Shown: positions 1 to 49,140 of the stretch, in pieces
Position numbering within the stretch: position 1 is the first letter of the stretch
How the letters are laid out: every line of letters starts with the position of its first letter
DNA from: Acidimicrobiaceae bacterium
GTDB taxonomy: Bacteria; Actinomycetota; Acidimicrobiia; Acidimicrobiales; RAAP-2
Assembly: GCA_003163875.1 (NCBI GenBank)
Contig: PLRK01000051.1
Coordinates: 1-49,140 of the forward strand
Direction: 5' to 3'
Length of the DNA: 49,140 bases
Position numbers and translations under genes: made by a program
The notes under the pieces: generated by a model
Databases searched by the model: none
What the model was told of the DNA's origin: nothing
Seen by the model: the letters and a program-made list of their open reading frames with translations, nothing else

Positions 1-105
1 AAGAACTCTCGAGATGGAGTACTGGGCACACAACTCCGAGACAAGCCATGGGATTCGTTCGCCCGAACGCCATCGACGACCGATGAAGCCAATTCACACA
101 GGAAT

Positions 106-432
106 CTAAAAAGTCCCTGGACCGTCGATTGAGTCATAGATCGTGATGGTAGGCGCGCCATTCATTCCAATCGAGCCCATAACATCGCCGATCTTCGGGT
201 TGGCGGCGAAGAAACTTTGGAAGTGCTCCGCCGTGTCCCATTCATCGATAACTATAAGTTCGCCTTTCCCAGCCACAAACCGGTGGCTGACCACGCCGGC
301 ACCCTTCGTACTCGCTGATGTTTCCTCAAAAAAAGTCGAATTACTGTGAAGACCCTCGATCGCCTTGGCAACGTCAGCCACAGGAAAACTAATCGTAACA
401 ACGACACTCATATTGTTGTCCCCCTTGGACAA
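106..432 (-). CDS. small antibiotic-biosynthesis-monooxygenase-like / conserved hypothetical protein
   Basis: 108 aa ORF with dimeric alpha-beta barrel-like pattern (ELIVIDEWDTAEHFQSFFAA). Confidence 0.55.
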   Translation of the reverse strand: MSKGDNNMSVVVTISFPVADVAKAIEGLHSNSTFFEETSASTKGAGVVSHRFVAGKGELIVIDEWDTAEHFQSFFAANPKIGDVMGSIGMNGAPTITIYDSIDGPGTF

Positions 433-810
433 TGACGCGCCTCGCCCGAGGCGTTCACGGAAGACTACTGTATGGCGCGCTTAATTTCGTTGGAAATCAT
501 CGTCGTTCCACCGTCTGGACTCGTACCAGGAAATCTGTGGTTGCAATCAAGCGTTGCGTCGGATGCCCGGGCGGGCGAGAGTATCCAACTGATCCTCTCG
601 GCGAGGTGTGGTCGTCGCACGCACCGTCTTCTCGAATGGTGACGGCGAGATCCAAAAACTTCGAGTCGGTGCTTTTGACAAGGTGTAGGTTCCAACCCTA
701 GGGGGGTGCGCGATGTGAGGTGCCCGAATCAAAGTCGTCGATGAGTTCCTTGCGAACGGGAACGATTGCGACGGTCGCGCAGTGCACGATACGAAACGAG
801 GGGGAGCAAA

Positions 811-1593
811 ATGTCGTTTGCTGACGTGAATGGTCAACGCCTGTATTTTGAAGACTCCGGGGGAGACGGTGCGCCGGTCCTCTTCAGTCACGGATTTCTC
901 ATGGACCACGAGATGTTCGAGCCGCAGGTGGCTGCGCTCGCCGACGAATTTCGTTGTATCACGTGGGACGAGCGCGGATTTGGTGCCACCGCGGCAACTG
1001 CGCCCTTCACCTATTGGGATTCGGCCGATGACGCGCTCGCACTGCTAAGTCATCTGGGAATCGACGCAGCTTTCTTCGTCGGTATGTCGCAAGGCGGTTT
1101 CTTGTCGATGCGCGCTGCGCTTCGTGCTCCCGAGCGGGTACGCGGACTCGGATTGATCGACACCCAGGGCGGCGTCGAAGCGGACGACGTACGACCTCTC
1201 TTCGAAGCAATGAATGCCGATTGGGTCGAGAATGGTCCGTCTGACGTGACCCTCAGCGCGGTCGCCGACATGATCATGAGCCCCGGTTACGACCACTCGC
1301 CTTGGGTCGCCAAGTGGGTCGCCCGGCCGAGAGAAGACAACGTCATCCCATTTCGTGCCTTGATGGATCGAGACGACATCTGGGATCGAATCCCAGAGAT
1401 CACGGCGCCGACGATTATTTTCCACGGCGAGAACGACGTCGCGATCTCGATGGACAAGGCGGAACGATTGGAGTCATTGCTACCTCACTGCGAGAAGCTC
1501 GTCCGCATCGCCGGCGCGGGACACGCGTCGAATCTGAGTCATCCCGATGAGGTCAACGGACCCCTTCGCAGTTTCCTTCGGAGTCACTCGTAA
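811..1593 (+). CDS. alpha/beta hydrolase
   Basis: MSFADVNGQRLYFEDSG..VLFSHGFLMDHEMF..GMSQGG nucleophile elbow, C-terminal GAGHASNLSHPDEVN His motif. Start moved to ATG 811, preceded by a GGGGAG RBS. Confidence 0.85.
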   Translation: MSFADVNGQRLYFEDSGGDGAPVLFSHGFLMDHEMFEPQVAALADEFRCITWDERGFGATAATAPFTYWDSADDALALLSHLGIDAAFFVGMSQGGFLSMRAALRAPERVRGLGLIDTQGGVEADDVRPLFEAMNADWVENGPSDVTLSAVADMIMSPGYDHSPWVAKWVARPREDNVIPFRALMDRDDIWDRIPEITAPTIIFHGENDVAISMDKAERLESLLPHCEKLVRIAGAGHASNLSHPDEVNGPLRSFLRSHS

Positions 1594-1724
1594 GCAGCGT
1601 CTGTTGTGCATCCAAACACCGATCGTCTCTCGTCGTCGGGTGCAGCGCAATTGCGTCAAGCGAGGAGAGCCAGTGTCCTCAGCAAACGAGTGTGACGTGC
1701 GTCCGCACGAAGTAGTCTCACGTC

Positions 1725-2591
1725 ATGTCAAGCGCACAAGCCAACGGAATAACTATTGAGTTCGACACGTTCGGTGACCCGACCTCACCGCCCGTCTTGT
1801 TGATCATGGGACTCGGCGTGCAGATGACCTTGTGGGACCCCGAGTTCTGTCAAAGTATCGCCGACCGAGGGTACTACGTGATTCGTTTCGATAACCGCGA
1901 CGTGGGACTGTCCAGCTCGTTCGATGACACCGGGGTCGATGATCTCGGCGAGGTCATGTCAGGCAAAGTCAGTGCACCGTACGCACTCACGGACATGGCG
2001 GCTGACGCGGCGGGCCTACTCGACGCACTCGGCATCTCTTCAGCGCACATCGTGGGTGCGTCAATGGGAGGCATGATCGCTCAGACATTCGCGATTGCGT
2101 ACCCCGAAAAGACTCGATCACTCACCTCGATCATGTCGACGACAGGCGACCCGGAGGTGGGTCAAGCTTCGCCGGAAGCACTCGGCGCACTCTTGGGACC
2201 GGCACCGACCACGAGGGATGAGGCGATCGAGTCGCGCGTTCGTACGTCGAAGGTGATTGGCTCTCCGGGCTTCCCGGCGGACGAGGCGCAACTTCGCGAG
2301 TACGCAGGCTCAGCCTACGATCGGGCGTTTCATCCTTCCGGAATGGTTCGCCAGCTCGCCGCGGTCATTGGACAACCCAACCGCACCGAAGCCCTTCGCG
2401 CAGTTGACGTACCGACGCTCGTCATACACGGTGCCGACGATCCGTTGGTCAATCCGTCGGGCGGAGTGGCCACTGCCGACGCTATTCCTAACGCAATACT
2501 CAAGATCGTGCCCGGCATGGGGCACGACGTACCTCCGGCGTTGTACGGAGAGATTGTGGAATCGCTCGCCGAAAACTTTGCCCGCGCCTAA
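1725..2591 (+). CDS. alpha/beta hydrolase
   Basis: VLLIMGLGVQMTLWD, GASMGGMIAQ nucleophile elbow, VIHGADDPLV, GMGHDVP. Confidence 0.85.
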   Translation: MSSAQANGITIEFDTFGDPTSPPVLLIMGLGVQMTLWDPEFCQSIADRGYYVIRFDNRDVGLSSSFDDTGVDDLGEVMSGKVSAPYALTDMAADAAGLLDALGISSAHIVGASMGGMIAQTFAIAYPEKTRSLTSIMSTTGDPEVGQASPEALGALLGPAPTTRDEAIESRVRTSKVIGSPGFPADEAQLREYAGSAYDRAFHPSGMVRQLAAVIGQPNRTEALRAVDVPTLVIHGADDPLVNPSGGVATADAIPNAILKIVPGMGHDVPPALYGEIVESLAENFARA

Positions 2592-2736
2592 GTCGCCATT
2601 TCGTCGTTGTTACTAACGCCGTTAGGTGATTGTCAGATGAATACGCCGAGTGCCTCGCAATGCCCAGCGAACAAGTCGTGGTGATCCGGTCGAGCAACGC
2701 AGAGCAGGAGAACCTCCTCTTCAATTTCTGAAGGCG

Positions 2737-3123
2737 TCAGTAGTCGCCTGGACTGGACGGGACATCGACGCCATGCTCGCGGAGAATTTCGAGAGGCACA
2801 ATCTCGAGTGCTCTTTCGTGGGTCGACGCGAGAACGACGAACGCTGCTGCACCATCGTGGTGGGCACGCAGCCAATTGACCGCAGTCACGCACCATCGGT
2901 CGCCGGGCACCAATCCTGGGAACCCGTACTGAAGCATTGGTGTGCTCAAGTCGTTGCCAATTGACTTTTGGTGCTCGAGAAATTCTGCGGTGACGACCGC
3001 ACAGATTGTGTGGCTCCCGAGGTCTTCTGGCCCTGAGGTGCAGCAACCGTCGCGGTAGAAACCGGTGACGGGGTCAGTGCCACAAAGCTCCAATGGTCCG
3101 CCCAAGACGTTGCGATCCGCCAT
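2737..3123 (-). CDS. DUF2237 family protein
   Basis: NVLGGPLELCGTDPVTGFYRDGCC...GDRWCVTAVNWLRAH pattern typical of this family. Confidence 0.75.
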   Translation of the reverse strand: MADRNVLGGPLELCGTDPVTGFYRDGCCTSGPEDLGSHTICAVVTAEFLEHQKSIGNDLSTPMLQYGFPGLVPGDRWCVTAVNWLRAHHDGAAAFVVLASTHERALEIVPLEILREHGVDVPSSPGDY

Positions 3124-3702
3124 GGGTCCAGTATCGCTTACTCGAGCGTCCAGCCCACTGGACCTTCACTGTTTATTTCGCCTCCGTTTAGGGAGTGTTT
3201 TTAGTCCGACTTGTCGTTAGTCAGAATCGAGTGCTACGAGTCGAGCCACGTCAGCGTTTTCCTGCGGGCTGCCGGCGACGCGCTTATTTGCAATCAGGTC
3301 ATCGCGGCTTATGAAGGGAAGGTGCAAACCATCGATACGAACCGTGAGACGCCGCGACCGTGCAGAGTCAAACTCGACACCTTCAATCGAGGTGAGAATA
3401 TCGATACGTTACAGAGGGTATCCGGGATTGCTGCACATTTAGTTGACTGTCGTCAGTCCGCTTGTCAGAGGGGTTTTTGTGATCACAAGGACCATAGAAA
3501 CAGAAGCTCGCGTCTTTGCAGTCACATTCCAATTCTACCGGAGGCAGTCACACTTCAAGGTGAAACACTTCCTCGCTATTTGCAGGTTGTGCAGAAGATA
3601 TTCGGACAATGGCGGACAGGGGCTAACCAGCAAGCGCATTGACTGAGGTCATGTCCTCCAGCGTCGCGCATTCAATTCTTGCGTCGCATTTCCAATCGGC
3701 GT

Positions 3703-4368
3703 TCAACTCTTGTTGTTAATAACAATCGTCACGGGCTGACTCAGAAGGGTACCGTCCGCTGTTCGTGCGTTCACTCTGAAACTAAAACTACCTGATGCCG
3801 TCGGTGTTCCATGAAGGTTCCCATTCGGGTCAAGTTTCAGACCTTTGGGGAGTGACTTTGACGGTCCCGGTTCAAAATGAAATATTGCAGATTTCAGACC
3901 ATTGGCGCTGAACTGATACGAATAAACTTGGCCAACAGTTCCCTGTGGGGGAGCGCTGGTGACCGATTGTACGTTGCCTTGCGAAAGATTGACGACAGCA
4001 CTAACAGCTTGATCTGTAGCCTTCGATGAGAAATAAAACGTCACGGCGGCGCTCACGCTCGCGATGAGACCGCCCAAGAGTGTGCTTCTTAGTTGTTCGT
4101 CGTTCACAACGAACGCCGCAGTGCACAAGACGAGCAAGCCGAAGACTAGGGATATAGCTAGCCAACTGCGGATCACCGATTCTGAGGGATCAGGAGTCGT
4201 CTTTGAGCCCCAAAACCGTCCACGGCCGATGAGCACAATGATGCCAGCAAGAAGAGCGCCTCCAACAACGAAAGAGAGAAAGACGACGTCTTGGCTGTAC
4301 GAAAGAACTGGATGCGTCGCGTTGTTCGCAATCGTCGTCGTGGTGGTGTCCATGGATTCCCCCAACAT
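3703..4368 (-). CDS. membrane protein with C-terminal putative Ig-like (He_PIG-type) domain
   Basis: Two hydrophobic segments, then GTVGQVYSYQFSANG...LPKGLKLDPNGNLHGTPTASGSFSFRVNA. Confidence 0.65.
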   Translation of the reverse strand: MLGESMDTTTTTIANNATHPVLSYSQDVVFLSFVVGGALLAGIIVLIGRGRFWGSKTTPDPSESVIRSWLAISLVFGLLVLCTAAFVVNDEQLRSTLLGGLIASVSAAVTFYFSSKATDQAVSAVVNLSQGNVQSVTSAPPQGTVGQVYSYQFSANGLKSAIFHFEPGPSKSLPKGLKLDPNGNLHGTPTASGSFSFRVNARTADGTLLSQPVTIVINNKS

Positions 4369-4538
4369 CTAGTTGTCGGCGAAGATTCTTCGACTCGGCC
4401 GTACCATCTGTCTATGGTGTGGGGGCACCGTCATACACGCGCTGACGCGAATGTTACCTCGTCGCCAGCGATTTTTCTCGCGGAGAGGCTAATTTCGGCA
4501 ATCAGCATTGACTTGCATATTCTTGTACGGCGTATGTC

Positions 4539-6440
4539 TCAGGAACTTTGGTAGGCGCCAATGTCGATATGCCTAGAAGTGCGAGCGCGACCATTGATAT
4601 CGATCGCGGGAGCACCGAGTGATGTCCCTGCCGCGCGCGCCGGACTCTTGGGAAGTAGCTGAAAATTGTCACCCGCAACGTTCGTGAATCTTGGGTCCCC
4701 GGTCACGTTCCCATTTCGTCCGGACCAGGACGATTTTTGAACCAAGGAGTGGCTCAGCATAGAAGGGGTCACTTGTCCTTCAATCGAACCCCAGAGAATG
4801 CAATTGACGACGTTGAGTCCGGTGATCATGTCTTCAGTGGCACCAAAGGAATTTGCCGCAACGTCTAGGACATTGCCGCTCGGGTTTACTAGCGTGTCGT
4901 TTTCCAATCGGAGGCCCTGCACCGTGTTGCCCGATGTCATGCCACTTTTCCCTTCGCCGCCGATGACCACCACTGCGCTATTCGATGAAGTTACGACGTC
5001 GTTCACGATATTCACATTTGAAATACCGTTCGAAACCGAGGGATCGCCGCCGCCTTCGATGTCGATTGCACCGTAACCGTTGGTCGGCTGGAGCGGCACG
5101 ACGCCCGTCGCTACTCGATTCGCATCTATTGAAACCGTGCTGATGTGATTGGACGTCGCAACGCGTCCTCCAAGTGGGGTTCCACTTCCATTCACTACCT
5201 TGATGCCGTTAGCTTTCAGTGACGTATTGACTTGGTTGTTAGCAATGGAAATGTCTGAAATCGAGTTCGATGAACCTCCGGCGCCCAGTCCCGCCTGGAC
5301 GAGTATGCCGGTTGTCAAGGTGCCACTGACGTCGTTTCCTTTCACCAAAACATCGGTCAGTGAATTTGAGTCCGGATAACCCAGCGGAAGCACGTTTGGG
5401 TCCGTGGCACTGGGGGCGTCGGTTCCAGCAAAGAGCACAATTCCTTGGCAGCAGATAGTCAAGCCCTTATTGACGAGGTCGACTGAATTATCGAGTATTT
5501 GAACCTGTTCGATTCTGTTACCGACTGCTCGATTCGTTCCAGGTCCAACATCGATGCCCTCGCCAGTCTGACCGGTGATTTTGTTGCCACTGATAATCAC
5601 TCCGGAAACGCTGGAGCCCGTTGCATTGGAGCCAATCTCCACGCTGATTGCGCCGTCATATCCTTGCACGGCAATCGTGTTTTTTGCGACCGTCACGTTC
5701 GAGAATGTATCGCCGGCATCAGAATCCTTGATTGCGAATCCCGTGTCCATTGTTTCAATGGTGTTGCCCGTAATCGCGGTGTTGCTCCATGTGTCGTCCG
5801 TCGTGCACGGCGTTGCGGTGCCACCGAAAAGCCCACATCCTTGTAAGTACATCGACCCCATGAGAACACCAAATTGTTGAATGTTTTCCATGTTCATGTT
5901 GCTCACAGTGTTTCCGTTGAAAGTTTCATGAGTAGCTAAGGATTGGCTATTAAGAGGGGGCGGATCAATATCGATACCGATTCCAAAGCCCGACAGCGTG
6001 AGAGCGTTGATCGTATTGAAGCTTGATGCAATCGTAAGTCCAGTACCTAATCCCTGGAACGACGGTGCTTTATCCAACGTCACTTCGGCTTCACCAGTCC
6101 CGTCAGTGTCACCGCTGATGGTCACTCCTCCACTTCGAAGTGGCGGCAGGGGCGAAGTGAGCGAAATCGTTTGCCCCTTCAAAGACGGCGCGAACGAGAT
6201 GGATTCCGTACCCTGACTGTTGTTCGTCGCGAGTATCGCCTCTCGAAGTGAAATGCCGTCAGCACCAGGATTGGCTAACAAGCTCGAAACGCTACTGGTG
6301 TCACCATTGACGACGTCGCTAGTGGTGCTGACCAAGATGGTAGAGACAATCCCGATCGCGGGTGACGCGGTAAGCGTGGCCGCAGAAACTAGGAGACTTG
6401 AGAGAAGAATTTTGGCGCATCTAAATGACCAATTGTTCAC
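4539..6440 (-). CDS. secreted right-handed parallel beta-helix protein (choice-of-anchor type)
   Basis: N-terminal signal peptide; repeated N-G/V-hydrophobic strands; C-terminal DINGRARTSRHIDIGAYQ. Confidence 0.75.
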   Translation of the reverse strand: MNNWSFRCAKILLSSLLVSAATLTASPAIGIVSTILVSTTSDVVNGDTSSVSSLLANPGADGISLREAILATNNSQGTESISFAPSLKGQTISLTSPLPPLRSGGVTISGDTDGTGEAEVTLDKAPSFQGLGTGLTIASSFNTINALTLSGFGIGIDIDPPPLNSQSLATHETFNGNTVSNMNMENIQQFGVLMGSMYLQGCGLFGGTATPCTTDDTWSNTAITGNTIETMDTGFAIKDSDAGDTFSNVTVAKNTIAVQGYDGAISVEIGSNATGSSVSGVIISGNKITGQTGEGIDVGPGTNRAVGNRIEQVQILDNSVDLVNKGLTICCQGIVLFAGTDAPSATDPNVLPLGYPDSNSLTDVLVKGNDVSGTLTTGILVQAGLGAGGSSNSISDISIANNQVNTSLKANGIKVVNGSGTPLGGRVATSNHISTVSIDANRVATGVVPLQPTNGYGAIDIEGGGDPSVSNGISNVNIVNDVVTSSNSAVVVIGGEGKSGMTSGNTVQGLRLENDTLVNPSGNVLDVAANSFGATEDMITGLNVVNCILWGSIEGQVTPSMLSHSLVQKSSWSGRNGNVTGDPRFTNVAGDNFQLLPKSPARAAGTSLGAPAIDINGRARTSRHIDIGAYQSS

Positions 6441-6931
6441 TTCTTCGTTCTACTAGTAAACCCACAATTAAGCCTCTACTGAAGTTGAAGTCTGCTGTTG
6501 ACCGGTAAGTTGACGACCTGCGTGACACGCAAGTGGTACTTGCCGTCGTTCACCTCTGTGCTCGATACTCCTTGGTCGAATTGCTCACGATGAGGGTGCG
6601 CGGACCCCCCTTGAAATGATCCACCTCGAACGAGAGTCCTGATGCTTCCGAAGGGGGCGAGGAGGACAACATGACGAAGAGGCATTACTTCTGATTTACA
6701 CTCACTCGATTTTAGGGTCACTCCACAATGTTCAAAGCTGATTGAACTAATTGCGTTGCTGCGAATGTTGCTCACGTCGCTGCTCACCCTGACCAAAATT
6801 GATCGAAACTGCGATGAAACCGAAGTTAGACGGCCTTTGTACAGTACTGTATTGAACGCAGCGCAGATTGTATTTGTCAGTTGTCGAGTTGCTTGACCTG
6901 CAAGTAGTCGAAACCACAATCTTCAGCCGAT

Positions 6932-7381
6932 TCATCCCCACTTGCTTATGTGGGCATCGTTTGGAAACGCAATCGAGGGCGCACCGGTTTCAAGCATGTC
7001 CTTGAGTCCCAACAAGAAATACGCCCACTTGGTACTGCAATGGTGCATGAAGGGGCCAGTATCGGTCCAGTCGGCGTGAGTGAATAAAACCGACGTTTCG
7101 TCATCATCGAAACCAATGTCAAAGATGACTTTCGTGTGAACCCATTCGGCTGGGCCCACCATGCAGCGCCATCGCACGAGGCGCTGATTTTTGATCTCAT
7201 CAACGCGCATCACCGCTCTTGGCGTTTCACCAATGAAGAAAAAACGCAACAATTCTCCTTCGCGCGATTCGCCGTCAATTTTTTCAGTCCAGAACGTTTT
7301 GAGGCCTTCCACGGTTGCAAATGTACGAAAGACCTCGTCTACGGGGGCTTTAATGCCTACGCGGAGGCGAATGTCTGCCAT
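6932..7381 (-). CDS. SRPBCC / AHSA1-like domain protein
   Basis: RVGIKAPVDEVFRTFATVEGLKTFWTEKIDGES...C-terminal SRPBCC-like helix. Confidence 0.7.
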   Translation of the reverse strand: MADIRLRVGIKAPVDEVFRTFATVEGLKTFWTEKIDGESREGELLRFFFIGETPRAVMRVDEIKNQRLVRWRCMVGPAEWVHTKVIFDIGFDDDETSVLFTHADWTDTGPFMHHCSTKWAYFLLGLKDMLETGAPSIAFPNDAHISKWG

Positions 7382-7620
7382 GGGAACTCCTTTGGTTGTG
7401 AAGCGGCGTCGTCGCTGTCTAGTGGAGAAATTCTCAAGACACTTTCGCCTTGTTCTGCCGGCATTATTGTTTCACAGCCGTCACCAAGCCGCAATTGATT
7501 GGTCAATCAAATACGAAGGTCGACCAGTGCGACGCTTCGGCCCATCCGAACACGCTGCCTTGAAAACTCGACTAGTGAGCGATGCTTGGTTTATCGCCTC
7601 TCTGGCGGTACCCTTGCCAG

Positions 7621-8169
7621 GTGCGACCCCTTCGTTACTCCATCAACGTCACCTTGGACGGATGTTGCGATCACCTCGCGATAACTCCGAGCGAAGATTT
7701 GCACCGTCACGCCTCCGAAAGTATCAACCAAGCCGATGCCCTTCTCTTTGGTCGGGTGACGTACGAAATGATGGAGTCGGCGTTCCGATCGCCAAATGTC
7801 AAGCAAGTGGGGCAAGATCAGGAAGATTTGTTCACCCGGTCGATCAACGCCGCGAAGAAATACGTCGTGTCGAGCACCCTCAAGCACGTGGACTGGAATG
7901 CGGTGCTAGTGCACGGCGATTTGGACGAGGCTGTTCGACAACTCAAGAGTGAGTCCGGCAATGGGCTCTTCTTGGGGGGCTTGAAGCTCCCACTCGCATT
8001 GGCTGAACTTGGATTGATCGACGAGTACGAGTTCGTCGTGCATCCGAGACTGGCCGGATACGGTCCGACGCCGTTCGCTGGACTCTCAAAATTTGTGAAC
8101 TTGAAGCTCGTGGACCAAATGACGTTCGACGCAGGCGCCGTGGCGATGCGGTATGTGCCAAGAAATTAG
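7621..8169 (+). CDS. dihydrofolate reductase family (RibD C-terminal-like) protein
   Basis: RYSINVTLDGCCDH...ADALLFGRVTYEMM...KKYVVSSTL...LGGLKLPLALAELGLIDEYEFVVHP; likely GTG start at 7621. Confidence 0.75.
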   Translation: MRPLRYSINVTLDGCCDHLAITPSEDLHRHASESINQADALLFGRVTYEMMESAFRSPNVKQVGQDQEDLFTRSINAAKKYVVSSTLKHVDWNAVLVHGDLDEAVRQLKSESGNGLFLGGLKLPLALAELGLIDEYEFVVHPRLAGYGPTPFAGLSKFVNLKLVDQMTFDAGAVAMRYVPRN

Positions 8170-8216
8170 GTTTCAGTCTTGCGTGTTTGAGGAATTGTCG
8201 CCTCGATAACAAAGTC

Positions 8217-9539
8217 CTAGTTTGGTCGATGCTCCGTGAGGTCAGTTTCAACTGCGCGGGTCGTGTCGGCGTCCAATTCAGCCAGATCGGCGAACTGTGG
8301 CCAATGATCGACGCTGTCCAAAACTTCACGGACAGCCCGTCTATATCCCGATACTTCGTGACGCTCGCCGACGGCGTAGAGGTCGTTCAACGTGATGTTC
8401 TCGATCTTTCCATTCACGCGAAGATTATGGCGACTCGTCCATTTGCTTGCAGCGCGGTGGGTGTGCAGGATGTCAAAGGCCGGGGCGAGTCGCCAGTCGC
8501 CCTCGCGTGCCCGCAGAAACGCGAAATTCTTGGTGTGATCATCTCGATTGACGGCAGCTACGTTGAAGGCCATGCGCCGAAAAGCTTGTTGGAGGCTCTG
8601 GTCGTCAAGCTTCAATTGTTTGACCGCTCCAAGGTACTGGTCGTAACTGTGGGCGCCGACCTGGCGGGGATCAAGGTGGGCGAGGGCAGCGAGAGAGATT
8701 ACGTGGATTCGTTCACCGCCATTGTTGCGGTCGAAGCGACGGGTCATGAAGTGTCGGCGGGGACCTTCGGCGAGCAAACGGCATTCCGTCATGTCGATGC
8801 CGGCGGCGCGCGCCATCAAACTGTAGGCGTATTCGATGCGCCCGTACGGTGCGCTGTCGCCGAGGCCGCCGCCGTGTCCATCCATCCCCGTGCCGCTCAC
8901 GCCGTCGAGCTTGATGATCCAGTGCTCGAAGCCTTCGTCGAGTGGGGCCAATGCGGACGCGATCTGGTAGGTCGAAGGGTTAAAGGCAACGACCGCCTTC
9001 GCTCGAGCGCCACCGGCGCTCGAGCCAACTTGGATGAGTTGTTGGATCGCCGCGTGCGCGCCCGTCTCGCTGGCGAGCTCACCGCGAACGGTCAATCGAG
9101 CGGCGCGCACGAGATCGGCAAGGGAGAGCACGCTCGTTGCGTCCTTGGCGCGCGTGAGTGCGGGAGGACGAAACTCGAGCGCGCCCATTGCGCGATTGGC
9201 TGCGTAGGCCAGGCGGTCGAGGGGAGAGATACTCTCGACCCCAACGCCCTGTTCGGCCATCCAAGCATTCACGAGGGCATTACCGAAAGCGTCGGGCAGA
9301 CTGTCTGCGACGAGGGGGACCAGTCCAAGAAACGCGTCAGGGGCAAGATTGGGCCATTGGCTATTGTCGTATGGACGTTCGCGCAGTGGCATCTCGATCG
9401 GCGAGAGTTCGAATCCCGTCGTGACCCACGCTGGGTCGTAGGCGAATACTTGGCGCTGCGTCGCCGGGTCGGGTGCGACGGCGCCAACTCGCGCACCCCA
9501 CGCCCACACCTCAATGAGTCGGGCTTGTCGGTACGTCAC
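8217..9539 (-). CDS. hipA: HipA-like serine/threonine kinase, type II toxin
   Basis: Kinase motif NRDDHTKNFAFLR, FMTRRFDR, N-terminal LPLVADSLPDAFG; overlaps the upstream XRE gene by 4 nt. Confidence 0.85.
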   Translation of the reverse strand: MTYRQARLIEVWAWGARVGAVAPDPATQRQVFAYDPAWVTTGFELSPIEMPLRERPYDNSQWPNLAPDAFLGLVPLVADSLPDAFGNALVNAWMAEQGVGVESISPLDRLAYAANRAMGALEFRPPALTRAKDATSVLSLADLVRAARLTVRGELASETGAHAAIQQLIQVGSSAGGARAKAVVAFNPSTYQIASALAPLDEGFEHWIIKLDGVSGTGMDGHGGGLGDSAPYGRIEYAYSLMARAAGIDMTECRLLAEGPRRHFMTRRFDRNNGGERIHVISLAALAHLDPRQVGAHSYDQYLGAVKQLKLDDQSLQQAFRRMAFNVAAVNRDDHTKNFAFLRAREGDWRLAPAFDILHTHRAASKWTSRHNLRVNGKIENITLNDLYAVGERHEVSGYRRAVREVLDSVDHWPQFADLAELDADTTRAVETDLTEHRPN

Positions 9540-9856
9540 GATTCAATCTTGCTGTGGCGGACGCGTTGCGGTGCTCGAGATGGGGCCGGGCGCCGCTGGC
9601 CTATGAGATCGAGGGGATTGAACGAGTTCGACGCGGGTGCCAAGGACTCCAGCCATGCATCGTGACCCAGCGCGTGGATGACCCTCACCAGTGTTGCAAT
9701 CGAGGCTCGTCCTTTTTCTAGGTTCTTCAGCGCGCCGAGGGATACGTTGGCGTGTTCGGCTAGTTCGCTTTGGGTGAATCGTCGTTGAATGCGCAAGGAC
9801 CGTATGCTCTCGCCGAGAGAAATCGCTCGCTCTTCGTCATGATTGGCCATTTCCAC
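9536..9856 (-). CDS. hipB: XRE-family HTH regulator, HipB-like antitoxin
   Basis: IRSLRIQRRFTQSELAEHANVSLGALKNLEKGRASIATLVRVIHALG. Confidence 0.85.
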   Translation of the reverse strand: MEMANHDEERAISLGESIRSLRIQRRFTQSELAEHANVSLGALKNLEKGRASIATLVRVIHALGHDAWLESLAPASNSFNPLDLIGQRRPAPSRAPQRVRHSKIES

Positions 9857-9862
9857 ACCTCA

Positions 9863-9889
9863 ATAGTTATCTTAGTAACTATTATAGTT
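9863..9889. promoter_or_regulatory. candidate HipB operator: overlapping inverted repeats
   Basis: ATAGTTA-TCTTAG-TAACTAT (9863-9882) and AACTA-TTA-TAGTT (9877-9889) just upstream of the hipB start in an AT-rich stretch. Confidence 0.5.
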
Positions 9890-9990
9890 CTATTGCACCA
9901 AAAGGTCTTCTTGTAAAGACTAGAAATCTATCTTTAAAAGTGAAAATGCACCTTCATTTTTACATTCATGACTTTTAGATACTGCATAGT

Positions 9991-10007
9991 GTCCTATTAA
10001 ATAGGAC
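9991..10007. repeat. 17-nt perfect palindrome GTCCTATT-A-AATAGGAC
   Basis: Direct reading; lies between the six-hairpin gene stop and hipB. Confidence 0.8.
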
Positions 10008-10029
10008 GTCCGCAAGATGACAACAGGAA

Positions 10030-11103
10030 CTACGAGAGGTCTTTTGGATTCGAAGTACGTGGCGCCTTGATCGATTCGACGTCGAGAGTGCCCGCATGCA
10101 CAATTACTTCATTGAGCAGCGCAAGCGCTCCCTCAATGTTCGATTCTGCGCCAGAACTTGCGTTGAGACATCCTTTGTCAATGCCGTCGGCAACGCGCCC
10201 ATTCTCGACGTCGTACACGGGAGTGCCCGCAGAATTTCGTCCGTGGAACCACTCGCGAGCCAAGGAATGCAACTCATCGAACTTGAGATTCTTCGTCGTC
10301 GTGGCCAATTCCGACATCGTCAAGACCGACGTCGCAACGTCGTAGGGACTCGTCTGGGGCTGATCGAATCCCGAACGGATCACGCCATCAAAGACGGCCG
10401 ACGCGCTTCGCTCGGCGACGTCGAGAAAGTCGGGTCGCTCCAACACGACGCTCGCTCGCGAGAGCGCAAACTCTTGAAGGTGGCCCCACAAGTGAGGACG
10501 GCCAGTTTCGTCGGGCGAGTTCATGAGTACGTCACCGCTCCTGCATTCGGCAATCTCGTCGCACCACGTGGTGATCGTCGAGAAGTCGAGACGGGGATCT
10601 TGGCCGCGCAGGGCAATGGCCGTGAGCACGTGGAGCGCGCGCACGTCGGCGGGCACTTCAACGTCGTCGAGATGTGTCGCACCGCGTCGTAACGCGTCTT
10701 CAATTCGCTCGTCATCGAAGTAGGTGCGACCATTCGCCAAGGCGAGCATTGCTCTGGCGTGCCAGAAGTGACCACCAGCAACTGACGTTCTGGTGTCCGC
10801 GTTGATATCGCCATCCCAGTCCTTGATGAAATTGCACCAGCGACCATCGTCTCGTTGCATGGCGAGGATGAAATCTACGAGACCATCGCACCATTCCTTG
10901 GCCCACGCCAAACCGGTGCGGCTCCACAACGCACAGTAGAGTTGCAGTGCCCTCGCCGCGTCATCGACGCACGCGACTCCTTCGAAGCCGGCCTCTTGGG
11001 CGGTGATGAATTGGCCTTTGGCATCGGCGTAGACGGCAATCGCGATTGCGTTGGGTGACAGCGCCGGCACTGGTCTCGCCAATCGGGCGATTTGACGAAT
11101 CAA
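10030..11103 (-). CDS. six-hairpin glycosidase-like protein
   Basis: ORF 10030..11211; TTG start at 11103 proposed because TTGA overlaps the stop of the upstream GT4 gene. VDDAARALQLYCAL, MQRDDGRWCNFI, LWGHLQEFALSRA alpha/alpha-barrel-like motifs. Confidence 0.65.
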   Translation of the reverse strand: MIRQIARLARPVPALSPNAIAIAVYADAKGQFITAQEAGFEGVACVDDAARALQLYCALWSRTGLAWAKEWCDGLVDFILAMQRDDGRWCNFIKDWDGDINADTRTSVAGGHFWHARAMLALANGRTYFDDERIEDALRRGATHLDDVEVPADVRALHVLTAIALRGQDPRLDFSTITTWCDEIAECRSGDVLMNSPDETGRPHLWGHLQEFALSRASVVLERPDFLDVAERSASAVFDGVIRSGFDQPQTSPYDVATSVLTMSELATTTKNLKFDELHSLAREWFHGRNSAGTPVYDVENGRVADGIDKGCLNASSGAESNIEGALALLNEVIVHAGTLDVESIKAPRTSNPKDLS

Positions 11104-12500
11104 GCGCCGGCACCACGCTGGGGGGAGTGGGTCACGAGCTTTCGACGATGCTCGGCCGATTGGACGTGCGCATTCGCCAGGTCGAGGAAGGCGCGAGCGG
11201 ACTTGGGCCACGTGGTTTCTCGCCCGTACACGTAGGTCGCGTGTTCGAGTCGACTCTTGAAGGCGTCATCGTCAAGGATCGAATTCGTGGCGTCGGCGAG
11301 TTGCTGGGCATCGCGGAAATCGACCAGAAGTCCACGACCTTCGCCGAGGGCTTCGATTGCGTGCAGGTAGCGCGTTGAGATAATGGCCTTTCCGGCGCTC
11401 AGGGCGTAGGACAAGGTGCCACTCGTGATCTGATTGGGATCGAGGTAGGGCGTGACGTAGACATCGCTCGCCAGCAAGAGTTCGATTATCTCTCGTAGCG
11501 TCATGTAGTTGTCGATGAAACTCACGTGCTCTTCAATGCCGAGGTGACGAATCAAGTCGCGAAGTTCATTGCGGTACGCCTCGCCTTGAACCCGTAGTAA
11601 GTCAGGGTGAGTCTGACCAGCAATGAGGTAGATCGAATCCGGATGGTCGCGCAGTACGTCGGGCATGGCAGCGATCATGTACTCGAGGCCTTTTCGCGGA
11701 TCGACAAGTCCGAAGGTGGAGATCAAGGTCCGGTCCTTCAAACCCATCTTGGCCTTGAAGGTATGGCGACCACTTGGGTCGATGACGGGTGTGCCGTGGG
11801 CGATGACGCGCACCGGCTTGTCAATGCCGTAAATGGTCTCGAGCAGCCACACGGCGGTGTGCGACATGACGACTACTTCATCGCTCGCTTGGGCGATCGA
11901 GCGAATTGCTTCACGCATGCTCTCCGAAGGTTCGGGAAGTACGGTATGCAACGTCGTGATCACTGGTTTTTTCAGCTCGACGAGGAACGACCAGAGATAG
12001 TCGTGGTAGACGCTGTGGGTCGAGCCATCCTTCGTGGTCTCTTCACTCCAAATGCCGTAGAGACCGAATTCGTGTTGGACGATGACGATATCGACATTGG
12101 ACTCATTGATGTCCCGAGCAGCCTGGCGAAAGCTGTTTTCGCGATCTTGGCGGATACGCCAGCGGACATTGGATTTGTACGCGCGAAGGGCACTGGGTTC
12201 GTCAATGGCGGCGACGTAACAGATGACTTTTGGATCGACATCTTCGATGGCTCCCATCAAATCGGCACTGAACGTGGCGATGCCACATCGGCGGGGTGGA
12301 GCCGTGGAGAGGAAGGCTATTCGTATTGCTCCAACATATCGTCGAAGTAACCGCGCCGTTTCAGTGTTTCCTGGCCCTTTTTTCCTTTGGAGTTGAGGTT
12401 CAATGGCGTGCCTCCTGGTTCGTCGTACGCGAGAGCCTTCGATCATGACTCTCGGCTCAGCATCACCCTCGACGTGCTCGCTCCGTAGTGGGATGACCAT
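11100..12500 (-). CDS. glycosyltransferase family 4 (GT-B) protein; N-terminus uncertain
   Basis: IRIAFLSTAPPRRCGIATFSADL, STFGLVDPRKGLEYMIAAMPDV, ASDVYVTPYLDPNQITSGTLSYALSAGKAIISTRY. Confidence 0.85.
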   Translation of the reverse strand: MVIPLRSEHVEGDAEPRVMIEGSRVRRTRRHAIEPQLQRKKGPGNTETARLLRRYVGAIRIAFLSTAPPRRCGIATFSADLMGAIEDVDPKVICYVAAIDEPSALRAYKSNVRWRIRQDRENSFRQAARDINESNVDIVIVQHEFGLYGIWSEETTKDGSTHSVYHDYLWSFLVELKKPVITTLHTVLPEPSESMREAIRSIAQASDEVVVMSHTAVWLLETIYGIDKPVRVIAHGTPVIDPSGRHTFKAKMGLKDRTLISTFGLVDPRKGLEYMIAAMPDVLRDHPDSIYLIAGQTHPDLLRVQGEAYRNELRDLIRHLGIEEHVSFIDNYMTLREIIELLLASDVYVTPYLDPNQITSGTLSYALSAGKAIISTRYLHAIEALGEGRGLLVDFRDAQQLADATNSILDDDAFKSRLEHATYVYGRETTWPKSARAFLDLANAHVQSAEHRRKLVTHSPQRGAGA

Positions 12501-12709
12501 TCATTGGGTTGCTGGTGACGCGGGGCACGATTCTCGGCCGAGTGACACGGAGTACGTCGAGAAGGGCGTTAGAGTTTCACGGATGCGGGGCATCAACAGG
12601 AGAACAATGACGCTACGTCGCGTCCCGACGCCACGTTGCGCCACTCGCATCACAAAAGAAATGACGCGGTGACCCGTTGGCACTAATCGACACAACTGAC
12701 AAGGATGGC

Positions 12710-13822
12710 ATGAATCCCTTCGTACTGAAACCGCTGCCGCTGCTCATTGAAGCCGACATCAACGATCCGTTCGAGATCGAGGGGATCCTCAATCCGGCGG
12801 CGGCCCGGGGTCCCGACGGGGAGCTCTACCTCTTTCCGCGAATCGTTGGCAAGGGCAATTACAGCCGAATCGGGATCATGCGAGTGATTTTTGACGACGC
12901 GGGCGAACCGGTGGGTGTCGAGCGAATGGGTATTGCATTGGAGCCTGAAGCCCCGTACGAATTGCGTGGTGAAGGGATGGGCGGATGTGAGGATCCTCGC
13001 ATCACGTACGTTGAGCCAATCGATTTGTATGTCATGACCTACACGGCATTTTCGATGCAAGGCCCTCGTATCGCCATTGCCGCCTCGCGCGACCTGCTGC
13101 ATTGGGATCGATTGGGGTTGGCCAAGTTCGCACCGGTCGGTGCAATCACCTTCGACAATGTTGACAACAAGGATGCGGTGATGTTCCCGCGTCCAGTGCC
13201 CGGTCCGACCGGAGACCTCGAACTCGCGTTGCTGCATCGTCCCTACTTCTCCGGTGTGGAACACGAGGAGACTCTGCGCCTAGGTCAGGAACGAAAGCTC
13301 GACCTCAGTCGCGAGTCCATCTGGTTATCCTTCAGCCCCTTGCAACTTGGCGACGATCGTGAGGAGTTAACCCGCTTCGCGACACATATCCCATTAGTGA
13401 CGCCAGAGGCACCCTGGGAAAATCTCAAGATTGGCTCCGGCACACCACCGGTACTGACGCCCGAAGGCTGGCTCATCATCTATCACGGTGTGAGTAGCGA
13501 ATTCGATCCCGATGCCGGGAAGGAACGACTCACCTATTCGGCCGGTATCACAATCCTCGCCGAGGAGAACCCTCAAGACGTGGTGTTTCGAACCCAGCAT
13601 CCGATATTGACGCCCGTCCCGACGCCCGGACCACGAGGAACGAGTGCTGACGTAGTGTTCCCCACGGGAATCGACCGTCGCGACGACATCGGACAGCCGG
13701 ACCGTTTTGACGTGTACTTCGGCATCAACGACTTTCGCATCGGCGTCGCGCGTCTTGATTTCCCGACCGACGTCGGGCTATCGACAACAGTTGGAGCGAC
13801 CAGTGTCGTTACGACTCTTTGA
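12710..13822 (+). CDS. GH130-family glycoside phosphorylase/hydrolase
   Basis: NPAAARGPDGELYLFPRIV, GCEDPRIT, KDAVMFPR, KIGSGTPPVLTPEGWLIIYHGV, five-bladed propeller-like; ATG 12710 preceded by aagga. Confidence 0.85.
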   Translation: MNPFVLKPLPLLIEADINDPFEIEGILNPAAARGPDGELYLFPRIVGKGNYSRIGIMRVIFDDAGEPVGVERMGIALEPEAPYELRGEGMGGCEDPRITYVEPIDLYVMTYTAFSMQGPRIAIAASRDLLHWDRLGLAKFAPVGAITFDNVDNKDAVMFPRPVPGPTGDLELALLHRPYFSGVEHEETLRLGQERKLDLSRESIWLSFSPLQLGDDREELTRFATHIPLVTPEAPWENLKIGSGTPPVLTPEGWLIIYHGVSSEFDPDAGKERLTYSAGITILAEENPQDVVFRTQHPILTPVPTPGPRGTSADVVFPTGIDRRDDIGQPDRFDVYFGINDFRIGVARLDFPTDVGLSTTVGATSVVTTL

Positions 13823-13860
13823 CGCCAGATCAGGACGAGAACTGAGAGGTGAGGCGTCGT

Positions 13861-14250
13861 TTAGCCGACGAACTTCTTCACGTCGGCAATGAGCTTGTTC
13901 TCTACCTCAAGGCTCCACGCCGAATCAGCGATGTCGACGACGAGGAAGAGATCCGAGAGCAGCAACGTCTCGATGGCAGCGACGCCAAGGTGCTGCAACC
14001 ATTTTCCAACGCCGAAGTGAACGTTGAAATCCGCGGGCGTACCGGTGATCGTGATGGTGAACGCACGGTCGGCGTCGACAACCTCACGCAAGAATCCAGA
14101 CTTTTTCGCTTGAATGACCGTACCCTTGTCGCTTGTTGGTGACGTTTGGACGGTAAAGCCGTCGTCGGTGAGGTACTTTTGAATGTGAGCCTGCAGGGCA
14201 CTGAGGTCAGTGCCTTTTCCTTGAAAATGTTCATCTTTGTCGCCGAGCAT
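13861..14250 (-). CDS. conserved hypothetical protein
   Basis: Internal start MLGDKDEHFQGKGTDLSALQ; codes across full length, convergent with the GH130 gene. Confidence 0.5.
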   Translation of the reverse strand: MLGDKDEHFQGKGTDLSALQAHIQKYLTDDGFTVQTSPTSDKGTVIQAKKSGFLREVVDADRAFTITITGTPADFNVHFGVGKWLQHLGVAAIETLLLSDLFLVVDIADSAWSLEVENKLIADVKKFVG

Positions 14251-14395
14251 TGAGCCCTCCTGAATGGTGTAAATGATCAATCGATCTCAATCCTAGTGAG
14301 CGGTCGGTAACTTTCATCGAAGAATTTCGACTACTGCCCGACGCAACGAGGTACCCGAGTGACCCAAGCGTGAACATCGAGGGAACAACCATAGG

Positions 14396-14839
14396 ATGCA
14401 ACCTATGGCGAGATACCAGACAGAGATCGAGTCCACGTTCACGGCTGGTGCCGCGTTTCACTACATGGCGGAATTTCAAAATGTCGAGCATTGGGATCCA
14501 GGCGTGAGGACTGCGGAGAAATTGTCCGATGAACCAGCGCGTCTCGGTACTGAATTTCGCGTGCTCACCGTGACGAATGGGCGAGAGATTCCTATCGTTT
14601 ATCGAATTAGTGAATTCGACGAAGGTTCACGTGTGGTGTTGAGGGGCGAGACGTCACGTCTCATCTCACAAGATGAGATCACCGTTCGCGCGAACGGTGA
14701 TGAATCCGTCGTCACGTACATCGCGAATCTCAAACTGCGTGGACCTCTTGCAATCCTCAACCCCTTCTTGGGATCTACCTTGAAGAAAATCGGGGACCGC
14801 GCGCGCGACCAGCTTCGAAAGTCCTTGAATCCTTCCTAG
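14396..14839 (+). CDS. SRPBCC / polyketide cyclase-like protein
   Basis: TEIESTFTAGAAFHYMAEFQNVEHWDPGV...GPLAILNPFLGSTLKKIGDRARDQLRK. Confidence 0.75.
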   Translation: MQPMARYQTEIESTFTAGAAFHYMAEFQNVEHWDPGVRTAEKLSDEPARLGTEFRVLTVTNGREIPIVYRISEFDEGSRVVLRGETSRLISQDEITVRANGDESVVTYIANLKLRGPLAILNPFLGSTLKKIGDRARDQLRKSLNPS

Positions 14840-15567
14840 GGCGCCGACCACTCTGCACTCGTGCGACTCGCTCGCGAGGTAAATACCACGACTGCGAGAA
14901 TGCCAACGACGGCGAGCAATAACGGCCAGTAGATCTGTGCGTGCAGAACAAGGATTGCTCCGGCGAGCCCGCCAATGAACATGCCCAGAATTGAGACTGC
15001 GCGGCGCACGTTGGTAATGGACAACTGCTTGACGTGACCTAGGTCGGCGACCATCCCGGTAATCGTGAGGGTCAAGACGGTCGTCGTGAGATCGGGTATC
15101 GCGAGCTTGCGAGCGGTCGCGTTTTGGAGCCCCATCGCGATCCCCATCATGCCAATGAGTGCGAAGCGGTATCCTCCCGTCGACGGATTCGCGGTTTGGG
15201 TCGCCAGGATGAAGGCAATGGCGAGGAACACGCTTTGAATTGAGGCGGCAGTGACGAGTAGCGAACCACGGTGCGTGGAGCGGTAGACGAAGAGTCGTCC
15301 ACCGATCGCCGCGCCCACGACAAAGGCCCCGAGCGCGGCGAGTGAGGCACTGATGGAAAATCCGGGAGCGCCCGCCAAGGCGAAACCAAGAAAGACAATG
15401 TTGCCTGTCATATTGGCGACAAAGACGTGACCCAGGACGAGATAGCTGAACGCATCGACGAGGCCGGTGACGACGGTCATGAGCACCATCATTGAGGGCA
15501 GTAGACCGTGGCGACGATTGCGATGTGGTACGAACGTATCGGCGACGTCAGCGAAGATGCGTGGCAT
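14836..15567 (-). CDS. DUF1275 (YoaK-like) membrane protein
   Basis: MMVLMTVVTGLVDAFSYLVLGHVFVANMTGNIVFLGFALAG; multiple TM segments. Confidence 0.8.
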   Translation of the reverse strand: MPRIFADVADTFVPHRNRRHGLLPSMMVLMTVVTGLVDAFSYLVLGHVFVANMTGNIVFLGFALAGAPGFSISASLAALGAFVVGAAIGGRLFVYRSTHRGSLLVTAASIQSVFLAIAFILATQTANPSTGGYRFALIGMMGIAMGLQNATARKLAIPDLTTTVLTLTITGMVADLGHVKQLSITNVRRAVSILGMFIGGLAGAILVLHAQIYWPLLLAVVGILAVVVFTSRASRTSAEWSAP

Positions 15568-15626
15568 ATGGTCTCCTCATCATGTCGTCGTTGTCAAGAA
15601 TTCGATGAAACGGAGTCGTCGAGATG

Positions 15627-16646
15627 TCATCCCTCGTCCACGTGCAACTCATAGCGAAGGGGTACGAGGGATCGCCGGTGTCGAGGATCAATGGCACCCC
15701 AAATGCCGCGCGGCAACCAGAGCGTGACGATGATAGCGAACGCACCCAGGATGACCAGATACCACACGCCGTAGTTGTCAAGGGTCTGTTCAAGAATGAA
15801 AAAGATCACCGCTCCGATGATGGGGCCCTCGAAGGAACCAATGCCGCCGACCAGCACCATGAAGATCATGAATGCCGAGTATTGGATGGCAAAGGATGAG
15901 TTGGGCTGGACCTCCAGGTTCGAGATAATGAGCAGCGCGCCAGCGCCGCCGCAAATGGCCGCCGAAAGAATGAAGATGAATCGCTTCGTGCGAACGACGC
16001 TTACCCCAGTGGCGGCGGCGGAGTGTTCATCGTCGCGCACCGCAACGAGCGCCATACCAATTCGACTTCGAAGTAGAAAGCCTGTGACGCCCAGCGCCAG
16101 CACACAGAGCGCGAGGGCGAACCAGTAGGTGATGTCGTCACGGGTGATGGGACTTAGATTGTTGAGGTCATTCAACGACGCTCCGGCTCCACCACCAAGA
16201 TTCGACTGTTGACCAATGACCAATTGGAAGACCTGGGCGATGACCCAGGTGCCAATCGCGAAGTACCCACCTCGTAGTCGAAAAGCGAGAAACGAGACGG
16301 GAATGCTGACGAGACCCGAAAGGACGATGGCAATCGGAACTCCGTACCAGGCCAACACCCCGTGCAGCGATAGGTCAAGGACCGCGTAGGACGCGAAACC
16401 AATGAACGCCTGTTGGCCAATACTGATCATTCCTCCATAACCCGCGACGAGATTCCAACCGACCGCCATGATGAGAAGGATGAAAAATTGGGTGAGGTCA
16501 TTGGTGGTCGCGTCACCAGTGATGGCGGGTGCAAACGCGAGTAGCACCGCGACCACGATCACCGTACCGAGACCGAGTCGCGATCCTTTGGAACCTCGCG
16601 TGACGAGGGGCGCGACGTCGAGCGGTGAATTCGTGATCTCACTCAC
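15627..16646 (-). CDS. livM: branched-chain amino acid-type ABC transporter permease
   Basis: LVAGYGGMISIGQQAFIGFASYA, LRLRGGYFAIGTW, GIGSFEGPIIGA. Confidence 0.85.
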   Translation of the reverse strand: MSEITNSPLDVAPLVTRGSKGSRLGLGTVIVVAVLLAFAPAITGDATTNDLTQFFILLIMAVGWNLVAGYGGMISIGQQAFIGFASYAVLDLSLHGVLAWYGVPIAIVLSGLVSIPVSFLAFRLRGGYFAIGTWVIAQVFQLVIGQQSNLGGGAGASLNDLNNLSPITRDDITYWFALALCVLALGVTGFLLRSRIGMALVAVRDDEHSAAATGVSVVRTKRFIFILSAAICGGAGALLIISNLEVQPNSSFAIQYSAFMIFMVLVGGIGSFEGPIIGAVIFFILEQTLDNYGVWYLVILGAFAIIVTLWLPRGIWGAIDPRHRRSLVPLRYELHVDEG

Positions 16647-17518
16647 CGGGCGACCTCGCTCTTCAATCCAACCAAGCCTTGCGGTCGAAACGCGAGAATT
16701 GCGAGGAATACCAGATCTCCAATGAGAATGCCGTCAGCGGCGTTGATCTGACTCCCCACTGTTTGAGCGATGCCGAGCGCAATTCCTCCGATCAAGGTGC
16801 CCCAAAGATTGCCGAGTCCCCCGATGATGACGGCTTCGAAGGCGAATAGCAAATCCGATGAACCCGACGTGGGAGCAAAGGACGTACGCATCGCAAGGAA
16901 CAATCCTCCAATCGCGACGGTCGCGAGCGCAATGGCGGTCGCGATGGAACGGGTGCGCTTGGGATTGATGCCACTGAGCGACGCCGCTCGTCGATTGTCC
17001 GCAGTCGCGCGAAGCGCAAGTCCCGTGCGGGTCTTTGAGAGGAAAAGCTGGAGTCCGACGATGACGATCACCGCAATCACGAAAATGATGACGTTCAAGC
17101 GTCCGACGTACACGTCGGTGGCGATCTTCCAACTTTGATATGACAGCGCTCCAATATTGAGCGATTGGTCATTTGCTCCGAAGGTTTGTTGGAGGAGGTT
17201 CTCGATGACAATCGAGAGGCCGAACGTCACGAGAAGCGGTGACAATTCACCACCGTCGAGAGCACGGTCGAAGAGAAATCGTTGGAGGAAGTAACCAACG
17301 AGGGCCGCGACTGGTACCACCGCCGCAAAGGTCCACAGCGGATTCCCACCCAAGTGCTCGATCAAGATGATCGAGAAATACGCCGCCAGGACACCGATGT
17401 CGCCGTGAGCGAGATTTACCAGGCGCATCACACCAAACATCAGCGAGAGACCACAAGCGAAGATCGCGTAGAGTCCGCCGAGGAGCAATCCCTGGACCAC
17501 CGCGTTTAGCCAGATCAC
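16643..17518 (-). CDS. livH: branched-chain amino acid-type ABC transporter permease
   Basis: GLLLGGLYAIFACGLSLMFGVMRLVNLAHGDIGVLAAY, GGLGNLWGTLIGG. Confidence 0.88.
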   Translation of the reverse strand: MIWLNAVVQGLLLGGLYAIFACGLSLMFGVMRLVNLAHGDIGVLAAYFSIILIEHLGGNPLWTFAAVVPVAALVGYFLQRFLFDRALDGGELSPLLVTFGLSIVIENLLQQTFGANDQSLNIGALSYQSWKIATDVYVGRLNVIIFVIAVIVIVGLQLFLSKTRTGLALRATADNRRAASLSGINPKRTRSIATAIALATVAIGGLFLAMRTSFAPTSGSSDLLFAFEAVIIGGLGNLWGTLIGGIALGIAQTVGSQINAADGILIGDLVFLAILAFRPQGLVGLKSEVAR

Positions 17519-18243
17519 GACGCTGCCTTTGACGAGGGTCCTAGGTCGTGGCCGAAATACGCTTGACTGATTGCTCGTTGGCTCAGCGTGTCTGGTTTTC
17601 CCTCAAGGACGACGCGACCCTCGAGAAGGCAAATCGCGTAGTTAGCCGCCGCCAGCGCTTCGGTGATGTTCTGTTCGACTACTAGGAGGGTGGTGCCTTC
17701 GGCGGTGATGCGTTGTAATGCCGCATAGAGATCACGGATGATCACGGGGGCGAGCCCCAGGCTGACTTCGTCGAGCAGTAACAACGAGGGATTCGACATC
17801 AACGCTCGTCCAATCGCGACCGCTTGTTGTTCACCCCCCGAAAGCACCGCCGCGCGATGCTTTCGGCGAGCCGCAATGAAGGGAAAGAGCTCGTAGACGG
17901 CATCGAGGTCCCACGTGCCGCGTCGCCGTGTAGAGGCACCACTTCGAAGATTGTCTTCGACGCTGAGTGTTCCAAAGAGGTGGCGACCCTCGGGCACGAG
18001 GGCAATTCCTTTGCGCACTCGCTGGTGAGGGGCGAGTGAGGTGATGTCGATGTCGTCGAAGAACACTCGTCCTTCGCGGGGCGCCTGTTCCCCTGAGATG
18101 AGTGAAAGGAGGGTCGACTTGCCGGCGCCATTTGCGCCAATGACGGCGAGGATCTCGCCCTGATCAACCTCCAGCGAGAGCTCTTGGAGCGCTTGGAGGT
18201 GTCCATAGTAGGCGGTGACCCTGTCAAGACGTAGGTGCGTCAT
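17515..18243 (-). CDS. livF: branched-chain amino acid-type ABC transporter ATP-binding protein
   Basis: Start at internal MTHLRLDRVTAYYG (18243, ATGA overlap with upstream gene); GANGAGKST, LSGGEQQAVAIGRALMSNPSLLLLDE. Confidence 0.88.
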   Translation of the reverse strand: MTHLRLDRVTAYYGHLQALQELSLEVDQGEILAVIGANGAGKSTLLSLISGEQAPREGRVFFDDIDITSLAPHQRVRKGIALVPEGRHLFGTLSVEDNLRSGASTRRRGTWDLDAVYELFPFIAARRKHRAAVLSGGEQQAVAIGRALMSNPSLLLLDEVSLGLAPVIIRDLYAALQRITAEGTTLLVVEQNITEALAAANYAICLLEGRVVLEGKPDTLSQRAISQAYFGHDLGPSSKAAS

Positions 18244-18986
18244 TGCGGGCCCACGATCAACGCCGCGCTTCCGAAGTAGCTTTCGACGACCGCCGCACTT
18301 TGCAGCACATCTTCTGGAGTGCCTTCCGCGATGATGTGCCCGCCACTCAGGCACACCATTCGATCAGCGGTTGCGAGGAGCGCTCGCACCACGTGCTCGA
18401 CCCACACGAAGGTCAGACCAGCGTCACGAAGCGAAAGGATGATCTCGGTCAGCACGACGACTTCTGCATCACTGAGGCCGCCCGCAACCTCGTCGAGAAG
18501 AACGAGTGACGGTCGGCCAGCGATTGCCCGTGCGACCTCCAGGCGTTTGCGGTCAAGCAAGCGCAACTGCGCACCAGCGACGTTCGCGATGTGGTTCATG
18601 CCGCAACGCTCAATAGCGAACGCCGCGCTCTCTTTGGCCTCCTCACCGCGCAGACCACCCGCCTGTTGGGCGGCGAGCAGCGCGTGCTCGAAGACAGTAA
18701 GGCCAATGAAGGGACGCGGAATTTGGTAGGTACGCGCGAGCCCGAGACGCGCTCGATGTGAGGAGCGTACGTTGGTTACGTCGCGGTCGTTGAACACGAT
18801 AGTGCCGCTGTCCGCCCGGACGTCACCACCGATCATTGCCAGCATGGTGGTTTTCCCGGCCCCGTTTGGGCCCACCATGCCAACAATGCTTCCTCGATCA
18901 ACGCTCAACGAGACGCCGTCAGCGACGACGACTGATCCCAGGCGTTTCTCGAGCTCGGTGATTTGTAGGAGTGGCTGATCCGTCAG
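18240..18986 (-). CDS. livG: branched-chain amino acid-type ABC transporter ATP-binding protein; probable CTG start
   Basis: GPNGAGKTT, LVLLDEVAGGLSD. The ORF-track start (TTG 18908) cuts off LLQITELEKRLGSVVVADGVSL; the frame is open to CTG 18986, overlapping the livK stop. Confidence 0.75.
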   Translation of the reverse strand: MTDQPLLQITELEKRLGSVVVADGVSLSVDRGSIVGMVGPNGAGKTTMLAMIGGDVRADSGTIVFNDRDVTNVRSSHRARLGLARTYQIPRPFIGLTVFEHALLAAQQAGGLRGEEAKESAAFAIERCGMNHIANVAGAQLRLLDRKRLEVARAIAGRPSLVLLDEVAGGLSDAEVVVLTEIILSLRDAGLTFVWVEHVVRALLATADRMVCLSGGHIIAEGTPEDVLQSAAVVESYFGSAALIVGPQ

Positions 18987-20323
18987 ACGGTTGCTCCCGC
19001 AATTGCTTCAGGCTTGCCACCCAAGGGAATGTTCGGGTGTTGCGCGTTGGTCACGACGACGAGCGCGTAGCCCGATTGGGTGTTGCCAGCGCGCCACTGC
19101 CCTCCGACGAGGGGAGTCTTGGTGACGTTGGGTACAGGTCCCTTGGTCCAATCGAGCGGTCCGACGATCGTATTGAGCTTCAATTTCGAAAGGGCCGACA
19201 CGAAGGCGCTCGGATTGTGTGCTTGACCCGAGCTCTTTAGTGTCGCGATTGCAACCTCAAAGAGGGCATGCACGAAACCAATTGGCTGGGTCCACTGGTC
19301 ACCCGTCTTCTTCTCATAATCAGCGGCGATGTGCGCACAGTTCTGCTTCGTGATGGAACTGACGTACGGGTGCGTGGGTCCCCACCAATATTCGGTCCCA
19401 ATGTTCTCCGCCAGTGAACCCAGCGCTTGCGCTGAGCTCGGGAAGAGCATCGCCTTGGCAATTGTTGCGACCTTGGGAATGTAACCCTGCGATGCTGCTT
19501 GCTTGTAGAACGTGGTGAAGTCCGGTGGAATTGGCACGCCCGTAAGAATCTCGCAATTCCCGTTGCGGAACGCGGTGATCTGCGCAGTGAAGTCAGTCGT
19601 CAGGTCCGTGTAGCGACCAGGATCGACGATGGAATACCCGAGCGGCTTCGCAAAGGATGGGAAACCAGTCGTCGTGCTCGCGAATGCGTCACCGTCGCTG
19701 TCGTTGGGCCAAAGACCTCCGATGATCTTGTTGTTGGCGACGGCGCTCCAAATGTCCGAGTACACGGCCTCAACATCTTCCAATCCCCAAAAGAAGTGGT
19801 AGGTCCACTTATATTTTGTGGTGGGTGTCGCGCCACGACCGAAAAACCACGACTGCCATGGCGCGACGGTGCTGATGCAAGGCACGTGATTCGCTTCACA
19901 CTGGTCCGACACTGGATTGGTTGTATCGGGCGTAGAAGACACGAGTATGACGTCGACCTTGTCGTTCTTGATGAGGTCTTCAGCGACCGATGCCGCTGTC
20001 GCGTCCGTTGATTGACTGTCCTTCACGATCACCTCGATGGGATACGTGACACCCTTGATGGTGACCCCCTTGGCGAGCAGCGACTTCAAGGCGCCGATGA
20101 CAAAGGTGTCGGCCGCCCCGAACGCTGCGAGCGGTCCCGTTTCTGGACTCACGTAGCCAAATTTGATTGTTTTTCCAACGCTGGTTGCTCCGGCGGCGAG
20201 TGGGTTGGCCAAGTCGACGGCCCCGCTGAGTCCAACGGCAGCCAGCCCGGCGATGCCCCCCTGAAGAAGCGTCCGGCGACTCAACTCGCGTTCGGACACT
20301 CCCGATTCATTGTCATTGCGCAT
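18983..20323 (-). CDS. livK: ABC transporter substrate-binding protein with Tat-type signal
   Basis: SRRTLLQGGIAGLAAVGL twin-arginine signal; IKFGYVSPETGPLAAFG...VEDLIKNDKVDVILVSSTPD periplasmic-binding pattern. Confidence 0.88.
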   Translation of the reverse strand: MRNDNESGVSERELSRRTLLQGGIAGLAAVGLSGAVDLANPLAAGATSVGKTIKFGYVSPETGPLAAFGAADTFVIGALKSLLAKGVTIKGVTYPIEVIVKDSQSTDATAASVAEDLIKNDKVDVILVSSTPDTTNPVSDQCEANHVPCISTVAPWQSWFFGRGATPTTKYKWTYHFFWGLEDVEAVYSDIWSAVANNKIIGGLWPNDSDGDAFASTTTGFPSFAKPLGYSIVDPGRYTDLTTDFTAQITAFRNGNCEILTGVPIPPDFTTFYKQAASQGYIPKVATIAKAMLFPSSAQALGSLAENIGTEYWWGPTHPYVSSITKQNCAHIAADYEKKTGDQWTQPIGFVHALFEVAIATLKSSGQAHNPSAFVSALSKLKLNTIVGPLDWTKGPVPNVTKTPLVGGQWRAGNTQSGYALVVVTNAQHPNIPLGGKPEAIAGATV

Positions 20324-20577
20324 TTCTAAATTCCCCCTGATCTAGATACTGCTTTGGCGAAACATAGCATTGTCAACGAGTGAATTTAATACTTGATTTT
20401 GAAACCTTTTGTGGTTATGTTCAGGCTCTGACCAAGAACGCGGTGGGCCGAGCCTAGGACGTGGGGAGCCTGCCGTCTTTGGCGTCGGAAGGGTGCTGTC
20501 TGCGCTCTTGCGACGGTGCGAGTTTGAGGATTTCGCTGTTCTCGAAGTTTTGACGACATCAAGTAAAGGGGGGGGCG

Positions 20578-21075
20578 GTGACGAAATACAAAACGATATT
20601 CGCGGGGCTCGATGGCTACGAAAAGGGTGGCGTTGAGGTCATCAACGATGATCCGAAGAATTACGTTTTTTCCAACATTTTCGAGGTTGCGAGCAAGGCA
20701 AAACCCTGGGAGAAAGTAGCGGTCGCGAAAAATCAAGAATACGTCCTCGAAGTGATTCGCGCCGAGGGTACGTCGAGTTGGCGAGTGACCCCTCACGACG
20801 AGTTCGCAATGGTGGTCGACGGCGAGGTGGTCATTGACTTGCTTGATCCCGAGCACCCTTTGGTTGACCCGTCGGCATCTGGTTCCATTGCGTTGAGTGG
20901 TGAACCAAAGGGCACAGTCATGGGTAAGGTCATCGCGCGTCGTGGACATCTAGCGCTCCTTCCCGCGGGTCGTTGCTATCGCATGCGAGCTGAGAAGCCT
21001 TCCGTCGTGTTGTTGCAGACGGTGTCAGGTCCTGACACCGTCGAACGATGGTCCGAAATCTGTCAGAAGTACTAA
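20578..21075 (+). CDS. hapC: hydroquinone 1,2-dioxygenase small subunit-like cupin protein
   Basis: GTG start after an aaaggggggg RBS; cupin-like protein immediately upstream of the large-subunit homologue. Confidence 0.7.
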   Translation: MTKYKTIFAGLDGYEKGGVEVINDDPKNYVFSNIFEVASKAKPWEKVAVAKNQEYVLEVIRAEGTSSWRVTPHDEFAMVVDGEVVIDLLDPEHPLVDPSASGSIALSGEPKGTVMGKVIARRGHLALLPAGRCYRMRAEKPSVVLLQTVSGPDTVERWSEICQKY

Positions 21076-21092
21076 GTGAGCGGGGAGATAAT

Positions 21093-22073
21093 ATGACAAC
21101 TTCACCAATTCAGTTGGGCGACGTGCCTAACGAGCACGGCTATCGTCCTTTTACCCTGGGCGGATTTCGATTTGAACGCGACGAGCATTTCGTGCACGTC
21201 CAGTGGCCGACTGGTCGTCACGTTACGGCGGCAGAACCATTCCTAAAGGCCATGATGCGTGACGTCGCCTGGAACTTTTTCTACGGCACCGTGAACTTCG
21301 ATTCAGTGATCGGGACCCTGAACCACTACGGGAATGTTGACCTCTTCGCTGGACGTTTCAACGAAGAGTATCGAAAGGCCGAACTCGATCATTCGGAGAA
21401 TTTCCCCCATGATGAGATTAAAGAGACGTTCCAAGCGATTCTCAACGACTGGGTGAACGAGGATTTCGATCCCTTTGCCGCGCCAATGGAAACGGGTTCG
21501 GCGTACGGTGAAAAAAGTGGCAATAACTCCCGTGCGGTGACTCGCACGCGCGTCGCCGCAAAGCGCATGGTGGGTTTGCCGGATGACGAGCCGCTTCGAA
21601 GCGATGAGTCGGGCTACCCGGTCAATCGCGCCTTCTTGGATGTGGATCTTGATGAGCCAGTGGTCGAGGTCGTGAAGGGTTACGAGAATGAAGTGTCGGC
21701 ATTTAATTTCTTTGGCTACTTGTCACGAAGCGACGTCACGTGGAACCCTTCAGTGGTCTCGGTGTGTCGTGACAGTTTGATGTGTCCCACGACGGAGGAA
21801 TTCATACTGCCAATCATTCACGGCAACGATAGGGTCGAATGGTTCCTGCAGTTGAGTGACGAAATCATCTGGGAAGTTGAAGATCGCGAATCTGGTAAGC
21901 CGAGGGCCAAGGTCGTCATGAAGGCTGGTGACTGTGCGGCGATGCCTGCTGACATCCGCCACCAGGGCTACTCACCAAAACGTTCGATGCTGCTGGTGTG
22001 GGAGAACAATTCGCCGGACCTTCCAGGCATGATTGCTCGAGGCGAAGCGCCGACCGTACCCGTCACGTTCTAG
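21093..22073 (+). CDS. hapD: hydroquinone 1,2-dioxygenase large subunit
   Basis: SAFNFFGYLSRSDVTWNPSVVSVCRDSLMCPTTEEFILPIIHGNDRVEWFLQLSDEI; ATG 21093. Confidence 0.78.
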   Translation: MTTSPIQLGDVPNEHGYRPFTLGGFRFERDEHFVHVQWPTGRHVTAAEPFLKAMMRDVAWNFFYGTVNFDSVIGTLNHYGNVDLFAGRFNEEYRKAELDHSENFPHDEIKETFQAILNDWVNEDFDPFAAPMETGSAYGEKSGNNSRAVTRTRVAAKRMVGLPDDEPLRSDESGYPVNRAFLDVDLDEPVVEVVKGYENEVSAFNFFGYLSRSDVTWNPSVVSVCRDSLMCPTTEEFILPIIHGNDRVEWFLQLSDEIIWEVEDRESGKPRAKVVMKAGDCAAMPADIRHQGYSPKRSMLLVWENNSPDLPGMIARGEAPTVPVTF

Positions 22074-23546
22074 GTGCCATTGCTTACTCGCGGTCTGTTC
22101 ATCAACGGAGAGTTCGTCGACGCGATCGACGGGGCGACGATGGAGGTCGTCAATCCTCATGATGGTTCGGTGATCGCGATGGTCGCCGAGGGCGGTGAGC
22201 GAGACATAGATAGGGCGGTTCTCGCCGCTCAAGGCGCGTATCCACAATGGTCATCACTCGCCGCCGCCGAGCGAGGTCGACTGTTGCTACGGCTCGCCGA
22301 CGTCATCGAGCAGCATTCGGCTGAACTCGCACGGCTTGAGTCACTCGATACCGGACACCCGATCCACGACTCGACCTTGCTGGATGTCCCGCGAACCGTC
22401 GCCACGTTTCGCTACTTCGGTGGGATGGCCGATAAGTACCAAGGCTTTCTACCTCCCGTGGAAGCCGGCTTCCTCAACTACGTCACCCATGATCCGATCG
22501 GAGTGGTCGGGCAAATCGTCCCGTGGAATTTTCCGCTGATGTTTTGCGGCTGGAAGTTAGGACCTGCGCTTGCCGCAGGGAACACGGTCGTGATGAAGCC
22601 CTCGGAGTTGGTGCCGCTGTCCACCTTGCGACTCTGTGAACTCTTCGAGGAAGCTGGCTTTGCACCCGGGGTCCTCAACGTTGTGCCCGGTTACGGTGCC
22701 CGCGCCGGTGCGCGGCTCGCGAGTCATCCCGATATTGGCAAGGTGAGCTTTACGGGTTCGACCGCGACGGGCCGCTCGATTGTCACGCAGTCCGCCGGGA
22801 ATCTAAAGCGATTGCAGCTTGAGTTAGGAGGCAAGGGCGCCAATATTGTCTTTGGTGACGCCAATCTCGCCGCCGCCGTCAACGGTTCGGCGTTCGCGAT
22901 CTTTCACAACCAGGGCCAGGCGTGCATCGCTGGTTCGCGACTGATTCTGCACGAGTCCATAGCTGATGAGTTCCTAGAGAAGTTCCTCGCGCTCGCCGCT
23001 TCAATTCGCCTCGGGGATCCATTGAATGAGGCGACGGAGATGGGACCACTCACGTCGGCGATGCATCGCGATCGAGTGCTCAACTACGTCGACATTGCGC
23101 GTGGCGAAGGGGGAGAAGTATTGACGGGTGGCAAGGCACCCGAAGACCCCGCGCTGTCGAACGGTTACTACATTGTGCCAACTGTCGTACGCGCGTCGCC
23201 AGAGAGCCGCGTGTGCAAAGAGGAGGTGTTCGGGCCGTTCGTGACCGTCTCCACCTTTGCCAACGACGACGAGGCGATGCAGATTGCCAATTCGACTGAC
23301 TACGGTCTTGGAGGGGGACTTTGGACTAATGACCTCTCACGCGCACATCGAATGGCCGGTGTGCTTCGAGCTGGCATGGTGTGGGTCAATTCGTACAAGC
23401 GGGTAAATCCAGGCTCACCCTTTGGCGGGGTAGGGAGCTCCGGGTACGGGCGCGAGATGGGATTCGAAGCCATGCACGAGTACACCGATCTGAAGTCAGT
23501 ATGGATCAATGTGAACGCGGCAATCGCACCCTGGTACCCGCGTTAA
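22074..23546 (+). CDS. aldehyde dehydrogenase, probable 4-hydroxymuconic semialdehyde dehydrogenase
   Basis: NPHDGSVIA, VPWNFPLMF, FTGSTATGR, LELGGKGANIVF, NQGQACIAGSRL; starts directly after the hapD stop codon. Confidence 0.85.
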   Translation: MPLLTRGLFINGEFVDAIDGATMEVVNPHDGSVIAMVAEGGERDIDRAVLAAQGAYPQWSSLAAAERGRLLLRLADVIEQHSAELARLESLDTGHPIHDSTLLDVPRTVATFRYFGGMADKYQGFLPPVEAGFLNYVTHDPIGVVGQIVPWNFPLMFCGWKLGPALAAGNTVVMKPSELVPLSTLRLCELFEEAGFAPGVLNVVPGYGARAGARLASHPDIGKVSFTGSTATGRSIVTQSAGNLKRLQLELGGKGANIVFGDANLAAAVNGSAFAIFHNQGQACIAGSRLILHESIADEFLEKFLALAASIRLGDPLNEATEMGPLTSAMHRDRVLNYVDIARGEGGEVLTGGKAPEDPALSNGYYIVPTVVRASPESRVCKEEVFGPFVTVSTFANDDEAMQIANSTDYGLGGGLWTNDLSRAHRMAGVLRAGMVWVNSYKRVNPGSPFGGVGSSGYGREMGFEAMHEYTDLKSVWINVNAAIAPWYPR

Positions 23547-23549
23547 GCA

Positions 23550-24416
23550 ATGACCGCGTTCTCAACCCTCGCAGAAGCCATCGCGCACAACGTGCACGAT
23601 GGGGACCGGATCGCGCTCGAAGGATTTACGCATCTGATCCCCTTCGCCGCGGGTCACGAGATCATTCGTCAAGGTCGCCGCGATCTAACTCTCGTGCGTA
23701 TGACCCCCGATATCGTCTACGACCAGTTGATTGGGATGGGGTGCGCATCGAAGTTGATCTTCTCTTGGGCGGGAAATCCGGGGGCTGGATCGTTGCACCG
23801 ATTCCGCGATGCGGTCGAACGAGCGATACCGTCACCACTGGCGATCGAAGAGCACAGTCACGCCGGCATGGCCACTCGCTACGCGACGAGCGCGAGTGGC
23901 CTTCCCTTTGGCATTTTACGTGGTTACGCGGGCACGGATTTGCCCAGCGTGACGGAAAATGTCCGCTTCGTGACGTGTCCGTTCACCGGTGAGTCGCTCG
24001 CCGCCGTTCCCGCACTCGATTTGGACGTCGGAATAATTTGCGCTCAGCAGGCCGATCACGACGGCAACGTCATGCTTTGGGGTATCACCGGCGTTCAAAA
24101 GGAGACAGTGTTGAGCGCTCGTCGCTCCATCGTTCTTGTCGAAGAGATCGTCGACAAATTCACCCCACGCGTCAACGGCGTGGTTTTGCCAAGCTGGGTC
24201 GTGGGCACCGTTGTGGAGTGCCCCTCGGGATCGTTCCCTTCCTATGCGCAGGACTACTCTGAGCGCGCCAACGACTTTTACGCGTTCTGGGAGCCAATTA
24301 GTCGAGATCGTGAGCGTTTCTTAGCGTGGATGGACGCACACGTGCTCGGCACCGCGACGAACTCGGAATTCATCGCCTCGCTCCAGACGACTGATTTCGA
24401 GGTGGCGCGTGGCTAA
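23550..24416 (+). CDS. pcaI: 3-oxoadipate CoA-transferase subunit A-like
   Basis: GDRIALEGFTHLIPFAAGHEIIRQGRRDLTLVRMTPDIVYDQLIG...DVGIICAQQADHDGNVMLWGITGVQKETVL. Confidence 0.82.
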   Translation: MTAFSTLAEAIAHNVHDGDRIALEGFTHLIPFAAGHEIIRQGRRDLTLVRMTPDIVYDQLIGMGCASKLIFSWAGNPGAGSLHRFRDAVERAIPSPLAIEEHSHAGMATRYATSASGLPFGILRGYAGTDLPSVTENVRFVTCPFTGESLAAVPALDLDVGIICAQQADHDGNVMLWGITGVQKETVLSARRSIVLVEEIVDKFTPRVNGVVLPSWVVGTVVECPSGSFPSYAQDYSERANDFYAFWEPISRDRERFLAWMDAHVLGTATNSEFIASLQTTDFEVARG

Positions 24417-25176
24417 CACGACGATTGATGACGTGACGTGGACGAGTGACGAGATGATGGCGGTGGCAGCGGCGCGCGAATTGAGTGACGGGACGGTGTG
24501 CTTCGTGGGCATTGGACTGCCCAGCACCGCTGCCAATCTCGCTCGAACGACGCACGCGCCTCACGTCGTCTTGATTTACGAGTCTGGATGCATTGGGGCG
24601 AAACCGGACCGAATTCCACCATCGATTGGTGATGGGGTCTTGAGTGTCACCGCCGACGCGGTGGTGGGCGTTCCGGAGATATTTGCGTACTGGCTCCAAG
24701 CAGGGCGCATCGACGTCGGCTTCTTAGGTGCCGCCCAGGTGGACCGCTGGGGCAACATCAATACGACAGTCGTCGGGGATTACGGGGCACCGAAAGTGCG
24801 CCTTCCGGGGGCGGGCGGCGCGCCGGAAATCGCGGCATCGTGCTCGAGGGTCATTATCACCCTTCGTCACAACGAGCGAGCGCTGGTGGAGAAGATTGAT
24901 TTTGTAACGTCGTTGGGTCATGGCGATGGCAACGGGGAGCGCGAGCGGTTGGGACTTCGCGGGCATGGTCCCCAAGCCATCATCACCGATCTTGGCGTGT
25001 TGCGTTATGACGACACACATCGTCAATTCGTCTTGAGCGAAGTTCACCACGGTGTCAGCGTCGATGAAGTGCGGGCGGCGACGGGCTGGAACTTGGTCGT
25101 GGCGGATTCGGTGCACGAAACAGCCGTCCCCACGAGCGAAGAACTTCGTGCCCTTCGCTCCTTCACAGGGACGTGA
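24409..25176 (+). CDS. pcaJ: 3-oxoadipate CoA-transferase subunit B-like
   Basis: MMAVAAARELSDGTVCFVGIGLPSTAANLA, LIYESGCIGAKP, GFLGAAQVDRWGNINTTVVGDY. Confidence 0.85.
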   Translation: MANTTIDDVTWTSDEMMAVAAARELSDGTVCFVGIGLPSTAANLARTTHAPHVVLIYESGCIGAKPDRIPPSIGDGVLSVTADAVVGVPEIFAYWLQAGRIDVGFLGAAQVDRWGNINTTVVGDYGAPKVRLPGAGGAPEIAASCSRVIITLRHNERALVEKIDFVTSLGHGDGNGERERLGLRGHGPQAIITDLGVLRYDDTHRQFVLSEVHHGVSVDEVRAATGWNLVVADSVHETAVPTSEELRALRSFTGT

Positions 25177-26231
25177 CAATGGAGTCTTTCGACTACGACG
25201 CCCTTCGGGGCCGCGTCGTGTTCGGCGTGGGCCGACGTCGCGAAATCGCTGATGAAGTCGATCGACTCGGCGCTGAGCGCGTGATCCTCATCGCCGACGG
25301 CTTCGATGGCGAGCTCGCCAATGAAATTGCCGGATACCTGGCGCATCGTTGCGTCGCGAGGTTCACCAACGTTGTCCAACACGTCCCCGTGGAGCTGGCA
25401 GAAGAAGCGAGGGCAATCGCGATCAACGTGGGCGCCACCGCGATCGTCACACTTGGTGGTGGTTCCGCGACTGGCTTCGGGAAGGCAGTGGCACTCTCGA
25501 CTCGACTACCGCAGTTGTGCCTACCAACCACGTACGCCGGATCGGAGTTGACGCCGATCTGGGGAATGACCGAAGGCAACGTTAAGACGACGGGTCGCGA
25601 CCTCGCCGTCCAACCCGTGACCGTCATCTACGATCCTGAACTGACGCTGCGTCTTCCGATTGAGATCGCTGGACCGAGTGCGATGAACGCACTCGCGCAC
25701 GCGGTCGAAGGTCTGTATGGTCCAGGTGCCAATCCAGTGATGTCGGCGCTGGCCCTTGAGTCGGTACGGGTCCTGGCAACACACCTTCCACTTCTGACGG
25801 ACGCACCCGACAGCCTCGAGGAACGCACCAACGTGCTCTACGGCGCGTACCTCGCGGGAGCGGTGCTCGCCGTCGTCGGTACGTCATTACATCACAAGAC
25901 TTGTCACGTGCTCGGTGGTCTATACGGACTCGATCACGGCAAGATGAATGCTGTCGTGCTTCCCCACGCACTCGCTTTTAATGCCCCGGCCATTCCGATC
26001 GCCTACGAGAGACTTTCGGCCGTGCTCGCAGGGGACGCCGCCGGCCAGCTCTACGATTTGGCACGCACCCTGCACACGCCTTCGTCGCTGTCGCAGATTG
26101 GATTTCCCGACGACGGCGTCCAGGCCGCCGCACCGCTCGTTGCGAAGGCAGCGCGCGACAACGTCCGGCCAATTGATGAGCAACAAGCTCGCGACCTTCT
26201 GCAAGCCTGCGTTGAAGGTATGCGTCCTTGA
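25173..26231 (+). CDS. maleylacetate reductase (iron-containing alcohol dehydrogenase family)
   Basis: GRVVFGVGRRREIADEVDRLGAERVILIAD, TLGGGSATGFGKAVAL, LPTTYAGSELTPIWGMTE, HHKTCHVLGGLYGLDHGKMNAVVLPHALAFN. Confidence 0.9.
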   Translation: MTMESFDYDALRGRVVFGVGRRREIADEVDRLGAERVILIADGFDGELANEIAGYLAHRCVARFTNVVQHVPVELAEEARAIAINVGATAIVTLGGGSATGFGKAVALSTRLPQLCLPTTYAGSELTPIWGMTEGNVKTTGRDLAVQPVTVIYDPELTLRLPIEIAGPSAMNALAHAVEGLYGPGANPVMSALALESVRVLATHLPLLTDAPDSLEERTNVLYGAYLAGAVLAVVGTSLHHKTCHVLGGLYGLDHGKMNAVVLPHALAFNAPAIPIAYERLSAVLAGDAAGQLYDLARTLHTPSSLSQIGFPDDGVQAAAPLVAKAARDNVRPIDEQQARDLLQACVEGMRP

Positions 26232-27406
26232 GCGAGTCATTCATTGTCGACGCGGTGCGTACAGCCTTGGGGCGAATTGGAGGTGCACTCTCCACGGTGC
26301 GTCCAGATGATCTCGCCGCCACCGCCATCGCGCAGCTGCTCGCTCGCACGTCAATCGACCCCGGAACCATCGATGACGTCTTCTTTGGCAACGCGAATGG
26401 TGCGGGCGAGGAGAATCGAAATGTCGCGCGCATGGCCCTGCTACTGGCGGACGTACCGGTGAGCGTGCCAGGCGTCACCGTCAACCGTTTGTGTGGTTCC
26501 GGTCTCGAGGCGGTCGTGCAGGCGAGTCGCTCTCTCATCGCGGACGATTCAAGCATCGTGCTTGCTGGTGGCGTCGAATCGATGACGCGCGCGCCATGGG
26601 TCATGCCCAAACCCGACAAGGCATTCTCGAGGGAGAACACCACAATGTTTTCGACCGCCCTCGGGTGGCGCTTGGTGAACCCGCGAATGCAGAAGGAATG
26701 GACGGTGTCGTTGGGTGAGGGTGCCGAGATTCTGGCAGACGAACTCCAGATCTCTCGCGAGGAGCAGGACGAGTTTGCCTTGGCGAGTCATCGAAAGGCT
26801 GCGACCGCCTGGGAGAAAGGTGTGTTCGACAACGAGGTGGTACGAGTGCCAGGAAGCGAACTGCAGATCGATGAATGCGTACGGGCTGACGCAACGCTCG
26901 CCTCGCTCGAGCGCCTTCGGCCGGTCTTTCGAGGTGAGGGGACTGTCACCGCCGGGAACTCCTCACCGATGAACGACGGCGCGTCGGCGTTGCTGTTGAT
27001 GAATGAGCGGGGTCTTCGACAAACGCGCTACGAACCTCTGGCTCGAGTGGCGTCGAGGGCGCATTGTGCGCTCGAGCCCCAGCGCTATGGTCTTGGTCCG
27101 GTGCAGGCGAGCGCGCTCGCGCTCGAGCGAGCGGGGATCTCGTGGTCGGATTTGTCGGTTGTCGAGATGAACGAGGCGTTCGCGGCCCAAGCCCTGGCGT
27201 GTTTGAAGAATCTCCCAGAGCTCGATCCGAGCATTGTGAACCCCAACGGGGGCGCCATCGCCATCGGGCATCCCATTGGTGCGTCGGGCGCTCGGATTTT
27301 GACGACCCTGGCGCACGAGCTTCGCCGGAGCGGGACTCGATGGGGGCTCGCCACAATGTGCATTGGTGTTGGTCAAGGCATCGCCGTCGTACTCGACGCT
27401 GGCTAG
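26228..27406 (+). CDS. pcaF: thiolase, probable 3-oxoadipyl-CoA thiolase
   Basis: VDAVRTALGRIGGALSTVR, NRLCGSGLEAVVQA, EMNEAFAAQALACL, NPNGGAIAIGHPIGASGARI, MCIGVGQGIAVV. Confidence 0.88.
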   Translation: MSESFIVDAVRTALGRIGGALSTVRPDDLAATAIAQLLARTSIDPGTIDDVFFGNANGAGEENRNVARMALLLADVPVSVPGVTVNRLCGSGLEAVVQASRSLIADDSSIVLAGGVESMTRAPWVMPKPDKAFSRENTTMFSTALGWRLVNPRMQKEWTVSLGEGAEILADELQISREEQDEFALASHRKAATAWEKGVFDNEVVRVPGSELQIDECVRADATLASLERLRPVFRGEGTVTAGNSSPMNDGASALLLMNERGLRQTRYEPLARVASRAHCALEPQRYGLGPVQASALALERAGISWSDLSVVEMNEAFAAQALACLKNLPELDPSIVNPNGGAIAIGHPIGASGARILTTLAHELRRSGTRWGLATMCIGVGQGIAVVLDAG

Positions 27407-27433
27407 CGTCACAAGTTAGAACAGGGAGGTCGC

Positions 27434-28270
27434 GTGGTTACCAAGATGACGTCGAAGGAGCATTTAGACGAGGTGCTCGCGAGTTACCGCGAGTGTCCGA
27501 ATCCGAGATTGGTGCAGATCATGACGTCGTTGACGGCGCACTTGCTTGCGTTCGTCGAAGAGACAGGTCTCACTCGCGATGAGTGGATGAGCGGTATTGA
27601 ATTTCTGACCGCCACGGGAAAGAAATGTGATGACGAACGCCAGGAGTTCATCTTGCTCTCCGACGTGCTCGGAGTGTCGATGCTGGTCGAAATGGTGAAC
27701 CAAAAGCCAACCGATAGCGCGACCGAGCCTACCGTTTTGGGGCCGTTCTATCGCCCGGGCGGCCCCGAACTTTCGATGGGTGATTCGATTGCACCCGACG
27801 ACAGTGATGGTCAGCCTCTCATCTTCAGCGGTATGGTTCGGAATGCGAGTGGCGAACCGTTACGTGACGCCCACCTTGAGGTGTGGCAAACGTCGCCCGA
27901 AGGTTTCTATGACGTGCAGGACCCTGCCCTCGATCCCATGAGTTATCGCGGCAATTTCACGACGGGTGTCGACGGCCGATTTTTCTTTGAGACGGTACGG
28001 CCCGTGGACTACCAAATTCCAACGGACGGGCCTGTGGGTGTTCTTCTTCGCACGAGCGCGCGTGAGTCGTGGCGTCCGGCGCATACGCACTTCCTCGTCA
28101 CGTGTGCGGGTTACAAGACGCTGATCACGCACCTCTTTGACGCGTCGTCCCCGCACCTTCACTCGGATGCAGTGTTTGGCGTGCGTGAGAGTCTGGTCGT
28201 GGACATGAATCACGACGAGGCATCCTTCGACTTAGTGCTCGACGTTGCTGGCGAGTCACCCGTGAACTGA
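27434..28270 (+). CDS. intradiol ring-cleavage dioxygenase, probable hydroxyquinol 1,2-dioxygenase
   Basis: TEPTVLGPFYRPGGPELSMGDSIAPDDSDGQPLIFSGMVRNASGEPLRDAHLEVWQTSPEGFYDVQDP...YQIPTDGPVG...RPAHTHFLVT. Confidence 0.87.
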   Translation: MVTKMTSKEHLDEVLASYRECPNPRLVQIMTSLTAHLLAFVEETGLTRDEWMSGIEFLTATGKKCDDERQEFILLSDVLGVSMLVEMVNQKPTDSATEPTVLGPFYRPGGPELSMGDSIAPDDSDGQPLIFSGMVRNASGEPLRDAHLEVWQTSPEGFYDVQDPALDPMSYRGNFTTGVDGRFFFETVRPVDYQIPTDGPVGVLLRTSARESWRPAHTHFLVTCAGYKTLITHLFDASSPHLHSDAVFGVRESLVVDMNHDEASFDLVLDVAGESPVN

Positions 28271-28310
28271 ATTCAATGGTGGGCCGACGTACTTGACGTA
28301 GCCATCTAAA

Positions 28311-28383
28311 AAGTGGATGATATGTCCACTTCGCACGTCGGTGCGAACGTAATGAGGTCCGAAAGGACACAGGGGGGATTACG
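28311..28383 (+). other. candidate structured 5' leader RNA: three consecutive hairpins
   Basis: AAGTGGA-TGATATG-TCCACTT (28311-28331); TTCGCAC-GTCG-GTGCGAA (28330-28347, shares 2 nt with the first); outer CGTAAT (28348-28353)/ATTACG (28378-28383) enclosing GTCC-GAAA-GGAC (28357-28368); G6 RBS-like run at 28372-28377. Confidence 0.55.
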
Positions 28384-28386
28384 ACA

Positions 28387-28926
28387 ATGAATAGTGAGTT
28401 AGGGGGGCTCAACGCGGGCAGATCTTGGCGCGTGTGGGTCACGAAACATCCGATTGGCGCCGCCCTTTGGGCGGGACTGGTTGGCGGACAGATCGCCACA
28501 CTCTGGGGGATTTGGCTACCGGGGATTGGCCTGCCGTCGTTGGACTGGCCAATCACCAATGGCGCCACGATCGATCCTAAGGGTTCATTCGTCGCGCAAT
28601 TTGCGATTGGCGGATTTTTTCACGCCTTGGACTGTGTGATTTTTGCGTTGATTTTCGCGTTATTCATCTTCCCGATTGCGGGCAAGGTCGTGAACTCGGG
28701 GTTCAACATGCTGAAGGCGCTGGGATTTTCCATGGTGCTCGCGACGTTATCCGCTGCGTTCTTAGTGCCCTACGTGTACTACAAGGGCTACGGCGTTGGT
28801 TTTGGCGGGATTCACTACGGGGGATGGAAGTTGCTGTTCGCTATCTACCTGTGGCACGGACTCTACGGCGTCAACTTGGGAGCGATTTACAATCCACTGC
28901 CGCTCGATGACCCTGCGTTGAAGTAA
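28387..28926 (+). CDS. uncharacterised multi-TM membrane protein
   Basis: About four hydrophobic segments; RBS aggggggatt before ATG 28387; directly downstream of the hydroquinone cluster. Confidence 0.6.
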   Translation: MNSELGGLNAGRSWRVWVTKHPIGAALWAGLVGGQIATLWGIWLPGIGLPSLDWPITNGATIDPKGSFVAQFAIGGFFHALDCVIFALIFALFIFPIAGKVVNSGFNMLKALGFSMVLATLSAAFLVPYVYYKGYGVGFGGIHYGGWKLLFAIYLWHGLYGVNLGAIYNPLPLDDPALK

Positions 28927-28944
28927 CTCGTATCTCGCGGTCGA

Positions 28945-28983
28945 CGCGGGCGCCGCCAGGACCCACTAGGCGCAGCGCCCGCG
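28945..28983. terminator. GC-rich inverted repeat between convergent genes, candidate bidirectional terminator
   Basis: CGCGGGCGC (28945-28953) / GCGCCCGCG (28975-28983), perfect 9-bp arms; no clear U tract. Confidence 0.4.
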
Positions 28984-29026
28984 CCGTACGCGACGTCGCC
29001 GTGAGAGTGCGCACCCCCCCGCTGAC

Positions 29027-30418
29027 TTACGGCGACGTGGTAGTGAAGCCGATCACCTTGGTCGCCGTGGGTATGAGCATCATGCCATCACCGAATCCAG
29101 GCGTCGGGAAATGGTTCGCGGGCAAGTTCACGATCACGTGGTGCACGACGGCACCGTTATGAAGATTGAGTCCATAAAGGTCACCGTTCAGGCCTATCGT
29201 CCAGACCAGCCCCGCCGCGATCACCGCCGGACCGCCACTGACTGATGAGCGCCAGAGTACCGAGATTTTGGCGGGAGATGGTGTGACGCGAATGGCGACA
29301 GGACCATTGACGCACGGCATGATCACGACGTCGCCGCTTCGCGCGATCCCGCCGTCGATGTTGCCGTTGCACGCGGCATTCAGCGTCGCTTCTTGGTGTC
29401 CGATACCACCGAGGTGTTGGCGGTTCAAGAGATAGACGATACCGGATTTGCCTGCGAGGAGCACCAGGGAATTCGACACCAGCGCTGGTGCCATTGACAT
29501 GTCGAGATCGTCTTGGTTGTTTTGAGTCCACGAGGTTGGGGCGAAGTACTGCACCAGGTGCATCGAAGGCGATAGTTCCAACAAGGCGTCGCTGTCGTCA
29601 TAGGCAGCTCCAGCGGAGTGAACCGAACCGTTGCCGCTAGAGACCCACACGTCGCCGCTGCTGTCGACGACGGGCGCGGCGCCACCCATCCAGATCGCAC
29701 CTTGACTCTCACCAGCGCGGGCGTCCACCGTGAAGAATTCGGGCGCCATACTGTTTTCTCCCACTGAAATGACGCGACCTCGATAATTGGCGCAGTCGCC
29801 GTAGTTTCCGCCCATGGCAAAGACCACTCTGCCGTCGTCGAGACTTAGACCCGTTCGCTGCAAGAGTGCGGTCGGGTTTGCGCCGGGGGGATCGACGTCG
29901 ACGCTGGTCTCGACCGAACCGTTAGTGAGATTGAGCCCATAGAACTCGTGACGGGCGCTGCCATTTCGTAATTGTTCGGCGACTACGAAGATCTCGTTGC
30001 GGACAGTGTCAATGACGGGCGTGCCCGTGATGCCCACACTGGGGCTGATGTCACCGCACGGTAGATCGCCCGAGGGCACGGCGGTCCCCAGGCGCCTCGC
30101 CCACACGATTCGCCCAGTGTGGGGCGAGAGTGCGTAGACGACATTTTCCTCGGTCGCGACGAAGATCGCCTGCGACGTGGCAATCGGAGCACCGTAGAGT
30201 TGGCCATCCAACTCCGGCGACGTCCAACGCGGTGTCGCCGTGTCAATCGAGGCGATGGAACTCGCCAGACCATCGCCCTGCGCGTCACCGTGATACACGG
30301 TCCAATTGAGTGTCGACGTTGACGAGGCTCCAGCATCATTCAAATGTGGCAGAAATGAGAGTGCGAGGACCAAAGAGGCGATCAAAGCTGTGCATCTGCA
30401 CACGCGCCCTTCAATCAT
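29027..30418 (-). CDS. secreted PQQ-like beta-propeller repeat protein
   Basis: Signal peptide; SQAIFVATEENVVYALSPHTGRIVWARRLG, GLNGDLYGLNLHNGAVVH repeats. Confidence 0.75.
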   Translation of the reverse strand: MIEGRVCRCTALIASLVLALSFLPHLNDAGASSTSTLNWTVYHGDAQGDGLASSIASIDTATPRWTSPELDGQLYGAPIATSQAIFVATEENVVYALSPHTGRIVWARRLGTAVPSGDLPCGDISPSVGITGTPVIDTVRNEIFVVAEQLRNGSARHEFYGLNLTNGSVETSVDVDPPGANPTALLQRTGLSLDDGRVVFAMGGNYGDCANYRGRVISVGENSMAPEFFTVDARAGESQGAIWMGGAAPVVDSSGDVWVSSGNGSVHSAGAAYDDSDALLELSPSMHLVQYFAPTSWTQNNQDDLDMSMAPALVSNSLVLLAGKSGIVYLLNRQHLGGIGHQEATLNAACNGNIDGGIARSGDVVIMPCVNGPVAIRVTPSPAKISVLWRSSVSGGPAVIAAGLVWTIGLNGDLYGLNLHNGAVVHHVIVNLPANHFPTPGFGDGMMLIPTATKVIGFTTTSP

Positions 30419-30521
30419 CTAATCGTCTGCTCACGAGTGCCAGGTAGCAAGGAAGAGAGTGCGTGCTCGATGTCTTCGAGGCTACAGGTGCGCTTCATGA
30501 TTGGCGCCGTTCACTCGCTGT

Positions 30522-30776
30522 CTACTTCGGGTGAAAATGAACGAAAATTCGACCAAAATTGTGCGAATCCTTCTCCACGCGGTGATACTTCGCCTTGATG
30601 TCCTTTTGATCGAGGAATCGCAGAACACGCTTCTTCAGTTGTCCGCTGCCTTTTCCCGGGATGATCTCGACCAGTTTGATCTTCTTCTCGACCGCCTCGT
30701 CGATGATGCCCCGCAACGCCGTATCGATGTCCCCACCACGGTTGTAAATGTCGTGAAGATCGAGGGTGAGCTTCAC
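30522..30776 (-). CDS. stand-alone Smr-domain protein
   Basis: LDLH motif and PGKGSGQLKKRVLRFL. Confidence 0.8.
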   Translation of the reverse strand: MKLTLDLHDIYNRGGDIDTALRGIIDEAVEKKIKLVEIIPGKGSGQLKKRVLRFLDQKDIKAKYHRVEKDSHNFGRIFVHFHPK

Positions 30777-30822
30777 GACAATTGTGGCGCGTTCGCAGTC
30801 ACGCCCGTCACGGCGTCGAGCA

Positions 30823-31200
30823 CTAGAAGTCGGCGGGAATCATGGTCGTAATGCAAAACGGATGTCCGGCGGGGTCGGTCAAGACGCGCCATAAGTCAGG
30901 TGAAGGTTGCGTTGCTGGCTTCGTCGCGCCAAGCGCGAGCGCTGCGGTCTCGGCCTGTTCGAGATCGCTCACCGATATCTCGAGGTGAATCTGCTTGGGG
31001 ACTTGGTCGGCCGGCCATGACGGTGCAACGTAGTTGTCGACCTTTTGGGTTGCTATGCCAACGCCCTTTCCCTTGAGCGCGATGAACTCGTCGGACTCGA
31101 AGACAATCTCATAATCGAGCAACGTGGCGTAGAACGCAGCGAGTCCGACGGCGTCGTCGGTGTCGAGAGAAACGGCGGCAATTTTTCCAATGGCGGTCAT
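30823..31200 (-). CDS. VOC/glyoxalase family protein
   Basis: IAAVSLDTDDAVGLAAFYATLLDYEIVFES...HLEISVSDLEQAETAALALGA...WRVLTDPAGHPFCI. Confidence 0.82.
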   Translation of the reverse strand: MTAIGKIAAVSLDTDDAVGLAAFYATLLDYEIVFESDEFIALKGKGVGIATQKVDNYVAPSWPADQVPKQIHLEISVSDLEQAETAALALGATKPATQPSPDLWRVLTDPAGHPFCITTMIPADF

Positions 31201-31270
31201 GGGCTCACTCTAGAACATCGCGCCCTGTTTGGGTACCAGGCATCGGTGTCGGCACCGGCGGCGACGAAAA

Positions 31271-32608
31271 CTAGAACTCGTGGGTGTGTTCGCCTTGAGC
31301 GTGCTGGACGAAACGGCGGAATTGGGAGACCGTCACGGCGTCCTTTGATCGGATGAGTACGGGGGTGCGTTCGGTGTACTGGTAGTTCTTGACGTGCTCT
31401 TCGTACTCGATGAAGAACGACCCCGTGGGGTCAAAGGGTCGTTGCAAATTTTGAACCGCGATGTTCTGGTCCATCTGATCGAGGCGAATGAGCGCCTCAG
31501 GGTCCGTGAGGTCACGAATGTCGAAGGCCGCGCGCATTTGGTCAAAGGCGAGCATGCCTCGTTCCGTGCGAACGAGGACTGACGTCCAGCCGTCATCGGA
31601 ACCCACCGATCCCACCGAGATGTCAGCAGATCGACCCATGAAGTCCGCACATTCGTCACAGCCGCGCAGCGCCGAGTGGTGGAAGTTCTTAATGGGTTCG
31701 TCGAGGGCGATTGCCCCGTCCACGTACTCGACGATCAATCGACCGCGAATCACATCCACCTTGCTCACCCGGCGCAAGTCGATGCCGCGCTCGAGTTCGA
31801 GGTCGTTCAAGATGAGGCTCTCGTAGTCGAAGTTCTTGGTGCACATCAACGCGATCGACAAGGTGACCGCGTCGACTCGGTGGTCGCCCGTGGGCCAGCG
31901 GTGCGACTGCATGGCTCGAAGCCCTTCCACCGCACACGGCGTCGCGACGACGGCGATCCGTGGCTTCTTTGGCAATTTGTACTTGGACAAATTCAGCTCG
32001 CCTAAGACCATGGTCTGGTTGTAGAACGAACCTGACGTTGCCCGAAGTTCTGCGACGTTGGTTGCGATCGTGGCGACACCCTTCCACGGCGTCGACGGAT
32101 CCGTCGAGGGCTTGGAGACCAGCGCGCCGTCGATGGCGCCGGTCTTTAACAGCGCGGTCAACAGCGCCGTGACGGCACCACCGTCCTGTGCGTCATCGTT
32201 GCGACTGGCGCTTCGCACACTGAAGGCACCGAGAACTCGACCGAGACCGGACGCCGGATCGGCACCTTCAAGGCTGAAGTAGGGGTCCGCGGGATCGGGC
32301 TTGGAGATGATCTGCACCGGTGTCGAGGTTGGTTCGGGCGTCGCGGGAGGCCACTGTGCCTCGTAGCGAAGACCCGCTCGAGGGCAAAAGTCCCAGCACA
32401 GTGAGCATCCGGTGCACATCTTGACGAGTTCGGGAAGATTGGTGAGCTGATTGACGCCAATCGAATTCGACGGGCACACCGCGACGCAGGTACCGCATTG
32501 GATGCAGCGATCGGCGTCGATGACTCCGGCCGCCAACTCCCAGAACCACGTCTTACGAGGCGCCTCGGCGATGTCGTTCATTGACTCGCGAAGTTGGTTT
32601 CCCTTCAC
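31271..32608 (-). CDS. FrhB/FpoF-like coenzyme F420 hydrogenase/dehydrogenase beta-subunit family protein with two [4Fe-4S] ferredoxin motifs
   Basis: CIQCGTCVAVCP and CTGCSLCWDFCP; GAVTALLTALLKTGAIDGALV, VATPCAVEGLRAM, CDECADFMGRSADISVGSVGSDDGWTSVLVRTERG; GTG start overlaps the upstream stop. Confidence 0.85.
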   Translation of the reverse strand: MKGNQLRESMNDIAEAPRKTWFWELAAGVIDADRCIQCGTCVAVCPSNSIGVNQLTNLPELVKMCTGCSLCWDFCPRAGLRYEAQWPPATPEPTSTPVQIISKPDPADPYFSLEGADPASGLGRVLGAFSVRSASRNDDAQDGGAVTALLTALLKTGAIDGALVSKPSTDPSTPWKGVATIATNVAELRATSGSFYNQTMVLGELNLSKYKLPKKPRIAVVATPCAVEGLRAMQSHRWPTGDHRVDAVTLSIALMCTKNFDYESLILNDLELERGIDLRRVSKVDVIRGRLIVEYVDGAIALDEPIKNFHHSALRGCDECADFMGRSADISVGSVGSDDGWTSVLVRTERGMLAFDQMRAAFDIRDLTDPEALIRLDQMDQNIAVQNLQRPFDPTGSFFIEYEEHVKNYQYTERTPVLIRSKDAVTVSQFRRFVQHAQGEHTHEF

Positions 32609-34329
32609 GAGGATCGGCCGTTCACGATGTTGCGCAAATCACCAATGTTCGTGCGCCGCGCCCAGGCGGTGAACGTCTCACCCTCGCGGTGTTGCTGATC
32701 GTAGGCGAGCGTGGTGTTGAGAATGGCGTCTTCGAGGTCGCGCACCGGGACCGCGCCTTCGACCCAGTTGATGAATCCCGCTTCAGGACCGAGCGCACCA
32801 CCGAGCCCAACGTCGTAAGCTTCTTCGAGTTTGAATTCGCCCTTGTGGATCGCACCGCGAAGTCCGATGTCGGCGATCTGGGGTTGCGCGCACGAGGCGG
32901 AACATCCAGAGAGGTGCACGCGTAGCGGGGTAGTGCGCAATGGGCTCTGCGGTGAGAGTTCTTCGAGTCGGGCGTCGAGACGCTTCGCCAGCTGTACCGC
33001 GCGCTGCTTCGTCTCGGTGATGGCGTAGCGGCAGAATTCATTGCCGGTGCACGCAACGACACCACGCGTGAAGGGGCCCGAGTTCGGACTGAATTTTTGC
33101 ATGAGGTCCTCAGCGAGGAGTGCGTCGACCAACTCGTTCGCGACGCCCGAGAGAATAAAATTCTGGTCCACACCAAGTCGCACGTGCCCGTCCCCGTAGT
33201 GTTCGGCGAGTCGGGCCGCTTCGGCAAGCTCGAGGCCGGTGAGGCGCCCCGCGGGTACGACGCAACCTACGTAGGAAAAGCCCTCTTGGCGTTGGGCGTG
33301 CACGCCGACGTGGTCCCGACGAAAACCAGTTTGTAACGCCGTGGCACCCGAGCGTGGCTCCACGTTCAGTCGAGCGACGAGCTCAGTTCGGAATTGCTCG
33401 GGACCAAGTTCTTCGACGAGGTAGCGCATCCGTGCAACGCCGCGGTGTTCGCGATTTCCGAGTTCGGCGAAGACCTGGGCGATACCCCTCGCGACTTCGA
33501 CAGCTTGGTCGCTCGTAATGAAAAGGTCGAGGTCCGATCCCAATCGTTCGCCGTCGGAAAGTCCTCCGCCCACGAGGACGTTGAATCCCGTGACGTCACC
33601 GAGAGACGCGGGCCAGAATCCGATGTCATTGATTTCCACTCGTGAGCAGTCCTCGCTACAACCACTCACCGAAATCTTGAACTTTCGCGGAAGGTTCGCG
33701 TAAGTGCGGTTCCCGGTGAAGAAGTCAGAGATCGCCGTCGCGACTGCCAACGAGTCGACAATCTCGTGGGCGTCGACCCCACTAACGGGACAACTCGTGA
33801 CATTTCGAGCGCAGTCGCCGCACGCCTGCACCGACGTGAGACCAACGCGAGCGAAGCGCTCCCAGATCCGAGGGATGTCCGCCATGTGCAACCAGTGCAG
33901 TTGAATCGTCTGACGCGTGGTGATGTCGCAGTAACTGTTACCAAAGAGTGGGTGATCGTCCGGACCGCGTCCGAACGCTTCGGCGGCGAGTCCGATTTCA
34001 CGAGCCTGGGGTGCCGTCAAGACGCCACCGGGGACCTTCACGCGCATCATGAACGCGTCGCCGCCTTGGCGCTGTGGGTAGACGCCCACCCATTTGAGTC
34101 GCTCAACTTCGTAGGGCACTGCGTTCAGGGCGTCGACGCCGTCTTTGGCGTAGGTATTGATGACGGCGGCAGCGACCTCGAAAGGGTGTCGGCGAAGCTT
34201 CATCAGTTCGGTGTCGTTGAGTTCACCAATGTTTCGATAGGGATTGAGGAAGGGGAGGCCTTCGACCGTCGGTCCGTCGAGTCCAAGACCGTACGGGTCG
34301 TCGTGTGTGTCGCGTCGAGTGGTGCTCAC
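32605..34329 (-). CDS. siroheme/[4Fe-4S] sulfite or nitrite reductase (assimilatory type)
   Basis: ERLKWVGVYPQRQGGDAFMMRVKVPGGVL, YCDITTRQTIQLHWL, ACGDCARNVTSCPVSGVD; cofactor motif C-x5-C (CTGNEFC) then C-x3-C (CSASC). Confidence 0.88.
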   Translation of the reverse strand: MSTTRRDTHDDPYGLGLDGPTVEGLPFLNPYRNIGELNDTELMKLRRHPFEVAAAVINTYAKDGVDALNAVPYEVERLKWVGVYPQRQGGDAFMMRVKVPGGVLTAPQAREIGLAAEAFGRGPDDHPLFGNSYCDITTRQTIQLHWLHMADIPRIWERFARVGLTSVQACGDCARNVTSCPVSGVDAHEIVDSLAVATAISDFFTGNRTYANLPRKFKISVSGCSEDCSRVEINDIGFWPASLGDVTGFNVLVGGGLSDGERLGSDLDLFITSDQAVEVARGIAQVFAELGNREHRGVARMRYLVEELGPEQFRTELVARLNVEPRSGATALQTGFRRDHVGVHAQRQEGFSYVGCVVPAGRLTGLELAEAARLAEHYGDGHVRLGVDQNFILSGVANELVDALLAEDLMQKFSPNSGPFTRGVVACTGNEFCRYAITETKQRAVQLAKRLDARLEELSPQSPLRTTPLRVHLSGCSASCAQPQIADIGLRGAIHKGEFKLEEAYDVGLGGALGPEAGFINWVEGAVPVRDLEDAILNTTLAYDQQHREGETFTAWARRTNIGDLRNIVNGRSS

Positions 34330-34431
34330 GAGATGAATCCCCTCGAACGTGCAACGAAATGCCTAGTAATTCGGTCCTTTCGCCACCTCGCGGCAGATGG
34401 GAACATCATGATCGACATAGGAGACACTATA

Positions 34432-34450
34432 TATGACCCAATTAGTCATA
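34432..34450. promoter_or_regulatory. inverted repeat TATGAC-N7-GTCATA upstream of the sulfite/nitrite reductase gene
   Basis: Perfect 6-bp arms in the AT-rich divergent intergenic region, about 100 nt upstream of the 34329 start. Confidence 0.4.
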
Positions 34451-34489
34451 AATCTAAAATATTGAAGAGGCGCGAAGCGTCCGGTTCCC

Positions 34490-34501
34490 CACGCATGCGT
34501 G
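34490..34501. repeat. 12-nt perfect palindrome CACGCATGCGTG
   Basis: Direct reading, upstream of the beta-ureidopropionase gene. Confidence 0.7.
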
Positions 34502-34624
34502 CGCCGCACCGTATTGCATTGCGTGAAGTGTGCGTTAAATGCGGTCGCGTCGAGTTGGTTTGCCCATGGGACCTAAGTAGGGTGTGTCTTTGGTCCCGAC
34601 GACCATCAAGCGAGAGGTGCGGAG

Positions 34625-35485
34625 TTGACGAACCAGTCTGGCGAAGGAGCCGAAGTAATTCGAGCGGCGCTCGTGCAAACGAAGTGGACGGGCGACAAGC
34701 AGTCGATGATCGAGGCGAACGTGGCGCTCGCGAGACGCGCCGCAGAACAAGGCGCGAAGGTCCTGTGCTTCCAGGAACTCTTCTATGGTCCGTACTTCTG
34801 CCAAGTGCAAGATCCCAAGTACTTCGACTACACCGAGACCGTCCCGGGTCCTACGACAGAGGTGATGTGTGCACTCGCGAAGGAGACGGGCATGGTGCTA
34901 GTGGTGCCGGTCTATGAGAAGGAGCAAGAAGGTCTCTTCTATAACACCGCCTTCGTCATTGACGCCGACGGCACGTATTTAGGCAAATACCGCAAGCACC
35001 ACATTCCCCAAGTGAAGGGCTTCTGGGAGAAGTTCTATTTCCGACCCGGCAACCTCGGCTACCCGGTCTTTGCCACCGCGGTGGGACCGATTGGTGTGTA
35101 CATCTGTTACGACCGCCATTTTCCTGAGGGCTGGCGAGCTTTTGGACTGGGTGGCGCGCGCATTGTCTTTAATCCTTCGGCGACGAGCCGTGGACTATCG
35201 ATGTACCTCTGGAACTTGGAGCAGCCCGCGGCGGCAGTCGCCAACGAGTACTTCGTCGGCGCAATCAATCGAGTGGGCGTTGAAGAGCTTGGCGACAACG
35301 ACTTCTATGGTTCCTCGTACTTCGTCGATCCACGCGGCCAACTGGTTGGCGAGGCGGGTTCGCAAAAGGAGGACGACGTGATCATCCGCGACCTCGACAT
35401 GTCGACGCTCGCCGAGGTGCGCCACACCTGGGCCTTCTATCGCGACCGCCGCCCCGAGAGTTACGGCGCATTGGTCGAGCCCTGA
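34625..35485 (+). CDS. nitrilase-superfamily amidohydrolase, probable beta-ureidopropionase
   Basis: AALVQTKWTG, CFQELFYGPYF (E), KYRKHHIPQVKGFWEKFYFRPG (K), GVYICYDRHFPEGWRAFGLGGARIVFNPSA (C); TTG start. Confidence 0.85.
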   Translation: MTNQSGEGAEVIRAALVQTKWTGDKQSMIEANVALARRAAEQGAKVLCFQELFYGPYFCQVQDPKYFDYTETVPGPTTEVMCALAKETGMVLVVPVYEKEQEGLFYNTAFVIDADGTYLGKYRKHHIPQVKGFWEKFYFRPGNLGYPVFATAVGPIGVYICYDRHFPEGWRAFGLGGARIVFNPSATSRGLSMYLWNLEQPAAAVANEYFVGAINRVGVEELGDNDFYGSSYFVDPRGQLVGEAGSQKEDDVIIRDLDMSTLAEVRHTWAFYRDRRPESYGALVEP

Positions 35486-35510
35486 TCACGTCACGACGAG
35501 GAGGCGAGTG

Positions 35511-36914
35511 ATGAAGACGCTTATTACTGGGGGAACCGTCGTCAACGCGAGCGGCCCATTTGACGCCGACGTCCTCATCAAGGGCGAGAGCATCGCGGGA
35601 CTGGCGTCACCTGGTTCCGAGACGGCGCTGTCGTGGAAGGACGGGGCTGATCGCGTGCTTGACGCGACTGGCCAGTACGTTATCCCCGGCGCGATCGACG
35701 CGCATACCCATATGGAGATGCCCTTTGGCGGAACGTTCTCCGCCGACACGTTCGAGACCGGTACTCGGGCGGCCGCCTTTGGAGGGACCACCACCATCAT
35801 CGACTTCGCGATTCAAAGCAAGGGCAAGAGCCTGCGAAGCGGTCTCGATGACTGGTTCGCCAAGGCGGAAGGCAACTGCGCGACGGACTACGCGTTTCAC
35901 ATGATTGTCTCGGACGTGAATAAGCAGTCCCTTGACGAGATGGATCTTCTGGTCGATGAGGGGATCGCGAGTTTCAAGTTGTTCATGGCGTATCCCGGAG
36001 TCTTTTATTCCACCGACGGCGAAATTCTCCAAGCGATGCAGCGTGCCTCGCTTAATGGCGCAACCATCATGATGCACGCGGAGAACGGCATCGCGATCGA
36101 TGTGTTAGTCGCTCAGGCACTCGAACGCGGCGAAAGCGATCCTCGTTTCCATGGAGCGACGCGACCATCGATTCTCGAAGGCGAAGCGACGCACCGCGCG
36201 ATCCAGTTGGCGCAAGTAGCGGGTTCGCCGCTGTACATCGTGCATCTCTCTGCACGCGAGGCACTCGAGCAAGTAGTGGGCGCGCGCGATCGTGGTCAAA
36301 ACGTGTTCGCCGAGACCTGTCCTCAATACCTATTTCTTTCCGAGGCGGACCTCGCTCGTGAGGGTTTCGAAGGTGCAAAGTTTGTGTGTTCGCCACCGTT
36401 GCGTGATTCCAGCCACCAGATTGACTTGTGGCGCGGACTGCGCACTGACGACCTCAGTGTCGTGTCGACTGACCACTGCCCATTTTGTTTCAAGGAACAA
36501 AAAGAGCTGGGAGTAGGCAATTTCTCCAAGATTCCCAACGGCATGCCCGGCGTCGAGCACCGACTGGACCTGATCTTCCAGGGCGTCGAGATGGGCGAGA
36601 TCTCCTTGGCACGCTGGGTCGACGTGACGTCAACGACGCCGGCGCGGATGTTCGGACTCTTTCCTCGAAAAGGTCTGATTGCGCCCGGTTGCGACGCGGA
36701 CCTCGTACTGTACGACCCCAACTTCACGCACACGTTCTCATCGGCGACGCATCACATGGACGTCGACTATTCGGCGTACGAAGGAATGAAGGTAAAGGGT
36801 AAGGCGACGACGATTCTTTCGCGAGGACAGATTCTCGTCGAAAACGACAACTACGTGGGCACCCCGGGTGCAGGGAAATTTCTCAAACGTGGTTTGAACG
36901 GTTTGCTCCGCTAG
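35511..36914 (+). CDS. dihydropyrimidinase / D-hydantoinase family
   Basis: PGAIDAHTHMEMPFGG, GIASFKLFMAYPGVFYSTDGEI, MMHAENG, VHLSAREALEQV, STDHCPFCFKEQKELG. Confidence 0.88.
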   Translation: MKTLITGGTVVNASGPFDADVLIKGESIAGLASPGSETALSWKDGADRVLDATGQYVIPGAIDAHTHMEMPFGGTFSADTFETGTRAAAFGGTTTIIDFAIQSKGKSLRSGLDDWFAKAEGNCATDYAFHMIVSDVNKQSLDEMDLLVDEGIASFKLFMAYPGVFYSTDGEILQAMQRASLNGATIMMHAENGIAIDVLVAQALERGESDPRFHGATRPSILEGEATHRAIQLAQVAGSPLYIVHLSAREALEQVVGARDRGQNVFAETCPQYLFLSEADLAREGFEGAKFVCSPPLRDSSHQIDLWRGLRTDDLSVVSTDHCPFCFKEQKELGVGNFSKIPNGMPGVEHRLDLIFQGVEMGEISLARWVDVTSTTPARMFGLFPRKGLIAPGCDADLVLYDPNFTHTFSSATHHMDVDYSAYEGMKVKGKATTILSRGQILVENDNYVGTPGAGKFLKRGLNGLLR

Positions 36915-36942
36915 TGGGAAAACACGTGTGGAACGGAGGTTC

Positions 36943-37941
36943 ATGGAATTCGGGCTGGTAGCGCAAACGAATCCGCCGGCGAAGGACGTGATTGAGCTCG
37001 CCAAGCGAGCCGAAGACGCCGGGTTCGATTATTTCTGGACGTTTGACTCGGCGGTGCTGTGGCAAGAACCCTTCGTCATTTACTCGCAAATCCTCAGCGC
37101 GACGACCTCAATCAAGGTCGGACCAATGGTGACGAACCCTCTGACGCGTGACTGGACGGTTACGGCATCATTGTTCGCGACACTCAATGACATGTTCGGT
37201 CCCCGTACCATTTGTGGCATTGGCCGCGGCGACTCGGCGGTCCGATTTACAGGAGGAAAGCCGTCGACGCTCGCGGAATTGGCCCAGTGCATCGAGGTCA
37301 TTCGATCGCTGGCCCGGGGCCAAGAGATCACGCTTCGTGATCAGACTTTTAGCATTCCTTGGGTAAAGAACGGTGCGCTCGACGTGTGGATGGCGGCGTA
37401 TGGACCAAAGGCCCTCAAGGTAGCGGGTGAATACGCCGACGGACTGATTATGCAGCTCGCCGATCCGTTCATTGTGCGCTGGGCTATTGAGAACGTCGAC
37501 GCTGCGCTCCAAGGGTCGAATCGAAGTGACGAGCCGTTCAGTGTGTGTGTGGCCGCGCCCGCGTACGTGGGCGATGACGTGGCGCACCAACGTGATCAGT
37601 GTCGCTGGTTCGGTGGCATGGTGGGCAATCACGTCGCGGACATCGTTGGTCGCTACGGTGATGATCTCTCGGTCGTGCCCGCGGCCTTGACCGAGTACAT
37701 CAAGGGGCGAAAAGGTTACGACTATCGCCATCACGGCAAAACCGGTAACCCCGACACCGAGTTCGTACCCGATGAAATCATTGACCGGTTCTGTATCCTC
37801 GGTCCGGTCTCCTCGCATCTGGAGCGACTCCAGGAACTCTCGTCGCTCGGTACTGATCAATTCTCGCTCTATCTGATGCATGACAATCCCGAAGGCACGA
37901 TTGACGCGTATGCGAAACGCGTCATTGGGCAGGTTGAGTGA
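36943..37941 (+). CDS. LLM-class (luciferase-like) F420-type oxidoreductase
   Basis: MEFGLVAQTNPPAKDVIELAKRAEDAGFDYFWTFDSAVLWQEPFVIYSQILSATTSIKVGPMVTNPLTRDWTVTAS; LLM (beta/alpha)8 pattern. Confidence 0.82.
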   Translation: MEFGLVAQTNPPAKDVIELAKRAEDAGFDYFWTFDSAVLWQEPFVIYSQILSATTSIKVGPMVTNPLTRDWTVTASLFATLNDMFGPRTICGIGRGDSAVRFTGGKPSTLAELAQCIEVIRSLARGQEITLRDQTFSIPWVKNGALDVWMAAYGPKALKVAGEYADGLIMQLADPFIVRWAIENVDAALQGSNRSDEPFSVCVAAPAYVGDDVAHQRDQCRWFGGMVGNHVADIVGRYGDDLSVVPAALTEYIKGRKGYDYRHHGKTGNPDTEFVPDEIIDRFCILGPVSSHLERLQELSSLGTDQFSLYLMHDNPEGTIDAYAKRVIGQVE

Positions 37942-39023
37942 TCGACGCGTCGGGGAAATCGGTTCGACCCATGCGACGATACGTAGTTGGCGCGGCGCTC
38001 ATCGGACTCGCCAGCGTCACCTTGCTCTCGCCGCGAGCGTTTGCAGACTCAACTACGACGACGACGGCCCCCTCGAGTGGCTCGAGTACCACGTCGAGCA
38101 CCACCACGTCGGTGCCGGTCACCACGACGACCAACAAAGTGTGGGTCGCTCCCTTAACCGGACTTCCCGATCCGAGTGAACTCACGCGTCATCGCTCGGC
38201 GTTGACCATAAAGATCGACAATACGCCTGAGGCACATCCTCAATTCGGCCTTCAAGACGCAGACGTCGTCTACGAAGAGATCGTCGAGGGCGGGATCACT
38301 CGATTGGCCGCGATCTTCAATTCGAAACTTCCTACCGTCGTGGGTCCCGTTCGCTCCGTTCGACGCACCGATCCACAGATCGTCTATCCCCTAGGCGGGA
38401 TCTTCGCCTTTTCGGGTGGAGCCCAGTACGCGATTGACGCCATCGAAAAGGCGCCAGTCAAGCTCATCCAAGAGTCAAACGCTGGAGCCGCGATGTTCCG
38501 CGACCTTAAGCGTCCTCCGCCCCACAACCTGCTCGCGAACGCGGTGCTGCTCATGACCTATGGAGGAGAGCCCAAACCTCCGCGCGCGATCTTCACGTAC
38601 CGAAGTGCTTCGGAACCGGCCACCGGGGCTCGAGTGAATGTTTTCAACGTTGATTTCTTTTCGGGCTACGAGGTGTCGTACAACTGGGACGAGAAGACGT
38701 TCTCGTGGGATCGAACGATTTTTGACTACCCGGACATCACGGCGACCGGGCAGCGTGTGTCGCCCGCGAACGTGATCGTAATGAACGTGCTCTATCGCGG
38801 AGGGGTAGGCGTCGAAGGCTCGTACGCGCAGCTCACGGGTTCTGGTCCGGCCGAAGTCTTTACCGCTGGTCGGGTGCAGCGAGGTACGTGGTCGCGAAAG
38901 GCTCTTGCGGACCCAATTGTTTACAAGAACGAATCTGGGCAAGTAATTGCGCTCACGCCCGGCCAGACGTTCGTCGAGCTCGCCGACACACTCATGCGCG
39001 CCACGATCACCAACCAGCCCTAA
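37938..39023 (+). CDS. secreted DUF3048-domain (YerB-like) protein
   Basis: Signal peptide, Ser/Thr-rich linker, LTIKIDNTPEAHPQFGLQDADVVYEEIVEGGITRLAAIFNSKLPTVVGPVRSVRRTDPQIV. Confidence 0.85.
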   Translation: MIDASGKSVRPMRRYVVGAALIGLASVTLLSPRAFADSTTTTTAPSSGSSTTSSTTTSVPVTTTTNKVWVAPLTGLPDPSELTRHRSALTIKIDNTPEAHPQFGLQDADVVYEEIVEGGITRLAAIFNSKLPTVVGPVRSVRRTDPQIVYPLGGIFAFSGGAQYAIDAIEKAPVKLIQESNAGAAMFRDLKRPPPHNLLANAVLLMTYGGEPKPPRAIFTYRSASEPATGARVNVFNVDFFSGYEVSYNWDEKTFSWDRTIFDYPDITATGQRVSPANVIVMNVLYRGGVGVEGSYAQLTGSGPAEVFTAGRVQRGTWSRKALADPIVYKNESGQVIALTPGQTFVELADTLMRATITNQP

Positions 39024-39045
39024 AGTTCTTCGCCAACGCAGCGCG

Positions 39046-39963
39046 CTAGCTAATAAAAGGAATCGACAGCTCCCAGAGACGTTCCGCGCTCTCGGGATCG
39101 AGAGCCCACGGATTCACGCCGCCGCTGTAGGGTTCCGGGTTCGCCGTAACCGGAGCCTCGTTGCAATTCTCGAAGTAACGACCCCCGACGTCCAATAGCA
39201 GTGGCGACGCCGCGAGCAAGACCGACGTCGCCGCACCTTGGGAGGGCGTCTTTTGGTATTGCACCGGTGTCATCATCTGGCCCGTGTAGCGCTGCAAGTT
39301 CGTGGGAATGGAGCCTGGGTGTAGTGCGTTCGCGTGAATGCCCGCACTCGACCAGCGCCGCGTGATCTCGACGGCGAGCAACACGTCGGCGGTCTTGGAC
39401 TGACCATACGCTGACCACGGGTCATACGGTCGCTCGTGGAAGTCAATGTCGTCGAACACCACGGGGGAGAAGTAGTGCGCCATGGAACTGACCGACACGA
39501 CGCGAGCGCCGGTGGCGCGCTCCAACCAGGGATACATATTCATTGTGAGGGCGAAGTGCCCCAGATAGTTGGTCGCGAACTGCACCTCGTGACCTCGTGC
39601 GCTTCGCTCCAGCGTCGGCACCGCCATGACGCCAGCGTTGAGTACCAGCATGTGAAGTGGCGAATTCCATCGCTTCGAAAAGTTGCTGATTGACGACACG
39701 CTGAGAAGATCGAGCTCCTGGACTCGGACGTCGTCATTGCCCGTGGTTTCGGCTATCTCCCTGGCGGCTCGTGCGCCCATGTCGGGATTGCGCACCGCAA
39801 GGGTCACCGTGGCGCCGGAGCGCGCGAGCGCGCGTGCGGTTTCGAGGCCAATACCTGATGATCCTCCGGTGACGAGTGCACTTCGACCAGAAAGACTGAC
39901 GCCCTCGAGTACCTCATCGGCCGTCGATTGCTCGTCAAAGGGAGTGGAGATCAACGGGTCCAT
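39046..39963 (-). CDS. short-chain dehydrogenase/reductase family protein
   Basis: ALVTGGSSGIGLETARALARSGATVTLAVRN, VLNAGVMA, YGQSKTADVLLAVE. Confidence 0.9.
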   Translation of the reverse strand: MDPLISTPFDEQSTADEVLEGVSLSGRSALVTGGSSGIGLETARALARSGATVTLAVRNPDMGARAAREIAETTGNDDVRVQELDLLSVSSISNFSKRWNSPLHMLVLNAGVMAVPTLERSARGHEVQFATNYLGHFALTMNMYPWLERATGARVVSVSSMAHYFSPVVFDDIDFHERPYDPWSAYGQSKTADVLLAVEITRRWSSAGIHANALHPGSIPTNLQRYTGQMMTPVQYQKTPSQGAATSVLLAASPLLLDVGGRYFENCNEAPVTANPEPYSGGVNPWALDPESAERLWELSIPFIS

Positions 39964-40288
39964 CGGCTCAGCCTATCCACCGGTCTTCAGTGCTGAACCT
40001 TCTCTGGTTCCACCGATGTCCTTCATCAATGGAACTGACGAGTTTGTGGGCTCACGAGTCTTTCAGTGGATGCAGCGGACTCGAGTCCCCCAAACGGACT
40101 CGTCAGGGCGAACGCCGGGACGCTACGACTTGACGACTAGTGTCTCGCCGCGTATCGAATTCGAAATCTTCGATTGATCGGCGCAGCATCATATGCACCT
40201 AGGAAGTTGACGATGTTTGGTGAACTCGCCTCACCTTCAGGCCCGCCCTTCTAGAAACTTATTTCGATGTACTTTCAGTTTGGATTTG

Positions 40289-41050
40289 CTATAAGAAGTG
40301 ATACCGTGCTGACATCAATGCCCCCGCAATCGCGACCGACGTCCAACAAAGTGATCGAAGGGCGCCTTCAATTGGTCCTAGCTGGCTCTCGACACTGAGA
40401 GCAACCTTGGTGCCATCGAGCAAAACCTCATCACCCTGGAGGTAGTTCACGTGGCGGCGAAGTCGCCGTGCCGGGGTCGAGAGTTGACGTTGTGTCGCGG
40501 CGATGAAGGCCGCGTAGAGTGCCGCAAGTAATGCGGCGGCACTTAGGTTCTCATGCTGGGTGAAGTACGCGGTGAGAACTGGGAAGCAGCCCCAAGAAAG
40601 AAAAAACACGAGATCGGTGTGGAGCCGTCCGCCAAAGAGTTCCAGATTGTAGCCAACTGCTGCGATAACACCAACAGCGATGAAGATCCACAAAAATTCG
40701 TCGACCTCGACCGCACCAACGATGCCAAGTACGACGGCGCCACCAAGGCTCAGAATTGACGCGGCGACCAGTTGCCAGGTGGGGATGGTCGTGCGAAGGG
40801 GGCGGCCTTGTAGTTCGTCCATTGCGTGTGCTCCAATGCCGACCGCGAGGAAGAACGCGAGGACCGTCATCCAAAGGCGAAACGTGTGGATGGGACCTAC
40901 GAGGGACGCGCCAATGACGACGAGTGAGAGGAGAAACATGGTGTAGGGCGGATGCAGCAACGTCCACCATTCGCGAAGTCGTGGTCGCGAAAGGTACTTA
41001 GGCTGGGCGTAGAACGCTGGACCCGACGGCGGCGTCTGCTGGTCGCTCAT
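40289..41050 (-). CDS. polytopic membrane protein, UbiA-prenyltransferase-like (weak)
   Basis: Multi-TM; GIGAHAMDELQGRPLRTTIPTWQ, YNLELFGGRLHTDLVFFLSWGCFPVLTAYF; ATG 41050 overlaps the upstream methyltransferase stop. Confidence 0.5.
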   Translation of the reverse strand: MSDQQTPPSGPAFYAQPKYLSRPRLREWWTLLHPPYTMFLLSLVVIGASLVGPIHTFRLWMTVLAFFLAVGIGAHAMDELQGRPLRTTIPTWQLVAASILSLGGAVVLGIVGAVEVDEFLWIFIAVGVIAAVGYNLELFGGRLHTDLVFFLSWGCFPVLTAYFTQHENLSAAALLAALYAAFIAATQRQLSTPARRLRRHVNYLQGDEVLLDGTKVALSVESQLGPIEGALRSLCWTSVAIAGALMSARYHFL

Positions 41051-41814
41051 GCGCGCTCTGTTTTGTAGCCCCAGATCACGATGCCGCCGCCAAGACTCAT
41101 CGTTCGACGTTCGACGTGTTCCATGCCCGCGTGCTCCCACGCTCGAAGCGTCCAGTCCACTGAGTACTGACGGTAATGCTTGGAGATACTTGGACCAAGA
41201 AAACGACCAACGTCCCACCAGCCTTTGCCGCCCGTGAGGTAGCCAGCGACGGGCAGCACCCATCGGGTGTAACACCACCATGAGACGAGCCATATTCGTT
41301 TGCTGGGTACCGCAAATTCGAGGTTCGCCATTGGTGCGCCAGGCTTGAGTACCCTCGCCAGTTCGTTGATCGTTGCCGCAGGATCGTCCACGTAACGCAA
41401 TAAATAGGTGAACGTCAGGGCATCGAAGGATTCGTTGGCGAAAGGGAGCTGCTCGCCACGTGCGAGTACGAGGGCCACACGCTCTTGCAGTCCAGACTTT
41501 TGAATGTTCCTTTGCCCGGCGCTGAGCATGTCGGCACTGAGGTCGAGTCCCACGATTCGTCCATTTGTCCGTTTCGCGATTCGTTTCGTCACTGCGCAGG
41601 GCCCACATGCGACGTCGAGGATCAAACGAGGTTCTGCACCCACGACGTGCTCGACCATGGCGGCGCGCCAACGCCGGTCCTGTCCAAACGAAAGTACCTG
41701 GTTGAGCTGGTTGTAACGCTTTGGAAGGGGCGCGAAGAGCTTACGAGCAAAGGCGTTGGCGGTTGCCCGCGAGGCGTTGACAATCTTTTTAGAAGACACC
41801 GCAGGAGTCCACAT
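41047..41814 (-). CDS. class I SAM methyltransferase, UbiE/MenG-like
   Basis: KRYNQLNQVLSFGQDRRWRAAMVEHVVGAEPRLILDVACGPCAVTKRIAKRTNGRIVGLDLSADMLSAGQ. Confidence 0.82.
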   Translation of the reverse strand: MWTPAVSSKKIVNASRATANAFARKLFAPLPKRYNQLNQVLSFGQDRRWRAAMVEHVVGAEPRLILDVACGPCAVTKRIAKRTNGRIVGLDLSADMLSAGQRNIQKSGLQERVALVLARGEQLPFANESFDALTFTYLLRYVDDPAATINELARVLKPGAPMANLEFAVPSKRIWLVSWWCYTRWVLPVAGYLTGGKGWWDVGRFLGPSISKHYRQYSVDWTLRAWEHAGMEHVERRTMSLGGGIVIWGYKTERA

Positions 41815-42009
41815 CGCGCCAAGAACAATTCCAGTGACAGGGTCTCACGCGAAGAATTATCAGGTGATGACGAATATTCGCTTGGCCGTTTCGTTTGATT
41901 TTCCTACCTTAACGGAATCGGTGGAGCATCACGAGTCCCAAAAGAGTTGATCGAACATGTACCAAGGGCTGACAAACGCCGCGGGTTCGGATGGGGATTT
42001 TACTAACGA

Positions 42010-42447
42010 TTAAGGCTTCTTGCCTGGGTTGAACTCAATGATTTCGAGTTCTCCGTCGTCTCGCATCGCTTCATGATGCGCAATTTGTTCTCGCTCACGC
42101 TCGATGAGTTCGTCGTCGGGTGCGTCTTCCAAGTGCACCGCGAGGTCATCGGCTTCTGGAGAAGCCCGAATGAGCTCATCGAGCTTTAACTGGAGTACTT
42201 TTTGGTGACGTGATTGTGTGTGCTGGATAACGAACAGCATGACGAGGGTGATGGCGCTGACGATGGTGGCGAAAGAAGTCTGCCAGGTCTGGGGAAAACG
42301 GTTGACGCCGAGAACGATGCCGAAGATGACGAGCACCAAAACGACGGCCAGTGTTGTTCCCGAGCGGGATGTGAACTCGCCGATCCAATGTAGAACTCGA
42401 CTGATGCGTTGCAATGGGGTCGATCGCTCCATAAGGTCTCCAATCAA
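42010..42447 (-). CDS. low-affinity iron permease family-like membrane protein
   Basis: WQTSFATIVSAITLVMLFVIQHTQSRHQKVLQLKLDELIRA characteristic segment. Confidence 0.75.
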   Translation of the reverse strand: MIGDLMERSTPLQRISRVLHWIGEFTSRSGTTLAVVLVLVIFGIVLGVNRFPQTWQTSFATIVSAITLVMLFVIQHTQSRHQKVLQLKLDELIRASPEADDLAVHLEDAPDDELIEREREQIAHHEAMRDDGELEIIEFNPGKKP

Positions 42448-42654
42448 TGATGGTGCGGCGGTACGGTCGCGGAAAACGTGCGCCGCCGTTTCGCTCTACA
42501 CATGTGGAAGTGTGCGAGTACACGTAAAGAAGGCTCGTTTCGAGCGTATCGGCTTCGAATCGTTTGAAATCTCCCGTTTTGTGCGTACCTGACTCTCGCG
42601 GGCGTGACAATACTTATAGGCGCAATTCAACACCATTGGCGCGTCAATTCATAA

Positions 42655-45160
<2,506 letters not shown>

Positions 45161-45164
<4 letters not shown>

Positions 45165-47314
45165 GTTCCTGGTAACCCGGTCGGTACGCTTCGAGTCATG
45201 TGATACGCGGTGTTGATTGCATTGACCAATTCATCGAGGTGCACCGGCACCGATAATGGCGCCGCTTGGTCACGAAGCGTACGTTCGACTTGCACGAAGA
45301 GGGCTCGTAAATCGGGAACCTCTTCCCTCGTTGCAGGTGCACCCGCGAGCACCGTCAGTGTTTCGTGACAAGCGGTCTCGAGATCTTTCAACTGATCGTT
45401 GCGTTCCACCCGGACGCCGCTCTCGCCTTCGACGCGCAATGCGTGCAATGAGCGAAGAATTCGCATCGTCGCAACAAGTTGTCCGCGCGCCATGCTCGCG
45501 TTGAATCCAAACGTTGCGGGCTCTTCGACGGCACGACCCACGGCCGCTTCGGCACTCACCCACGACATGCGCACAGCCCGTGACTTCTCTACGACGCTCT
45601 CATTGGCAATTATCGTCGACGTGATGACATCAAAGACGACGACGAGATACGCAGCGAGTGATTCGTAGAGTCGGGTCCACACGTCCTTAAGTTCAACTTG
45701 AGGCGAGGTCGGCCACACGAGGTAGGCGAGCACCGCAATCACACCACCGAGTGAAAAATCGAGAAGTCGATCGAGTGCGGTACTCAGCGTGTCCGTTGTC
45801 GTGATACTCAACGCCATCAATACGAGTGCCGTAACAAATCCGAACGACACGGCGAAGCTCGCGGACCACGTCGAATACGCAATCCATGCCGACAGTACAA
45901 TTAAGACCGTCGTAGTCGCGTGGCCGGGATGGAGTCCACCAATTACGAGCGCGGCGACGACGGCGCCAATGATGGTGCCAACGATGCGACTTAAACCCCG
46001 GTGAAGGAGAGAGCTGTAGTCAGGTTTCAATATGACTGCGACGGCGAAGGCTAACCAAAAGCTGCGGGGGAGTGAGAGAGCGGATCCAATGACGGCGGCG
46101 AAGGGAACAGCGATCGCGAGTCGGACGGCGTGACGGAACGATGGTGACGTCGCCGTCACGTTGTCCCTCACGATTCGAAGGTTGCTTCGCAGTTGCGAGA
46201 ATTCGAAACCGATGAACTGGGGTCTCGAGGGCCGCCACACGCGACGCTGCGAAGACGTGGAGGATGAATCGACGAGTTTTCCCATTGCTCGAATCTGACC
46301 ACCAAGAGCGCGCAAATGTGCCACGCACTGGAGAAGAGTGACGTCCTCGTCGTGACGTCCTTCGATCATCGTTTCAACAATCAAGAGTTGAGAATCAAAA
46401 CCTCTCACATTTTCTAGCCAGTTCGCATTTTTCTGTTGTTGCAGTGTGTTCGACATTGCGACGAGCGAACTCGCGAGAGGGCGAAGTGTCGACGTGATCA
46501 GTTGATCATTATCGCTTGACAACGTATCGCGGAGTCGAACCCGCAAGCCCGCGAGCGTGGTTAGCTGGAGACGGGTGCGGCGTGCTTGGTCGAGAATCGC
46601 ACGAAGCTCCGCCGCATCGACCCGACCGAAGAGTGATGAGGCGCTCAAGACTTCATTCGCATCATCAAGTGCCGCGAGTGCAGTTGTTGCGGCACTCGAT
46701 GGATCTTGAAGTGCAAGTTGCGACAATGCTTCGAGAGCAAGCGAGATACGTCGACGTTGGTAGCGCAGACTTGGGGGGAAACGAAGAAGCACTAGTGCGA
46801 CTATCTCGACGCTTGCACCGGCGACGACGAAGAGACTTAAGTGTAATGCGAAGAGTGATGAACCGATGAACCTTCCGAGCACGACGTAGGCGATGACGGC
46901 TTGCGATCCTACCGTTGCCGATGTTTGTCCGAAGACATCGAGCATTCCCGCGCTGAAGCACCACGGAACAAGAATCGCAATGTGTAACCACGTGACCGAT
47001 CCACTGATCGTACCTACGTAGACTGATATGCCTAACAACAAAGCGTCGACGAGTGCGAGCCGAAGTGAAAGGCGCGGCGCGCCGACAAGCGACACGATCG
47101 CGATTAAGTTTGCTCCTATGGCCATTGCTATGGCGCCGCTCGTTGTACCGATGCTTAGTCCAACTGCGAACACGAGCGCGACAGGCAAGGCAGTAATTGC
47201 GCCAGCGACGGGGCTCAATAAGGAGAGTTCGATTCGTAGCGCGTCGCGAATTGCTCGAGCATGGACCGTGCCTGTCCTACGTGACGAAGATTCAGCCACG
47301 AATGTTGATCGCAA
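45161..47314 (-). CDS. FUSC-family / aromatic-acid-exporter-like membrane protein
   Basis: 717 aa, two TM bundles; RHAVRLAIAVPFAAVIGSALSLPRSFWLAFAVAVILKPDYSSLLHRGLSRIVGTIIGAVVAALV. Confidence 0.85.
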
Positions 47315-47524
47315 TCATGTACGAAACATTAGTTTCGTATTCGCGTCGTTCGAATCATTCCCGTTGCACATTTCGGTAAATACCTGGACTCTTTCTTTTG
47401 AGAGCGAGAGCTGCCATTTGAGGAAAGAAAAAGTTCCATGACTTCTGCGGAGCGAGTATTCTTTGAGCATCGATTGCGATTACTCAAGTACCTAATTTGG
47501 CGAGTGCGCTCGGGAATCTGAAGG

Positions 47525-47963
47525 GGCATCGTTTGGGTACTTGTCGATGTCGTTGTAGTTTGCGCCGATAAATCACCTAATGCTCGGCGCGCCATTGAAG
47601 CCGCTGGACAATTAGTGCAGATGTCCAACGGTACGATTCACATTGTCACTACGGTTGACGCAATACCGCGAGTAGACAGTTCATTGCCCGATGAGTTCAA
47701 AGAGATGAATCCAGATGGCGATGCCGAAACCCTCCTACTAGTCTTCTCCTTCATCGCAAGATATTTAGGCATCGAGCCCGTGCTCAATCACGTTGTTCGT
47801 TATCCAGCGGACCCGATTATTTCGACGGCAGATTCAGTGAACGAAGATCTCGTTGTCGTGGGCAACAAGGGAAAAAGCTGCGCGCCGAGTGTTAGGTAGC
47901 GTACCTAATTCAGTTGCTCACGGGGTGAATTGCTCTTTGGCGATGGTCGACACCACAGCTTGA
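47525..47963 (+). pseudogene. universal stress protein (UspA-like), frameshifted and without an obvious start
   Basis: VVVVCADKSPNARRAIEAAGQL...EDLVVVGNKG in one frame. Removing one A from the A5 run at 47872-47876 restores GKAARRVLGSVPNSVAHGVNCSLAMVDTTA*. No in-frame ATG/GTG/TTG upstream of codon V at 47615. Confidence 0.7.
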
Positions 47964-48883
47964 GTTTCATGCGTCACGGTGTTCATGGTTGACACGTATT
48001 CGTGGACGAGTGACGAAACTACTTTGAGGCGATTGCTCTCACTTCGTTTCTTAGGCTTCGAGAGGAGTACTTCGATTTAGTTCGATGAACAAGAGTCATC
48101 GGAGCGTCTGACCTGGATTCCTTTCAAAGTGTGTACGTTCAACGGTTCCGGTGCGGCTTGAGGTGGGACTCGTAGGAGAAATACTTGCGCACCGCCGCTA
48201 TGACGAGCGGACGTTGCTTCAATCGCTGTAGAGGAGCGCACCATGCTCGCAGCTGTAATTGGACCATTTCGAACAAGAGCGGGTTGGTCTTGACTAGGTG
48301 GATCTCCTGCGATGCGTCGGAATTGTCGTGATCGATCTGTCACGGAAGCCCATTTGATGGGGTTTCTCTCAATCGCTGTTCTCGTGACCGGGAAAATCGA
48401 TCGCCAATATAGGTTTTTTTCTATACTTCGGAATTGAAGGACATTGCTGTGGCTCAGGGCACTTCGATTCGCTATGATGGAAAGGTTCTACACGTGGTTA
48501 TCGGACAGTCTTCTCTTTTCCGAGTTCTTGGTTCTAGCGCTGCTTTTCTTCCTCTAAACAATAAGGTCTGGTTCGTTTGTCCCCGAAGTTACTGATTGGT
48601 ATTGTAGAAACTTGCCTGAGGCCGTCGTGATCGGCAGTCCCCGTAGTTTTTCCAGAACGAACCAAGTTTGTCGGTTTGAGGCTTGGTATCGTTTATGGGG
48701 TTACGTTGACCTCACTCCAAAACAAATGTCAAGGGTATTGCCGCGTGCTGCAGTGAGAAGTGAAGAAGGATTCCGTATCTTGAAACACCGGTTTATCTTG
48801 TTGTATGGTAGTTGCTCGTCCCTTGTTGCAGCGAGGGTGAATGTCATTGTCCAATCGTCTAGTTCGAAAGTAGTCACTCGATA

Positions 48884-49140
48884 ATGATTCGTCGCGTTGC
48901 ATTCAAATTCCTTTCAACGTTCCTTAGCGTTGCCCTCCTCGCTTCTGTCGGGTCGGCGATAACGCTCGTCACGACTGCCACGGTCGCTTCCGCGAGTTCG
49001 GTCGCTGCAGTTGCGGATTATGACCTTCCCGGACAAGCTGGTGCTGTGTCAACGTGGGAGTGGGGCACGTACTCCGCGACCGGCACAATTCCAGCGGGTG
49101 GAACAATTACTGTTACGTATCCAGCGGGCATTACCGTTCC
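48884..49140 (+). CDS. N-terminus of a secreted protein, truncated by the window edge
   Basis: MIRRVAFKFLSTFLSVALLASVGSAITLVTTATVASASSVAAVADYDLPGQAGAVSTWEWGTYSATGTIPAGGTITVTYPAGITV; open to window end; absent from the ORF track. Confidence 0.7.
   Translation, partial: MIRRVAFKFLSTFLSVALLASVGSAITLVTTATVASASSVAAVADYDLPGQAGAVSTWEWGTYSATGTIPAGGTITVTYPAGITV

Follow-up and report, generated by a model that had tools for sequence, protein, structure and literature searches.

In the window, by which we mean the whole stretch of 49,140 nucleotides that was analysed, a gene for a siroheme reductase (sir) lies directly upstream of a gene for an FrhB-like protein. This raises the question of whether the two genes encode a single enzyme and, if so, from which donor it takes electrons and to which substrate it passes them. 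The original prediction proposed a split version of Fsr, the F420-dependent sulfite reductase of methanogens, acting on sulfite or nitrite. The features of the pair are given in Table 1. As had been described, the two reading frames overlap by four nucleotides, which likely results in translational coupling. Of the 84 sir-frhB junctions that were scored, 51 have this 4-nt overlap and 14 others overlap by a single nucleotide.

Table 1. Features of the sir-frhB pair, with positions in the window.
Feature	Position	Strand	Description	Basis
sir (aFsr-alpha-like)	32605..34329	-	574 aa, GTG start; two-repeat assimilatory siroheme sulfite reductase (predicted)	NIR_SIR/NIR_SIR_ferr
C170 and C180	33790..33822	-	part of the extra N-half cysteine quartet	invariant, 75 pair members
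K216-F217-K218	33676..33684	-	sulfite-type K-x-K signature	sequence comparison
C224-x3-C228	33646..33660	-	part of the extra N-half cysteine quartet	sequence comparison
C427-x5-C433	33031..33051	-	first half of the siroheme-linked [4Fe-4S] motif	invariant, 75 homologues
C476-x3-C480	32890..32904	-	second half of the siroheme-linked [4Fe-4S] motif	invariant, 75 homologues
GTGA overlap	32605..32608	-	4 nt, sir stop and frhB start	ORF coordinates
frhB-like (aFsr-beta-like)	31271..32608	-	445 aa, GTG start; 2x[4Fe-4S] ferredoxin part and FrhB domain	FrhB_FdhB_N/C, Fer4
C35-x2-C38-x2-C41-x3-C45	32474..32506	-	first ferredoxin [4Fe-4S] motif	Pfam, invariant
C65-x2-C68-x2-C71-x3-C75	32384..32416	-	second ferredoxin [4Fe-4S] motif	Pfam, invariant
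FrhB N and C domains	31526..32221	-	flavin/F420 module with invariant C225, C256, C317 and C320	Pfam, alignment

To see how widely the pair occurs, we scanned GTDB genomes with the FrhB-like protein and obtained 80 loci with an identity of about 49% or higher. These come from acidimicrobial metagenome-assembled genomes (MAGs), from Rubrobacteraceae, among them the isolate R. taiwanensis, and from a few other genomes including one Thermomicrobiaceae MAG. Of these loci, 76 have a contig that extends to the position of sir, and in every one of them this gene is directly upstream of frhB on the same strand; the contigs of the remaining 4 of the 80 loci start inside or just before frhB. Since order and strand are the same in every informative locus and the overlap recurs, we conclude that the pairing is not due to chance. 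A strong FrhB match was found in 7 of 296 genomes of the class sample, and all seven carry the paired reductase. In the phylum sample, 34 of 348 genomes have a strong match, nearly all from one family, which is Rubrobacteraceae judging by the loci. FrhB paralogues with about 30% identity have no reductase neighbour in the class within the short flanks covered. Such distant paralogues occur in many Acidimicrobiia, and the host genome (G000) itself has a second, more distant FrhB-like gene that is cut by a contig end (contig C113, 4018-4794, - strand).

The pair is also present on plasmids of the haloarchaea Haloferax mediterranei, Haladaptatus, Salinirubellus, Halomontanus and Natronococcus, where the genes are annotated as 'ferredoxin--nitrite reductase' or 'rhodanese-like' and as 'Coenzyme F420 hydrogenase/dehydrogenase beta'. 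Adjacency is thus conserved across bacterial phyla and haloarchaea and not limited to this genome. In the tree of the reductases, the pair members including the haloarchaeal ones form one clade (support 89/86), with the NasA-linked haloarchaeal nitrite reductase outside, and in the FrhB tree they group together against the paralogues (100/100); both trees contain a small outgroup set, and some long branches meet. Two Natrialbaceae plasmids (L151, 4338-6878; L152, 4556-6955) carry a longer siroheme gene that is annotated as rhodanese-like, and the N-terminal part of the L151 protein matches sulfurtransferase models, i.e. it is a rhodanese-reductase fusion. In one annotated haloarchaeal FrhB protein (L149, 6476-7030), about 170-190 additional residues at the N-terminus have no Pfam match.

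We then analysed the two subunits separately. The sir protein matches NIR_SIR with 180 bits and NIR_SIR_ferr with 121 bits, and its best solved relatives by sequence are plant nitrite reductase (NiR) and M. tuberculosis NirA. Its structural model (mean pLDDT 87) aligns to both with TM scores of 0.81-0.85 and to Fsr with 0.32. The protein has the two-repeat NirA/NiR fold rather than a single-repeat Dsr-like reductase domain with an inserted ferredoxin. The C-x5-C...C-x3-C motif and the two N-terminal 4Fe-4S motifs of the FrhB-like protein, both part of the original prediction, were recovered, and their cysteines are invariant among 75 sequences. An additional cysteine quartet in the N-terminal half of sir (C170, C180 and C224-x3-C228; 33646-33822, - strand), invariant among the pair members, mirrors the catalytic motif and may bind a second cluster. 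We considered the quartet as a specific mark of the pair and ruled this out: it also occurs in Acidimicrobiia reductases without FrhB, and is thus no mark of F420 coupling.

Reductases related to sir (about 38% identity over the best stretch) were detected in 129 of the 289 sampled Acidimicrobiia genomes without the pair, and a second full or partial match in about 4 of 47 genomes with the pair. The pair thus seems to replace the other reductase form of the Acidimicrobiia, in a comparison that ignores phylogeny.

For the FrhB-like protein, Pfam gives Fer4 clusters together with FrhB_FdhB_C at 115 bits and FrhB_FdhB_N at 66 bits. In addition to the eight ferredoxin-motif cysteines, the four cysteines of the FrhB domain are invariant among the 75 homologues, and these four probably bind a third [4Fe-4S] cluster as in FrhB and the N-terminal part of Fsr (Fsr-N). 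The closest solved relatives by sequence are Fsr, F420-reductase subunits of Ca. Ethanoperedens and FrhB. HCAR, a ferredoxin-linked member of the same fold, is absent from the protein's match list against solved structures (E 0.001), and a haloarchaeal pair member scores 85-148 bits against F420 enzymes versus 17 bits against HCAR. The FrhB proteins of the pair are thus not close relatives of HCAR, and an HCAR-like donor is weak by sequence. The AlphaFold2 model has a mean pLDDT of 71, with a core mostly at 80-95 and a low-scoring ferredoxin part; with this model of moderate confidence, Foldseek lists F420 modules first and HCAR later (TM about 0.46).

Can the hosts supply F420? The host genome contains cofH/fbiC and cofD, here scored as gene presence. 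The co-occurrence survey that accompanied the original prediction as a proposal gave cofD and/or cofH/fbiC in 44 of the 47 pair genomes tested. In the phylum sample, cofD is present in 31 of 34 pair genomes versus 158 of 314 others, although these counts are phylogenetically non-independent, as one family supplies most of the matches, so that a P value based on them is not reliable. The link is closest in this family. In Rubrobacteraceae, the genes cofD-cofE-cysH-sir-frhB-sat-cysC follow each other on one strand in an apparent operon, with both cof genes over the cut-off (TIGR01819 with 316 bits and TIGR01916 with 280 bits). Judging by coordinates, about 20 of the family's sampled genomes have cofD and frhB on one contig, roughly 5-10 kb apart. 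An NADPH:F420 reductase scores over the cut-off in 31 of the 47 pair genomes, including most of those from Acidimicrobiia; the host genome has it only as fragments at a contig end. Sequence and gene context make F420H2 the most likely donor: the subunit resembles solved F420 enzymes most closely, F420 genes accompany the pair in nearly all genomes tested, and the apparent operon of Rubrobacteraceae includes cofD-cofE.

An ABC transporter ATPase is present near the pair in about 30 acidimicrobial loci (e.g. L041, 7451-8389), mostly just downstream of frhB. Its best-scoring model is 'putative F420-0 ABC transporter'; however, the score of 125 bits is far below the cut-off of 372 bits, and we thus do not use it as evidence. 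In the window, a gene similar to N-carbamoylputrescine amidase, a dihydropyrimidinase and an F420-dependent luciferase-like oxidoreductase (TIGR03842, 537 bits at a cut-off of 295) are found in a row (34625-37941, + strand), which suggests that F420 is linked to the breakdown of pyrimidines or hydantoins.

The original prediction left the substrate as sulfite or nitrite. The neighbourhood of the pair speaks for sulfite: cysH (phosphoadenylyl-sulfate reductase) is present in 56 of the 80 loci, usually directly upstream, and sat (ATP sulfurylase) and cysC (APS kinase) follow the pair in 14 and 13 loci of the Rubrobacteraceae type, respectively. A siroheme-type tetrapyrrole methylase is near the pair in 7 loci, and a neighbour cluster of 12 loci is represented by a TauE/SafE permease that recurs in Rubrobacter; the longest-ORF tiling of high-GC loci also yielded shadow ORFs, and some neighbour clusters have no assignment. 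However, cysH does not adjoin the pair within the window, and cys genes are not found close to the haloarchaeal pairs. In the host genome, cysH is accompanied by a weak CysD-like fragment, located at a contig end, which is the sole hint of the other type of sulfurylase; the sat family PF01747 is absent from this genome by family search. The sequence of sir is in line with sulfite as well. It combines K-x-K with CX5C...CX3C as found in assimilatory sulfite reductases, which is suggestive only, and all pair members compared have R-K-x-K, with asparagine in the last position in the NasA-linked haloarchaeal NiR and in tobacco NiR. The signature is not decisive, as nitrite is reduced in vivo by a methanogen Fsr that carries this lysine (PMC13381448). 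Searches for NasA homologues were negative around all pair loci, in the host genome and in the six further pair genomes whose completeness is known. Where a NasA homologue is present (G306 and G316), a separate partial reductase match adjoins it on the same contig. In the host genome, the pair is the sole reductase of its kind detected. Taken together, the neighbouring cysH, sat and cysC genes, the K-x-K signature and the lack of NasA make sulfite the most likely substrate, and nitrite, the other half of the earlier proposal, was set aside as the leading candidate.

We thus consider the pair to be, quite probably, a two-subunit, F420H2-dependent assimilatory sulfite reductase. CysH would first make sulfite from (P)APS. 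F420H2 would be oxidised at the flavin of the FrhB-like subunit, and the electrons would pass singly through the FrhB-type [4Fe-4S] cluster and the two ferredoxin clusters, in this presumed order, to a siroheme subunit held in a complex, which would use six electrons to reduce sulfite to sulfide for cysteine synthesis. The F420H2-linked enzyme of two subunits that had been predicted thereby gains support from the conserved adjacency, from the F420 genes of the host and from the Rubrobacteraceae operon.

Other readings share part of this evidence. The same F420H2-dependent enzyme could have nitrite as its physiological substrate, for assimilation or detoxification. The best scores of sir are indeed against ferredoxin-nitrite reductase models and plant NiR, the window neighbours of the pair are nitrogen-salvage genes, and both methanogen Fsr and the FsrII of ANME archaea reduce nitrite (PMC13381448, PMC9295563). 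As the pair loci carry cysH, sat and cysC, lysine stands in place of the asparagine of K-x-N, and NasA is either not found or next to a different reductase match, we regard nitrite as quite improbable. We also find it unlikely that the FrhB-like subunit accepts electrons from a donor other than F420H2, for example from reduced ferredoxin as members of the HCAR branch do. The shared fold with HCAR, a siroheme partner of the ferredoxin-dependent type and the related Acidimicrobiia reductases that have no FrhB would fit such a donor, whereas the much closer sequence relation to F420 enzymes and the position of cofD and cofE within the Rubrobacteraceae operon argue for F420H2.

Lastly, the two genes might merely be co-regulated, with a ferredoxin-fed siroheme subunit and an FrhB-like protein that serves another F420 reaction. 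The class has many FrhB paralogues that have no reductase next to them, which would agree with a separate role, but strict adjacency over large distances, overlapping reading frames and the separate clades formed by both subunits make this very improbable. A two-subunit F420H2-dependent sulfite reductase remains our preferred explanation.

If this is true, the pair would be, as far as found in the open-access literature, the first case in bacteria of an FrhB/Fsr-type enzyme in which sulfite reduction is coupled to F420H2. F420 would gain a central metabolic task, the supply of sulfur for cysteine, beyond methanogens and mycobacterial redox chemistry, and the routine annotation of the haloarchaeal members as 'ferredoxin--nitrite reductase' would be corrected. 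More speculatively, and with considerable doubt, bacteria of at least two phyla might have a full assimilatory sulfate reduction pathway powered by F420, in which several [4Fe-4S] clusters on two subunits connect the flavin and the siroheme of the final enzyme; the N-half quartet would then bind a relay cluster that tobacco NiR lacks, and F420 would be retained by these bacteria in good part for sulfur assimilation. The cofD-cofE-cysH-sir-frhB-sat-cysC operon makes a prediction from 2012, described below, directly testable in the cultivated Rubrobacter taiwanensis, and Haloferax mediterranei, whose pair is E6P09_RS15580/RS15575, could be used for the pair itself.

Of the known systems, M. tuberculosis NirA (1zj8) and tobacco NiR (3b0g) are homologous to sir along most of its length. 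NirA and plant ferredoxin-nitrite reductase are ferredoxin-dependent and have no FrhB-type subunit, and tobacco NiR further differs from sir by K-x-N and by lacking the N-half cysteine quartet. Fsr (group I), the F420-dependent sulfite reductase of methanogens (PMC10229431), serves assimilation in M. thermolithotrophicus (PMC10322725). Its F420H2-oxidase half is homologous to the FrhB-like subunit, and the outline of the electron route, up to the reduction of sulfite to sulfide, is proposed to be the same in the pair. However, Fsr is one polypeptide with just one Dsr-like repeat as its reductase half (PMC10229431, PMC3448663), whereas the pair consists of two ORFs without the fusion typical of Fsr groups I and II, and its reductase is of the two-repeat NirA/NiR type. 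The idea of a split Fsr thus holds for the FrhB half, which is Fsr-N-like, and fails for the reductase half. The pair, which we propose to work like Fsr with a different reductase, is a separately assembled analogue. The F420H2-dependent nitrite reductase FsrII of ANME-2c (PMC9295563) would resemble it in passing electrons from F420H2 to siroheme; it differs as a single, nitrite-specific polypeptide with an altered substrate pocket.

The closest precedent is the two-gene 'aFsr' (aFsr-alpha/aFsr-beta) that Susanti & Mukhopadhyay predicted in haloarchaea in 2012 (PMC3448663) and that was still called putative by Heryakusuma et al. in 2022 (PMC9295563). In the part of the 2012 paper considered here, aFsr has the same parts as our pair, i.e. 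one gene for an assimilatory-type siroheme reductase and one of the Fsr-N/FrhB type that has two additional [4Fe-4S] motifs at its N-terminal end, and Rubrobacter xylanophilus and Thermobaculum terrenum appear in the legend of the Fsr-N tree, only as leaves (PMC3448663). The idea of such an enzyme is thus not unprecedented, although we found neither a characterised bacterial case nor biochemistry of an aFsr-type pair in the open-access literature searched. In the window, an assimilatory-type sir lies beside an Fsr-N homologue, both subunits group with the haloarchaeal pairs (with few outgroups), and F420 genes are present in the host. We thus conclude that the window pair is an uncharacterised bacterial member of the kind predicted as aFsr. 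To that prediction, as far as the same part of the paper describes it (PMC3448663), our analysis adds the acidimicrobial members, the sulfate-assimilation operon with cysH, sat and cysC, and the linkage to F420 biosynthesis through cofD-cofE.
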